Positions 1-64,000 of a stretch of 64,000 nt of DNA are shown piece after piece (positions within the stretch are counted from its first letter, which is position 1; each line of letters starts with the position of its first letter). The position numbers were made by a program, and so were the translations under genes. Where the stretch lies: positions 1 to 64,000 of the forward strand of contig JABDAV010000002.1 in NCBI GenBank assembly GCA_013289015.1. Direction: 5' to 3'. The notes under the pieces are model-generated. The model worked only from the letters and a program-made list of their open reading frames with translations, did not search any database and was not told the origin of the DNA. Origin of the DNA: Bacteroidota bacterium. Lineage in GTDB: Bacteria; Bacteroidota; Bacteroidia; Chitinophagales; Chitinophagaceae.

Positions 1-328
1 TAAGATTGGAAAAACCAAGCAGCGTTACATGCGTAGTAAAGTCGAGATAAAAACCAATAGCAATGCCGAGGATGCTTAAAACCAGATGCCAGGCAATCGC
101 CCATCGTCTTTTAATTATTTTTTGAACAATCAGTTTGTCAGGCTTATTAATGCGGTCTATATTAAGATCGAAATAATCATTTATAATATAACCGGCAGCA
201 GCAATAAGAACAGAAGAAAACACCAGCAGGGAAAAATGAAAATGATTAAGGTTCGGCTTTCTGTATCCGGCGGTCAGCAAAGGGTAGATAACACAATACA
301 TGAAAAGAAATTGTGTTATGGCTATAAA
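1..328 (-). pseudogene. UbiA-family prenyltransferase, N-terminal half (runs off left edge); C-terminal half is on the opposite strand
   Basis: Reverse-strand translation from ~328 reads FIAITQFLFMYCVIYPLLTAGYRKPNLNHFHFSLLVFSSVLIAAAGYIINDYFDLNIDRINKPDKLIVQKIIKRRWAIAWHLVLSILGIAIGFYLDFTTHVTLLGFSNL, containing the first Asp-rich UbiA motif NDYFDxxxDxxNKPDK. Confidence 0.75.
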
Positions 329-656
329 AGACATGGAAGATATTGAAGGCGATCGCAGGTATGGTTGCAAAACCATGCCTATTGTGTGGGGTATTAATGC
401 ATCCAAAATTTATGTAGCTACGTGGATGACGATGCTTATTCTTGCTTTGGGATTGATGGCAATATACATGTTGCAACTGCACTGGTGGATCGCGATTACT
501 TATTCTGTCATCTTAATCTTACTTCCTTCAATCATAGTATTTCAAAAGCTTTTTACTGCGCAAACGCCGAAAGATTTTCATACACTCAGCACGATAGTAA
601 AACTGGTGATGTTCACCGGTATTCTCTCCATGATATTTTTTCGCTATTACAGTTAA
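324..656 (+). pseudogene. UbiA-family prenyltransferase, C-terminal half
   Basis: IKDMEDIEGDRRYGCKTMPIVWG is the second Asp-rich UbiA motif, followed by TM helices; no N-terminal half in the same orientation. Confidence 0.75.
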
Positions 657-659
657 ATC

Positions 660-1229
660 ATGCAAAAAATTATTCTTGCTTCACAATCGCCGCGCAGAAA
701 ACAATTGCTTCAATGGGCTGAAATAGATTTTATAGCAGAAACAAGCGATGCAGATGAAAGTTTTCCTACAAACATGCCGGTTGAGGAAGTTCCGGTTTTT
801 ATTGCACGAAAGAAAGCAAAAGCTATTCAGCAAAAACATAATGATAGCCCTGTAATTATTGCAGCAGATACCATTGTTGTGTTAGATAATGTAGTAATAA
901 ATAAACCCATTGACCGTAATGATGCAGTAAACATTCTCAGGTCTTTATCAGGTAAAATACACAGGGTAATTACCGGTGTTGTTTTATTAAAAGATAAAGA
1001 AGAAATAAGCTTTGCTGATGTTACGCTGGTAACTTTTCATGAACTTACCGATAACCAGGTATTTTTTTATGTTGATAAATATAAACCCTACGATAAAGCC
1101 GGCGCTTATGCCATACAGGAATGGATAGGTGTTGTGGGCATTCAATCAATCAATGGAGGCTTTTACAATGTGATGGGTTTGCCTGTAAGCAGGGTAGTAG
1201 CAGCATTGAATAAAATTCAGCAGGAATAA
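660..1229 (+). CDS. maf: Maf family nucleoside triphosphate pyrophosphatase
   Basis: MQKIILASQSPRRKQLL N-terminus and AADTIVVLD, typical of Maf. Confidence 0.93.
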   Translation: MQKIILASQSPRRKQLLQWAEIDFIAETSDADESFPTNMPVEEVPVFIARKKAKAIQQKHNDSPVIIAADTIVVLDNVVINKPIDRNDAVNILRSLSGKIHRVITGVVLLKDKEEISFADVTLVTFHELTDNQVFFYVDKYKPYDKAGAYAIQEWIGVVGIQSINGGFYNVMGLPVSRVVAALNKIQQE

Positions 1230-1268
1230 TTAACTGAATGCCGTAACTTGTTCATACAATTTTAAACC

Positions 1269-2537
1269 ATGAACGAACGGCTTTTGCAATTCATCTGGCA
1301 ATTCAGATACTTTGATCAATCTTCTTTACTTACCTATGATGGCCAGCCAATACAAATAATTAATCCAGGCAATTTAAACCGCGATTCAGGACCGGATTTC
1401 TCGGCTGCAAAAATAAAAATAGACGATACGCTATGGGTTGGAAACGTTGAGTTACATGTGTGTGCATCGCACTGGCACAACCATAAGCATTCAGCAGACA
1501 CCAATTACAGCAATATTATTCTGCATGTTGTTTGGGTGAATGATGAAGATATCTTCGATAACAATCACTATAAAATTCCAACGCTGGAGTTGCAATCAAG
1601 TGTAACTAAAATAATGCTCGAACGCTTCAATCATCTTATGCTTACAGCAGATGTTATACCATGCGCATTTGCACTGCCTGTACTGAATGAAGTTGCATGG
1701 CTTAGCTGGAAAGAAAAATTGATTGCAGAAAGATTGCATGAAAAATCCAGTTTAATAAAACAATGGCTGGCATTAACCAATAATAACTGGGAAGAAGTTT
1801 TCTGGATAAGCCTTTGCCGCAGCTTTGGTATGAAGGTGAATGCAGATGTGTTTGAACAAATAGCCAAAACAGTTCCGGTTATGCTGCTTGCAAAACATAA
1901 AAATCAAATCCATCAGTTGGAAGCTTTATTATTGGGACAAGCAGGCTTACTTGACGAAGCCTTCGACGATGATTACGCTACCATGCTTCAAAAAGAATAT
2001 CTGTTTCTTTCAAAAAAATACAGTCTGCATCCTGTAAATAAAAAGCCTGCTTTTTTAAGAATGCGGCCTTCCAATTTTCCAACACTTCGGTTGGTGCAGC
2101 TTGCCATGCTGGTGCATCAATCCAATCATTTATTTTCAACCATCAAATCAGCTAAAAGAGCAGCTGATATTTTCAGATGGTTTGATGTAACAGCAAATGA
2201 TTTCTGGAATTATCATTACACTTTAAAAGATGAAACGGCCCATCACCCAAAAACATTGGGAAAAGATTTTATAAAGCACATTATCATTAATACAGTTGTG
2301 CCTGTATTGTTTACTTATGGCATTGAGAAGAAGGAAGATGCTTTTAAAGAAAAGGCGCTTAATATTTTAATGGAGCTTGAGCCGGAACAAAATGCTATCA
2401 CCACTCAATGGAAAAAACGTGGCGTTACCAATCAAAATGCTTTGCACAGCCAGGCGCTTATCTTTCTTAAAAATAATTACTGCAATAAAAAACTTTGCCT
2501 CGAGTGCGCGGTTGGAGTAAAGCTGCTGAAAGAATAA
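1269..2537 (+). CDS. DUF2851 family protein
   Basis: NPGNLNRDSGPDFSAAKIKIDDTLWVGNVELHVCASHWHNHKHSADTNYSNIILHVVW matches remembered DUF2851 pattern. Confidence 0.8.
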   Translation: MNERLLQFIWQFRYFDQSSLLTYDGQPIQIINPGNLNRDSGPDFSAAKIKIDDTLWVGNVELHVCASHWHNHKHSADTNYSNIILHVVWVNDEDIFDNNHYKIPTLELQSSVTKIMLERFNHLMLTADVIPCAFALPVLNEVAWLSWKEKLIAERLHEKSSLIKQWLALTNNNWEEVFWISLCRSFGMKVNADVFEQIAKTVPVMLLAKHKNQIHQLEALLLGQAGLLDEAFDDDYATMLQKEYLFLSKKYSLHPVNKKPAFLRMRPSNFPTLRLVQLAMLVHQSNHLFSTIKSAKRAADIFRWFDVTANDFWNYHYTLKDETAHHPKTLGKDFIKHIIINTVVPVLFTYGIEKKEDAFKEKALNILMELEPEQNAITTQWKKRGVTNQNALHSQALIFLKNNYCNKKLCLECAVGVKLLKE

Positions 2538-2554
2538 GAGCTATCTGCAAAATG

Positions 2555-2965
2555 CTATTCTTTCCATCCAAAATCAACATTCAATTCAATATCCGGGTGA
2601 ATGCTTTTAGCAACCGGGCAGGTTATCGCAGCACGCTCCAAAATAGTTTTTGTTTTTTCGTCAAGATTAAGATGAGCTGGAAAATTAAATTTTACATCAA
2701 TACTGCCAACGCGCCTTGGTTCTGATTTCATCTTTTTATGAATGCTCACCTCAGTTCCATCCAGCAACACATTCATATCTCTCGCCTTAATGCCCATAAT
2801 AGTAAGCATGCAACTGCCTAATGAAGTAGCCATCAAATCTGTTGGCGAAAATCTTTCTCCTTTTCCCTGGTTATCGGTTGGTGCATCTGTTTCAATTATA
2901 GTATTACTTTGCAAATGTTTTGCTTCTGTTCTTAACGCGCCTTTATAAATTATTTCAGAGGTCAT
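2555..2965 (-). CDS. OsmC family peroxiredoxin-like protein
   Basis: GERFSPTDLMATSLGSCMLTIMGIKARD and ITCPVAKSIHPDIE motifs of OsmC/Ohr. Confidence 0.88.
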   Translation of the reverse strand: MTSEIIYKGALRTEAKHLQSNTIIETDAPTDNQGKGERFSPTDLMATSLGSCMLTIMGIKARDMNVLLDGTEVSIHKKMKSEPRRVGSIDVKFNFPAHLNLDEKTKTILERAAITCPVAKSIHPDIELNVDFGWKE

Positions 2966-3004
2966 TACACAATTTTTATTATAAATTTACGATTATCAAT
3001 TACC

Positions 3005-3832
3005 ATGTTTAGGAAGATTTTTTTGCTGTTGCTCTGCGCCGTAACTCTCAGTAACGCTTTTTCACAACAAACAAATACGTCTGCAAATGTACCCAGTGAA
3101 AAAGATAAAAAGAAGGAAGAGCGCAAACAACATATTGATGAGCTTATACAACGTGAGGAAGATGGCGCGCTGGTCTTCAACAAACAATTCCTGTTCGGAT
3201 TTAAACTCAATACCGATGGCTGGACAGCCTTATATGAACATGGCAGGTACAAAACCATTAATCTTACTAATACCTGGGGCATTGAATTTGGCGAGCGCAA
3301 AAGCCACAAGGAAGAAAAGATAACGCCCACCGATCTCTCCACCGGCTTTCCTGTAGGCAATCCCTTTGTTTACGGAAAACAAAACAATTTTTATTACCTC
3401 AACTTTACTATCGGCCAGCAAAGGCTTATTGGCGGAAAGGGCACAAAGAATGGCGTGGCTGTCTCTGCTATTTATAGCGGTGGTTTTTCGGCAGGCCTTT
3501 TAAAACCCTACTATGTAACGATATATGATCCCAATACCGACCAAACATATGATGTAAAATATCAAGGTCCTTCAGATAGTCTTTTTCTTACCTACCCTAT
3601 TTCCTCTGCAGGCTTAACAAAAGGCATAGGAGAAACCAAATTTGTTCCCGGCCTTGTTGCACGTCTTGGTTTGCGGTTTGACTACGGCCGCTACAATGAA
3701 CTGGTTTCTGCCATTGAAATTGGCATAAGCGGAGAATTTTATACGCAGGATATGCCGATAATGGTGAACACTCCTCCCAAAAAATTCTTCTATAACTCTT
3801 ACATCGCTATCGAATTTGGCGGGCGCAAGTAA
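3005..3832 (+). CDS. hypothetical secreted/outer-membrane-associated protein
   Basis: Signal peptide-like N-terminus, 275 aa intact ORF with beta-rich pattern. Confidence 0.7.
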   Translation: MFRKIFLLLLCAVTLSNAFSQQTNTSANVPSEKDKKKEERKQHIDELIQREEDGALVFNKQFLFGFKLNTDGWTALYEHGRYKTINLTNTWGIEFGERKSHKEEKITPTDLSTGFPVGNPFVYGKQNNFYYLNFTIGQQRLIGGKGTKNGVAVSAIYSGGFSAGLLKPYYVTIYDPNTDQTYDVKYQGPSDSLFLTYPISSAGLTKGIGETKFVPGLVARLGLRFDYGRYNELVSAIEIGISGEFYTQDMPIMVNTPPKKFFYNSYIAIEFGGRK

Positions 3833-3920
3833 TACGCTGTAATAAGTTATTTTTGCCTGATTTTTCTTTTGGAAAAAGTAAATGTCATTTGTCTTTAATA
3901 GAAAATAAGGCAATGTTGCA

Positions 3921-4094
3921 AGAATAGACTTCGTTCTTATAAGAATGGAGAAGAATATCACAAGAATGTGCGACATTCTGCAAGAATGAAAGAGAATATT
4001 ATGAGAATGAGCAATAATCTTATAAGAATGACTGGGAAACTTTGTAAGAATGGGAAACAATCTTATAAGAATAATTCAAAATATTAAAAGAATG
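3921..4094. repeat. Helically phased AGAAT(G) array (11 units, ~10.5/21 bp period)
   Basis: AGAAT at 3921, 3942, 3952, 3963, 3983, 3993, 4004, 4025, 4047, 4068, 4089; intervals 21,10,11,20,10,11,21,22,21,21. Confidence 0.9.
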
Positions 4095-4157
4095 AAGTCC
4101 GGAATAGGAATATTAAGTTTGAGTTGAGAATTTATGTGAAACTTTGAAACAGAAAAC

Positions 4158-5078
4158 ATGGAGCAAATCTGCATATCACAAACTACAGAAAGGCCTAAAA
4201 TAAAAAAGCCCGATTGGTTAAGGGTAAAATTACCTATCGGAGAAAGTTATAAACATGTTCGCAATCTTGTTGATACACATAAACTACACACCATTTGCGA
4301 GAGCGGCAATTGCCCGAATATGGGTGAATGCTGGGGTGCAGGTACGGCAACTTTTATGATACTTGGAAACATTTGCACCCGCAGTTGCGGTTTTTGCGCA
4401 GTAGCAACTGGTCGCCCTGAACCTATTGATTGGGATGAACCGCAACGTGTTGCTGAAGCCATCCATTTAATGAAGGTTAAACATGCTGTTATAACCAGCG
4501 TTGACCGTGATGAACTTAAAGACGGCGGCTCAACTATTTGGTATAATACTATAAAAGCAGTTAAAGCGCTTAATCCCGATACAACTCTTGAAACGCTCAT
4601 CCCCGATTTTAAAGGCGAACACGAAAATATTGCACAAATTGCCGAAGCGGCACCAGAAGTTATCAGTCACAATATGGAAACGGTTGAACGCTTAACAAGA
4701 CAGGTGCGCATACAGGCAAAATACCGTAGAAGCCTGGAAGTACTTCGTTATTTGAAAGAACTTGGTGTGCGCACAAAGACCGGCATTATGCTCGGCCTTG
4801 GCGAAACAAAGGAAGAAGTTATCCAAACCATGAATGATTTGGCTGCTGTTAATCTTGATGTACTTACACTCGGCCAATACCTTCAGCCAACTACTAAACA
4901 TTTAAGCGTTCAGCGCTTTGTACATCCCGATGAATTTGCGGAATACCGCGAGATCGGTTACTCCCTTGGATTTGATTATGTTGAAAGCGGCCCATTGGTG
5001 CGTTCTTCTTATCACAGCGAAAAGCATGTGTTCAAAGGCTATGGCCGAAACCAGTGGCTGAATGAAAAAAGCAATTAA
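4158..5078 (+). CDS. lipA: Lipoyl synthase
   Basis: [14 protein letters not shown] and radical [11 protein letters not shown] motifs. Confidence 0.97.
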
Positions 5079-5141
5079 CAGAATACTTGTTTTAAAATCT
5101 TCATTTTTTATCGTCGTTTACCTATTTTTGCGCCCCGCTAA

Positions 5142-5223
5142 GCGGATGTGGCGAAACTGGCAGACGCACCAGACTTAGGATCTGGCGCCGCAAGGCATGT
5201 AGGTTCGATTCCTATCATCCGCA
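5142..5223 (+). tRNA. tRNA-Leu (anticodon TAG)
   Basis: Acceptor GCGGATG/CATCCGC, anticodon stem CCAGA-CTTAGGA-TCTGG, long class II variable arm, GGTTCGATTCC T-loop. Confidence 0.95.
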
Positions 5224-5231
5224 CACTTCAA

Positions 5232-5252
5232 CCCCCTTCAGGGGGTTTTTTT
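5232..5252 (+). terminator. Rho-independent terminator after tRNA-Leu
   Basis: CCCCCTTCAGGGGGTTTTTTT. Confidence 0.85.
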
Positions 5253-5294
5253 AAAATCTGTTTTTATTAAAGACATAGCTTAAACTTAAAGCAA

Positions 5295-6656
5295 ATGGCA
5301 ACAGTAACACGCGAAAATATCGGTAATCTTAACGACAAGCTGACCGTAAATCTTTCCAAAGAAGATTATATGCCTTCTTTTGAAAAGAGCCTGAAGAATT
5401 ATGCGAAAAATGCAAACATTCCCGGTTTTAGAAAAGGTATGGTTCCGGCAGGACTGGTTAAAAAAATGTACGGCCAATCTGTTTTTTCAGATGAAGTTTT
5501 ACGTACGGTTGAAAAAGAACTGAATGAATATGTTTCGAAAGAAAAGATCGACATACTTGCTCAGCCTCTACCTTTTGAAAATGACAGCCGCATGCTGGAT
5601 GTGAATAATCCCGGCGATTATGCATTTGCTTTTGAAATTGGCTTGAAACCCGAGCTGAACATTGATACTAATGAACTTAAAGGTACTTTCTATAAAATAC
5701 AGGTTACTGATGAAGTGATCGAAGACGAACTCAACCGCATTCGTTCACGCTACGGTAAAATGACAGAGCCTGAAACAGTAAGCAATGAAGAAGAAGTGCT
5801 AAATGTAAAACTTACAGAAGCCGATGCAGAAGGAAATGCTGTTGAAGGCGGCATCGTAAAAGATAATTCATTACTGGTAAAATATTTTGCACCTGCAATA
5901 CAACAGCGATTAATGGGTAAAAAGAAAGATGATACCACTTTAATTCAACTCAATAAAGGTTTTGAAGATAAAGAAAGAGATTTCGTAATGGAAGATCTTG
6001 GTTTGGATAAAGCAGATGCTGCCAACGCTGAAAAGTTTTTCAATCTTACCATAACTAAAATCGGCTTTGTAGAAAAAGCTGAGTTGAATGAAGAGCTATT
6101 CAAGTCATTATACCCGGATGGGAGTGTTACCAGCGAAGAAGCATTGCGTAATACAGTAAAAGAAGAAATTCAGAAATATTACGATAAGCAAAGCAGCAAC
6201 CAATTGCAGGATCAGTTGTATCATGAACTAGTTGACCATATGCAGGTTTCTTTTCCCGAAAACTTCTTAAAACGCTGGCTGGAACAAAGTTCCGAAGAGG
6301 CAAAAACTGCAGACGAAGCAGAAAAAGATTTACCAACCTTTTTAGGCCAATTAAAATGGACATTGATCAGCAGCAAGCTTATCAACGAAAATAATATAAC
6401 AGTGCAGCCCGAAGAGATTAAAGATTATGCACGCAGGCAAATAGCCAGTTATATGCAGGGACAAAGTTTTGGCGATATGCCCTGGCTTGATGAATATGCA
6501 AACCGAATGATGAGCGATAAAAAGTTTGTTGATGAAACCTACATGCGTCTTCAAACAGAAAAACTTTTTGATCTGCTTGAAAGCAAAACTCAAAAAACAG
6601 AAGAATCAATCACATTAGAAGAGTTTCAGCATAAACAGCAGCATCATCACCATTAA
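5295..6656 (+). CDS. tig: Trigger factor
   Basis: N-terminal ribosome-binding domain with IPGFRKGMVP signature; C-terminus ends in HKQQHHHH. Confidence 0.92.
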   Translation: MATVTRENIGNLNDKLTVNLSKEDYMPSFEKSLKNYAKNANIPGFRKGMVPAGLVKKMYGQSVFSDEVLRTVEKELNEYVSKEKIDILAQPLPFENDSRMLDVNNPGDYAFAFEIGLKPELNIDTNELKGTFYKIQVTDEVIEDELNRIRSRYGKMTEPETVSNEEEVLNVKLTEADAEGNAVEGGIVKDNSLLVKYFAPAIQQRLMGKKKDDTTLIQLNKGFEDKERDFVMEDLGLDKADAANAEKFFNLTITKIGFVEKAELNEELFKSLYPDGSVTSEEALRNTVKEEIQKYYDKQSSNQLQDQLYHELVDHMQVSFPENFLKRWLEQSSEEAKTADEAEKDLPTFLGQLKWTLISSKLINENNITVQPEEIKDYARRQIASYMQGQSFGDMPWLDEYANRMMSDKKFVDETYMRLQTEKLFDLLESKTQKTEESITLEEFQHKQQHHHH

Positions 6657-6701
6657 GCCGGCAGGTTAAGGTTGCTTTTATTTCATCAGTAATAAATAAT
6701 T

Positions 6702-6737
6702 AATCAGTTGTATTGAAAGAATTTCATACAACTGATT
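6702..6737. terminator. Intrinsic terminator downstream of tig
   Basis: AATCAGTTGTAT-N12-ATACAACTGATT then TTGTTTT. Confidence 0.75.
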
Positions 6738-6804
6738 TTGTTTTCATGAACACCTGTGGAAAATTACAGGCTTTACCTGCTTTTTATCTATCTAACTTTG
6801 GAGT

Positions 6805-7086
6805 ATGAAAATATCACAATCACAGCTTGATAAGCTACAGCAATTACTTTCAGAAAGTGATTATACCATTCGCTATGAGCGTGGCACTTTTCAAAGCGGC
6901 TGGTGTTTGCTTGAACAAAAAAGAATGGTTGTATTAAATAAATTTCTTGATATAGAAGGAAGAATAAATACGCTGCTTGATCTTATACCCCAGATAGCTA
7001 TAGAATTTGATAAGCTTACACTCGAAAGCCAGAAATTATATTCAGAAATAACACAATCTGCACAACAGGCAGCGATGCAATTTTAA
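6805..7086 (+). CDS. conserved hypothetical protein, 93 aa
   Basis: Intact ORF directly behind a TAACTTTG box. Confidence 0.75.
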   Translation: MKISQSQLDKLQQLLSESDYTIRYERGTFQSGWCLLEQKRMVVLNKFLDIEGRINTLLDLIPQIAIEFDKLTLESQKLYSEITQSAQQAAMQF

Positions 7087-7116
7087 TTAACTGCATTGAT
7101 GAAGTAGATTTGCTTT

Positions 7117-7893
7117 GTGCACTATCCTCCGTTAAAGATCACATTTCTTGGCACCGGCACCAGTACCGGTATTCCCATGATAGGATGCACTTGTGCAGTT
7201 TGTACATCTCCTAATAAAAAAGATAAACGTTTACGTTCAAGTGTTTTAATTGAATCGCCCACAACCACTATTGTTATTGATACAACACCTGATTTTCGTT
7301 ACCAGATGTTGCGCATTCATAATACAAAACTGGATGCGGTTTTATTTACGCATCCGCATAAAGATCACATTGCAGGCCTTGATGACGTTCGCGCTTATAA
7401 TTTCTTTCAAAAAAAACCAATGAATGTTTATGCAAATGCTTTAACAGCCGAAGCATTAAAGCATGAATTTGCTTACGTGTTTGCAGATAAAAAATATCCC
7501 GGCGTGCCGGAAATTGATTTGCATACAATTGATGAAACTGCTTTCACAATAGGCGATATACCGATACAACCATTTACAGTATGGCATCATAAAATGCCGG
7601 TATTTGGATACAGGTTTGGAAAATTTACCTATATTACCGATGCAAACAAGATCGAAGACCAGGTAAAAGAAAAGATAAAAGGTTCTGATACGATTGTATT
7701 AAATGCACTGCGTAATGAACAACATATTTCGCATTTTACATTGAATGAAGCGATTGCATTAGTGCGTGAATTACAAATTCCAAACGCATATTTTACACAT
7801 ATCAGCCACCAGTTGGGAAAGCATGATGATGTTGAGAAAACTTTACCGCCGGGCATTCATCTCGGTTACGATGGATTGCAACTGATCGTATAA
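7117..7893 (+). CDS. MBL-fold metallo-hydrolase (PhnP-like)
   Basis: FLGTGTSTGIPMIGC, THPHKDHIAGLDD, HHKMPVFGYRF; GTG start. Confidence 0.92.
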   Translation: MHYPPLKITFLGTGTSTGIPMIGCTCAVCTSPNKKDKRLRSSVLIESPTTTIVIDTTPDFRYQMLRIHNTKLDAVLFTHPHKDHIAGLDDVRAYNFFQKKPMNVYANALTAEALKHEFAYVFADKKYPGVPEIDLHTIDETAFTIGDIPIQPFTVWHHKMPVFGYRFGKFTYITDANKIEDQVKEKIKGSDTIVLNALRNEQHISHFTLNEAIALVRELQIPNAYFTHISHQLGKHDDVEKTLPPGIHLGYDGLQLIV

Positions 7894-7918
7894 ACTGTAT
7901 TTAAAAACCCACCCTTAT

Positions 7919-8650
7919 ATGAATAAAAGCCATTTAAAAGATTGGTTTACTTTTAGTAAATGCGAAAGGCGTGCTGTTATAATCTTGCTATGCCTGCTTG
8001 GTTTCATTATGGTACTTCCTTATTTTGTACCTGCAAAGAAAACCAATATACACATTGACAAAGAACTGCAGGCAGAACTGGATCAATACAAAACTGAACA
8101 TCCGCAAAATAATGATCAATCAAGTTTTGTCAGCATAAGTGATACAACGATAAAAGATACTGCAATAACAACAGTGTTTTATTTTGATCCGAATACTTTG
8201 GATGAAGATGGATTTGCAAAACTTGGATTAAATCAAAAAACCATTCATACACTTATTAATTACAGGAATAAAGGCGGATATTTTAAAACACCTGAAGACA
8301 TCCGTAAAATATACGGGTTAGCAAAAGCAGATGCCGACAGGTTGATTCCTTATGCGCGCATTGCCGCTTCCAATAAAAAGCAAACAACACCAACAAAGAG
8401 TGAAAAGCCTGCAGCTGTACAAACCGAAACACATCAATTCAAAAAAATAAATATCAACACTGCTACAGCAGAAGACTGGAAAGCATTTCCCGGCATTGGT
8501 GATGTTATTGCTAACCGGATTATAAAATACAGGACAAGCATGGGGGGCTTTAAATCTGTTGAGCAGGTTGGTAAAACATACGGATTAAGTGACAGCGCTT
8601 TTCAGCAGATAAAACCGTATCTTTTGCTGAAAGATTCTACAGAGAATTAA
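7919..8650 (+). CDS. helix-hairpin-helix (ComEA-like) protein with N-terminal TM
   Basis: INTATAEDWKAFPGIGDVIANRIIKYRTSMGGFKSVEQVGKTYGL; duplicated HhH region. Confidence 0.88.
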   Translation: MNKSHLKDWFTFSKCERRAVIILLCLLGFIMVLPYFVPAKKTNIHIDKELQAELDQYKTEHPQNNDQSSFVSISDTTIKDTAITTVFYFDPNTLDEDGFAKLGLNQKTIHTLINYRNKGGYFKTPEDIRKIYGLAKADADRLIPYARIAASNKKQTTPTKSEKPAAVQTETHQFKKININTATAEDWKAFPGIGDVIANRIIKYRTSMGGFKSVEQVGKTYGLSDSAFQQIKPYLLLKDSTEN

Positions 8651-8712
8651 AATAATTCAGATAAATATTTGTCAAACACATAGTTTTGCAAACTAACAAA
8701 TGTTAGTTTAAA

Positions 8713-9852
8713 ATGATAATGGAAGACATCACGCTACAGGTAGCAGACATGGCAAAGAATTTTGCAACACAATACATAAAGCCCCATATAATGGAATGGG
8801 ATGAAAGCCAGGAATTTCCCAAACACATCTTTCATGAAATGGGCAATCTTGGTATGATGGGCGTTTTAGTGCCCGAAGAATATGGCGGTTCAGGTCTTGG
8901 TTATACAGAATATAAGATCATCATTGAAGAGATCTCAAAAGTTTGTGGTTCGATAGGCTTAAGTATTGCTGCGCACAACTCGCTTTGCATTGGCCATATC
9001 CTTGCGTTTGGCAATGAAGATCAGAAACTGAAATACCTTCCGAAGCTTGCCTCCGGAGAATGGATCGGCGCATGGGGTTTAACAGAAGCAAATACCGGCA
9101 GCGATGCAGGCAACATGAAATGTACAGCGAAAAAAGAAGGCGATAACTGGGTGTTGAACGGAACCAAACAATGGATAACACATGGCAAAAGCGGCAATGT
9201 TGCTGTAGTTATAGCGAGAACAGGTGCGCCGCGCGCAAAAAACAATGCCACTGCATTTATTGTCGAGCGCGAAAGAAAAGGCTTTTATGGTGGAAAGAAA
9301 GAAAACAAATTGGGTATGCGCGCCAGTGAAACTGCAGAGATGATCTTTGATAATTGCGTTATTCCCGATGAGAGCAGGCTCGGTGAAATAGGGGATGGTT
9401 TTAAACAATCAATGTATGTTTTGGATGGCGGGAGAATTTCAATAGCATGTCTTGCTTTAGGCATTGCCAAGGGAGCTTTTGAAGCAGCGGCTAAATACAG
9501 TAAAGAACGTTACCAGTTTGATCAGCCGATCGCAAATTTCCAGGCAATTAGTTTTAAGCTGGCTGATATGGCAACTGAAATTGATGCCGCAGAATTACTG
9601 ATTCTCCGTGCATGCGAATTAAAAAATCAGCATAAAAAAGTTACGAAAGAATCGGCAATGGCAAAATATTATGCAAGCGAAGTCGCTGTAAAAGTTGCCA
9701 ACGATGCGGTGCAAATATTTGGCGGAAACGGTTACACAAAAGAATTTCCTGTTGAAAAATTTTATCGCGATGCTAAGTTGTGCACCATCGGCGAAGGCAC
9801 ATCTGAAATACAAAAAATAGTTATTGCAAGAGAAGTATTAGGCAGGTTTTAA
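8713..9852 (+). CDS. acyl-CoA dehydrogenase
   Basis: [46 protein letters not shown] signatures. Confidence 0.96.
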
Positions 9853-9882
9853 ACAATTATAATCTTATTAATTTTAATAGTG

Positions 9883-9924
9883 TTGCCACGAATGTGCGAA
9901 TAATTATTCGTGCATTCGTGGCAA
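9883..9924. terminator. 42-bp near-perfect palindrome, probable bidirectional terminator or dispersed palindrome
   Basis: TTGCCACGAATGTGCGAATAATTATTCGTGCATTCGTGGCAA followed by ATTTTTT. Confidence 0.75.
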
Positions 9925-9965
9925 ATTTTTTAATGATATCGCTTATCAGAAATGATATTTGTTGC

Positions 9966-10616
9966 ATGAAACCAAGAATAAAAATCTGTTGCATCAATTC
10001 AATCAATGAAGCAAAGCTGGCAATAAGCTTTGGCGCTTCTGCTATCGGATTGGTTGGTAAAATGCCAAGCGGCCCGGGACCAATAGAAGATAAGCTTATT
10101 GCATCAATTATAAAAACTGTTCCTCCGCCAATTGCAACTTTTTTATTAACGAGTGAAACCATCGCGGAAAATATTATAGCACACCAGCAACGCGTTCATT
10201 CCAGCACCATTCAAATTGTTGATGCAGTATCTGAAAGAAATTACAAACTGATTCGCGCACAGCTGCCATCAATAAAACTGGTGCAGGTTATTCATGTAAT
10301 TGATGAAAGTTCAGTTCATGAAGCAATTGAATTATCAGAAGAAGCAGATGCTTTATTGTTAGACAGTGGCAATCCTAAACTTACTATAAAGGAATTAGGC
10401 GGAACAGGCAGAGTGCATAACTGGGATTTAAGCAAAAAGATCGTTCGTCAAAGTAAAGTTCCTGTTTTTCTTGCAGGTGGTTTAAACCCAACAAATTTAG
10501 CTGCAGCTATTGAAACGGTGCAACCTTTCGGAATAGACGTTTGCAGTGGCCTTAGAACCAACGGCAATCTAGATGAAGAAAAATTGGACGCTTTTTTTAA
10601 AGCAGCAGGATATTAA
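9966..10616 (+). CDS. phosphoribosylanthranilate isomerase (TrpF)-like protein
   Basis: MKPRIKICCIN, DALLLDSGN..GGTGRVHNWDLSK..VPVFLAGGLNPTNLAAAIETVQPFGIDVCSGLRTNG; start placed downstream of the palindrome that the longer ORF (9894) would include. Confidence 0.85.
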   Translation: MKPRIKICCINSINEAKLAISFGASAIGLVGKMPSGPGPIEDKLIASIIKTVPPPIATFLLTSETIAENIIAHQQRVHSSTIQIVDAVSERNYKLIRAQLPSIKLVQVIHVIDESSVHEAIELSEEADALLLDSGNPKLTIKELGGTGRVHNWDLSKKIVRQSKVPVFLAGGLNPTNLAAAIETVQPFGIDVCSGLRTNGNLDEEKLDAFFKAAGY

Positions 10617-12152
10617 TTATTGAAGGTTTGTTTTTACAAACTTCATTTTAGCGCCGTTGATCGCAGGAATAATCAATTCATTTTTGTCGGTTAAAACACA
10701 ATCTTCTAAACTGTAATCATATTTTGTATTCCAGGCAGCAAAAAAGTTTCTCGTAAAAGTTCCATCGGGCTTTACTGCAATATGATCCAGTGTCTTTGAT
10801 TTTTTGTTGGCGATCACTTCATAAATAATATGAATGGCATTATTGCCCGCAATTATTTTTGCGCTGCCAAGATTTGCGGCTGTGCGATTATCTATGCTGT
10901 CATTAAAAGAATTCGACCATACAACATTGTTACTATTATTTACCCTGAATAACTCAATTTTAAATTTGTCCAGCGGCAAAGTGACATCCGGAGTAAAATA
11001 AGGTTGGGATGAATAATCTGTTGGTGGCGTATTATAACCTTGATTAATATAAACACCTTCCGGTGTCATATATCCAACATAATTGGGCAATGGATATCTA
11101 AATTCGTCCACTTTGCTTACTACTCCATAATTTGGCCTGAGTGCATAATTGTCAGCAGCATCCACTTGGCTCCAGGTTGCAAAAACACTTGAGAATTTTT
11201 CATTGGTTGATATATTGGCAGTATAACTTATCCGGTTACCGGTAAATTCTTGGTTATTAATAAAGGTATCACCCGGAAGATCATTCAGCGCATCATCTGT
11301 TTGCCAAACATATAATCTGCATTTATGTATATAGATGCTGTCTTCTCCTATATTTCCAAACACCAGATAACCGCCAGGTTTTTCTGCAACGCGAATTGGA
11401 TTATCTTCAAATGCATACTTGTTAATACTTTTTTCAGCAATCAGCATTTCATTGTTTGAAAATTTTTGTTTTATCAGTTTAAAATTAACGAGGTTATTTG
11501 AAGCAGATGTTTTTAGCAGTAAAACGTTTTTATTGTTATCCACTATAATATCTGTGAGAGATTCGTTTGCTGCATTAAAAGGAATAACAAAGTCTTTGTG
11601 TATTAATTCATCACCGGTAACAAAACTGCAATTGAATTTTAAAACATGGTAGGATGAATCATAACTCATTTTATTAAAGCAAATGGTTTTGCCATTACCA
11701 GATCGCAGAATATTATAAAAAAAATCCTGGTTTGCAATTGACCGGTCTGAAGTATTAAGACTGTCTAAAGTTTTTACGCTCATCAGATTTCCTGATTTAT
11801 CAAACGAAGCCAGTTGATACAAAAAAGTCTTTCTATGTTTATACTGACAAGTAACATAAAACATATTACCTGCATTATAAAACCGCGAAGCAGGATCTCC
11901 TTTATGTCTTAAAATATTTGTAGTTGCTTCATTTATCAATTGCATCGAATTGTCATAAACGTAAATCTTTGCCTGTCGTTGTTTTTTTATAAGCGTTTCC
12001 CAAACAATAATGTTGCCATCTACATTGCCAATAATGTTATGCTGATAATTGCTTGAATGCAACACTTTATTGCTGGAATAATAAATGGGCTGATTGTATG
12101 CTGTACATGCAATAAAAAGCAAAGGAAGGATGGGGTTAAAAAAATATTTCAT
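10617..12152 (-). CDS. hypothetical secreted protein, 511 aa
   Basis: Long intact ORF with signal-peptide-like N-terminus. Confidence 0.8.
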   Translation of the reverse strand: MKYFFNPILPLLFIACTAYNQPIYYSSNKVLHSSNYQHNIIGNVDGNIIVWETLIKKQRQAKIYVYDNSMQLINEATTNILRHKGDPASRFYNAGNMFYVTCQYKHRKTFLYQLASFDKSGNLMSVKTLDSLNTSDRSIANQDFFYNILRSGNGKTICFNKMSYDSSYHVLKFNCSFVTGDELIHKDFVIPFNAANESLTDIIVDNNKNVLLLKTSASNNLVNFKLIKQKFSNNEMLIAEKSINKYAFEDNPIRVAEKPGGYLVFGNIGEDSIYIHKCRLYVWQTDDALNDLPGDTFINNQEFTGNRISYTANISTNEKFSSVFATWSQVDAADNYALRPNYGVVSKVDEFRYPLPNYVGYMTPEGVYINQGYNTPPTDYSSQPYFTPDVTLPLDKFKIELFRVNNSNNVVWSNSFNDSIDNRTAANLGSAKIIAGNNAIHIIYEVIANKKSKTLDHIAVKPDGTFTRNFFAAWNTKYDYSLEDCVLTDKNELIIPAINGAKMKFVKTNLQ

Positions 12153-12176
12153 AAGCCAAATCTATTGAAATTAATA

Positions 12177-12875
12177 TTACAGATCTCCTAACTGCGGGCG
12201 TAATAAGATTTCTTCAACACAAGTCTGTGGCGAAAGCAAAGATGCAGCAAACACCATGTTTGCAACATCACTTGCCTGCATAATGCGTTCAGGATCGATG
12301 CCACTTTTACTCCAGCTATCTGTATATACCGCTCCGGGTATAACAGCAGTAACTTTTATATTGTATGATCTTAATTCTGCGCGTAGATTTTTTGTTAAAC
12401 CGAGCAATGCAAACTTGCTGATGCTGTAGCTGCCGCCATTAGTATAAGATGCAATAGATGCAGTTGAACACATGTTGAAAATGTGGCCTTGCTTTGCTTC
12501 CATCATCGTTGGCAAAACAGTTCTTGTTAAGTGATAAGCGCTGTACAGGTTTGTTTCAAGCATGTGTTCAAAAGTTCCGTCCTTTTCTTCATATATATTT
12601 CCCGGTAAAAAACTGCCCGCATTATTTATTAAAATATCCGGAGTTCCCTGTTGCAAACAAAAATTTCCAAAAGCAATTGCGTTTTCTTTTTTGCTGACAT
12701 CGATCGCCATTATTTTAATACTGCATTGAGGGAACTTCTGTAAAAGCTCCTGCTGTGTGGCATTCAGCACATTTTCATTACGCGAGCATAACAAAAGTGT
12801 ATTGCCTGCTGCTGCAAATTTCCCGGCTATCGCTTTACCCAATCCTTTTGATGCACCTGTGATAATAACATTCAT
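12177..12875 (-). CDS. SDR family oxidoreductase
   Basis: MNVIITGASKGLGKAIA, NNAG, YSISKFALLGLTKNLRAEL. Confidence 0.93.
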   Translation of the reverse strand: MNVIITGASKGLGKAIAGKFAAAGNTLLLCSRNENVLNATQQELLQKFPQCSIKIMAIDVSKKENAIAFGNFCLQQGTPDILINNAGSFLPGNIYEEKDGTFEHMLETNLYSAYHLTRTVLPTMMEAKQGHIFNMCSTASIASYTNGGSYSISKFALLGLTKNLRAELRSYNIKVTAVIPGAVYTDSWSKSGIDPERIMQASDVANMVFAASLLSPQTCVEEILLRPQLGDL

Positions 12876-12938
12876 GATTCAAACTTTTGTTATGAAATTT
12901 GTTGCCTAAACTAAGCATAAAAAATTAAAGCAACTTTA

Positions 12939-13643
12939 GTGAAGCAACCGAAATACAAGCATTTATTTTTTGATCTTGATCATACACTTTGGGATTTTGA
13001 AGCGAATGCTAAAGAAACATTTTCTGAATTGTATACAACACATTCGCTGCAGCAAAAAGGCATTGATGATTTAGACCTGTTCTTCAGCCGTTATTCTTTT
13101 CATAATACGCGATTGTGGGATCGTTATACAAAAGGTTTTATTAAACAGGAGGAACTGCGATGGAAGCGTGTCTGGCTCACATTGCTCGACTTTAAAATTG
13201 CTGATGAAACTTTAGCAAAAGCTATGTCTGTTGATTTCTTAAATGGCTTACCTAATCGAAAAAATTTATTTCCATATACAATTGAAATTTTAGATTACCT
13301 CATCAACAAAAATTATGTGCTTCATTTGATCACAAATGGATTTGAAAATATTCAGCACAGCAAATTAAAGCACAGTAACCTTACCAATTATTTTAAAGAA
13401 GTTGTTACTTCTGAACAGGCAGGCAGTTTAAAACCCAATAAAGAAATTTTTGAATTTGCACTGAAAGCCGCACGCGCAAACGTTGAAGAAAGCATAATGA
13501 TCGGCGACAATATTGAAGCTGATATCAAAGGCGCCCTGAGCGCAGGCTTAGATACCATTTTTGTAAATCATATTAATGAAGCAACAGATATACAACCAAC
13601 TTACATTATACATCACCTGAAAGAACTTGAAAATATTTTCTGA
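12939..13643 (+). CDS. YjjG-type HAD family nucleotidase
   Basis: KHLFFDLDHTLWDFEANAKET, ITNGFENIQHSKL, MIGDNIEADIKGA; GTG start. Confidence 0.9.
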   Translation: MKQPKYKHLFFDLDHTLWDFEANAKETFSELYTTHSLQQKGIDDLDLFFSRYSFHNTRLWDRYTKGFIKQEELRWKRVWLTLLDFKIADETLAKAMSVDFLNGLPNRKNLFPYTIEILDYLINKNYVLHLITNGFENIQHSKLKHSNLTNYFKEVVTSEQAGSLKPNKEIFEFALKAARANVEESIMIGDNIEADIKGALSAGLDTIFVNHINEATDIQPTYIIHHLKELENIF

Positions 13644-13735
13644 TAAATCACACTGCTATTTTAAGTTCTCTTTAAATATTGTCTTTAAACATTCATTCGT
13701 TTATTCAATCTTAAGCTTTAAAATTTTTTATACAA

Positions 13736-14296
13736 ATGAAGTACAGGCTTGTTTTGTTGTTTGTTGCTTTTATAGTGGCAAACAGATCGGATAGCCAAAC
13801 ATGGAATACAAATAATACTGAAAACTTAAGCACGGTTGACGGCATCATTCATGCTTTATACGATGCTATTTCGGGTCCTGTTGGCGAAGAAAGAAACTGG
13901 GATAAGTTCAGGAATTTATTTGCGGAGAATGCACGCATGTACTCTGCAGTTCCTGTTAAAGACAGCAGCGCTGCATTGAGATGCATTACACCTCAGGAAT
14001 ATGCCGAGCGTAATAAAACAAGATTTTCGGATATTGGGTTTTATGAAGAAGAGTTGTATCGTATTACAAATACTTTCGGAGCAGGCACTCAGGTTTTATC
14101 AACCTATGAATTGCATTTTACAAATAAAGATGGTGAACAGGAGATAACAAAAGGCATTAATAATATCCAATTGTTTTTTGATGGTGACCGTTATTTTATT
14201 GTAAGTGTTTTTTGGGATGCCAACTCGAAAAATATTGAAGTGCCTGAGCGTTATTTGCCGAAAGACAAGCATACGGAATTCCAGATCAATCTTTGA
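13736..14296 (+). CDS. hypothetical secreted protein, possible NTF2/SnoaL-like fold
   Basis: Signal-like N-terminus; ALYDAISGPVGEERNWDKFRNLFAENARMY. Confidence 0.7.
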   Translation: MKYRLVLLFVAFIVANRSDSQTWNTNNTENLSTVDGIIHALYDAISGPVGEERNWDKFRNLFAENARMYSAVPVKDSSAALRCITPQEYAERNKTRFSDIGFYEEELYRITNTFGAGTQVLSTYELHFTNKDGEQEITKGINNIQLFFDGDRYFIVSVFWDANSKNIEVPERYLPKDKHTEFQINL

Positions 14297-14326
14297 TGTA
14301 TGATTACTGATTTTGCCGTGTCAGGA

Positions 14327-14352
14327 AAAGACGACCACTATTATTCGTCTTT
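14327..14352. terminator. Bidirectional terminator between convergent genes
   Basis: AAAGACGA-N10-TCGTCTTT. Confidence 0.65.
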
Positions 14353-14372
14353 CAATATAAATGGGGTTTAGC

Positions 14373-16103
14373 TTATCGCTTGTCCATCTCTTCTTTCACA
14401 AACTCCATTAAAGTTTTAATGTGTTCCGGTGAAAGATCAAACTTCAAGCCTGCAGCTTCGTACAATTCAGGAAGCGGTTTTGTTCCGCCTAAGCTCAATG
14501 CATTGATATAATTATTCAATGCCTCTTCGGGATTCTTTTTATACTGCATCCACAAACCAACAGCGCCTAATTGTGCAATGCCATATTCAATATAATAAAA
14601 CGGCACTTCAAACAAATGCAACTGGCGCTGCCACCCTGTTTTCCTGTATTCTTCCAACCCGGTAAAATCAACAGTGCTGGTTGAAAATTCATTTAAAATA
14701 TTCATCCAGGCTTCTGTTCTTTCTTCAACTGTATGCTGCGGATGTTCATATATCCAATGCTGAAATTTATCAATTGTTGCAATCCATGGAAAGATCGTTA
14801 TCACCCTTTCCAACTGGTGCTCTTTTGCACGTTTTAATTCTTCTTTATTACCAAAAAATGTATTCCATTTATCCATGGTGAAAAGCTCCATGCTCATACT
14901 TGCCACTTCTGCAATTTCCATCGGATATTCTTTGAAAGCACTCAACTCTAAATGATGCGTCAGGAATGAATGCACGGCATGACCGCCTTCATGAACCATC
15001 GTTGTTACATCATCCATTTGGCCGGCAGCATTCATAAAAATGAAGGGTGCACCGCTTTCTGCCAGCGGACAATTATACCCACCCGGCGCTTTGCCTTTGC
15101 GGCTTTCAAGGTCTAAATGCCCAAGCGTGTTCATCCTTTTTAAACATTCGGCGAAGAATGGATTCAATGCTGAAAAACATTTTTCAGACTTCTCCAGTAA
15201 TTCTTTACCTGTATCAAAAGGATGCAAAGGCCTTACGTTTTCAGGCTCTGCTTCCGTATCCCATGGCCTTAAAACATCAAGACTTAATTTTTCTTTTTTA
15301 TGCAAATTGATCTTTGCAACCAATGGCAAAACATGCAGCTTCACCGCTTCATGAAATTTAAAGCAATCTTCTTTTGTATAATCGAAGCGCCCCATCTCAA
15401 CAAATTTGTAATCGCGGTAATTTTCAAAGCCTGCATTCTTTGCAACCTGGTCGCGCTTTTCAATAAGTTTTGTATAAAGATCATTCAACGCATCTTTATC
15501 CTGCATCCTGCGTTCCTGTATTTTCCGGTACACTTCTTCACGCAGAATCCTGTCGTGTTCATGCAAAAATTTTGAAGCTTGCTGTAACGTATATTCCTGG
15601 CCGTTCACTTCAACTGTCATAGCGCCTGTTATCACACCGAACTGTTGTTGCATCACACTTAATTCAGCCTGCAGCGGAATATTGGCTTCGCGAAACAGTT
15701 CAATATTTTTTCTAACACTGCGCAGGTAAGTAAAATACTTTTGCTGATCCAACTCTTTTGTAAATGGCGAATTAATGAGCTTCTTATTCAACGCATCTGC
15801 ATATGGCTGCAGCTTCGGTTGAATTTCCATGCAGAAATAAGTGAATGCTTTTTCGAGAGATTTATCTGTTGTATCACAGGTCATCTTTATTTGTCGCCAA
15901 CAGGCATCTTCACTTACTACGGCTTCCAGCTCACTCATATCTTTCAGCCATTGTTCAAGCGCTTCCTTTGAATTAATATTTCTGTCTGATAAATTTTTAA
16001 AATACGGCTCTAACGCTTCCCAGGTGGTTACGGTAAAATCTTCAGGAATAAAATGCCTTTGCATTTTTTGTATATCTGCAGTCAATTGCATTGTGAATAT
16101 CAA
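14373..16103 (-). CDS. M3 family oligoendopeptidase
   Basis: MVHEGGHAVHSFLTHH zinc-binding HExxH-type motif; alpha-helical ORF. Confidence 0.93.
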   Translation of the reverse strand: MIFTMQLTADIQKMQRHFIPEDFTVTTWEALEPYFKNLSDRNINSKEALEQWLKDMSELEAVVSEDACWRQIKMTCDTTDKSLEKAFTYFCMEIQPKLQPYADALNKKLINSPFTKELDQQKYFTYLRSVRKNIELFREANIPLQAELSVMQQQFGVITGAMTVEVNGQEYTLQQASKFLHEHDRILREEVYRKIQERRMQDKDALNDLYTKLIEKRDQVAKNAGFENYRDYKFVEMGRFDYTKEDCFKFHEAVKLHVLPLVAKINLHKKEKLSLDVLRPWDTEAEPENVRPLHPFDTGKELLEKSEKCFSALNPFFAECLKRMNTLGHLDLESRKGKAPGGYNCPLAESGAPFIFMNAAGQMDDVTTMVHEGGHAVHSFLTHHLELSAFKEYPMEIAEVASMSMELFTMDKWNTFFGNKEELKRAKEHQLERVITIFPWIATIDKFQHWIYEHPQHTVEERTEAWMNILNEFSTSTVDFTGLEEYRKTGWQRQLHLFEVPFYYIEYGIAQLGAVGLWMQYKKNPEEALNNYINALSLGGTKPLPELYEAAGLKFDLSPEHIKTLMEFVKEEMDKR

Positions 16104-16245
16104 ATTTTAAAAGTAAATTAAAACTATAGCGCGCTTATTGCATAAGCGCTTATATATTTTTTGTTGACGAGCTGCAATATTTCATTTAAGCACGGTTGTG
16201 TCACTCCCTGTACAGTTGATACATTTAGCAGCACAAAGTATCAAA

Positions 16246-16836
16246 CTACTTCTTTGCTGCTTTCTTTTTTGCTGCCATAGGTTCACCGTTTGTTTCTGCT
16301 TCTTCTTTTATTTCAGCAGTCTCGGCCTTTTTTGCTTTTGCAGCTTTCACTTTTTTAGGTTCAGTTTCAACAGCAGGCGTTTCATCCTGCTCCTTCATTT
16401 CAATTTCTTTTACTTCAGGCTCAGTTTCTTTATTTTCAGCTTCTTGTTCTTCTTCGCTTAATTTTATTTCAACATTGTTTTTCTGCAGTACATCAAACCA
16501 CTTCACCATTTTCTTCATGTCGCTTGCATATACCCTGTCAAAATCCATTGTTGGATACACCTTCTCAAAATATTTTTTTACTGCAGATGCGTCTTTTTCA
16601 TTCGGCAAATTCTCCCCGCTGCTTTGCATAGCCTGAAATACTTCTGCAAGATTTACATTTTCTTGTTCTGTATAAACTTCAATACTTTCAAGATGTGAAA
16701 AATTATGAACGCGTGATGAAACGAAACGGGTTGTTTTATCATCCAGCGAACGCAGAATAGCGCCGTCACTTTTGCTGGCGATCAGTTCAAACAAACCGGG
16801 CAATCCTGAAACAGAAACCAATTTAGTATATTCCAT
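16246..16836 (-). CDS. DUF5606-like protein with K/E/A-rich tail
   Basis: MEYTKLVSVSGLPGLFELIASKSDGAILRSLDDKTTRFVSSRVHNFSHLESIEVYT. Confidence 0.8.
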   Translation of the reverse strand: MEYTKLVSVSGLPGLFELIASKSDGAILRSLDDKTTRFVSSRVHNFSHLESIEVYTEQENVNLAEVFQAMQSSGENLPNEKDASAVKKYFEKVYPTMDFDRVYASDMKKMVKWFDVLQKNNVEIKLSEEEQEAENKETEPEVKEIEMKEQDETPAVETEPKKVKAAKAKKAETAEIKEEAETNGEPMAAKKKAAKK

Positions 16837-16870
16837 AAAAAAAATTTGAGGGCTGCAATATAAAATAATT

Positions 16871-17000
16871 GCAGCCTATCCCCAACCCCTTTCCAAAGGA
16901 AAGGGACAAAAAGGCAAGTCTTTAAATATAATTAACAACAAGAAAATTAATTAGAGTCTCAAAAGTCCTTCCCAAAAGGGAAGGATTTAGGATGGGCTGT
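16871..17000. mobile_element. Putative MITE-like inverted pair of G/C-rich hairpins
   Basis: Left gcagcctatccccaacccctttccaaaggaaaggga; reverse complement of the right end is acagcccatcctaaatccttcccttttgggaagga. Confidence 0.55.
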
Positions 17001-17004
17001 TCCT

Positions 17005-17012
17005 TACCTTTG
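17005..17012 (+). promoter_or_regulatory. Candidate Bacteroidota -7 box (TACCTTTG) for comB
   Basis: TAnnTTTG match 5 nt upstream of the ATG. Confidence 0.5.
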
Positions 17013-17017
17013 CCCGC

Positions 17018-17737
17018 ATGCAAAAACCCGTATTGCACACACTGCTTTCTCCGCGGCTTTTAGATCTGTACGATGTTGCTGATGGTATTGTTGTAATTAT
17101 TGATGTGTTTCGCGCCACTTCTACTATTGCTGCTGCATTATATAACGGAGCAGAGAAAGTTATACCCGTTGCGGGCGTTGAAGACTGTATTGCTATCGGT
17201 AAAGAATTAAATGCGGTTACTGCCGGTGAGCGTGACGGTAAAGTAATTGAAGGATTGCAACATGGTAATTCTCCTGCTGAATATCCGCGCAACTTTATTG
17301 AAGGAAAAACTTTGGTACTTACAACCACCAACGGAACAAAGCTGTTGCATATGGCGTTGGACAAAGGCGCTGCTGAAGTTGTTACCGGATCATTTCCTAA
17401 TTTATCTGCTGTGTGCAGGCATCTTGCATCATCAAATAAAAACGTAATTCTTGGCTGCTCTGCATGGAAAGACAAATTCAATCTTGAAGACACGTTATTT
17501 GCCGGCGCTGTTATTGCCCAGGTAAAAAAATATTTCACTGTTTATTGTGACAGCAGTTTAATGGCAGAAGATATGTACCGGTTGCACTGTAAAGACCTTT
17601 ATTCCTTTATAAGAAAAACCACACATTGGTACAGGCTGGCTGCTTATGGTTTGGAAAAAGACCTTGAATATTGTGTTACGCCTGATACAGCGAATGTATT
17701 GCCGATCTATAAAGACGGTGCGCTGGTGATTAATTGA
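17018..17737 (+). CDS. comB: 2-phosphosulfolactate phosphatase
   Basis: VIIDVFRATSTIAAAL, TTNGTKLL, AGERDGKVIEGLQHGNSPAEY. Confidence 0.9.
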   Translation: MQKPVLHTLLSPRLLDLYDVADGIVVIIDVFRATSTIAAALYNGAEKVIPVAGVEDCIAIGKELNAVTAGERDGKVIEGLQHGNSPAEYPRNFIEGKTLVLTTTNGTKLLHMALDKGAAEVVTGSFPNLSAVCRHLASSNKNVILGCSAWKDKFNLEDTLFAGAVIAQVKKYFTVYCDSSLMAEDMYRLHCKDLYSFIRKTTHWYRLAAYGLEKDLEYCVTPDTANVLPIYKDGALVIN

Positions 17738-17971
17738 TTTATTTTTTACCTTATTGTTAACCTGCATTAACAGGAACCTGACTACAGAAATACAACTGTT
17801 CTCAACCAGCGTTTATTTGTATGAAACCAAAAAATAATCAGCAATTGCGCTTACAATTTTGTAAAACTGATTGTTAACGTTTCCATAGGCTTTTATTACT
17901 GCCTGTTTTGGTTTATTTTTGCTGTTGCTTTTTTTTGCATGGTCCTTTAAATTTTAAAACCGGGAATTAGT

Positions 17972-20900
17972 TTGGCGTTACCACATTTAATTAAATACAT
18001 CTACAATAACGGCACTGATGAGGTTATACGGCGTGGGAAAAAAATCTTCTCTTCAGGTTATGTTGAACTGATTGAAAACGATGAGCTCCTGGGTTCTATC
18101 GTTTTTAGGGTAAGGGATGATTCCTACAACACTTTTTACAAAGTGTATATAAGCCGTTATAACAATATTCAAAATCTTTCACTCCGCTGCAGCTGTCCGT
18201 ATAATCTTGGCGATATCTGTCGCCATGAAGCCGGTGCTTTATTTCGTTTACAGGAATTGATCGATAACAATAAACTCGGCGAAACAGACACAGCATACAG
18301 GCAGCAACATACGATTGTAAGAATAAAACAACTTGAGATCCGGTCTATTAGACTGTTATCTGCGCCCGATGCTTTGCAGGAAGCAGAAAGTTATTTACGC
18401 AGCAATAAAGCCAATATAACAGAAGCAGCAAACGATATTGTTAAAGCAGAACTGAATTATGAAGATCAAACGTATGCATTGCAGTTTCGCCGCAACGAAG
18501 AAAAAAATTTAGATACAAGCTGCAACTGTAATTCAGAAACGCATTATCCTTTATGCGTGCATAAAGTAATTGTGCTGATGCAACTGCTAAGCAGTTTCGG
18601 CGCTTCTTTTTTTGATACCATCAGTAACCGCGACCGCGAAAAAAATAAACTGCTTGCTTTGTACGGTTATTCTGTTGATGATGATCTTGAAGGAAAATTT
18701 GAATTTACTTTTCGTGATGGCAAACCTTTTTTGCGTGTGCTTGATCCGGGTATAAAACGTATTGTTGCACCGCCGCCGGAAAGGAAACCTTTTTTGATGC
18801 CTATTCAAAAAGAAGTGCTGGTTGAAGAGAAAGCACCTGAAATCACACAATATCAAAAGTTGGGTGTTGTGCTGAAATATGATGCATTTCAATATCCTTT
18901 TATACAGTCAGATGCTATTAAAGGTGAAGTGAATGAGGAAACAAAAGAATTCGCCGGTAAAATAGAAAGACTTGATCTTACAAAATTTGTAAATACAGAA
19001 GATCTCAGTGAAGACGATAAAATGCTTATACAGCAATTGCGTAAGCTGTTGCCTTCAGAAGTTACACGTTATCTAAACCGCAACTCTCCTTTCAGTGGTA
19101 TTTGGGAAAATATCACACAGCAACACAACGATGATCTTCCTGAAGAAACACGCTATCTTATTATTGAATACCTACTTCCAAAGTATAAAAAATTATTTTC
19201 AGAAATAAGCGAAGGCAATTTTGCGTTTACGCTGCAACAGCAAAAGCCATTTATAACAGCAAATCTGCAACAGGCAATTCTATCCAATCAATATATACAA
19301 CCACAATTTGTGGTTGATTATACAAACAATGTTTACGAAATAAAATGCCATGTAAAATTGTTAAACGCTGTTGTGGCTTTAACTGAAAATGAAATTGCAT
19401 CGTCACTTGTTTTCAAACATGAGAATACATTTTACCTGTGGCAGAAAACAGATGATGTTTTACTGGCAGAGCGTTTTCTTGCCAATGGAAAAATATCCAT
19501 TGCTGAAGATGATTGGAACAAACAATTAAACGAATTTATTTTACCGCTCACCAAACAATACGATGTTCAGTTCAGCGGCATACAAAAAGAAGAGGTTAAA
19601 AATATTAAGCCTGAGATGCGGCTGCTGATCAAAGAAAAAAGCGATTATCTTTTATTTCAGCCTTTATTTAATTACAGCGGCTATGATGTAAGGCACGAAG
19701 ATAAAGACCGCATCATTATTCCTTCAGCCGGCAAGCTTATCATTATTCATCGCAATGCAGAAGCAGAAAAAATATTGGTGAAAAAGATCGAGAATCTGCA
19801 TTCATCTTTTATACATACAGACTCAGATACGCTTGCATTAAAAGGTACTGATGTTTTAAAAAACAACTGGTTCTTTCTTTTTGCTGACGCCATAAAAGAA
19901 CTGAACATTCCTGTTTATGGATTTGACGCGCTGAAAAAATATCGCTTCAACACAGCTAAGCCTTCAACAAAAATTTTCATCAGCAACAATACAGACTGGT
20001 TTGATGCTAAGATCGACATTCATTTTGGCGAACAGAAAGTTACGGTTGCTGATGTAAAAAAAGCATTAGCCAATAAGCAACAGTTTGTTCCGTTGCAGGA
20101 TGGCACGCTGGGAATTTTACCTGAAGACTGGATCCGCCGCTATTCCATGTTGTTTGCGGTGGGTGAGGGCAAAGCAACCAACATCAAATTAAGCAAATAT
20201 CATTTTGGTGTTATTGAAGAATTGTATGCGCAGCGTAATGAAGAAGAAGTGTTTTTCAGGCTTGAAGAAAAATATGAACGATTAAAAGAACACCATTCAG
20301 TAAAACAAATTGATCCGCCAGAGCATTTGGCGCATGTACTGCGGCCTTACCAGATCTCAGGTTTTCAGTGGCTCAATTATTTAAGTGAAGTAAACTGGGG
20401 CGGTATTCTTGCGGATGATATGGGTTTGGGTAAAACCGTGCAGGCTTTATCATTTCTTCATCATTATAAAAATCAGTACAGTAAAATAAGAGCATTAGTG
20501 GTGTGTCCCACTTCGCTTATGTTTAACTGGGAGAATGAAATAAAAAAATTCACGCCTTCTTTGTCATGGTTTATTCATCATGGAAGTGCGCGTTCGCAAC
20601 AATTGGATGCATTTCAAAGTGCAGATATCGTAATTACAACTTACGGAACATTGCGCAGCGATATACAATTGTTTACTGAAGCCGAATTTGATTATGTTAT
20701 TCTTGATGAAAGCCAGGCGATAAAAAATCCGCACAGTAAAGTAACAAAAGCCGCAGGTTTGTTGAATGCAAAGAATCGTTTGTGTATGAGTGGAACGCCT
20801 TTGCAGAACAATACGTTTGACATGTTTGCGCAAATGAATTTTTTAAATCCCGGTATGCTGGGCAGCATGGAATTTTTCCGCCAGGAATTTGCCATACCGA

Positions 20901-21727
20901 TTGATAAGTTTGGCGAGAAAGATCAGAAAGAACATTTGCGGAAACTTTTATACCCATTTATTTTAAGAAGAACTAAAGAACAGGTAGCGAAAGACCTGCC
21001 TGAAAAAAGTGAAATGATTCTTTTCTGCGAAATGCCTGATGAACAAAGAAAGATCTATGAAGCTTACCGCAACGATTACCGCGATAAAATTTTAGGAACT
21101 GTTGAAGAGAAAGGAGCGAATAAATCACAGCTTACCATTTTGCAGGGTTTAATGAAGTTGCGGCAAATATGCGACAGCCCGGCAATTATAAATGATGAAG
21201 AAAAATATCCTAACGTTTCTGTAAAGCTGGAAGAACTGGGAAGAGAAATATCTGAAAATATCGGTGATCACAAAGCGCTGGTGTTCTCGCAATTTTTAGG
21301 CATGCTTGCATTGATAAAAGAAAAAATGAAAGAGCTTGGAATTGATTATGCTTATTTTGACGGAAGCACTTCTGCTATTGACAGGGAAAAGGCTATTCAA
21401 CGTTTTCAAACTGATGAGAATTGCCGTGTGTTTTTGATATCGTTGAAAGCTGGTGGTGTTGGTTTGAATTTAACCGCAGCAGACTATGTGTATATAGTTG
21501 ATCCATGGTGGAACCCTGCCGTAGAACAGCAGGCGATTGACAGAACGCATCGCATAGGGCAAACAAAAAATATTTTTGCTTACCGTATGATCTGTAAAGA
21601 CACAGTTGAAGATAAAATACTGAAGCTGCAGGAACGTAAACGTGCTTTAGCCGCAGAATTAATTACAGATGATGCAACTTTTGTAAAGAGCCTTACAAAA
21701 GAAGATGTTGAATATCTCTTCAGTTAA
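17972..21727 (+). CDS. SNF2/Swi2-family helicase with N-terminal SWIM-type zinc fingers
   Basis: CSCPYNLGDICRH and CNCNSETHYPLCVH; GGILADDMGLGKTVQ, DESQAIKNP, VEQQAIDRTHRIGQ. Confidence 0.95.
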   Translation: MALPHLIKYIYNNGTDEVIRRGKKIFSSGYVELIENDELLGSIVFRVRDDSYNTFYKVYISRYNNIQNLSLRCSCPYNLGDICRHEAGALFRLQELIDNNKLGETDTAYRQQHTIVRIKQLEIRSIRLLSAPDALQEAESYLRSNKANITEAANDIVKAELNYEDQTYALQFRRNEEKNLDTSCNCNSETHYPLCVHKVIVLMQLLSSFGASFFDTISNRDREKNKLLALYGYSVDDDLEGKFEFTFRDGKPFLRVLDPGIKRIVAPPPERKPFLMPIQKEVLVEEKAPEITQYQKLGVVLKYDAFQYPFIQSDAIKGEVNEETKEFAGKIERLDLTKFVNTEDLSEDDKMLIQQLRKLLPSEVTRYLNRNSPFSGIWENITQQHNDDLPEETRYLIIEYLLPKYKKLFSEISEGNFAFTLQQQKPFITANLQQAILSNQYIQPQFVVDYTNNVYEIKCHVKLLNAVVALTENEIASSLVFKHENTFYLWQKTDDVLLAERFLANGKISIAEDDWNKQLNEFILPLTKQYDVQFSGIQKEEVKNIKPEMRLLIKEKSDYLLFQPLFNYSGYDVRHEDKDRIIIPSAGKLIIIHRNAEAEKILVKKIENLHSSFIHTDSDTLALKGTDVLKNNWFFLFADAIKELNIPVYGFDALKKYRFNTAKPSTKIFISNNTDWFDAKIDIHFGEQKVTVADVKKALANKQQFVPLQDGTLGILPEDWIRRYSMLFAVGEGKATNIKLSKYHFGVIEELYAQRNEEEVFFRLEEKYERLKEHHSVKQIDPPEHLAHVLRPYQISGFQWLNYLSEVNWGGILADDMGLGKTVQALSFLHHYKNQYSKIRALVVCPTSLMFNWENEIKKFTPSLSWFIHHGSARSQQLDAFQSADIVITTYGTLRSDIQLFTEAEFDYVILDESQAIKNPHSKVTKAAGLLNAKNRLCMSGTPLQNNTFDMFAQMNFLNPGMLGSMEFFRQEFAIPIDKFGEKDQKEHLRKLLYPFILRRTKEQVAKDLPEKSEMILFCEMPDEQRKIYEAYRNDYRDKILGTVEEKGANKSQLTILQGLMKLRQICDSPAIINDEEKYPNVSVKLEELGREISENIGDHKALVFSQFLGMLALIKEKMKELGIDYAYFDGSTSAIDREKAIQRFQTDENCRVFLISLKAGGVGLNLTAADYVYIVDPWWNPAVEQQAIDRTHRIGQTKNIFAYRMICKDTVEDKILKLQERKRALAAELITDDATFVKSLTKEDVEYLFS

Positions 21728-21739
21728 ATATATAAGCAC

Positions 21740-22240
21740 TTATATATTTTGCTGCAGATTTCCTGCATAATATTTTTTAAAAATAATAGACAGCGGAAAC
21801 CCTATCATAAAAATTAAAATAAGCGCTGCCTTTATTGCATTAATAGGATTAAAAGGGTATTTGGGTGTATTGCTTAGCGGCACTATAACCCGACTCATAA
21901 TCAACCAAATAATTATTCCGATAATTATTGCAGTTAAAGCAATATTAATGCGCAGGAATTTTAATCTTGGATAAAGCAGAAAGAAAGCTATAGTAAATAA
22001 CAAGGCTATTACAAAATGCAGTAATAAACCTATCCATACCATTGAATCATTATCGCCAAAAGCAGCTTTTCCAAAAACACCGCTGGCAATGAATTTCAAA
22101 ACACCTTCAGGCCCTTTTCCTGTTTTTAAATAATAATCAACAAATGCAGTTAGAATATCGAGGCTGCCCGCAATTAACCATGCGAACAAAATAGTTTTAA
22201 AGGCACCCGGTTTATTGTAGTTAGCAGTTATCGTGGTCAT
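21740..22240 (-). CDS. hypothetical membrane protein
   Basis: Four predicted hydrophobic helices in an intact 166-aa ORF. Confidence 0.8.
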   Translation of the reverse strand: MTTITANYNKPGAFKTILFAWLIAGSLDILTAFVDYYLKTGKGPEGVLKFIASGVFGKAAFGDNDSMVWIGLLLHFVIALLFTIAFFLLYPRLKFLRINIALTAIIIGIIIWLIMSRVIVPLSNTPKYPFNPINAIKAALILIFMIGFPLSIIFKKYYAGNLQQNI

Positions 22241-22492
22241 AATAGATGATTTTTATCAAAATAAAATCACTTATCGTTTGCATATTTTTTTTTCTTTAAA
22301 ATACTATTTGCAACTTACCAACTACTATTTCTTTATGCTGAAAGGATTATATAGGTCTCTATGATCTGATTGATGATTGAATGCCTTCATTAATTGAATA
22401 AACCCCTGGTTGACGCAGCACAATAATGTTCCGGCTTTTCCTATATAAAGAGAGCCTCCAAAGAATTTATTACCAAATGAGAAAAGCAATCG

Positions 22493-22546
22493 GGAATAGC
22501 ATTGAAAATATTTGCTTGTTGATGATGAAGAAAACAATGCTATTCC
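22493..22546. repeat. 12-bp perfect inverted repeat forming an intergenic hairpin
   Basis: GGAATAGCATTG-N30-CAATGCTATTCC. Confidence 0.75.
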
Positions 22547-22640
22547 TTTTATCGTAAAATGTTTGTTATAAATTATAATAAAGCTTTTTGTCTTTCATAG
22601 GTGCAATAAGAGCAGTTAAAGCACTGGCTTGCTGCTCTTC

Positions 22641-23378
22641 CTATCTTCTTTCAAGCAGCCACCATAATTTTTTACGCTCCTTTATTTTATAGTTCCCCAT
22701 AATATACGTGCGTATATGATGCATGGCTTCATCAACACTATCTGTTATTAAAACCAGTTGGAGATCTTCGGGATTGATCGTTTGTGCTTTTACCATGTCG
22801 GCCATTAGATCAGCCAATTCTTTATAATACTCTTTTCCAAATAAAATAACAGGAAACTGTGTAATGCTTTTGGTTTGAATTAATGTAAGTGTTTCAAAAA
22901 ATTCATCCATCGTTCCAAATCCGCCGGGCATGCATATAAATGCATAAGAATATTTTATAAGCAATGCTTTGCGCACAAAAAAATAATCAAATGTTATGCT
23001 CTTATTTACATAGATATTTACTTTTTGTTCAAAGGGTAATTTAATATTACAGCCTACAGACATGCCGCCATTTTCATACGCGCCTCGGTTTGCCGCTTCC
23101 ATAATTCCCGGGCCGCCGCCTGTCATTGTTGTAAATCCAACTTCTGCAATGCGTTTACCAAACTCTCTCGCTTTTTGATAATAGATATGATCTTCTTTAA
23201 ATCTCGCAGATCCAAAAACAGTAATGCACGGACCAACAAAATGAAGCGTGCGAAATCCTTTGATAAACTGCATCCATAATTTAATACTGAATATAAACTC
23301 ATAGCTGCGGCTTTTTGGTCCTTCAAGATAAACAGATGACTTCGCAGGAATTATACGATTCGTTTCTTTCATTGGCAT
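22641..23378 (-). CDS. LOG family (TIGR00730-type) Rossmann-fold protein
   Basis: VFGSARFKEDHIYYQKAREFG, MTGGGPGIMEAANRGA, MPGGFGTMDEFFE. Confidence 0.93.
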   Translation of the reverse strand: MPMKETNRIIPAKSSVYLEGPKSRSYEFIFSIKLWMQFIKGFRTLHFVGPCITVFGSARFKEDHIYYQKAREFGKRIAEVGFTTMTGGGPGIMEAANRGAYENGGMSVGCNIKLPFEQKVNIYVNKSITFDYFFVRKALLIKYSYAFICMPGGFGTMDEFFETLTLIQTKSITQFPVILFGKEYYKELADLMADMVKAQTINPEDLQLVLITDSVDEAMHHIRTYIMGNYKIKERKKLWWLLERR

Positions 23379-23450
23379 TCGTAAAAATAAAAAGGATTTT
23401 ATCTAACTTAGTGATAATGTTTTTTGCTAACCTCATCTAAATATTTAAAC

Positions 23451-24059
23451 ATGTTACTGCATGTTAATGCTGAAAATCCCAACGGCCGGCATATAAAAAC
23501 CATTAGAGAATGTTTACTGGATGGCGGCGTTATAATTTATCCAACAGATACAATCTATGGTTTGGGTTGCGATATCTTTCAACAAAAAGCAATTGAAAAA
23601 ATTTGCAAGATCAAAAATGTGCAGCCGCAAAAAGCACAGTTAAGTTTCATTTGTTATGATCTAAGTGATCTGAGCAAATACACGAAAGGGATTTCAACGC
23701 CATTGTATCGCATGTTGAAAGAACATTTGCCTGGTGCATACACATTCATTTTACCTGCAAGCAAAGAAGTGCCGAAAATTCTGCAGAGCAATAAGCATAC
23801 AATTGGATTGCGTATTCCTGATAATAATATTGCAAGAGAAATTGTGCGGCAGTTAGAACATCCTATCTTATCTGCATCATTACCGGGAGAAATGGTGGAA
23901 GAATATACTGATCCAGAATTAATGTATGAGAATTTTAAAAACCTTGTTGATATTGTTGTTGACGGCGGCACGGGCGGAATGGTCCCTTCAACTGTCATTG
24001 ATTGCACGAAAGATGAATATGAAGTAATAAGAATGGGCGCAGGCGAATGGAGTGAGTAA
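23451..24059 (+). CDS. L-threonylcarbamoyladenylate synthase (Sua5/YciO/YrdC family)
   Basis: GGVIIYPTDTIYGLGCDIFQQKAIEKICKIK; start at MLLHVNAENPNGRHIK. Confidence 0.9.
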   Translation: MLLHVNAENPNGRHIKTIRECLLDGGVIIYPTDTIYGLGCDIFQQKAIEKICKIKNVQPQKAQLSFICYDLSDLSKYTKGISTPLYRMLKEHLPGAYTFILPASKEVPKILQSNKHTIGLRIPDNNIAREIVRQLEHPILSASLPGEMVEEYTDPELMYENFKNLVDIVVDGGTGGMVPSTVIDCTKDEYEVIRMGAGEWSE

Positions 24060-24060
24060 C

Positions 24061-24075
24061 AGGTGTCAGACACCT
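24061..24075. terminator. 15-bp perfect palindrome overlapping the gcvT stop codon
   Basis: AGGTGTCAGACACCT between convergent genes. Confidence 0.5.
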
Positions 24076-25186
24076 AACTAAACGGCATTTTTACAATCTT
24101 CGCTTTTAGCAGGTTGTTACGTATCTCAATAAAAATTTCATTGTCTAACCCTGCGTAAACCACATCAACGTAACCCATTCCGATTGCTTTATTTAATGAA
24201 GGTGATTGCGTGCCGCTTGTAACTTTTCCAATTGTATTTCCATCAGCATCCTTAATTAAATAATCATGACGCGCAATACCGCGATCGATCATTTCAAAAC
24301 CAACCAGCTTTCTTTTAATGCCTTCTGATTTTTGCTTTTCTAAAATTTCTTTTGCTGTAAATGATGATGGCTTATTTAGTTTGGTTATCCAACCTAAACC
24401 TGCTTCAAGCGGAGATGTTGTATCATCAATATCATTACCATATAAGCAATATCCCATTTCTAATCTCAACGTATCTCTTGCACCTAAGCCAATCGGTTTT
24501 ATGCCGGCTGATTTGCCTGCTTCAAAAATGGCATCCCATATTGTTGAAGCGTTGTCATCTTTATCTTCAAAATAAATTTCTACTCCTCCTGCACCGGTGT
24601 AACCCGTTGCACTGATGAGCACATTATCAACACCGGCAAACTTTCCTTTTACGAATGTGTAATATTTAAGATTGAGAATATCTATCTCAGTTAATGGCTG
24701 TAAGATCTTTGTAGCATTGGGACCTTGTATGGCAAGCAAACAGGTTTTGTCGCTGATGTTATGCATTTCTACAGCCCCCCCTTGCCCCCCCTGCAGGGGG
24801 GAATTGTGTGATGCGATCCAGTTCCAGTCTTTCTCAATATTACCTGCATTTACAACAAGCATATACACTTTGTTTTCTTCAATACAATAAACAATTAAAT
24901 CATCAACAATACCTGCTTCATTGTTTGTGAAAGAACTGTATTGCGCTTTGCTGTTGGTTAATTTGGAAGCATCATTGGTTGTTACACGTTGAATTAAATC
25001 CAAAGCATATTCACCTTTCAAAATAAATTCACCCATGTGGCTCACATCAAACACGCCCGCATTATTGCGTACAGCCGCATGTTCATCATTAATGCCTGTA
25101 TAACTTATGGGCATATTATAACCGGCAAACTCAGCCATCTTTGCTTTTAATTCTATGTGCTTCTGTGTGAAAGGTGTATTCTTCAT
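24074..25186 (-). CDS. gcvT: Glycine cleavage system aminomethyltransferase (T protein)
   Basis: [29 protein letters not shown].., [38 protein letters not shown]-track start at 25258 lies within the recQ terminator hairpin. Confidence 0.93.
24771..24805 (-). repeat. GC-rich palindromic repeat carried in frame within gcvT ([12 protein letters not shown])
   Basis: AATTCCCCCCTGCAGGGGGGCAAGGGGGGCTGT on minus strand; core CCCCCCTGCAGGGGGG is a perfect palindrome. Confidence 0.7.
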
Positions 25187-25232
25187 GCAAGCGAATTTGC
25201 GACAAAAATAACAGAGATGAATGCGAGTAAAA

Positions 25233-25266
25233 AATAAAGCTTGAACATGCACGTTCAAGCTTTATT
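25233..25266 (-). terminator. Intrinsic terminator downstream of recQ
   Basis: AATAAAGCTTGAAC-ATGCAC-GTTCAAGCTTTATT. Confidence 0.85.
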
Positions 25267-25286
25267 AAATTTTACTTGAAGAAAAA

Positions 25287-27575
25287 CTAATTCCCGTACT
25301 CGCTTAAAAACTTAATACGCATTATTTTAAGTTGCTCCCAGTTATAACCGCTATCAGACAACTTTTCCTGTGCCACCTGCAAAGAAGAGTCGTCACAGTT
25401 TTTAAAGTAATCAATTATTTCATCTTTATCATAATCATCAAGGTTCATATCATCAATGGCATAATCAAGGTTCAACCGTGTGCCGCTTGCCACAATGGTT
25501 TCCATTTCTTCCAGCAATCCATCAAGACGCAGATCTTTATTGCGTGCAATAGTTGCCAACGGAATTTTTTTATCAATATTTTGAATGATGTAAATTTTGT
25601 TACTGCCTTTGTTGGCAACGGACCGCATTACAAAATCATCTGGTTTTTCAACATCGTTTTCTTCAACATAATTTGCAATCATATCTACAAATGGCCTTCC
25701 GAATTTTAATGCTTTGCCTTTGCTTACGCCCTGGCATTTTTCGAGCTCAGCCAACGTGGTAGGATACATGGTTGCCATGTCCTGCAACGAACTTTCGAGA
25801 AAGATAACAAACGGTGGAAGCTTTTTCTTTTTGCCTTCTTCATGGCGCAACTCTTTCAGCATTTCAAACAACTTTTCATCTGCGGCTGCACCTGTGCCGT
25901 TGCTTTCATTTTCTTCATCATCTTCATTCGCTTCTTCAAACAAATTATTCAAAACAATCTTGAATGAAGTCGGCTTCTTTATAAACTTAACGCCTGCTTC
26001 CGTAAATTTCAGCAACCCATATTCTTCAATATCTTTTCTTATAATATTGCTGAGCAACATCTGTCTTATTAAACTATTCCAAAAATGTTCACCTTTATCT
26101 TTGCCAATACCAAACTCAGGAAATCCTTCATGACGGAACATGGTTGTTTGCGGCGTAAGTTTTCCTATTATAATTGTTACAACATAGTCTGCCGGAAACT
26201 TCTCATCCAATGCTTTAATTACTTTCAGCGCTTTAACCACTTCATCTTTTGTTTCGATCTTTTCTTTTGGATGAAGACAATTGTCGCAATTGCCACAGTT
26301 TTCTTCTTTGCGTTCTTCACCAAAATAATGCAGTAAAATTTTTCTTCTGCACACAGAACTCTCCGCATAAGCAACCGATTCATTAATCAATTGCGCGCCA
26401 ACCTCTCTTTCACTTAATGGCTTATCGCGCATTAAATGTTCCAGCTTGCTTACATCTTTATGCGAGTAATATAAAATACATTTCCCTTCCAGTCCATCGC
26501 GCCCGGCACGGCCTGTTTCCTGGTAATAATTTTCTATTGATTTGGGTATGTTGAAATGAATTACAAAGCGTATGTCGGGCTTGTCAATGCCCATTCCAAA
26601 TGCAATAGTTGCAACAATTACCTGTGTATCTTCATTTAAAAACAAGTCTTGCCTTTCTGCTCTCAGTTTAGAATCAAGACCGGCATGATAAGCAACAGCT
26701 TTAATATTATTAGCAACTAAAATCTCTGCGAGCTCTTCTGTTGTCTTGCGGTTAAGCGTATAAATGATCCCGCTTTTTCCAGACATGTTTGTTATAAACC
26801 GAACGAGCGCTTTTACGGTTTGATCTTTCTTAACCTTGGGTTGGATTTCATAATACAGGTTTGGCCTGTTGAACGAGGAAATAAAAATATTCGGATTACG
26901 AAGGCCGAGGTTTTTTACAATATCGCTTTGCACTTTTGGTGTTGCTGTTGCAGTTAGTGCTACAACCGGAATTTTTTCATCAATGATATCCATCATTTCG
27001 CGAAGCCGCCTGTATTCAGGCCTGAAGTCGTGGCCCCATTCTGAAATGCAATGCGCTTCATCCACTGCGAAAAAAGAAATTTTAAGATCTCTGAAGAAGT
27101 CAAGATTCTCCTGCTTTGTTAATGTTTCAGGAGCAACATATAATAATTTTGTTTTGCTGGCCTTCAGATCATCTTTTACTTCCTTTATCTGGCCTTTGTT
27201 TAAAGAAGAATTTAAAAAATGTGCCACATGATCTTTTTCGCTGTAGCCGCGTATAAGATCAACCTGGTTTTTCATCAGGGCTATCAATGGGCTTACTATA
27301 ATAGCACAACCTTCCTGCATTAGTGCCGGCAATTGGTAACATAAACTTTTACCGCCACCGGTTGGCATAATAACAAACGTATCTCTTCCGCTTAACAGGC
27401 TTCTTATCGCTTCTTCCTGCCTTTCTTTAAATTGCGAGAAGCCAAAATGTTCATATAGAGAATCATAAATGTTATGGTTGCCGTTTAAATTTTCTTTTTG
27501 AGGGACTGATTTTTTTGCAGCGCTCTTTTCAGTCGACTTTTCTGCAGACTCTTTTACAAGTAATTTCTTTGCCAT
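25287..27575 (-). CDS. recQ: ATP-dependent DNA helicase RecQ
   Basis: [46 protein letters not shown] and HRDC-like C-terminus. Confidence 0.97.
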
Positions 27576-27904
27576 TTGTTCACAAATTTCCGCCTCTCTT
27601 AAGATGGGAGCCGTAATAAATTTTAAGGTACTAAATCCATTTTAATTTTCAAAAACTGCTACAATATAATTATGCGGAGTTTCTCACGTGGTTGTAACAA
27701 AAATAAGCCATTAAAGATTTTTTTCCTATCTCAATTCGTTAAAGTTAACGTGAGTTTTGAATGTTCGAAGTGAAATTCAATATTATAATAATGCAGACTT
27801 ATAAAATTAACCACAACCTGTACCGGTACTTCGGTACAGTCACATAGTCCGCATAGAGGAAACACATAGACTGATTGAATTGAGCTTCTGTGCAAAACCC
27901 TATT

Positions 27905-27973
27905 CGCGCAGTTGCGGGATAAGTTGTTTCTATGTCTTTGGGGTGAAATAACACCCAACCCTTGCGTTAAACT
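27905..27973. repeat. Direct repeat copy R1
   Basis: GCGCAGTTGCGGGATAAGTTGTTTCTATGTC...AACACCCAACC..GCGTTAAA. Confidence 0.8.
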
Positions 27974-28244
27974 ATCTGCGAACTTTTATTTCGCATCGTT
28001 CATCTTAAGCTACCGTGTACCCACATCTTTAAAAATTAATATACTTCATTCTTTGCACAACCTGGCTGAACGTTACTGTATTGTAACCCGCCTCGTATCC
28101 GGGAAGTACCTGCAGGCTTATTTTTACAAAATATACCCGATGTTTCTTCGATCCAATGGATCGAAGTTATATCGAAGAAATGAGCTTGCAGGTACGAATG
28201 GCCTTTTAACAGTTTTTCCAAAGAAAACTTGTGGGTACACAGTA

Positions 28245-28315
28245 GCACAGTTGCGGGACAAGTTGTTTCTATGTCACTGGTAGTGAAATTAACACCCAAA
28301 CCTCACGTTAAAGTT
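28245..28315. repeat. Direct repeat copy R2
   Basis: GCACAGTTGCGGGACAAGTTGTTTCTATGTC...AACACCCAAACC..ACGTTAAA. Confidence 0.8.
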
Positions 28316-28333
28316 AATAGGCTTTAATTCACA

Positions 28334-28362
28334 TTGCTCTTAAAAACAACACTGTACATTTG
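28334..28362 (+). promoter_or_regulatory. Candidate Bacteroidota promoter TTG-N18-TACATTTG
   Basis: -33/-7 type match directly upstream of kdsD ATG (28369). Confidence 0.55.
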
Positions 28363-28368
28363 CGACGG

Positions 28369-29334
28369 ATGAAGACAAGCATACAACAATCTGCTGTTAA
28401 CACAATAACGAAAGAAGCTGCTGCTATTGCAGGATTGATCCCTTTTATTGATAACGCTTTTGAAGAGGCTGTAAAAACAATACAGCAATGCGGAGGCCGT
28501 GTGGTTATAAGCGGCATTGGCAAAAGCGCTATCGTAGCGCAAAAAATTGTTGCTACACTAAACTCAACAGGCACAGCAGCTTTGTTCATGCATGCGGGGG
28601 ATGCTATTCATGGTGATCTTGGAATGATTCAGCCAAATGATGTTGTACTTATTTTAAGTAAAAGCGGTGAGAGTGAGGAAATAAAAGTGTTGGTTCCATT
28701 AATTAAAAACGCCGGCAATATATTAATAGCGGTATCAGGGAATGAAGCATCTTTTCTTGTAAAACATGCTAATATTTTTTTAAACACAACTGTTAGTGAA
28801 GAAGCCTGCCCTAATAACCTGGCTCCTACAAGCAGCACAACAGCACAAATGGTTATGGGTGATGCGCTTGCCGTTTGCCTTATGCAACTGAATGGTTTTG
28901 ATAGTGAAGATTTCGCAAAATTTCATCCGGGCGGCAATTTGGGCAAGCGATTGTATTTAAGGGTTGATGATATTTACAGGCTAAACGAAAAGCCTGTTAT
29001 TAATGAGAATAAAGCCTTTAAAGATGTTATCGTAGGAATATCAAAGGGTAGGTTGGGAGCCATTGCCGTTTTAAATGAAAAAGATAAGATTACCGGTATT
29101 ATTACTGACGGAGATATAAGAAGACTGCTTGAAAAAACGGATGATATAAAAAATTTGAAAGCTGCTGATATATCTGTGGCTGAACCCAAAAAAATAACAC
29201 ATACAACGCTTGCTGTAGAAGCGCTTGATAAAATGAATGCGCATGGCATTAATCAGTTGATAGTTGTGGATGATAATGATGCTTTCCTGGGTTTTATACA
29301 TTTACATGATCTTATTCGTGAAGGAATAATTTAA
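28369..29334 (+). CDS. kdsD: KpsF/GutQ family sugar-phosphate isomerase (arabinose-5-phosphate isomerase)
   Basis: SIS domain VVISGIGKSAIVAQKI, STTAQMVMGDALAV, tandem CBS domains. Confidence 0.93.
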   Translation: MKTSIQQSAVNTITKEAAAIAGLIPFIDNAFEEAVKTIQQCGGRVVISGIGKSAIVAQKIVATLNSTGTAALFMHAGDAIHGDLGMIQPNDVVLILSKSGESEEIKVLVPLIKNAGNILIAVSGNEASFLVKHANIFLNTTVSEEACPNNLAPTSSTTAQMVMGDALAVCLMQLNGFDSEDFAKFHPGGNLGKRLYLRVDDIYRLNEKPVINENKAFKDVIVGISKGRLGAIAVLNEKDKITGIITDGDIRRLLEKTDDIKNLKAADISVAEPKKITHTTLAVEALDKMNAHGINQLIVVDDNDAFLGFIHLHDLIREGII

Positions 29335-29349
29335 ATATCTTGCATCTTT

Positions 29350-30435
29350 ATGAACGAACATTTTTACGCGGCTATTCTTGCCGGCGGTTTAGGGACAAGA
29401 TTTTGGCCAAAGAGCCGCTCTGGTTATCCCAAACAATTTTTAGATATTCTCGGCTGTGGTGAAACGCTTATACAATCAACCTATAAACGCTATACATCTT
29501 TTATACTTCCTGAGAATATCTTTATTATAACCTCTGATGAATATGTTGATATAACGAGACAACAGTTACCGGGTATAAAACCTGAAAATATTTTATCAGA
29601 ACCAAGCAGAAAAAATACAGCACCCTGTGTTAGTTATATCTCTTTTAAACTTTTACAAAAAGATCCCGACGCAGTGTTGGTGGTAGCCCCAAGCGACCAT
29701 ATAGTAAGTGACATAGAAACATTCAAAACACTGACATTGCAGGCGCTAAACTTCACAAAGAACAACGCCGCTTTCGTAACACTTGGTATTAAACCAACAT
29801 ACCCTAATACCGGTTACGGATATATTCAGTATGATATTAATACCGTTAAAGATGGTAACGTTTACGAAGTAAAAACTTTTATAGAAAAACCGGATATTGA
29901 ATTAGCCCGAACATTTTTAACGAGCGAAGAATTTTTATGGAATTCCGGTATTTTCATCTGGGATGTAAAAACTATTCTCGCGGCTTTTGAACAATTCCAG
30001 CCGGAGATGTTTGAACTTTTTGCTGCAGAAAAAAACAATTTCAATACGTCTGAAGAAAAAGCAGCATTAGGCCGCATCTATCCTTTATGCATTAATATAT
30101 CTATTGATTACGCTATCATGGAAAAAGCAGAAAATGTTTTTGTTATTCCTGCAGCTTTCGGATGGAGTGATCTCGGCACATGGAACAGTGCTTATAATAA
30201 CTTGGCGAAAAATAAAAACGGAAACGTTATTACCAGTGATAATGTCATCACTTTCGACTCAATAAATTCTTTTATATCCGCACCCGAGGAAAAACTGTTA
30301 GTGTTACAGGGGCTTGATGATTTCATAATCGTCGACACCAAAGATGTATTGCTCATCTGCAAAAAGGAAAAAGAACAACAGGTTAAAGATTTTTTAGCCG
30401 AAGTAAAAAAGAAAAAAGGAGATAAATATTTATAG
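29350..30435 (+). CDS. manC: mannose-1-phosphate guanylyltransferase
   Basis: AAILAGGLGTRFWPKSRSGYPKQFLDI, FIEKPD, WNSGIFIW. Confidence 0.92.
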   Translation: MNEHFYAAILAGGLGTRFWPKSRSGYPKQFLDILGCGETLIQSTYKRYTSFILPENIFIITSDEYVDITRQQLPGIKPENILSEPSRKNTAPCVSYISFKLLQKDPDAVLVVAPSDHIVSDIETFKTLTLQALNFTKNNAAFVTLGIKPTYPNTGYGYIQYDINTVKDGNVYEVKTFIEKPDIELARTFLTSEEFLWNSGIFIWDVKTILAAFEQFQPEMFELFAAEKNNFNTSEEKAALGRIYPLCINISIDYAIMEKAENVFVIPAAFGWSDLGTWNSAYNNLAKNKNGNVITSDNVITFDSINSFISAPEEKLLVLQGLDDFIIVDTKDVLLICKKEKEQQVKDFLAEVKKKKGDKYL

Positions 30436-30443
30436 TTACCCGC

Positions 30444-31451
30444 CTAAACCTGCAGCCTGCTTATCTCAAGCATGCGCTGTATTGGTTTTAATGCAGCTAC
30501 TCTTGTTTTTTCATCCATTAAAATCTCAGGTTGCTCATACTTCATACAGAGATATAATTTTTCGAGCGTATTTAATTTCATATGCGGGCAATCATTGCAT
30601 GCGCACATATTATCCGGCGGCGCCGGAATAAAAGTTTTCAAAGGCGCATCTTTCTGCATCTGGTGTAAAATTCCTGTTTCCGTTGCTACAATAAATTCAT
30701 TGGCCGAATCAGTAATGGCGAATTTTAATAATTGCGTGGTGCTTCCGATATAATCTGCATATTGTAAAACAGTTTCTTCACATTCAGGATGCGCAATAAT
30801 TTTTGCGTTGGGATTTAGGGTTTTCAACTTTAATATTTTTTGCTGGCTGAAAATTTCGTGCACCATGCAGGCACCGTTCCACAATAACATATCGCGGCCT
30901 GTTTTCTTAATAAGATAAGCGCCAAGATTTTTATCGGGAGCAAAAATGATGGGCTGATCTTTAGGAACGCTTTCTATTATTTTTTGAGCATTGCTGCTTG
31001 TGCAGATAATATCACTCATCGCTTTTATATCTGCTGTGCAATTAATGTATGAGATAACGATATGATCGGGATGCTTTTCCCTGAAAGCCTTAAAAATATT
31101 TGCCGGAGCACTGTCTGCCAAGGAGCAGCCTGCCTTCAGATCGGGCAACAAAACCTTTTTATTTGGATTAAGAATTTTTGCAGTTTCTGCCATGAAGTGA
31201 ACGCCTGCAAAAACGATTATATCTGCATTCGTTTTTTCAGCTTGCTGAGCCAGTCCAAGGCTATCGCCGATATAATCAGCTACATCCTGTATATCAGGTT
31301 CCTGGTAATAATGCGCAAGCACAATGGCACTCTTTTCTTTTTTTAATAATTCTATTTCACAAAACAAATCAACAGAAGCATCTACTTCCATATCCAAAAA
31401 TCCTCGCCTGTCTACTTCAGTCCTTGCTCTCTCTATGTTTATATCTACCAT
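30444..31451 (-). CDS. nadA: quinolinate synthase
   Basis: [56 protein letters not shown]; start at MVDINIERA. Confidence 0.94.
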
Positions 31452-31916
31452 AGTATTTGTATTAATAAAAACAATTTTTATAAAAGAACTTATTACTATT
31501 ACGGGTGTGGATATGGTTAAAACTTTGTTATCCACATTGTACAAAGTTAAATTAAGACAGTTTATTAAGCCGGAATTCACAGGTATTTCACATAGACGGA
31601 ATGCAGCCTGTTTGAATTTTGAATAGATTTTAACAGTATGTTGAAAACAACCGTTGATGAGATCAGTATTTTTAATTCACATGATACGCATGTTATAATC
31701 AATATCAGATAATGTGTCTAAATCTGTCGTTAGCATGGTTCCTTGTAAAAGACTGGTTTTTATTCTATAGTTATTCAACTTTGGATGGATGAAAAGGAGT
31801 GTTTCCCACAAAAGAATGATGCTTTCAACAGGTGGATGTTAATTCAGGTTTCACAAAAAAAATGGACAACAAAGTCAGCTGAAAAATGTGAAAGCAACAA
31901 AGGTTATCACTCACAA

Positions 31917-31947
31917 TTTGTTCTAACCCCCAATTCCCCTATTTTTG
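31917..31947 (+). promoter_or_regulatory. Bacteroidota-type promoter TTTG-N19-TATTTTTG
   Basis: Exact -33/-7 spacing upstream of the PPIase gene. Confidence 0.7.
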
Positions 31948-31966
31948 CCATCCTTTAAAAATTGAT

Positions 31967-34078
31967 ATGTCACTTATTCAGAAGATCCGGGACAGAGCAG
32001 CCTGGATAATTTCCGGCGCGATTGGCGTTTCTCTGCTTGCATTTATAGTACAGGATTATTTTTTTAATAAGGGCCGCGCTTCTATGAGCACAAGCTCAAC
32101 GATAGGCAAGGTCAACGGCGAAATCATAGGTCGCGATACATTTGAACATAAAGTAAGTTTTTATGATCAGATGAATAATGGCCAGTATCAACACAGCCAG
32201 TTGATCCCGCAAGTTTGGGATTTTATGGTTAACCAAATCATTGTAGACCAGGAAACAGAAAAACTTGGCATTGATGTTAATTCCAACGAGCTTTCAGATA
32301 TCCTGTTTGGCAATAACCCGCCACAGTTCATGCAGCAATATTTTACAAACCCAAAAACAGGTGTGTATGATGCCAACACTGCAAAAAAACAAATTGCTGC
32401 TATAAAAAGCAGGGCGAATGATCCCCAGGTAAAAAATTTTACTGAGGCTTATATAGATCCAACCATTATGCAAACAAAGGCTGAAAAGTACCAGTCTTTA
32501 ATAACCGGTGCTGTGTATGTTCCAAAATGGATGTCTGAAAAAATGAATGCTGATGCCAATGCGATGGCAAAAGCATCTTTTGTGTTTGTACCATATACAA
32601 CTGTTTCGGATAGTTCAGTAACAGTTACCGGTGATGAAATGGCAGCATATATAAAAAAGCATGAAGCGCAATTTAAAAGAGATGATGAAACGCGCACTAT
32701 ATCATACGTGTCTTTCAGTGGTGCACCAAGTGCGGCCGATTCTGAGGCTTTACGCAACAACCTTAGTCAATTAAAAGCGCAATTTGCTGCTTCAAACGAT
32801 GAAAAATCTTTCTTGAATTCTAATTCCAGCGACAAACAATTTTATAACAGTTTTGTTGCAGGCAGCAAAATAACAGAAACAGTTAAGGACACTTTGTTCA
32901 GGCTTTCTGTGGGAGAAGTATTCGGTCCATATATAAATGGTAATGACTATGTACTTGCAAAAATAGTAGCGAAGCAGGCGATGCCTGATTCTGCAAAAGT
33001 GCGCCACATATTAGTTGCAACACAGCAGCAGGACCAAAGTACAGGACAGTTTACCCCAATCAGAGATGATAGCGCTGCCATAAAAAGACTAGATAGCGCC
33101 ATTGCTTTAATAAAGAGCGGAGTATCGTTTGATTCTGTTGCAAGAGTATATTCAGATGATCCCGGCAGCAGGGATAACGGTGGTGTGTATGATTACTTCC
33201 CTTCAGGCCAAATGGATCCTGCTTTCAACGATTTTGCTTTCACCGGGCATGTGGGACAAACAAAAGTTGTTCAAACTGTTTATGGATATCATTATGTTGA
33301 AATACTTGGTCAGAAAGGAAGTGAAACTGGTTATAAGATCGCTTACCAGGCAAAGTCAATAACAGCAAGCACAGAAACAGATAATGCAGCTGATAACGCA
33401 GCATCCCAGTTTGCTGCTGCAAGCCAGAACCAGAAAGATTTTGAAGCCAATGCCAAAAAGCAAAACCTCACCGTTTTGTCTTCCCAGGAATTCAAGCAAA
33501 ACGATTTTACCGTTCCGGGATTAGGCGAAAGCAGAGATTTGATCAGGTGGGCTTATGATAACAAAGTCGGCGCTGTTTCTACACCGCAAAACATGAACGA
33601 TAATTACATTGTTGCCATACTTACTTCAGTAAGTTCCAAAGGGCTTGCTTCACCCAACTCTGTTCAATCAACAGTAGAGCCTTTGGTGCGTAATGAAAAG
33701 AAAGCGAAGATCATTATTGATAAACAGATGAAGGGCAGCAGCTTGCTGCAGGTTGCACAGAATGCGCATCAAACAGTGCAGAATGCTGACAGCTTAAGTT
33801 TCGGTGCATACATTGTACCGGCTATTGGCAACGAACCTAAATTTATCGGTGCTGCATTCAACAAACAGCTTTTACATAAAAAGAGTGATCCATTGGCAGG
33901 AAACTCCGGTGTTTTTGTAGTACAATCAGAAGGTGTTTTTGGCGGACCATCACTCGGGCAATCAGCGGAACTTCAAAAACAGCAATTGGAGCAAATGCTT
34001 AAACAGCAGGTATCCCAGGCAATCACAGCCTTGCGCAAAGCTGCAGATGTAGAAGATGATCGTTACAAATTTTATTAA
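31967..34078 (+). CDS. PpiD/SurA-type peptidylprolyl isomerase
   Basis: N-terminal TM anchor, parvulin domain VRHILVATQQ...YSDDPGSRDNGGVYDYFPSGQMDPAFNDFAF. Confidence 0.92.
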   Translation: MSLIQKIRDRAAWIISGAIGVSLLAFIVQDYFFNKGRASMSTSSTIGKVNGEIIGRDTFEHKVSFYDQMNNGQYQHSQLIPQVWDFMVNQIIVDQETEKLGIDVNSNELSDILFGNNPPQFMQQYFTNPKTGVYDANTAKKQIAAIKSRANDPQVKNFTEAYIDPTIMQTKAEKYQSLITGAVYVPKWMSEKMNADANAMAKASFVFVPYTTVSDSSVTVTGDEMAAYIKKHEAQFKRDDETRTISYVSFSGAPSAADSEALRNNLSQLKAQFAASNDEKSFLNSNSSDKQFYNSFVAGSKITETVKDTLFRLSVGEVFGPYINGNDYVLAKIVAKQAMPDSAKVRHILVATQQQDQSTGQFTPIRDDSAAIKRLDSAIALIKSGVSFDSVARVYSDDPGSRDNGGVYDYFPSGQMDPAFNDFAFTGHVGQTKVVQTVYGYHYVEILGQKGSETGYKIAYQAKSITASTETDNAADNAASQFAAASQNQKDFEANAKKQNLTVLSSQEFKQNDFTVPGLGESRDLIRWAYDNKVGAVSTPQNMNDNYIVAILTSVSSKGLASPNSVQSTVEPLVRNEKKAKIIIDKQMKGSSLLQVAQNAHQTVQNADSLSFGAYIVPAIGNEPKFIGAAFNKQLLHKKSDPLAGNSGVFVVQSEGVFGGPSLGQSAELQKQQLEQMLKQQVSQAITALRKAADVEDDRYKFY

Positions 34079-34099
34079 TAAAATTCAAACAACATCAAA

Positions 34100-34125
34100 C
34101 AAAGGCGGCCGCGCGGCCGCCTTTG
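34100..34125 (+). terminator. Terminator with 26-bp perfect palindrome
   Basis: CAAAGGCGGCCGCGCGGCCGCCTTTG then TTTTTTAT. Confidence 0.85.
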
Positions 34126-34165
34126 TTTTTTATAAGCTTTAAGGTTTAGTAACTTTGAACAAATA

Positions 34166-34684
34166 ATGATTATGCAAGCAAGCGATTTGATAATGAACCG
34201 TGTTGAGGCAAGTGGATTGATGACTTTAGATCTTGAAGATTTCTATCCAAAAGAAATGATAAAAGTCTTTGATTTAAAAGATTATTTGTTTCGCGGGTTG
34301 ATCATAAAAGAAAAAGAATTTCGCGAAGCATTAAAAAAAACAAACTGGTCTGAATTCGAGAACTGCAATGTTGCGGTTATATGTTCAACAGATGCAATCA
34401 TTCCTGTGTGGGCGTACATGCTTGCTGCCACATATCTGCAGCCTGCTGTAAAAAATATTGTATTGGGTGATAGGGAAAAACTGGTTGAAACGATTATACT
34501 GAATAACATCAGCACAATTAACACAAACGATTATTTTGATAAACGTGTTGTTGTTAAAGGATGCGGAGATGTAAAGATCCCTGACAGCGCTTATCTTACT
34601 ATTACAGCAAAGCTTCAGCCTTTTGTAAAGAGCATTATGTATGGCGAGCCTTGCAGCACAGTTCCCGTATATAAAAGAAAATAA
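34166..34684 (+). CDS. DUF2480 family protein
   Basis: VEASGLMTLDLEDFYP..IKVFDLKDYLFRGLIIKEKEFR..VAVICSTDAIIPVWAYMLA. Confidence 0.85.
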   Translation: MIMQASDLIMNRVEASGLMTLDLEDFYPKEMIKVFDLKDYLFRGLIIKEKEFREALKKTNWSEFENCNVAVICSTDAIIPVWAYMLAATYLQPAVKNIVLGDREKLVETIILNNISTINTNDYFDKRVVVKGCGDVKIPDSAYLTITAKLQPFVKSIMYGEPCSTVPVYKRK

Positions 34685-34694
34685 ACCGGTCTTA

Positions 34695-35276
34695 TTACCA
34701 ATCTTTTTCAGGCTGGGTTGTGTTGTTTTTGTTCTGTAGCTTTTGTTGCAGTTGATTTTCCTGGTTACGCAATTCATTAAACTTTTGCTGCATCATTTGT
34801 TTACTTAGAGGCGGCTGCTTTTGTTGTTTGGGATTCTGCTGTTGTTTATTGCTTTGTGGCTGATTTTTCTGTTGCTGGTTTAATTCATTCAATGCTTTTT
34901 GCAGGTTTTCCCGGGTTTCATCATCATTTGGATTTTCTTTTAAAGAAGCTTTGAAAGAATTGATCGCACTTAGCAAATCTTTTCCTTTTATGAATGCGAG
35001 TGCCTTGTTGTAATTAGATTCTGCTTTCATGGAATTGAGATTAACCGTTTCAATTACTTTATCATAATTTTTATTCGCTTCATTTATATGATCCTGTTTC
35101 TGCAAAGCATTCGCAAGATTAAAACGCGCAGTGGTATTTGAAGCGTCTTTCTTTAATGCGGTTTGATAGTTTTTTACTGCTTCATCATAATCGCCTTTTC
35201 GATAGGCCTCATTTCCTTTTGCAATATCATTGTTTGCGTTTTGAGCATATAATGTGGCTGTGAAAAAAAGAAGCAA
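34695..35276 (-). CDS. TPR-repeat protein (BatC-like)
   Basis: TPR motifs AYRKGDYDEAVKNYQTALKKDASNTTARFNLANAL; Q/N-rich tail. Confidence 0.85.
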   Translation of the reverse strand: MLLFFTATLYAQNANNDIAKGNEAYRKGDYDEAVKNYQTALKKDASNTTARFNLANALQKQDHINEANKNYDKVIETVNLNSMKAESNYNKALAFIKGKDLLSAINSFKASLKENPNDDETRENLQKALNELNQQQKNQPQSNKQQQNPKQQKQPPLSKQMMQQKFNELRNQENQLQQKLQNKNNTTQPEKDW

Positions 35277-35293
35277 TATGGTTGATAGAATTT

Positions 35294-36307
35294 TCAGTTT
35301 TTGTTTCTTTTTATTTCGGGAATAAATATTTCGGCAATCAGTATCAGCAATGCACTTAACACAAACAATGGATACAAAGAGGCGTACTCTTTAGTGTCGC
35401 CGTTGCCTTCAATAGCTTTTTTATCCATGCTGTTTAAAACCGCTGAAATATTATTTACCGCTGAAGGAATATTGTCAAGATGCTGATAGATGCCGCCTGT
35501 ACTTTGTGCGATCTGTTTCAATTCATTTTCATTCAACTTGCTCATAATTGTTTGGCCATTCATATCAACTTTATATGTGTTGGTGCCCGGCTCCAAAATA
35601 GGTGAGCCTTCTGCGCTGCCAACGCCAACTGTGGTTACAATAATTCCGTTATCAGATAGCTGCTGCAATATTTCTATTGCGTGCGGATCATGATCTTCAC
35701 CATCAGTAACCAGGATAATACTCTTATACTTTTTTTCCTGTGTGTTGAATGAGTTCTCACAAAGTTCTAATGCATTGCCGATAACAGTTCCCTGCATAGG
35801 CACAGCATCCGGCGAAGCATTTGAAATATATAATTTTGCTATGGAAAAATCATTCGTAAGCGGCATTTGTAAAAATGCTCGGCCGGCAAACAAAACAAGC
35901 CCAACACGATCATCGCCCAGCCTGTCGAACAATGAATTGATAAAATCCTTTGATGCTTCAAGTCTTGATGGTTTTACATCTTCAGCCCACATACTTTTGC
36001 TAAGATCGAGCGCGATCATTACATCAATACCTCCTTTCTTTTCTTTCTCACCGGTAACGGGTTTTCTTAAATTGGCGGTTGCAATTATCAAAAGAGAAAT
36101 TGCTGAAAGTATAAGCAGGAACTTTAGCTTGTAACGTTTAGCCGAATATGTTTTTGTAAGTTGATCAATAAGTTTTTCATCACCCAACGACCTCTTTACT
36201 TTTTTCTTCCAGTGCAATACAAAAAGAAAAAGCAAAGCCAGCGGAATAATGATGAATAAACCGTATAAATATTCTGTATGTTCAAACGAAAACATAAGCA
36301 GCTGCAA
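35294..36307 (-). CDS. VWA domain membrane protein (BatA/BatB-like)
   Basis: DVMIALDLSKSMWAEDVKPSRLEASK MIDAS motif, TM segments at both ends. Confidence 0.92.
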   Translation of the reverse strand: MQLLMFSFEHTEYLYGLFIIIPLALLFLFVLHWKKKVKRSLGDEKLIDQLTKTYSAKRYKLKFLLILSAISLLIIATANLRKPVTGEKEKKGGIDVMIALDLSKSMWAEDVKPSRLEASKDFINSLFDRLGDDRVGLVLFAGRAFLQMPLTNDFSIAKLYISNASPDAVPMQGTVIGNALELCENSFNTQEKKYKSIILVTDGEDHDPHAIEILQQLSDNGIIVTTVGVGSAEGSPILEPGTNTYKVDMNGQTIMSKLNENELKQIAQSTGGIYQHLDNIPSAVNNISAVLNSMDKKAIEGNGDTKEYASLYPLFVLSALLILIAEIFIPEIKRNKN

Positions 36308-36394
36308 TCTACAAGCATTGCGCCAATTGAGTAGTAGTGATTAAAAATTTATGCTTTGATTAAATCAATAATAAGGCCTTAAAAGCTGTGGGTA

Positions 36395-37228
36395 TTATTT
36401 TATTCCTTTGAAAAAGCCATATTGTGTGAGGATGTTTTTAAGAATATCGATGCGAATATTTTTCATATCCATATTCTGCGGGCCCTCTATCTGCAGCACG
36501 AAAAAATAAGGATGTAGATTTTCTTCTTCCCAACCAACAATCCATCCGATTGAACTTCCATCTTCTTTAAACCCCCAACCTGTTTTATAACTTAATTTAT
36601 AATTGGAATTATCTTCCTGCAGCATTACTTTTTTTACAACTTCCTGTACGCGTTTTTGAAAAGGTAACTGATCAAAATATAATTTTTCCACTAAGCCTAA
36701 TTGTTCATCGGCGGTTATTTTAAAATTGTTATCAAGCCAGAAGCTATCAAGATCGGTATGAATAACCGCGCGACCATTCTTAGCGGCGTAACCAATGCTA
36801 TCGAGCCAATGCTGCATGGTATCTTTTCCGATTCTTCTTGCAACTTCCTGGTAGTAGGGAACTGCAGAAAGTTTAAAAGCCTGTTCCATGGTAAGATTTT
36901 TATTCCAGTTCGTATCTGCGCGAACAACACCATCCCAAGGAATAACCATTTTTTCGTTGGAGATAACGCCCGTTTGTAAACCGATCAATGAGTTCACTAT
37001 TTTAAAAGTAGAAGCAGGCAAGTAGGCACTGTCGGCAAAACGATGAATATCATAAATAGTGAATTGTGCATGGCCATTATCATACATGCCAAACGTTCCG
37101 GTAACATGATATTGATCAAAATATTTTTTTAGGCTATCGTCTGATGTGACGTTGTTGTTTGTGCAGGAGTTAAATAAGAAAACAATAAAAGAAAGGCAAA
37201 AGATCTTTAATTGAGATTTCAAGTTCAT
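36395..37228 (-). CDS. class D beta-lactamase (OXA-like)
   Basis: PASTFKIVNSLIGLQTG (STFK), SAVPYYQ (SxV), DSFWLDN, KTGWG. Confidence 0.88.
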   Translation of the reverse strand: MNLKSQLKIFCLSFIVFLFNSCTNNNVTSDDSLKKYFDQYHVTGTFGMYDNGHAQFTIYDIHRFADSAYLPASTFKIVNSLIGLQTGVISNEKMVIPWDGVVRADTNWNKNLTMEQAFKLSAVPYYQEVARRIGKDTMQHWLDSIGYAAKNGRAVIHTDLDSFWLDNNFKITADEQLGLVEKLYFDQLPFQKRVQEVVKKVMLQEDNSNYKLSYKTGWGFKEDGSSIGWIVGWEEENLHPYFFVLQIEGPQNMDMKNIRIDILKNILTQYGFFKGIK

Positions 37229-37252
37229 TTTATTTAGAAAAAAATTAATTAT

Positions 37253-38461
37253 TTATTTTATTACCTCAAGTTCCTTCCCAATTTTGGTAAACGCTTCAAT
37301 AGCTTTATCAATCTGATGCAGTTCGTGCGCAGCGCTTAACTGTACACGAATGCGCGCCTGTCCTTTTGGTACAACAGGATAAAAGAACCCAATTACATAA
37401 ATGCCTTCATCCAATAATTTCGAAGCAAAGTTTTGAGCAACAACGGCATCATATAACATTATAGGAACAATAGGATGTTCTCCCGGCTTTATATCAAAAC
37501 CGGCTTCTGTAATTTTTGTTCTGAAATATTTTGTATTGCGTTCAAGCTTATCACGCAGTTCTGTTGTTTCAGTCAGCATCTCAAACACAGCAAGGGAAGC
37601 ACCAACAATTGAAGGCGCCAATGTGTTTGAGAAAAGATAAGGCCTTGAACGTTGGCGCAGCATTTTAATGATCTCTTTTCTTCCACTGGTAAATCCGCCA
37701 TTGGCGCCGCCCAATGCTTTTCCTAATGTGCCAGTAATGACATCTACTTTGCCCATTACGTTTTTATATTCATGCGTGCCGCGTCCTGTTTTGCCTAAGA
37801 ACCCTGTGGAATGACTGTCATCGATCATAACAATAGCATCATACTTTTCTGCCAGCTCACAAACAATCTCCAATTGCGCAATTGTTCCATCCATACTGAA
37901 AGATCCATCGGTAACAATTATGCGGCTGCGTAAGTGTGCTGCATCCACCAATTTATTTTCAAGGTCTTCCATATTGTTATGCTCGTATCGATAACGCTGC
38001 GCTTTACATAAACGCACACCATCAATAACAGAAGCATGATTAAGCGCATCGCTTATAATAGCATCCTGCTCATTAAACAACGGTTCAAACACGCCGCCGT
38101 TTGCATCAAAAGCAGCGCAATACAAAATGGTATCTTCCGTTCCTAAAAATGTTGCTATCTTTTGTTCTAGCTCTTTATGAATATCCTGCGTACCGCAGAT
38201 AAAACGCACGCTGCTTAAGCCATAACCATGGCTTTCAATGGCTTTATGTGCAGCTTCTATTACTTTTGGATGAGAAGAAAGCCCAAGATAATTATTGGCA
38301 CAAAAGTTTAAAACCGTTTTGTCATTTACTACAATTTCTGCGCCCTGCGGGCTTGTGATAATGCGCTCTTTTTTTAATAATCCTGATGATTCAATTTCCT
38401 GTAGTTCAGAAAATATACGCTGAACAAAAGGCTCATTCATAGCAATGTTATTATTGCGCAA
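37253..38461 (-). CDS. kbl: glycine C-acetyltransferase
   Basis: NFCANNYLGLSSHP, DDSHSTGFLGKTGRGTHE, TGTLGKALGGANGGF. Confidence 0.93.
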   Translation of the reverse strand: MRNNNIAMNEPFVQRIFSELQEIESSGLLKKERIITSPQGAEIVVNDKTVLNFCANNYLGLSSHPKVIEAAHKAIESHGYGLSSVRFICGTQDIHKELEQKIATFLGTEDTILYCAAFDANGGVFEPLFNEQDAIISDALNHASVIDGVRLCKAQRYRYEHNNMEDLENKLVDAAHLRSRIIVTDGSFSMDGTIAQLEIVCELAEKYDAIVMIDDSHSTGFLGKTGRGTHEYKNVMGKVDVITGTLGKALGGANGGFTSGRKEIIKMLRQRSRPYLFSNTLAPSIVGASLAVFEMLTETTELRDKLERNTKYFRTKITEAGFDIKPGEHPIVPIMLYDAVVAQNFASKLLDEGIYVIGFFYPVVPKGQARIRVQLSAAHELHQIDKAIEAFTKIGKELEVIK

Positions 38462-38864
38462 ACCTAATACAATCTTATTTTATGCCCGCGCCTGTAATTT
38501 GTTTTAAATTCTTTAACATGAAAAAATATTCGAGGAACAGGTTTACGAGTATATTCGTAGCATAAACCAATTACCATCCGCTATCTGAAAAGCATATTAA
38601 TCTTCACAGCATCTGTATTGCTGATTATAACGGTGATCATACTTATTTCCGATAAAGAAGTAAAGGCTGAACAAGCCCAACCTGTAAATTCAGGTGGTTC
38701 AAATGCCCAAGTTGAAAAAGCCAAGCAGAATTCCATTAAGAAAAGATTTATATCCTACTACAATGAAAGAGTTACATTGTATTGATTCTTGCTGTTGATT
38801 TTTCCATTTTGTTTTAGTGTACACGGATTTTATTTATTGAGCAGCTTATATTATTTTACAAAGC

Positions 38865-39824
38865 ATGTCAGCATTCGATAACCGGATAACAAGACTCTTC
38901 AATATTGATTGCCCAATCGTTCAGGCAGGTATGGTTTGGACAAGTGGATGGAAGCTTGCAAGTGCTGTAAGTAATGCCGGTGCATTAGGTTTGATCGGAA
39001 GTGGCAGCATGTATCCCGAAGTCTTGAAACATCACATTGTAAAATGTAAGACTGCAACATCAAAACCTTTTGGTGTAAATATTCCTTTATTATATCCCGA
39101 TATTGAAAAACATATTCAAACAGTAATTGATGAAGGAATAGAAATAATTTTTACAAGTGCTGGCAATCCTAAAACATGGACGTCTGTCTTAAAGCAACAT
39201 GGGATTACTGTTGTGCATGTTGTAAGCAGCAGCATGTTTGCAAAAAAGGCCGAAGACGCAGGTTGTGATGCAGTAGTAGCTGAAGGCTTTGAAGCCGGTG
39301 GTCATAATGGTCGCGAAGAAACTACAACAATGGTATTAATACCCGCAGTAAAAGAAGCAGTTAAAATTCCTGTGTTAGCAGCCGGAGGAATCGCAACAGG
39401 AAAGCAAATGCTGGCTGCCATGATTTTAGGCGCTGATGGTGTTCAGGTTGGAAGCCGGTTCGTTTGCAGTAATGAAGCTTCTAATCATATAAAATTTAAA
39501 GAAGCGATTGTACATAGCAAAGAAGGCGATACAATGCTTTGCATAAAAAAAGTAGTGCCTGTCAGATTGCTTAAAAATGATTTTTATGAAACGATCACCA
39601 AGGCTGAAGCAAATGGTGCATCAAAAGAAGAGTTGCAAAATATATTGGGTCATGGCCGCGCAAAAAAGGGAATGCTTGAAGGTGATCTTACGGAAGGTGA
39701 ATTAGAGATCGGTGAAGTAAGTACACTCATAAAAGATATAAAACCTGCTGCTGAAATTGTGAATGAAATATGGAATGATTTCAATGCTGCTGTTAAAGAC
39801 CCTTTCTGTCAAGACAAAGAATAA
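38865..39824 (+). CDS. nitronate monooxygenase / 2-nitropropane dioxygenase family
   Basis: CPIVQAGMVWTSGWKLASAVSNAGALGLIG, VVAEGFEAGGHNGREE, VLAAGGIATGKQM. Confidence 0.93.
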   Translation: MSAFDNRITRLFNIDCPIVQAGMVWTSGWKLASAVSNAGALGLIGSGSMYPEVLKHHIVKCKTATSKPFGVNIPLLYPDIEKHIQTVIDEGIEIIFTSAGNPKTWTSVLKQHGITVVHVVSSSMFAKKAEDAGCDAVVAEGFEAGGHNGREETTTMVLIPAVKEAVKIPVLAAGGIATGKQMLAAMILGADGVQVGSRFVCSNEASNHIKFKEAIVHSKEGDTMLCIKKVVPVRLLKNDFYETITKAEANGASKEELQNILGHGRAKKGMLEGDLTEGELEIGEVSTLIKDIKPAAEIVNEIWNDFNAAVKDPFCQDKE

Positions 39825-39839
39825 CTGCATAATCATTAC

Positions 39840-41063
39840 ATGAAAAAAATTTTCACCAATCTTACTTTCTGGGTTTTGTTGGCCATAACAGCAGGGGCAT
39901 TGTTAGGCAATTTTTATCCGGACACGGCAGTGAAAATGAAAGTACTTGGTGATACATTTATTACTGTAATCAAATACTTTATTTATCCTATTATCTTTTT
40001 AACTATATCGCTTGGCATAAGTAATATGGGTGATTTGAAAAAAACTGGTCGTGTTGGTGGCAAGGCCATTTTATATTTTGAAGTTGTTACAACATTTGCA
40101 TTGCTGATCGGAATAATTGTTTCTCATTTAATACAGCCGGGTCGCGGTGTGAATATTTCTGAAATTAAAGGGGGCGATATTTCCAATTATGTACAGCAAT
40201 CCAAAGAATTTACCTGGTGGCATTTTTTGAAAGAGAATCCAACTTTGCAAATACTAATAGTTGCCATTGTGTTTGGCATTTGGTTGAGTAAATACAAGAA
40301 CAAAAAACGCATCATTCAACCCTTAACCATTGCGTCAAAGTATGTTTTTAAAGCCTTGCATTTTATAATGTTCCTTGCGCCGCTTGGTGCTTTTGGAGGA
40401 ATGGCATATACTATCGGAAAATTTGGTTTGCATACTTTATTGCCGCTTGGCCGATTGATGGTTTGTGTTTACGTAACATGCATCTGCTTTATTTTTATTG
40501 TGCTCGGTGTGTTGTTGCGTTATTACAAGATCAGCATCTTTAAATTTCTAAAATACATACGCGAAGAATTGTTGATTGTTTTAGGCACGTCGTCATCGGA
40601 AGCAGCTTTGCCTTCATTGATTGAAAAGCTGGAAAGAATGGGTTGTTCAAAATCGGTAACGGGATTAATTGTTCCCGCAGGTTATTCTTTTAATCTTGAC
40701 GGAACCACCATTTATCTTTCCATGTCAGTAATGTTTTTGGCGCAGGTATATAACATTGATCTTTCATTGCACCAGGTATTCATAATAATCGGTGTGTTAT
40801 TGATAACATCAAAAGGCGCAGCCGGTGTTACCGGCAGTGGCTTTATTATACTCGCATCAACCTTAACTGCTGTAAAAGTTATTCCACTTGAAGGCCTCGC
40901 TTTTTTGTTGGGGGTGGACAGGTTTATGAGTGAAGCAAGGGCACTTACTAATTTTATCGGCAATGGTGTGGCAACAATCTGGATATCGAACAATGAAAAA
41001 GAGTTTGACAGGAATAAGATGATCGAAGCATTCGGTCAAACATCAATTAAGGATATTCGATAA
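39840..41063 (+). CDS. dicarboxylate/amino acid:cation symporter
   Basis: GTSSSEAALPSLIEKLE, GYSFNLDGTTIYLSM, GAAGVTGSGFIILASTL. Confidence 0.95.
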   Translation: MKKIFTNLTFWVLLAITAGALLGNFYPDTAVKMKVLGDTFITVIKYFIYPIIFLTISLGISNMGDLKKTGRVGGKAILYFEVVTTFALLIGIIVSHLIQPGRGVNISEIKGGDISNYVQQSKEFTWWHFLKENPTLQILIVAIVFGIWLSKYKNKKRIIQPLTIASKYVFKALHFIMFLAPLGAFGGMAYTIGKFGLHTLLPLGRLMVCVYVTCICFIFIVLGVLLRYYKISIFKFLKYIREELLIVLGTSSSEAALPSLIEKLERMGCSKSVTGLIVPAGYSFNLDGTTIYLSMSVMFLAQVYNIDLSLHQVFIIIGVLLITSKGAAGVTGSGFIILASTLTAVKVIPLEGLAFLLGVDRFMSEARALTNFIGNGVATIWISNNEKEFDRNKMIEAFGQTSIKDIR

Positions 41064-41115
41064 ATTTAAAATGAGACTGCTAAAAAATTTTTCAACAAAG
41101 AAGAAAAAGAGAAGC

Positions 41116-41343
41116 TTAAAATTTTTTATTGAGCTTTAGCTCTAATCTTTTGATGTGTTCATTCGCTGCAGCTTTTGATAGCCTTACATCGAACATTTCG
41201 CCTGCTTCATTAGTTAAATTTTTCAGGTAAGATGTTTGATCTTTGGTCATACATTCTGTACCCGTGATCCATTCGTCGGGATTTCTTTCCAATATAGAAC
41301 CACTAATAAACTGTCTTTGTTGTATTGCTTGCTCTGAATACAT
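41116..41343 (-). CDS. DUF3072-like small protein
   Basis: MTKDQTSYLKNLTNEAGEMFDVRLSKAAANEHIKRLE. Confidence 0.75.
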   Translation of the reverse strand: MYSEQAIQQRQFISGSILERNPDEWITGTECMTKDQTSYLKNLTNEAGEMFDVRLSKAAANEHIKRLELKLNKKF

Positions 41344-41461
41344 AATTGTAAGTTTATATGTTTTCAAATTTACAGGAAACATTTAAAATATCAGTAGATA
41401 ATCAAAGAATTTTTAAACATGCAAATTGTTCTACATATGAGACTATGTTTTTAGAAAAGAA

Positions 41462-41492
41462 AAAAAGTGAGAAGTTATTATTTCTCACTTTT
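41462..41492. terminator. Terminator hairpin downstream of the Gfo/Idh gene
   Basis: AAAAGTGAGAA-N7-TTCTCACTTTT. Confidence 0.75.
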
Positions 41493-41510
41493 CAATTATG
41501 ATTTTTATGG

Positions 41511-42965
41511 CTACACTCCCAATGCCCATCCATCTCTGTACGTTCTCTTTATAAACTGGTTGGCATCTTCAAAATTTGTAATCTTCATATTGTCACCATC
41601 CCAAACCAATTGAATATGTTGACCAGGATAATCCCAATCACCATTTGTATTTTTTGTGCGGATGTTATAACTGCGGATTGCAAGATTCCCCATCAATACG
41701 CTTTCTGTGAGTGGACCGGCAAGATCAAATCTTGAACTTAGATCGTTTGCTTCTTTACTTCCATAACCGGCAATTGCTGCTTCAATCCATGCTGCATAAT
41801 GGCCGTCATCACCATTTGGTACACGTGCAATTGTTTGCGGAACTATTGTTGTTTTAGTTTTTGATGTTGGTAACAACTGAGGATTCATTCCATAAGTTCC
41901 AGACATCATACTGCCTTTTGTTCCGATGAAAATTATTCCATTGCCACCGTCACCCATTTCTTCACTTGGCAATAATTCTGCAGGGCGTTGCGGTTGAATA
42001 CCACCATCCATCCAATGCAATTTTAAATCTTGTTTACCTTTTTGTTTGAACGTAAGAATTATGTGTGATGAAACCGGGCCGCTGTCAGGATAATATGCCT
42101 TCTCCCAGTTAGCAACGTATCTTGTGGCAACGCTGCACTCTGCTGATGAAGGATAACCTAAACCCAATACTGCAAATGCAGGTTGCATAATATGGCAAGC
42201 CATATCACCCAAAGCACCGGTTCCATAATCCCACCATCCACGCCAGTTAAAAGGAACAAGATTATCCATGTAATCTTTTTGTGGCGCAGTGCCCAACCAT
42301 AAATTCCAATCAAGTTCCGGAGGTACCGTTTTGCTTTCACCGCGATCAATTCCCTGTGGCCAGACAGGCCTGTCAGTAAAACAATAAATCTCTTTTACAT
42401 CACCAATAGTGCCCGCTTTATACCAATCAATTAACTGTCTTACGCCATCGCCACTTGCGCCCTGGTTACCCATTTGTGTAACTATTTTATAACGGTGTGC
42501 AGCTTGCGTTAACATGCGTGCTTCATATATATCATGTGTTAAAGGTTTTTGTACATACACATGTTTGTTCAATTGCATTGCAGCCATTGCAGCTACAGCA
42601 TGGTTATGATCGGGAATAGAAACATTGCATGCATCAATGTTTTTATGCTCTTTATCTAACATTTCCCGGAAATCCTTATAATATTTTGCGTTGGGAAATT
42701 TTTTCCTGCTCTCTGCAGAACTCCTGTCGTCCACATCACATAACACAGCAATATTTGCTTTACCACTCGCAAAAAAATGACTGATATCATCTCCGCCTTT
42801 GCCACCGGCACCAATTGCCCCGATGTTTAATTTATCACTTGGCGCAATATAACCTCTGCCCAAAACATGACGAGGCACTATATAAAAACCTGCTGCGGCT
42901 AAAGATGCATTTTTAATAAAACTTCTGCGGGACGCATTTTGTTTTTCTGCATTTTCATTTTCCAT
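41511..42965 (-). CDS. Gfo/Idh/MocA family oxidoreductase, secreted type
   Basis: SRRSFIKNASLAAAG Tat-like signal; IGAIGAGGKGG, VQKPLTHDIYEA. Confidence 0.92.
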   Translation of the reverse strand: MENENAEKQNASRRSFIKNASLAAAGFYIVPRHVLGRGYIAPSDKLNIGAIGAGGKGGDDISHFFASGKANIAVLCDVDDRSSAESRKKFPNAKYYKDFREMLDKEHKNIDACNVSIPDHNHAVAAMAAMQLNKHVYVQKPLTHDIYEARMLTQAAHRYKIVTQMGNQGASGDGVRQLIDWYKAGTIGDVKEIYCFTDRPVWPQGIDRGESKTVPPELDWNLWLGTAPQKDYMDNLVPFNWRGWWDYGTGALGDMACHIMQPAFAVLGLGYPSSAECSVATRYVANWEKAYYPDSGPVSSHIILTFKQKGKQDLKLHWMDGGIQPQRPAELLPSEEMGDGGNGIIFIGTKGSMMSGTYGMNPQLLPTSKTKTTIVPQTIARVPNGDDGHYAAWIEAAIAGYGSKEANDLSSRFDLAGPLTESVLMGNLAIRSYNIRTKNTNGDWDYPGQHIQLVWDGDNMKITNFEDANQFIKRTYRDGWALGV

Positions 42966-43006
42966 GTGGCATAATTTTTTGTGTGGTGAAAGTTAATTGA
43001 AATAAA

Positions 43007-44080
43007 TTATTGTTTGTTTTTGTTTACTTCGAGTGGATGCTGCAAAATAAATGTTTGACCCGGAAAAGCAAAATCAATTCCCTTTTTTGTGAAGGTATCC
43101 AGTATTTCAATGTATATCTGTTGTTGAATGTCAAGATAAAGTTTGTAATCAGATGAATCAATAAAATATAAAATTTCAAATACAACACTATAATCAGCTA
43201 AAGTAGTAAGATGGCATCTTTCAACACGGGCATGTTGTTGTTTATTGATGATCTGCTCTATGATTTGAGGAATACCTTTTAATTTTTCTTCATTTGTATC
43301 ATACCGCAAATTCAGCTTAAATGAAACGCCTCTCCGCTCAAGACGCTTAATATTTTTTATAGTTGATTTTACCAGCTCTGTATTAGGCATGATCAATTGT
43401 TCGCCTGAAACACTTCTTATATGTGAAGTTTTTATACCAATGTGTTCAACCGTTCCCGTGATATTGTTTACAGAAATAACATCGCCAATTTCAAAAGGCT
43501 TATCAAAAAATATAACGAAGTAGCTAAAAAGATCAGTAAGAATATTTTGTGCAGCAAGTGCAATGGCAATACCGCCAATACCAAGGCCCGTAATGATGGT
43601 AGTAATGTTATAGCCAAGGTTTTCAATCAACATTAATACGCCACCTGTCCAAACAAGCACTTTAAGTACTATCAGTATTCCGCTTAAATGCGTTATGCGC
43701 TCTTTAGGCTCACCTTTGCGTTGCATGTATAACAACACTGATAGGTAAACGGCGTGATTAATAAAGCGAATGAAAAAATAGGTTGTTATCAAAGCCATTG
43801 CAACTTTGAGGATATGCGACGCATGATCTGTAAAATTTAACTGCTGAAGGATGGCGTAGTTAATAAGAAAGTATATGTAAGGAATGATGAATTTTTCAGC
43901 GGCTACTACAATTGTATCATCCGCTTCAGATGCAGTTTTACTGGCAGCTCTTTTAAATATAGATAAAATAAATTTTCTGAAAAGCTTAAATAATATCCAT
44001 ACAATTATCATCTGACCAAGAACAATAGCATATACCTGCACAGAATTTCCTTCCCATATTTTCTTTAAAAGCTCTTTCAT
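43007..44080 (-). CDS. MscS-family mechanosensitive ion channel
   Basis: GLGIGGIAIALAAQNILTDLFSYFVIFFDKPFEIGDVISV. Confidence 0.93.
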   Translation of the reverse strand: MKELLKKIWEGNSVQVYAIVLGQMIIVWILFKLFRKFILSIFKRAASKTASEADDTIVVAAEKFIIPYIYFLINYAILQQLNFTDHASHILKVAMALITTYFFIRFINHAVYLSVLLYMQRKGEPKERITHLSGILIVLKVLVWTGGVLMLIENLGYNITTIITGLGIGGIAIALAAQNILTDLFSYFVIFFDKPFEIGDVISVNNITGTVEHIGIKTSHIRSVSGEQLIMPNTELVKSTIKNIKRLERRGVSFKLNLRYDTNEEKLKGIPQIIEQIINKQQHARVERCHLTTLADYSVVFEILYFIDSSDYKLYLDIQQQIYIEILDTFTKKGIDFAFPGQTFILQHPLEVNKNKQ

Positions 44081-44167
44081 AATATGTTGCAAAAATATTG
44101 GCTTGTTAATAAACAAAAACAAAAGAATGCCCCGTTAAAAACTCAATTGCTATTTTTGATTGCACAC

Positions 44168-45874
44168 ATGAAAATAACAACACGCTTTATATTTATAATT
44201 CTTATTTTGTTACACTTTATTTATGTAGAGGCACAGAATAGTTATCCTCAGCATTATTTCAGAGACCCGCTAAATATTCCTATACAGCTTGCGGCAAATT
44301 TCGGCGAGCTGCGCACAGATCATTTTCATATGGGTCTTGACATTCGCACGCAATCAAGAGAAAATCTTCCTGTGTTTGCAGCGGCAGATGGATATGTGAG
44401 CAGAATAAAAATTGAAAAGTATGGTTATGGGCAAGCAATCTATATCACTCATCCAAATGGATATACCACTTTATATGCGCACCTTAATTCTTTTTACCCA
44501 CAGCTTGCGCAATATGTAAAGAACAAACAATATGCAGATAAAAAATGGGAGCAGGACATGGAGATACCCGCAAATATGTTCCCTGTAACAAAAGGTCAGT
44601 TTATTGCAAACAGCGGCAACACCGGTGGCTCGCAAGGACCGCATTTGCATTTTGAAATACGTGATACAAAAACAGGCAATAATCTTAATCCTTTATTGTT
44701 TGGAATGGATGTACCTGATCATATTGCGCCGATCGTTTATAATTTATATTGGTACGACAGGCGTTATAGCATTTACACTGTTCAGCCACAACCCATTTCA
44801 ATCGTAAAGAAAAACAATATTTACACAACAACTTCCGTTGTAAAAGTTGGTTCTCCGATAATTTCTTTGGGATTGAGAATGGAAGACATGAACAATGCTT
44901 CTTCGTTTAAGTTTGGCGTATATCATGCGGCGTTATATGTAGATAATGTTTTGCAATTTGAATTCAGACTGAATAATTTTTCTTACGATAGCAGTCGCTA
45001 TGTAAACGCAGGCATGGATTATACACGCTGGGTAAAAAATAAACAAGGCATACAATATCTTTCTTTATTGCCGGGCAATCAGCTTGATATTTTTACTCAA
45101 CTTAAAAGCGATGGAAAAATAGTTTTGAACGATAGCGCAGTTCATGTAATAAAAATTATAGTGAGTGATGAAAATGAAAATGCAAGCGCAATAAATTTTC
45201 AAGTACAATATAATGCAGCATTGCAAAAAAATTATAGCATTCCAACTAATGCAGTTGTTTGCGATGTGCATGAACCTAACAATATTAAAACCGCAAATGC
45301 AAGTATTCATTTCAGCGAAAATGCTTTTTACGATGCGTTGCCCATAATTGTTTCTGAAACAGATGCAGCAATTTCAAAACAGGTTTCGCCAACAATACAT
45401 ATAAGTGATTATACAATTCCTGTGCACGACGATTGTAATGTCATGATCAAAGCAAATGCCTCGTTAAGTGAAAAACTAAAAGACAAAGTTGTAATGCAAC
45501 TTCAAAGTGGCAATTCATCTACTGTGAAAAGAGGTTTATGGCAAGGTGATTGGATGGTTAGCAGCTTTGATGAATTAGGCGATGCGCGATTATTAATTGA
45601 TACTGTTGCGCCGGTAATTGTTCCTGTTGGCTGGAAAAGCGGATCGAGTTTCAGTAATCAAAAAGCAATGGTTATTAAATGTACGGACGACCTTGATGCC
45701 GTTGCATCGTTTACTGCAATGCTTGATGGCAACTGGCTGATGTTTGCAAAAAAGAATGATAACTTCATTTATACCTTTGATGAACATTGCCCTGTGGGAA
45801 AACATACATTAACTGTAACGGCAACCGATGTTGCAGGCAACAGGGTTACACAATCGTATACCTTCACAAAATAA
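44168..45874 (+). CDS. M23 family metallopeptidase
   Basis: FGELRTDHFHMGLDIRTQ, YTTLYAHLN, GSQGPHLHFEIRD. Confidence 0.94.
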   Translation: MKITTRFIFIILILLHFIYVEAQNSYPQHYFRDPLNIPIQLAANFGELRTDHFHMGLDIRTQSRENLPVFAAADGYVSRIKIEKYGYGQAIYITHPNGYTTLYAHLNSFYPQLAQYVKNKQYADKKWEQDMEIPANMFPVTKGQFIANSGNTGGSQGPHLHFEIRDTKTGNNLNPLLFGMDVPDHIAPIVYNLYWYDRRYSIYTVQPQPISIVKKNNIYTTTSVVKVGSPIISLGLRMEDMNNASSFKFGVYHAALYVDNVLQFEFRLNNFSYDSSRYVNAGMDYTRWVKNKQGIQYLSLLPGNQLDIFTQLKSDGKIVLNDSAVHVIKIIVSDENENASAINFQVQYNAALQKNYSIPTNAVVCDVHEPNNIKTANASIHFSENAFYDALPIIVSETDAAISKQVSPTIHISDYTIPVHDDCNVMIKANASLSEKLKDKVVMQLQSGNSSTVKRGLWQGDWMVSSFDELGDARLLIDTVAPVIVPVGWKSGSSFSNQKAMVIKCTDDLDAVASFTAMLDGNWLMFAKKNDNFIYTFDEHCPVGKHTLTVTATDVAGNRVTQSYTFTK

Positions 45875-45884
45875 TTATTGCAAT

Positions 45885-46361
45885 ATGGCCAAACCGGAAG
45901 CAGGCATGAAAGCACCTGCATTTAAAGGCAAAGATCGAGATGGTAAAACAATTGCGTTAAGCGATTATAAAGGCAAAAAGCTTGTATTATATTTTTATCC
46001 AGAAGATGATACGCCAACATGTACAGTGCAGGCATGTAACCTAAGAGATAATTATGCTTTACTGAAGAATGAAGGTTTTGAAGTTGCGGGTGTAAGTCCT
46101 GACGATAGTGCAAGCCATAAAAAGTTTGAAGCAAAATTCAATTTGCCGTTTACTTTAATTGCAGACCCGCAACATAAAATCATAGATGCTTATGGTGTTT
46201 GGGGCGAGAAGCAATTGTACGGAAGAAAGTTTATGGGCATTCATCGTACAACTTTTTTGATTGATGAAAAAGGTATCATTCAAAAAGTATATTTAAAGCC
46301 GCGTAATAAACAACACGCTGAAGACATTGTAAAATTCTGGAAAGAAAAAGAAGCGCAATAA
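45885..46361 (+). CDS. bcp: thioredoxin-dependent thiol peroxidase (peroxiredoxin)
   Basis: LYFYPEDDTPTCTVQACNLRDNY. Confidence 0.94.
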   Translation: MAKPEAGMKAPAFKGKDRDGKTIALSDYKGKKLVLYFYPEDDTPTCTVQACNLRDNYALLKNEGFEVAGVSPDDSASHKKFEAKFNLPFTLIADPQHKIIDAYGVWGEKQLYGRKFMGIHRTTFLIDEKGIIQKVYLKPRNKQHAEDIVKFWKEKEAQ

Positions 46362-46781
46362 TCACTTCGCTACATGTTTCTCAAAAAAGTTTCTCGCATT
46401 CAAAACAGGTATAGTTGAAAAATAAAAATCTTTTACGTCTTCTGTAACAATGAAATTGCAATTACTTTCAATGGCAGAATAATATTCAAGCCCGTCTTCA
46501 AAATCATTTACTTTTTTGTTGGCGAGTGTTTTTTCGGCAACATCTTCTGTTGCTGGCACTATAAAAATATGTTTGCATAACAAAGCAATTTTTTCTCGTG
46601 CAGATCTTGTGCTATATTTTTTTTCTGCAAAGTAAAATGCAATAGCAAGGCAAATGGGCGAAGTATAAATTTCAAAATTGTTATTGCCTGAAAGACTTAG
46701 GACGCGGGCGCTGTAAGTATAAAGTGGGTATTCTTTATTTAATACTGAAACAAGAATATTGGCATCAATAAAAGCTTTCAT
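46362..46781 (-). CDS. PIN-domain protein (VapC-like toxin)
   Basis: MKAFIDANILVSVLN, NDFEDGLEYYSAIESNCNFIVTEDVKDF. Confidence 0.85.
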   Translation of the reverse strand: MKAFIDANILVSVLNKEYPLYTYSARVLSLSGNNNFEIYTSPICLAIAFYFAEKKYSTRSAREKIALLCKHIFIVPATEDVAEKTLANKKVNDFEDGLEYYSAIESNCNFIVTEDVKDFYFSTIPVLNARNFFEKHVAK

Positions 46782-47036
46782 TTTTTAGCGCTGTAATATT
46801 CTTTCTTTAATGATTTTCTTGAACGCGCTTTTGTTTGATATGTAGCAGCGCCTTCCGCAACCTGGCTTACCCAATTTGAAATAGGAAACTCTTCAAAGGA
46901 AGTATAACCTGACGAAGTTTACTTTATCCAAAAGGAACTCAACAAGCCTGCTTAGGCTTACGTTGTTTTTTTCAGCATATCTTTTTGCTTTGGTTGCAAT
47001 TGCTTCATTAAAGCTTAAAGTTATCTTGGCATCCAT
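46778..47036 (-). pseudogene. Antitoxin of the PIN toxin, frameshifted
   Basis: MDAKITLSFNEAIATKAKRYAEKNNVSLSRLVEFLLDKV in one frame, TSSGYTSFEEFPISNWVSQVAEGAATYQTKARSRKSLKKEYYSAKK* in another, ending in a 4-nt ATGA overlap with the toxin start. Confidence 0.75.
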
Positions 47037-47081
47037 ACACTAAATTTTTACGTGTAAAAAAATATTTTGTACGCATAAATT

Positions 47082-49478
47082 TTATTTTTCAACAACAAGT
47101 TTGTTTTCTCCACTCTTCAATGCATATTCTTTTCCTTTCCAGATAAATTTTCCTGTTATTGTTTGCGGTAATATTATATTAACAGTCCATTTATTGTTTT
47201 GTAAACTATAAGAGGCTTTTATATTTCCGTTGGGATGCGGAATTGTTCCTGATGCATTGGTTAGCATTCCTAAATGCGGTTCGATCCTTACTTTAGAAAA
47301 TCCCTGTGCATCTGTATTAATACCTAAAACAATTCTGTATAATTCAATGTTAGGACTGCTTCCCCAGGCGTGGCAATCAGAACGTGCTCTGTTGAGATCA
47401 TCAATTTCCGCCCATGTTGTTAAACCCATTGCAAGATTTTGTTTCCATATGCCAAGCCAGTTTAAATAATCATCCCCAAAGCCGGCTTTGGTTAAAGCCT
47501 GGTATAAATAATAACTGAAGTAAACTGATGCTTTTGCAAGGGAAGAATCATTCATTATTTTCCTGGCCAATTCAAGTGCATCATTTCCGTTAATTACGCC
47601 TGTAATTATTGCCAATGCATTCGCATGTTGCGAGTAATATCTTTTTTCTTTTGTGTCGCTGAAAAGGTTTTTATTATTATCCCAATATTTTTGTTGAATA
47701 ATCTTTTTCAACTGATCTATTTGAGCCGCGTACAAATTTGAATACACATTCATACCGGTATTTTTTTCCAAATCATAAGCAGCTTCGTAAGCCATTAGCA
47801 ACTGCAGATCAAGCAGCGCAGAATTACCATCATTATCAATCGGTGCAACGCCTCCATCCCAGCCCGGCGCATCAACCCAATCAGTAAATTCCCAGTAAGG
47901 CGCATTATGTATACTTCCATCTCCCTGCTGAAATTGATGAAAATAGGATAATATTTGTCTTGATATTTTCAACTTGTCTTTTATAAAATTACTATCACTA
48001 ACATACATGTAATAATCATGCAACATGCTTATCCATATCAACGAAAAGGTTGGAATTTCCTGGTGAATATTATGCGGGTAACGGCTTTCTGTTATTCCTT
48101 CTGCCAATGTTGAATAAGCGATATCATTTATAGCATTGCACATCAATCTTGCATCGCCTGAATTATATAAACTTACCAAAGCCTGTATGCGTGTATCGCC
48201 AACGTATTGCAGTTGTTCATAATAAGGACAATCAGTATACGTCTCCTGCGCATCTAATCTTGCTGTACGCCAACCAACTTCTAAAATTTTATTTAATGAT
48301 GTATCGCTGCTTACAAAGGTTGCATTCATTTTGAAAGGATAACCTGTGTACATTCCATACAGATCATTAATGGTAAGTGCTTCATCTTTTGTTGTAACGT
48401 CTAAAGCAATATAACGATACGTTCGAAATCCAAGCGTAGTAAAAGTTTGCTGCATGTTGCCATTAGAAATAATTTCATCTTTTACACCAATAATATGTTT
48501 GCCTTCAATTTCATTTCGGTTGCCTTTTTGATTTTGTGTGCGCCAATCAATACTGTCGGCTTCATTAACATATAATGCTTCCGCATAGGTTAAATTGATA
48601 TCAGCATTTTTTCCGTTGCTGAAATGTAACACAGGAAAGGCAGTTGTTTCAAAGCTTTGATCAAATAATAAATGCACCATTGTGTTTGCAGGAATTTTTA
48701 TAGGATGATTACCCTGCAAAAAATTTTCATCAGCGTTTATATTTTGTTGCTTTCTTATTTGGTGCAATCGTTGTTGTCTTAATTCCATCATCGGAATTGA
48801 ACGCGGAATCAACATCCAGCCTGTACTCCAGTGGTTCACATTTTTCGGGACGCCTTCAAATAATTCGTGTGCGTTCAACCAGCTAGCATCATCATAATTT
48901 ACAGCAGTCCAGTTTTCGGGATAATAATTCATATCAATTTTTTCTGCTGCGCCGGCTGCATAATATGTATAAATAAGCTGCGGCTGCAGAGGTTTATATG
49001 CACTGTCATACATACATTTCCATGTAGTATCTGTGTTTAAAATTTCTTCTGTTTTGGTATCCCCCTGCAGTATGAATGCAGTTTGATAAGAGATTTGCCA
49101 AACAGGTTTATCATCACCCAAATTCCAGGCAAGCGCGGCAAGAGTATTTTTTCCTTTGATGAGATAAGGCGCTATATCAACTGTTTCAAAATTCCAATGA
49201 TACAGATCTCCTTTTGCCGGCCCAAAGCAAACCAATGAATCATTCACAAATAATTTATAACGGTTATCTGCAGATATATGAATAATAAAATGTTGCGGCT
49301 TGTCATCTAATGAAAAACTTTTTCTGAAATGATAAACTCCATAAGCATGCGGATCAGAGTTGGGTACATCTATCCATTTTGCATTCCACAGTTTGGTAAG
49401 TATGTTGTAGCTGATGGTTTGTGATGAACCGGCTGCATAAAACAGCAATACTATCAATGTTGAAAAAAGTTTATGCAT
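47082..49478 (-). CDS. GH78-family alpha-L-rhamnosidase-like glycosidase
   Basis: TYTDCPYYEQLQYVGDTRIQALVSLYNSGDARL, ARSDCHAWGSSPNIEL. Confidence 0.9.
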   Translation of the reverse strand: MHKLFSTLIVLLFYAAGSSQTISYNILTKLWNAKWIDVPNSDPHAYGVYHFRKSFSLDDKPQHFIIHISADNRYKLFVNDSLVCFGPAKGDLYHWNFETVDIAPYLIKGKNTLAALAWNLGDDKPVWQISYQTAFILQGDTKTEEILNTDTTWKCMYDSAYKPLQPQLIYTYYAAGAAEKIDMNYYPENWTAVNYDDASWLNAHELFEGVPKNVNHWSTGWMLIPRSIPMMELRQQRLHQIRKQQNINADENFLQGNHPIKIPANTMVHLLFDQSFETTAFPVLHFSNGKNADINLTYAEALYVNEADSIDWRTQNQKGNRNEIEGKHIIGVKDEIISNGNMQQTFTTLGFRTYRYIALDVTTKDEALTINDLYGMYTGYPFKMNATFVSSDTSLNKILEVGWRTARLDAQETYTDCPYYEQLQYVGDTRIQALVSLYNSGDARLMCNAINDIAYSTLAEGITESRYPHNIHQEIPTFSLIWISMLHDYYMYVSDSNFIKDKLKISRQILSYFHQFQQGDGSIHNAPYWEFTDWVDAPGWDGGVAPIDNDGNSALLDLQLLMAYEAAYDLEKNTGMNVYSNLYAAQIDQLKKIIQQKYWDNNKNLFSDTKEKRYYSQHANALAIITGVINGNDALELARKIMNDSSLAKASVYFSYYLYQALTKAGFGDDYLNWLGIWKQNLAMGLTTWAEIDDLNRARSDCHAWGSSPNIELYRIVLGINTDAQGFSKVRIEPHLGMLTNASGTIPHPNGNIKASYSLQNNKWTVNIILPQTITGKFIWKGKEYALKSGENKLVVEK

Positions 49479-49654
49479 ATAGCAAGTTTAAACTGAAGAT
49501 AAAAATATTAAAACCAACCTGTTGGCAGAGTTTTTTTTGATATAGTCACAAAGAAGCTAAGCGAAAGCAAAAATTGAAAGGCATTTTTTACTATCGGTTT
49601 ATATGGAATGGTAGATACATAACTGCAGGCCGGATGAATCATTTTATTCATTAA

Positions 49655-49770
49655 TTGCCCGTCTCCTGTTTACCCGGTGGCTTATTTTGACGAATTATTA
49701 CCGTTATATAGACGGTATTTCTTCGATCCAATAGATCGAGTAAATACCGAACAAATGAGCCTGTCTTATC
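49655..49770. repeat. Second copy of the hairpin core found at 28106-28195
   Basis: GGCTTATTTTGACGAATTATTACCG...TTTCTTCGATCCAATAGATCGA...AAATGAGCCTG. Confidence 0.6.
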
Positions 49771-50002
49771 CTGAAAAAACTTTACAGGTCAGGATGATAC
49801 TACTGAATGTGCTTATCTGCCAAAGGGTTTTACAAATCGGAGAAAATTATGGAATAAGATAATGGCCAAACATCTTTTCTGTCATCTCTTATGAAAAGAC
49901 TTGCCAACGGGTTAAAACCATATAAAGAATATGCACATTGAATTTGATGAATAAAAGCTGTTATGCATATTTGAAAGCATTTCTTTAATTTGCTAAGCTT
50001 AT

Positions 50003-51511
50003 ATGAACTTGTTCTCGCCAACTATATCCAAATTGGTAAGATTGCGGTATAGCCGCATTGAAGAATGGACAAACAATCCCATTACTGCACAGCGCGAAAT
50101 TTTGCAGGACCTTGTTACGCACGGGCAACATACAGCCTTTGGCAGAAAATATAATTTGCGAAGCCTGTTTACCATTAAAGCTTTTAAAGAAGCAGTTCCT
50201 ATTCATGAATACGATGATCTGAAACCTTGGATTGAAAAACTGATGAATGGAGAACAAAACCAGTTGTGGGATTCTCCTGTGAATTGGTTTGCAAAAAGCA
50301 GCGGCACCACAAGTGATAAAAGTAAGTTCATTCCTGTAACAGAAGAGAATTTGGAAGACTGCCATTTCCAGGCAGGTAAAGATGTGGTTACGTTGTATTA
50401 TCATTTTAATCCTGAAAGCAATTTACTTACAGGTAAAGGGTTGGTTATTGGCGGCAGCCACCAGGTTAGTCAGTTGAATGAAGAATTATTTTTTGGTGAT
50501 CTGAGCGCGGTATTAATGCAAAACATGCCTATGTGGGGTCATTGGATCCGCACGCCTGAACTTGCCATTGCATTATTAGATGAATGGGAAAAGAAAATTG
50601 AATCGCTTGCACAATCAACCATTATCGAAAATGTGACTTCTATATCCGGCGTTCCTACGTGGACGCAGGTTTTAATAAAACGTATTCTTGAAGTAACCGG
50701 CAAGAACAGCATGCAGGAGGTTTGGCCTAATCTTGAGCTGTATATGCATGGCGGTGTTTCGTTCGCACCCTATAAAGAAAATTTTAAAAAATTGCTGGGC
50801 CCGGATATCCGTTACATGGAAATGTATAATGCAAGTGAAGGTTTTTTTGCCGCACAGGATGATCTTGACCAGGAAGGCATGTTGTTGTTTTTAAGTCATG
50901 GCATCTTTTACGAATTTATGCCTGTTGAAGAATATGGTAAATCAAATCCCAAAACCATTGGTTTGAATAAAGTTGAACTCGGCAAACAATATGCATTGGT
51001 TATTTCAACCAACAGTGGTTTATGGAGATATTTGGTTGGTGATACAATTCAGTTCACCTCTTTATTTCCTTTCAGAATAAAAGTTACAGGAAGATTAAAG
51101 CATTTTATCAATGCCTTTGGCGAAGAAATAATTGTTGAAAATGCAGATGCAGCCATTGCAATTGCAAGCGAAAGAACAGGCGCCAATGTAAAGGATTATA
51201 CAGCAGCGCCAATTTACTTCAGCGAACAATCGAATGGCGCGCATGAATGGCTGATTGAGTTTGAAAAACATCCAGGAAATCTTGAACAATTTGTGTATGA
51301 GCTTGACTCATCATTAAAAAATTTAAACAGCGATTACGAAGCAAAACGTCATAAGAATATTGCTTTGCGCATGCCTGTTGTGCACGTATTAAAACAAGGC
51401 ATTTTTAATTTATGGCTGAAACAAAAAGGAAGGCTCGGCGGTCAACATAAAATTCCGCGATTAAGCAACGACAGAAAATATATCGATGAGATTCTTAAGC
51501 TGATGCGATAA
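50003..51511 (+). CDS. GH3 (auxin-responsive-promoter/acyl-amido synthetase) family protein
   Basis: FAKSSGTTSDKSKFIPVT, GGVSFAPYKENF, YNASEGFFAAQDD. Confidence 0.92.
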   Translation: MNLFSPTISKLVRLRYSRIEEWTNNPITAQREILQDLVTHGQHTAFGRKYNLRSLFTIKAFKEAVPIHEYDDLKPWIEKLMNGEQNQLWDSPVNWFAKSSGTTSDKSKFIPVTEENLEDCHFQAGKDVVTLYYHFNPESNLLTGKGLVIGGSHQVSQLNEELFFGDLSAVLMQNMPMWGHWIRTPELAIALLDEWEKKIESLAQSTIIENVTSISGVPTWTQVLIKRILEVTGKNSMQEVWPNLELYMHGGVSFAPYKENFKKLLGPDIRYMEMYNASEGFFAAQDDLDQEGMLLFLSHGIFYEFMPVEEYGKSNPKTIGLNKVELGKQYALVISTNSGLWRYLVGDTIQFTSLFPFRIKVTGRLKHFINAFGEEIIVENADAAIAIASERTGANVKDYTAAPIYFSEQSNGAHEWLIEFEKHPGNLEQFVYELDSSLKNLNSDYEAKRHKNIALRMPVVHVLKQGIFNLWLKQKGRLGGQHKIPRLSNDRKYIDEILKLMR

Positions 51512-51583
51512 ACAAAACTGCAAAAGCTTTCTTTAATAAATACAATAAAATTATTTTTGCCGCCATATCAAAAAAAGCTACTC

Positions 51584-52339
51584 ATGTCACTTCTAAAAGA
51601 TAAGGTTTGTATAGTAACCGGCGCTGCACGTGGAATTGGCGCTGCCATTGTAAAAAAATTTGCAGAGAACGAAGCAAATGTTGTGTTTACTTATGTGAGC
51701 GATTCAAGCGCCAATAAAGCTGCAGCGCTTGAAAACGAATTAAGCAATTTGGGTGTGAAAGTAAAAGCGTACAAAAGCAATGCTTCTGACTTTGCTCAAT
51801 GCGAAACACTCGTGAACGATGTGGTGAAAGAATTTGGAAAAGTAGATGTATGCGTGAATAATGCGGGCATTTCAAAAGATAACCTGCTGTTGCGTTTAAC
51901 CTCTGAACAATGGAGCCAGGTTATTGATGTAAACCTTAACAGTGTATACAACATGACCAAGCAGGTGATTCGCCCTATGATGAAAGCAAAATCCGGCAGC
52001 ATCATCAACATGAGTTCTATTATTGGCATTCGGGGCAATGCAGGGCAGTCAAGTTATGCAGCTTCGAAAGCAGGCATTATCGGGTTTACAAAATCTATCG
52101 CTATTGAATTAGGCAGCCGCAATATCAGGTGTAATGCAATTGCGCCTGGTTTTATTGAAACAGATATGACGCATTATTTAAAAGAAGGAACAACCGGTGA
52201 AACTTTTTTAAAAGATATTCCGCTTGGAAGATTCGGCAAAGCAGAAGAAGTTGCCAACCTTACTTTATTCCTTGCAAGTGATTTAAGCGCTTACATAACA
52301 GGAGAAATTATTAGCATCTGTGGTGGTTTAAGCATTTAA
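51584..52339 (+). CDS. fabG: 3-oxoacyl-ACP reductase
   Basis: KDKVCIVTGAARGIGAAIV, NNAGISKDNLLLRLTSEQW, SYAASKAGIIGFTKSIA. Confidence 0.95.
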   Translation: MSLLKDKVCIVTGAARGIGAAIVKKFAENEANVVFTYVSDSSANKAAALENELSNLGVKVKAYKSNASDFAQCETLVNDVVKEFGKVDVCVNNAGISKDNLLLRLTSEQWSQVIDVNLNSVYNMTKQVIRPMMKAKSGSIINMSSIIGIRGNAGQSSYAASKAGIIGFTKSIAIELGSRNIRCNAIAPGFIETDMTHYLKEGTTGETFLKDIPLGRFGKAEEVANLTLFLASDLSAYITGEIISICGGLSI

Positions 52340-52412
52340 TGATTGCCTTTTAATTGTTAAGTTTTTCTGCAGGTCATTGCTGTTTATAATTGTTTTCTTT
52401 ATTTGCAGCTTA

Positions 52413-52709
52413 ATGAAGTTGAAAAGAATAATAGCAGTTATTTGTTTAATCGTACTAAGTACGCAGGTTATTCCCCTGAGGCAAATAGGCGCTATGTTAT
52501 TCAACAACCAGCTAACTGAAGAAATAGCACATGCTTCAGATTTCGGCAAAAAATTATCAGAAGAAAAAGAACTGCATACTTATTATCCTTTTCTCAGCAC
52601 ACAGGTAAAAATACTTTCTGATATTAACAATCACAGCATGTACGCACATGTGCGACTGGTAAAACAACATGTTGCAGAAGTGCCCACGCCTCCTCCCAAT
52701 TTAGTGTAA
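52413..52709 (+). CDS. small hypothetical protein with N-terminal hydrophobic segment
   Basis: MKLKRIIAVICLIVLSTQVIPLRQIGAMLFNNQLTEE. Confidence 0.65.
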   Translation: MKLKRIIAVICLIVLSTQVIPLRQIGAMLFNNQLTEEIAHASDFGKKLSEEKELHTYYPFLSTQVKILSDINNHSMYAHVRLVKQHVAEVPTPPPNLV

Positions 52710-52737
52710 CATATAACGATTATTGCCTCAGGTAAGA

Positions 52738-52897
52738 CCTGTTTGAGTTATTTATTTTGGTTACCGGCAAATGAACTCCGGTTGAACTTCGTTGCGTCGC
52801 ATTACAGCCTGCCTTCGGGCTTGACCCGGAGGTCATCTGCATATCAATGTGCAGCTCCGGTCTTCTGTTCAAACAAGTATAACTAATTCAAACAGTT
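52738..52897. repeat. Structured intergenic element with multiple inverted repeats
   Basis: Outer CTGTTTGA/TCAAACAG; inner CCGGAGGTCATCTGCAT-ATCA-ATGTGCAGCTCCGG; AGCCTGCCTTCGGGCT. Confidence 0.6.
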
Positions 52898-52945
52898 TTT
52901 AACTCAGCAAAAGGGATAGTTATTATTTACACTAAATCTAAATAA

Positions 52946-54556
52946 ATGAAAAATATTTTTAAAAATATTGGTGCTGATCTTTCAGCATCAGTAGTAGTAT
53001 TTTTAGTGGCATTGCCTCTTTGTCTTGGTATTGCTTTGGGTTCCGGAGCACCATTATTTTCCGGGTTGATTGCCGGTATTGTAGGCGGCATTATAATAGG
53101 CAGTTTAAGTGGTTCGCAACTAAGTGTCAGCGGACCGGCTGCAGGGTTAACAGCTATTGTTGCTGCAGGTATTGTAAAAGTACCGGTGTTTGAAGCATTT
53201 CTACTTTCGGTTTTAATTGCGGGCATTATCCAGTTGATATTGGGGTTTATAAAAGCCGGTGTTTTTGGCGATTATATTCCAACGAATGTTATTAAAGGAA
53301 TGCTTTCTGCCATTGGTATCATTCTCATCTTAAAACAAATTCCGCATTTGTTGGGTTATGATGCAGACTTCGAAGGGGATTATGCATTTGCGCAGCATGA
53401 TGAACATAATACTTTCAGCGGAATATTCACGGCAATTTCAAGGATCACTCCCTTAGCAATCATCATTGGTTTTGTTTCATTAGGTATTCAAATCTTTTGG
53501 GATAAAGTATTGGTGAAAAAAGGAAAAGTCTTTAAAATAATTCCTGCTCCTCTTATTGTTGTTCTTGCTGGTGTTTCTCTCAACATGTTTTTATCAAACG
53601 GAAGCACTTTGCAATTGCGTAAAGAACAATTCGTAAATATTCCGGCAGCAGCAAATGTGAATGATTTCTTTTCATTTTTTATGCTGCCTGATTTCAGTTA
53701 TTTAAATATGCCGGAAGTTTGGATAACAGGAGTAACGATTGCCATCGTCGCTAGTCTTGAAACATTATTGAATATAGAAGCTTCTGATGAGCTGGATGTT
53801 TACAAACGTGTTACACCAAAAGACAGGGAACTAAAAGCACAAGGTATCGGCAATTTGATTTGCGGATTAATAGGAGGGTTGCCTGTAACTTCAGTAGTAG
53901 TAAGAACCTCGGCCAATATAAATGCAGGCGCAAAGACAAAAACATCAGCCATCATGCATGGCATATTGTTGTTGCTTGCAGTTGCTTTAATTCCATTTCT
54001 TATTAATTTAATTCCTTTATCAGCGTTGGCTGCAGTACTGATCTACACAGGCTATAAACTTGCAAAGCCATCATTGTTTAAAGAAATGTACAGCAATGGC
54101 CTGGAGCAGTTTATTCCTTTTGTTGTAACTATTGTTGCAATAATATTTACTGACCTTTTAATTGGAATTATTATTGGCATTGCCGTAGGTTTGTTTTTCA
54201 TATTACGCAGTAATTTTAAAACATCGTTTTTTGTTGTGCATGATGACACCAGGTATCTTTTTCGGTTAAGAAAAGATGTTTCTTTTTTAAATAAGCCGTT
54301 GCTAAAAAACAAGCTTGAAAGCGTACCTGAAAATTCTTCTGTGCTGATTGATATTTCAAAAGCGGATTTTATTGATAAGGATGTGATAGAAGTAATTAAT
54401 GATTTTCTTCAGCACGCACATCTTAAAAATATCAGAACAGAAATAAAGAAAAATAAAGGTAAAAACACGCACCGGCATATTTCAGAATCAGTATTACAAC
54501 AATCAGTAAAAACTTTTCATTATGAAACCATACGAGAAACTGTTATTGGAAAATAA
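52946..54556 (+). CDS. SulP family inorganic anion transporter
   Basis: SASVVVFLVALPLCLGIALGSGAPLFSGLIAGIVGG, GQLSVSGPAAGL-type core, C-terminal STAS-like. Confidence 0.95.
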   Translation: MKNIFKNIGADLSASVVVFLVALPLCLGIALGSGAPLFSGLIAGIVGGIIIGSLSGSQLSVSGPAAGLTAIVAAGIVKVPVFEAFLLSVLIAGIIQLILGFIKAGVFGDYIPTNVIKGMLSAIGIILILKQIPHLLGYDADFEGDYAFAQHDEHNTFSGIFTAISRITPLAIIIGFVSLGIQIFWDKVLVKKGKVFKIIPAPLIVVLAGVSLNMFLSNGSTLQLRKEQFVNIPAAANVNDFFSFFMLPDFSYLNMPEVWITGVTIAIVASLETLLNIEASDELDVYKRVTPKDRELKAQGIGNLICGLIGGLPVTSVVVRTSANINAGAKTKTSAIMHGILLLLAVALIPFLINLIPLSALAAVLIYTGYKLAKPSLFKEMYSNGLEQFIPFVVTIVAIIFTDLLIGIIIGIAVGLFFILRSNFKTSFFVVHDDTRYLFRLRKDVSFLNKPLLKNKLESVPENSSVLIDISKADFIDKDVIEVINDFLQHAHLKNIRTEIKKNKGKNTHRHISESVLQQSVKTFHYETIRETVIGK

Positions 54557-55157
54557 AGCCTGGGCACAGGAAATGGTGGAAAAAGACCCGGATTATTTTA
54601 ACCGGCTTGTACACCTGCAAACACCTGAATTTTTATGGATCGGCTGCAGCGACAGCCGCGTACCGGCTAATGAAATTACCGGTACGGAACCAGGAGAAAT
54701 TTTTGTGCATCGGAACATTGCGAACCTGGTTATACATACAGATGTAAACCTGTTAAGTGTATTGGATTACGCAGTGAATCATCTTAAAGTAAACCACGTA
54801 ATTGTTTGTGGTCACTATGGTTGTGGCGGTGTAAAAGCTGCTATGGGCAGGCACGATTACAACCAGGTTTTAAATATGTGGCTTCGTAATATTAAAGATG
54901 TATACCGGTTGTACCAGCAAGAGCTTGACGATGTGCCTGGTGAAGAAGAAAGAGCAGACAGGCTTGTGGAACTTAACGTAAAAGAACAGGTTTTAAAGCT
55001 TGCAAAAACATCCATTATTCAACGTGCATGGAAAACCAGGAATGCGCCCGTATTGCATGGTTGGGTGTATGGGTTAAAAGACGGATTAATAAAATCTCTT
55101 TTTGATATGCCACCGGGCTCAGATATTAACCCTATTTATGCATATGATGATCTTTAA
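54522..55157 (+). CDS. beta-class carbonic anhydrase
   Basis: WIGCSDSRVPANEITG, HVIVCGHYGCGGVKAAM. Confidence 0.96.
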   Translation: MKPYEKLLLENKAWAQEMVEKDPDYFNRLVHLQTPEFLWIGCSDSRVPANEITGTEPGEIFVHRNIANLVIHTDVNLLSVLDYAVNHLKVNHVIVCGHYGCGGVKAAMGRHDYNQVLNMWLRNIKDVYRLYQQELDDVPGEEERADRLVELNVKEQVLKLAKTSIIQRAWKTRNAPVLHGWVYGLKDGLIKSLFDMPPGSDINPIYAYDDL

Positions 55158-55159
55158 AT

Positions 55160-55193
55160 CAACAACGGCCTGAAACTTTTCAGGCCGTTGTTG
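55160..55193. terminator. Bidirectional terminator
   Basis: CAACAACGGCCTGAAACTTTTCAGGCCGTTGTTG. Confidence 0.85.
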
Positions 55194-55667
55194 TTACTTA
55201 TTATTTTCCTTGTTATATTTTTCTTCAGCTTCTTTTGCTTTTGCAAAATCAAGCACCACACCATTTATGCAATAACGAAGGCCGGTGGGTGGAGGACCAT
55301 CATCAAATACGTGTCCTAAATGTGAACCGCATCTGCCACACATGACTTCGGTACGACGCATTCCGTGGGCATTATCCTGTTCATAAATAATAGAACTCTT
55401 TGAGATAGGTTTATAAAAACTCGGCCAGCCGCAACCACTTTCAAATTTTGTATCGCTTTCAAACAGGGCATTACCGCAAACAGCACAATAATAAGTACCG
55501 ATCTCAGTCGACTCTTCATACTTGCTGCTCCATGGTCGTTCCGTTCCTTTTTCTCTTGCAATGCGATAAATTTCAGGCGAAAGTCTTTTCTTCCATTCCT
55601 CGTTGCTTACAACCACTTTGCCCGCTTCTGTATGTGAATAATCCGGATTATTTGAATTGTTTTCCAT
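55194..55667 (-). CDS. msrB: peptide-methionine (R)-S-oxide reductase
   Basis: YYCAVCGNALFESDTKFESGCGWPSF, RTEVMCGRCGSHLGHVFDDGPPPTGLRYCIN. Confidence 0.97.
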   Translation of the reverse strand: MENNSNNPDYSHTEAGKVVVSNEEWKKRLSPEIYRIAREKGTERPWSSKYEESTEIGTYYCAVCGNALFESDTKFESGCGWPSFYKPISKSSIIYEQDNAHGMRRTEVMCGRCGSHLGHVFDDGPPPTGLRYCINGVVLDFAKAKEAEEKYNKENNK

Positions 55668-55855
55668 TGAGATTTTTTTGAGTTGCTGTTACAAGATAAG
55701 AATAAAAATCGATAGAAATACTACACACAAAAATCTTAAACTGTTCATAATTCCAATATCAAATACGAAACCGTTTAGTGCACAGATTGCTTTTTGTATA
55801 TGTAACTTGTTAATGTTTAAGCATCAGCCGTTATATTTGCGATTAACGCAAGCAA

Positions 55856-56434
55856 ATGTTTAATATCATCTTATTTGGCCCGCCGGGCAGTGGAAAAGGT
55901 ACTCAAAGTCAGAAACTCATAGAAAAGTACGGATTGAAGCATCTTTCAACCGGCGATTTGTTGCGCAGCGAAATAGCACAGCAAACTCCGCTTGGTATCG
56001 AAGCAAAAAATTTTATGGATAAAGGTCAATTGGTGCCGGATGAAGTAGTGATTGGAATGATAAGTACAGCTTTAGACACAAACCCTGAAGCAGCTGGTTT
56101 TTTGTTCGATGGCTTTCCGCGCACTGCCGCACAGGCAGAAGCGTTGGATAAATTATTGCAACTTAAAAAAACATCTATCGCGGTTATGCTTGCTTTGGAT
56201 GTTTCTGAGGAAGAATTGATAAAACGGTTATTAAACCGCGGCCAAAGCAGCGGACGTTCAGATGATATTAATGAAGCTGTTATCCGCAGCCGGATTGAAG
56301 AGTATGAAAACAAAACGAAAGCTGTTGCCGACTACTATAATAGTTTTAATAAAGTGTTTCATATAAAGGGAGAAGGTACTGTAGAAGAGATTTTTGAATC
56401 GCTTTGTACCGAAATAGATAGACGGACGGCATAG
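55856..56434 (+). CDS. adk: adenylate kinase
   Basis: IILFGPPGSGKGTQSQKLIEKYGLKHLSTGDLLR, FLFDGFPRT. Confidence 0.97.
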   Translation: MFNIILFGPPGSGKGTQSQKLIEKYGLKHLSTGDLLRSEIAQQTPLGIEAKNFMDKGQLVPDEVVIGMISTALDTNPEAAGFLFDGFPRTAAQAEALDKLLQLKKTSIAVMLALDVSEEELIKRLLNRGQSSGRSDDINEAVIRSRIEEYENKTKAVADYYNSFNKVFHIKGEGTVEEIFESLCTEIDRRTA

Positions 56435-56825
56435 AACTTTAATTAATATAAACCTTAAAAGAGCTTGTATTCACGAACCTGGTATAAGCTTTTTAGGACT
56501 AGACAGACCCTGTCTCCTTGCACTCTACTCCCTGTTTACTCCCAGTCTGCTCCATACCTGAAGGCTATTAACTGCGTTCCTCCTCGTTTTTGGTATGTAT
56601 AAATAAGGGAAAAAGGATAATCAAAGAATTAATGACCTTAGTTCAGAATATACAATTGTTTTCATTGAAACAGATACTGAGCTGATTATTTGTGAATTTA
56701 TTTCATCTAAACTTATCTATAGGTAAACAATTTTTATTGCTTTTTCCAAAAGTAAATCTTCCTTCCCAAACTTCCTTACCATCTCCCTCCTAAACTTTAT
56801 CTTTGCGCTCCTTTTTACGTGAGTT

Positions 56826-58265
56826 ATGTTTAATAAAAGAACCAGGATAAAAGAATTGTTGCAGGTTGATGCTGCAAGCCAGGAAGTAACTGTAATGGGT
56901 TGGATACGTACATTCCGCAACAACCAGTTCATCGCTTTAAACGACGGAAGCTGCAATCAGAATTTGCAGGTAGTTGCTGCTTTAGGTTTGTTGAATGATG
57001 AAACAATGAAACGCATAACAACCGGCGCTTCCTTAAAAGTTATTGGCGAACTGGTGCCAAGTTTGGGCAAAGGCCAAAAGGTTGAATTAAAAGCAACATC
57101 AATTGAAATTTTAGGCGATTGTGATACGGAAAAATATCCGTTACAATTAAAGAACAGGCCAGGTCTTGAATATTTAAGAGAGATCGCGCATTTGCGTTTT
57201 CGTACCAATACATTTGGTGCCGTTTTCCGTATACGCCATTCTCTCGCATTTGCTATACATAAATTTTTTAATGATAAAGGCTTTGTGTATTTACACACTC
57301 CCGTAATCACAGCAAGCGATGCGGAAGGCGCAGGCGAAATGTTTCGTGTAACAACTTTGCCGTTTGATAATCCACCTCGTACCGAAGATGGTCACATCAA
57401 CTTTAAAGAAGATTTTTTTGGTAAGAGCACCAATCTTACGGTAAGCGGTCAATTGGAAGGTGAGCTGGCGGCAATGGCATTCAGTGATATTTATACATTC
57501 GGACCAACCTTCCGTGCTGAAAATTCAAATACTACAAGGCACCTGGCTGAGTTCTGGATGATCGAGCCTGAAATGGCATTTTATGATATTGAAGACAATA
57601 TGAATCTTGCGGAAGAATTTATCAAATACATTATAAGGTATGCGATGGATAACAACCGTGAAGACCTTGAATTTCTTGCACAACGTTTGGCGGAAGAAGA
57701 AAAACAATTGCCTCAGGATAAACGCGGTGAATTAGGCCTGATCGAAAAACTGGAGTTTGTATTAAATAACGCTTTCGAACGAATTACCTATACTGAAGCA
57801 ATAGATATTTTATTAAACAGCCCTGCCTATAAAAAGAAGAAGTTTCAGTACGAAGTAAAATGGGGCATTGATCTGCAAAGTGAGCACGAACGTTATCTTG
57901 TAGAGAAACATTTTAGAAAACCTGTGATCGTTACCGGATATCCTGCAGTTATCAAAGCATTTTATATGCGCATAAATGAAGATGGTAAAACGGTTGCCGC
58001 TATGGATATTCTTGCGCCCGGCATTGGCGAGATCGTCGGCGGTTCACAGCGTGAAGAAAGACTGGAAAGACTTATCGCACGTATGCAGGAAATGCATGTT
58101 CCGGTTGAAGAAATGCAATGGTATCTGGATACACGCCGCTTTGGTTCTGTGCCGCATGCCGGCTTTGGTTTAGGCTTTGAGCGCATGGTACAGTTTGTAA
58201 CCGGAATGACAAACATCCGCGATGTAATTCCTTTTGCAAGAACGCCGAAGAACTGCGAGTTCTAA
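56826..58265 (+). CDS. asnS: asparaginyl-tRNA synthetase
   Basis: [70 protein letters not shown]. Confidence 0.96.
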
Positions 58266-58401
58266 TTATACCTTCAGGCGTTGATTTTTACTGCTGAATG
58301 AAAAGATAGGAAAGGTCTTTTTAAAACATAGAACAGCTTCAGTATTTTTACTGAACAGCATTTATGTAATGACGCATGTCTTGATAAGTTATTAAATACC
58401 G

Positions 58402-60639
58402 ATGAAGAAATATTTAGCAGGTTTCTTTTATTCATTTTCCGTTCAATTGGTTTTGCTGCATTTTCGCAGGTACCAGGTTCTGCTGCTGTTCTGGATCATT
58501 CTTTTTGCTACAATCAGCGGCCACTTTTTAAAACCGTATGGTGCCGATTCTTTAATGCTTGCTCCGGAATATTTAGGGCATGTAAGTGCCTTAAGTACGG
58601 CATTTGTGGGATTTGCAATGGGTGCTTTTATAATGAGCTGGAATATAACCACCTTCATTTTGCATAGCCGGCATATAAAGTTCCTGGCAACAACCGCCCA
58701 GCCTTTTTTAAAGTATTGCATCAATAATGCGGTCATCCCGGTTATTTTTTTATTGAGCTACCTTTTCTTCGCAATAAGTTATCAGCGCGTAGAAGAATTA
58801 TCATCTTCGATGGAAATACTTTCTCTTGTCGGAGGATTTTTCGGAGGATTTATTTTATCACTTGCCATTGCTTTCGGATATTTTTTCGGTACAGATAAAA
58901 AGATCTACCGCAAAATGGTAACGGATTTTACTACTGCGAATGAAAAATATGAACGCGCTTCCAGGATGATCAAAAATTCAAAGATTGAAAAAGGAGAAAT
59001 GCGCATTGATTGGTTCTTAAGCGCAACATTTGGTTTGCGAAGGCCAAGAAACACCAAACATTACAGCCAGGAGTTCTTGAATTCCATATTTAAACGCCAT
59101 CACGTTGCTGCTGTAAAAGCAGTTTTTATAGCATTGATAGCATTGATTTTGATCGGGCTTTTTACAGAGAACCGTTATTGCCAGATTCCTGCGGGGGCCA
59201 GTATTACTTTATTTTTTACGATCCTGATCGCGGTCGCAGGAGCGCTTTCGCTTTTTTTAGGTAACTGGAGTGTCCCTGTAGTTTTGGGTATTTATTTACT
59301 GGTGAATTGGATGTACCAGCAACATTGGATAGACCCGCGGAATAAAGCGTATGGTCTGGATTATACTTCCGGCAGATCAAGGCCCGAGTATAACAAGGCG
59401 GCGCTTTCAGATCTTATGAACAAAGCAGATGTTGCAAAAGACAGCCTGGAGTTTATTTCTATACTCAATAACTGGAAAACAAGGCAGTATCAGCAAAAAC
59501 CCGTGTTATTTCTTGTAGATGTAAGCGGGGGCGGTAACCGCAGTGCGGCTTTTACAATGAATGTTTTAACAAAGCTTGACACGCTTACACAAGGCAGGTT
59601 CTTTTCGCAGTGTGCTTTAATATCAGGAGCTTCCGGAGGAATGATCGGCGCTGCTTATTTCAGAGAATTATACCTTGAAAAGCAGCAGGGCAAAATCACT
59701 TCCCTTCAGCAAAAACAGTACATCGATAATATTTGTAAAGATCTGCTAAACCCGGTTTTTTCGTCCCTTGTAGCAAGAGACATGATCGGTCCGATAAGCC
59801 AGTTTGAATATAGCGGCAATTCATACATTCGTGACAGGGGCTATTCTTTCGAACAGAAACTGAACGCTAATACAAAAGGAGTTTTAAATAAAAAGCTTAC
59901 AGATTACAGCCTGCCTGAGCATAAGGCTGTTATTCCTTCAATGATATTCAATACAGCTATTACAAGAGACGGAAGAAAGATGTTTATAGCCACCCACCCT
60001 GTAAGGTTTATGATGCAGGGAAAGAGTACTCCGAATAACCTGACCCATTACGATATTGACGGATTAGATTATCAATCTTTTTTTGCAAACCTGGATGCCC
60101 TGAATCTTTCTTTTCTTACAACATTGCGAATGAACGCCACTTTTCCCTTTGTACTGCCTAACGTTGAAATGCCCGCAAACCCTGAATTTGATGTTATGGA
60201 TGGTGGCTTCCGCGATAATTTTGGTAACGAAACCTGCCTTCGCTTTATTTCTTACTTTAAAGACTGGCTGCAACAAAATACTTCCAAAGTAATTATTGTT
60301 GAATTACGCGACAGGCCTAATGGGGATTGGTCGAGGCCATATGAAGTAAATTCTATTATGGGCCTTATCACTAAACCAATGTTCCTGCTTCAGAATAATT
60401 GGATTGACCTGCAGGATTACTATGAAAATGATCAGGTTAATTATATGTTGAATGCTTATGGCCCCGATCTCCTGAAAACAACTTTCAGCTATGAGTCTGC
60501 GCCGAATACCACTTCAGCCTCTTTAAGCTTTCATCTGACCGCTGTGGAAAAGAAAGGAATAGCCAACTCACTGAACAATGAGGTAAACAAAAAAACTTTC
60601 CAGGTAATTAAAGCGTTTTCATTAGGCAACCGTCCATAA
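58402..60639 (+). CDS. patatin-like phospholipase domain protein with N-terminal multi-TM region
   Basis: VSGGGNRSAAFTMNVL oxyanion-type loop, ISGASGGMIGAAYF GxSxG, MDGGFRDNFG. Confidence 0.8.
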   Translation: MKKYLAGFFYSFSVQLVLLHFRRYQVLLLFWIILFATISGHFLKPYGADSLMLAPEYLGHVSALSTAFVGFAMGAFIMSWNITTFILHSRHIKFLATTAQPFLKYCINNAVIPVIFLLSYLFFAISYQRVEELSSSMEILSLVGGFFGGFILSLAIAFGYFFGTDKKIYRKMVTDFTTANEKYERASRMIKNSKIEKGEMRIDWFLSATFGLRRPRNTKHYSQEFLNSIFKRHHVAAVKAVFIALIALILIGLFTENRYCQIPAGASITLFFTILIAVAGALSLFLGNWSVPVVLGIYLLVNWMYQQHWIDPRNKAYGLDYTSGRSRPEYNKAALSDLMNKADVAKDSLEFISILNNWKTRQYQQKPVLFLVDVSGGGNRSAAFTMNVLTKLDTLTQGRFFSQCALISGASGGMIGAAYFRELYLEKQQGKITSLQQKQYIDNICKDLLNPVFSSLVARDMIGPISQFEYSGNSYIRDRGYSFEQKLNANTKGVLNKKLTDYSLPEHKAVIPSMIFNTAITRDGRKMFIATHPVRFMMQGKSTPNNLTHYDIDGLDYQSFFANLDALNLSFLTTLRMNATFPFVLPNVEMPANPEFDVMDGGFRDNFGNETCLRFISYFKDWLQQNTSKVIIVELRDRPNGDWSRPYEVNSIMGLITKPMFLLQNNWIDLQDYYENDQVNYMLNAYGPDLLKTTFSYESAPNTTSASLSFHLTAVEKKGIANSLNNEVNKKTFQVIKAFSLGNRP

Positions 60640-60814
60640 AATCCATAAGGGTTTTAACTGCATCTTTAAGGTTTCTACTCAGAATCTTCTTTGGCCCATC
60701 AAGAAATATAACCGTTCATCCTAATTCTCTGTAAGTAGCTTATTCTTATTTGATTGATTTTCAGTATATAATACAATAACTATTAATCAGCAAAGTTGAT
60801 TACTTTAAAAAACT

Positions 60815-60857
60815 TAGTATTATGTATTGCATAGTATTAAAATGTTGTATAACTTTG
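60815..60857 (+). promoter_or_regulatory. Candidate promoter and operator for padR-pspC
   Basis: TAGTATTATGTATTGCATAGTATTA repeat containing TTG (-33) 20 nt upstream of TAACTTTG (-7). Confidence 0.5.
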
Positions 60858-60885
60858 TTTCATCAATTAAATAAAAGACTCTTGT

Positions 60886-61257
60886 ATGGATATTCAAAAT
60901 ACACAAAGCCAGATGAGAAAGGGTGTACTGGAGTTTTGCATTTTATCAATCATACGACAGGGTGAAGTTTATCCGAGTGATATTGTTGATAAAATGAAAG
61001 GCGCAAACCTTCATATTTTAGAAGGTACACTTTACCCATTATTAACCAGGCTGAAAAATGCAGGTTATCTTACCTATAGGTGGGTGGAAAGCAATTCCGG
61101 GCCACCACGAAAATATTTTTTAATGACTGACGCAGGCCTTCAATTTTATGGTGAACTGGAACGCACCTGGAAAGAACTTGCAGATGCTGTACAAACACTA
61201 ACCTCAACAAACGGCAATATAGAAGTGCCGGAAGAAATTCCCAACAATAACCAATAA
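60886..61257 (+). CDS. PadR family transcriptional regulator
   Basis: MRKGVLEFCILSIIRQGEVYPSDIVDKMKGANLHILEGTLYPLLTRLKNAGYL. Confidence 0.94.
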   Translation: MDIQNTQSQMRKGVLEFCILSIIRQGEVYPSDIVDKMKGANLHILEGTLYPLLTRLKNAGYLTYRWVESNSGPPRKYFLMTDAGLQFYGELERTWKELADAVQTLTSTNGNIEVPEEIPNNNQ

Positions 61258-61268
61258 ACTTAAGTAAA

Positions 61269-63407
61269 ATGAAAAAGGTAATTAATATAAATTTTCAGGG
61301 CCGGGTAATTCCCATAGAGGAGACCGCCTATGAAATTTTAAAACGATATATTGATAGCCTGAGGCAATTCTTTGCGAATGAAGAAGGCAAAGACGAAATT
61401 ATAAACGACATAGAAAGCCGCATAGGTGAATTGTTTGATGAACAACTAAAAAAGGGCGCTCCTTGCATTACCGACGCCGATGTTGAAACTGTTATTGCAA
61501 GCATTGGCAGGCCGGAAGATTTTGAAGCCGATGATGCGGAATACCAGGGAACAAAAGCATCAGCAAATAAAACCTATGCTTCAGAAGCTGGCCCTCAGCA
61601 GGCATATGTGCGCCACGAAAGGTTTTACAGGGATGAAAACAATAAACTTATTGGTGGTGTTTGCGCAGGTTTGGCCAGTTATTTTGGTATTGACAAACTG
61701 GTTGTAAGAATACTCTTCGTGATCTTCACTTTTGCCTTTGCCTTTGGTATTGTGGCTTATCTTATTTTATGGGTAGCTATACCAAGTACGGCATCAGAAA
61801 AAATTGGTGCATACCGTAAACGTTTGTTTCGCGACCCGGAGAATAAACTCATAGGGGGTGTATGCGGTGGTTTGGCTTCTTATTTTGGTGTAAATGTCTG
61901 GATCCCGAGAGTTCTGTTTTTAATTCCGTTCTTATCTTTTGTAACAAACTGGAACCATTGGGGCGTATTTAATTTTCCCAATTTTATCAATCTCTCTTTT
62001 AGTCCCGGCGCAACATTACTCTATATTATTTTATGGCTTATAATTCCTGAAGCTGTTTCCACTTCAGACAAGCTTGAAATGAAGGGTGAAAAAATAGACC
62101 TGAACAGTATAAAAAATACGATTCAGAAAGATATGGAAGGCTTTGGCGAAAGGGCAAAAGATTTTGGTAAAGAGGTTGGCGAAAGAGCTTCTAAAATTGG
62201 AAGCGAAATTGGACAGCGTGGCAAGCAAATGGGTTCAGATGCAGGACATGCCGTGCGCAGATCCGGCAGAACCTTCGGCGATGTAATTGCACTGCTCTTC
62301 AAAATCTTTGCTTATTTTATATTGGCTGTTATTTTATTAGCCATTGTTGTTACTCTTTTTGGGTTAGGCATTGCAGCTACCGGGTTGCTTCCTTTTAAAC
62401 CATATATTATAGATAATGGCTGGCAAAGCATTCTTCTCTGGGGCACCTATATCTTCTTTATCTGGATCCCGGTTATTGGAATTATTACATGGATCGTACG
62501 GAAAATAACGCGTATAAGATCAAACAGCAACGTGATGCGTTTTGGTTTTGCCGCCATGTGGATATTGGGATGGATTTGCTTTATAGGATTACTGGCATCT
62601 TTAAGAAACGACTTCTCTTATCATAATAACCCTGTTGAAAATAATATAACACTCTCAAATGCAAGCATAGATAAAATGGAGGTTAAATTCAATAATAGCG
62701 ACAAATATTATTTCGACAATAATTTCTTTCATTTTGAACCATTTGCTTATGTTGATGAAGACACGGTTTCCATAAACAATATTCATGTGCGTATTTTAAA
62801 ATCCGGTAATGATAGCTTTAAAGTAAAAGTTTTGAAATTGGCTTATGGCACAACAAAGCTTGTTGCTGAACAGCGCGCAGACAATATAAATTTCAACATC
62901 AGTCAAACAGATTCGGTTTTAAATTTTGACAGAGGCATTCCGGTAACAAAAACAGATAAATTTCGCAACCAGTCGGTTTATGTAACCATTTATGTTCCGG
63001 TAGGAAAAAGAATTTATATAGATGACAATATTGGTTGGGGAAATGATTTTCATATTGATTTAGGAAATGACGTTGATGACTGGAACTGGAGGAGAAATAA
63101 TGAAGGATATGATTGGAGCAATAGTGTTGAATATATAATGACAAACGATGGGCTGAAACCTACGCATCCAACAGAGAATGATGATAATAACGATGATAAT
63201 AATTCAGACGACCAGCCGGCATCTCCTGCTCCTCCTGAAAAACCCGGCAAAGCTGATTCTTCAAAATATCATTATCAGCCTCCTTCTAATAATTCTTCAA
63301 CCGATACAATTAAGAAGGAAGCAAGCATCAATAATTCATCGAATATTAAATCAAGGGTAAACATTACAGATATCGCGTCTTCATTTTTTGAAAGGCTGTC
63401 TTTATAA
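61269..63407 (+). CDS. PspC domain protein with two PspC domains
   Basis: RFYRDENNKLIGGVCAGLASYFGIDKLVVRILF and RLFRDPENKLIGGVCGGLASYFGVNVWIPRVLF. Confidence 0.93.
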   Translation: MKKVININFQGRVIPIEETAYEILKRYIDSLRQFFANEEGKDEIINDIESRIGELFDEQLKKGAPCITDADVETVIASIGRPEDFEADDAEYQGTKASANKTYASEAGPQQAYVRHERFYRDENNKLIGGVCAGLASYFGIDKLVVRILFVIFTFAFAFGIVAYLILWVAIPSTASEKIGAYRKRLFRDPENKLIGGVCGGLASYFGVNVWIPRVLFLIPFLSFVTNWNHWGVFNFPNFINLSFSPGATLLYIILWLIIPEAVSTSDKLEMKGEKIDLNSIKNTIQKDMEGFGERAKDFGKEVGERASKIGSEIGQRGKQMGSDAGHAVRRSGRTFGDVIALLFKIFAYFILAVILLAIVVTLFGLGIAATGLLPFKPYIIDNGWQSILLWGTYIFFIWIPVIGIITWIVRKITRIRSNSNVMRFGFAAMWILGWICFIGLLASLRNDFSYHNNPVENNITLSNASIDKMEVKFNNSDKYYFDNNFFHFEPFAYVDEDTVSINNIHVRILKSGNDSFKVKVLKLAYGTTKLVAEQRADNINFNISQTDSVLNFDRGIPVTKTDKFRNQSVYVTIYVPVGKRIYIDDNIGWGNDFHIDLGNDVDDWNWRRNNEGYDWSNSVEYIMTNDGLKPTHPTENDDNNDDNNSDDQPASPAPPEKPGKADSSKYHYQPPSNNSSTDTIKKEASINNSSNIKSRVNITDIASSFFERLSL

Positions 63408-63430
63408 AATAGGTTAAGGTTGGGACTAAG

Positions 63431-63466
63431 CAGAACCCTTGCTGATTTCAGCGGGGTTCTTTTATT
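63431..63466 (+). terminator. Terminator downstream of the PspC gene
   Basis: GAACCCTTGCTGATTTCAGCGGGGTTCTTTTATTTTT. Confidence 0.75.
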
Positions 63467-63811
63467 TTTGATAGTCATATTATGTTTAACGGGTAAGCAT
63501 AGAGTTATCCTGAAAGGATTTCAACGGCAGATTGAGAACGCTGACCACCAGGTATCATTGCTGATAGCTGTAAGTATAGCTTTGCACACAAACCTGCTTG
63601 AACCATTTGTAAATGTTTTGCCCGAAGAATTGCGCATTATCCAACGGGAAAAAGATTTAAATAACCAGATAGATGATCTGAAAAAACAAAAGGATGATAC
63701 TATTAAAGAAAGAGATATTTATAAAAATATTTTGATGCAGGGCAAATCATAATTTTATTTGATTGAACAATCAAGTAATTTGTATTTTGCCATAATAACA
63801 AACTTGCTTTT

Positions 63812-64000
63812 ATGGAAACAATTCCTGTGGTTGACCTTGCCGGTTTTTTAAGCAACGATACAGGTAAGAAAAATGCGTTTGTAAATGCATTGGGCAAAGC
63901 ATACGAAACAGTTGGTTTTGTATCTGTAAAAAATCATGGAATTCCCGATGCGCTTATTCATGGCCTGTACAGTGAAGTACAACGGTTTTTTTCACTTCCG
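63812..64000 (+). CDS. isopenicillin N synthase-like 2OG-Fe(II) oxygenase, N-terminus (truncated by window edge)
   Basis: METIPVVDLAGFLSNDTGKKNAFVNALGKAYETVGFVSVKNHGIPDALIHGLYSEVQRFFSLP. Confidence 0.85.
   Translation, partial: METIPVVDLAGFLSNDTGKKNAFVNALGKAYETVGFVSVKNHGIPDALIHGLYSEVQRFFSLP

Follow-up and report, generated by a model that had tools for sequence, protein, structure and literature searches.

Arrays of the iteron or parC type are composed of short words which lie on one face of the helix, spaced at about 11 or 21-22 bp, and which are bound by protein side by side. They are located in replicons that contain the cognate Rep or Par gene. The array described here, in contrast, is chromosomal and lies in the probable leader of lipA, the gene for lipoyl synthase. 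No Rep or Par gene was identified beside it, its neighbours being lipA and a gene for a conserved protein to which Pfam gave no match.

Direct-repeat arrays of the heptamer TAACTGA have been described for Beggiatoaceae, Cyanobacteria and some Bacteroidetes (MacGregor 2015, PMC4679880). Like the lipA array, they are intergenic direct repeats of a short word, often found near genes and without a proven binder, and in some cases close relatives lack them in the corresponding gap. However, the heptamers form 7-bp tandem units of a single fixed word, whereas the lipA array has a 21-bp period with variable spacers and contains no 7-bp period (autocorrelation z of -2.0 at lag 7). The second system is BrickBuilt, a minisatellite or MITE of Porphyromonas gingivalis with a 23-bp unit (PMC4596501). 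This, too, is an intergenic tandem array in a Bacteroidetes genome, and its unit spans about two helical turns. BrickBuilt consists of spacerless tandem units, is dispersed in 19 copies and has inverted repeats as leader and tail, whereas the lipA array is single-copy with degenerate units; dispersed copies of its unit elsewhere in the genome were searched for and not found. These two were the nearest published relatives that we found, and the open-access literature searched gave no description of 21-bp arrays. The tandem repeats of Borgs can be likened to these arrays, since they evolve fast and originated independently at many places, while a helix-turn rule is not mentioned in the abstract of that work (PMC9879509). 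In a survey of structure-related repeats in prokaryotes, close direct repeats between genes were normal to slightly over-represented (PMC4060949).

The Array in the Gap Upstream of lipA

The window analysed is a stretch of 64,000 nucleotides from a genome of the Chitinophagaceae, near Parafilimonas. The first-pass annotation of this DNA had reported 11 AGAAT words locked to the helical repeat in the 325-bp gap between a secreted-protein gene (3005-3832) and lipA (4158-5078). The gap was confirmed, and all 11 starts are exact, with intervals of 21, 10, 11, 20, 10, 11, 21, 22, 21 and 21 bp, or 168 bp in total. The degenerate AGAAA and the palindromes that had been described are likewise present. 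The features of the locus are the following:

3005-3832, plus strand: upstream gene, coding for a 275-aa product with a signal-peptide-like start; neighbour of lipA conserved in the family
3848-3855, plus strand: TATTTTTG, TAnnTTTG promoter motif of the -7 type, right after the stop of the upstream gene
3900-4094, plus strand: array of about nine 21-bp steps (20-22) with the AAGAATG word and 14-nt variable spacers; the first copy, at 3900, is the degenerate AGAAA
3920-3926, plus strand: AAGAATA word
3941-3947, plus strand: AAGAATG word, overlapping the palindrome TCTTATAAGA at 3935-3944
3951-3956, plus strand: AAGAAT half-step word, 10 bp past the preceding word
3962-3968, plus strand: AAGAATG word
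3974-3988, unstranded: palindrome CATTCTgcaAGAATG, with CATTCT and AGAATG on the two sides of gca; includes the word at 3982-3988, reached by a 20-bp step
3992-3997, plus strand: GAGAAT half-step word
4003-4009, plus strand: GAGAATG word
4018-4030, plus strand: palindrome TCTTATAAGA (4018-4027) and AAGAATG word (4024-4030)
4046-4052, plus strand: AAGAATG word, the phase being restored by a 22-bp step
4061-4073, plus strand: palindrome TCTTATAAGA (4061-4070) and AAGAATA word (4067-4073)
4088-4094, plus strand: final in-phase AAGAATG word
4114-4121, plus strand: TAAGTTTG, second match to TAnnTTTG, just past the array; putative second lipA promoter
4158-5078, plus strand: lipA, lipoyl synthase with Radical SAM and LIAS_N domains

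On the plus strand, the gap contains 12 AGAAT words in all. The twelfth, at 4127, is located 38 bp past the eleventh and is off phase, and a single AGAAT is present on the minus strand at 3975-3979; these two had not been reported before. The phase coherence of all 12 words was R=0.847 at 10.4 bp, and that of the nine AAGAAT words was R=0.969 at 10.5 bp. The phase withstood comparison with shuffled DNA: in none of 1000 dinucleotide shuffles of the gap did any 5-mer or 6-mer equal the count or the coherence, and when 12 words were placed at random, 1 of 20000 trials was as coherent. By TRF, the array was recognised merely as a weak 21-bp repeat with 62% matches. A 42-bp higher-order alternation, suspected by eye, was not significant for the lipA array (30 of 126 labelings).

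It had been proposed that only the word and its phase are kept, which agrees with the identities across the nine word-aligned units of 0.91 for the words and 0.44 for the 14-nt spacers, a block-conservation result somewhat favoured by the registration of the alignment on the word. Uniform decay of a tandem repeat, simulated as a star and as successive duplication, gave this block conservation in 0 of 1000 simulations. The same annotation had named selection for a codon frame as an alternative. A decayed heptapeptide coding repeat, in which seven codons would account for the 21 nt, is very improbable. Open heptads were identified in some arrays of the family (for example KNDIVLT in G232 and KN[ADEG]F in G181), but stops are present in all six frames of the lipA array, the conserved columns have no 3-bp rhythm, and AAGAAT is exact in eight of the nine copies with zero synonymous changes. 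In addition, the 20-bp and 22-bp steps shift the frame and cancel each other, so that the phase is kept and the reading frame is not.

Promoter Context and the lipA Leader

TAnnTTTG is the general -7 promoter element of Bacteroidetes. It was identified in the gap of 75 of the 98 lipA regions of relatives, compared to 5.7 expected from shuffles, and mostly straight behind the stop codon that ends the upstream gene. A scan for sigma-70 promoters and terminators revealed nothing beyond chance. Since the conserved motif precedes the array, the array is, judged from the sequence, probably part of the transcribed lipA leader. The earlier placement upstream of lipA has to be refined accordingly. With the second match to TAnnTTTG at 4114, there is room for a transcription start downstream of the array.

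An RNA element in this leader, with repeated AAGAAUG motifs or small hairpins that bind a regulator or slow translation, would be consistent with the position of the array behind the conserved promoter motif and with the small hairpins possible in some units. However, folding of the leader was no better than that of shuffles (z=-1.3), Rfam gave no match to the leader or the array at E up to 1, and a 10.5-bp phase with half-steps belongs to duplex DNA, not to RNA. Such an element is thus improbable.

Occurrence of the Array and Its Word in Relatives

The pair of the upstream gene and lipA is conserved in relatives. The array is absent from this gap in all relatives compared, so lipA can do without it. 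None of seven congeners contains a comparable triplet array of AAGAAT anywhere in the genome, and within the same genome near-exact AAGAATG pairs at 21 bp are clustered at the lipA locus alone. The absence of similar arrays from relatives had been named as an observation that would count against the phased array; there are none at lipA, but arrays of this kind are present elsewhere in the genomes of relatives, mostly with other words.

Among 299 genomes of the family, 21-bp AAGAATG arrays were identified in 8, while five control words with matching composition gave 21-bp arrays in 4, 5, 5, 0 and 2 genomes. With these control counts, and with half of the AAGAATG arrays from a single genus, a privileged role of AAGAATG throughout the family was dropped as unconvincing. 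When no gap length between the words was prescribed, a 21-bp period was seen in 14 of about 21 AAGAATG triplet arrays in the 299 genomes, and CATGTTT arrays, irregular ones aside, had periods of 7, 10, 11, 18, 21 and 22 bp; for both words independent arrays were counted by contig, and those from other genomes may in part be coding, for example the ones with KNDIVLT heptads. Plasmid homologues were considered and dropped. A scan of viral contigs gave more than 100 matches, nearly all with exact 21+21 spacing, and was excluded from the conclusions. The genus g71 (G279, G232, G078 and G167) contains unusually many 21-bp arrays with several words, among them AAGAATG and AGATGAA.

An independent array of another genus, G181:C57, has all 11 of its AAGAATG words intact at exact 21-bp steps with spacers 0.54 identical, a block conservation reached in 0 of 20000 simulations. 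This is suggestive of a common binder for G181:C57 and the lipA array, and is not a proof of one.

A Recurrent Class of Arrays with a Two-Turn Unit

When 464 kb of this genome were scanned for helix-phased words of any kind, the lipA array ranked first and the CTTTTT array L135 second. A word-free autocorrelation survey of non-coding DNA revealed strong periods almost exclusively of 7, 11, 21, 22 and 42 bp. About ten comparable 21- or 42-bp arrays were found between genes in the same genus, with nearly all words different and about 8 to 22 units each, several of them beginning right at the stop codon of the gene ahead of them. The class is defined by a 21-bp (20-22) or 42-bp period, at least 8 units and a non-coding location, all of which the lipA array has. 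Its siblings are L166, L159, L135, L273 and L274 in the same genome (G000) and L177 (G005), L249 and L250 (G004) and L253 (G001) in congeners.

The units are near-identical in the centres of L177, L166 and L274 and far diverged in the lipA array and L159, and some siblings have a homogenised centre and decayed edges. Slippage had at first been rejected as an origin of the array. This is doubtful, because the sibling arrays grade from near-identical to highly diverged units, which makes an origin by tandem duplication likely. The word is better kept than the spacer in the lipA array, L249, L250 and G181:C57; L166, L177 and L273 have no such preference and fit plain uniform decay, as L274 largely does. 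That the lipA array belongs to a recurrent class of two-turn arrays and is of tandem origin is, taken together, probable. Most siblings have other words, so a single protein cannot explain the class.

L135:13965-14153 (G000) is located between the gene for a metallo-beta-lactamase-fold protein, taken as the ligase-associated exonuclease, and that for an ATP-dependent DNA ligase. The orthologous exonuclease-ligase gap of G004 also contains a 21-bp array, L250:12508-12738, with a word unrelated to that of L135. From the density of arrays, the probability of finding arrays in the same ligase gap of both genomes by chance was estimated at roughly a few percent, for this one case. The longest array found, L274:4684-5150, consists of about 22 units of 21 bp with a 42-bp alternation, one half of which carries CRP-like TGTGA-N7-TCACA palindromes.

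The first-pass annotation had also offered curvature as a reason for the phasing. For six of the 11 arrays in the class, the predicted curvature is above the 99th percentile (1.42) for non-coding windows, a larger share than is usual for random 21-bp arrays (9 to 24% exceed it). However, the lipA array was predicted to be straight, with a ratio of contour to end-to-end distance of 1.13 and with 78 of 300 shuffles equally curved, so that an intrinsically curved DNA element is hardly credible for this locus. By the wedge model used for these predictions, curvature is therefore not the function that the class has in common. For L135, a very strong curvature of 3.63 was predicted.

Periods and the Helical Repeat

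Among non-coding clusters with a period of at least 12 bp, 18 of 27 have a period that differs from a multiple of 10.5 bp by at most 1 bp (null 0.204, p=2.6e-7). The same is true of 10 of the 13 strong clusters and, among the eight clusters whose period is not a multiple of three, of seven (p=4e-4). No such preference was seen for arrays inside genes (19 of 127, p=0.16). Periods of 18 and 24 bp are common in genes and absent from non-coding DNA, and a comparison of 21 bp with 12, 15, 18 and 24 bp between non-coding DNA and genes gave a Fisher p=8e-4, which is a further point against a coding origin of the lipA array. The analysis of periods was post hoc, on a sampled family and with crude gene calls. 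If the rule is true, double-helix geometry, and not slippage statistics alone, governs the intergenic repeats of the whole family. This would imply either that many phased arrays for protein binding have gone unrecognised or that there is a duplication mechanism which measures helical turns. An intergenic element present throughout the Chitinophagaceae, with a period locked to whole helical turns, a word free to differ between loci and species, and maintenance for phased sites of proteins or of a nucleoid-like filament, is a speculative and rather doubtful extension.

Proposed Maintenance and Possible Role of the lipA Array

As the best explanation overall, we tentatively propose that the lipA array is an old, decayed tandem array of a two-turn unit in which phased protein sites preserve the word and its phase. 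The array would have been born by tandem duplication of a 21-bp unit, and its spacers would have decayed later, while word and phase would have been retained by a putative DNA-binding protein. This protein would occupy adjacent AAGAATG sites in a row along one face of the helix, an arrangement which had been anticipated and is possible at the lipA array. Phased binding is preferred because word and phase outlive the spacers, and maintenance in this way could be the case, at not quite an even chance.

The main rival is a functionless minisatellite. In this view, a mutational rule biases tandem duplication in the family towards one-, two- or four-turn units, and the lipA array is simply decaying. 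It is a serious possibility, if a doubtful one. The siblings span near-perfect to diverged arrays, mostly each with its own word, some with homogenised centres and decayed edges, and uniform decay fits several of them; the presence at lipA is lineage-specific, and the periods are quantised regardless of the word. What it accounts for poorly is the word retained despite far-diverged spacers in the lipA array, G181:C57, L249 and L250. Moreover, no duplication mechanism with a preference for 21 bp is known to us.

If phased binding maintains the array, a filament or cluster in the lipA leader would most likely be a roadblock or a local silencer of the conserved upstream promoter; a roadblock role as such is considered unlikely.

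Other Repeats

Arrays of 7-bp words of the AGTTGTG/CAACTGA type, which form long imperfect hairpins, were noticed at L035 upstream of lipA, at L160:12753 and at L157:6639, and are common in the intergenic DNA of the family. In the window, the non-coding gap at 56435-56825 has a weak 11-bp periodicity. A dispersed element occurs in the same genome at L256:16280-16448, L163:8137, L131:19218, L168:10383, L132:6495, L257:6751 and L273:2251, with the conserved flanks TTTAGTATGCGATAGTAC and GAAGCAGAAT around a central 11-bp array of TATAAGGTTAC, and in some copies a second word, GAGTTGACAGG, forms a short 11-bp run as well. It looks like a family of the MITE type with one-turn repeats.
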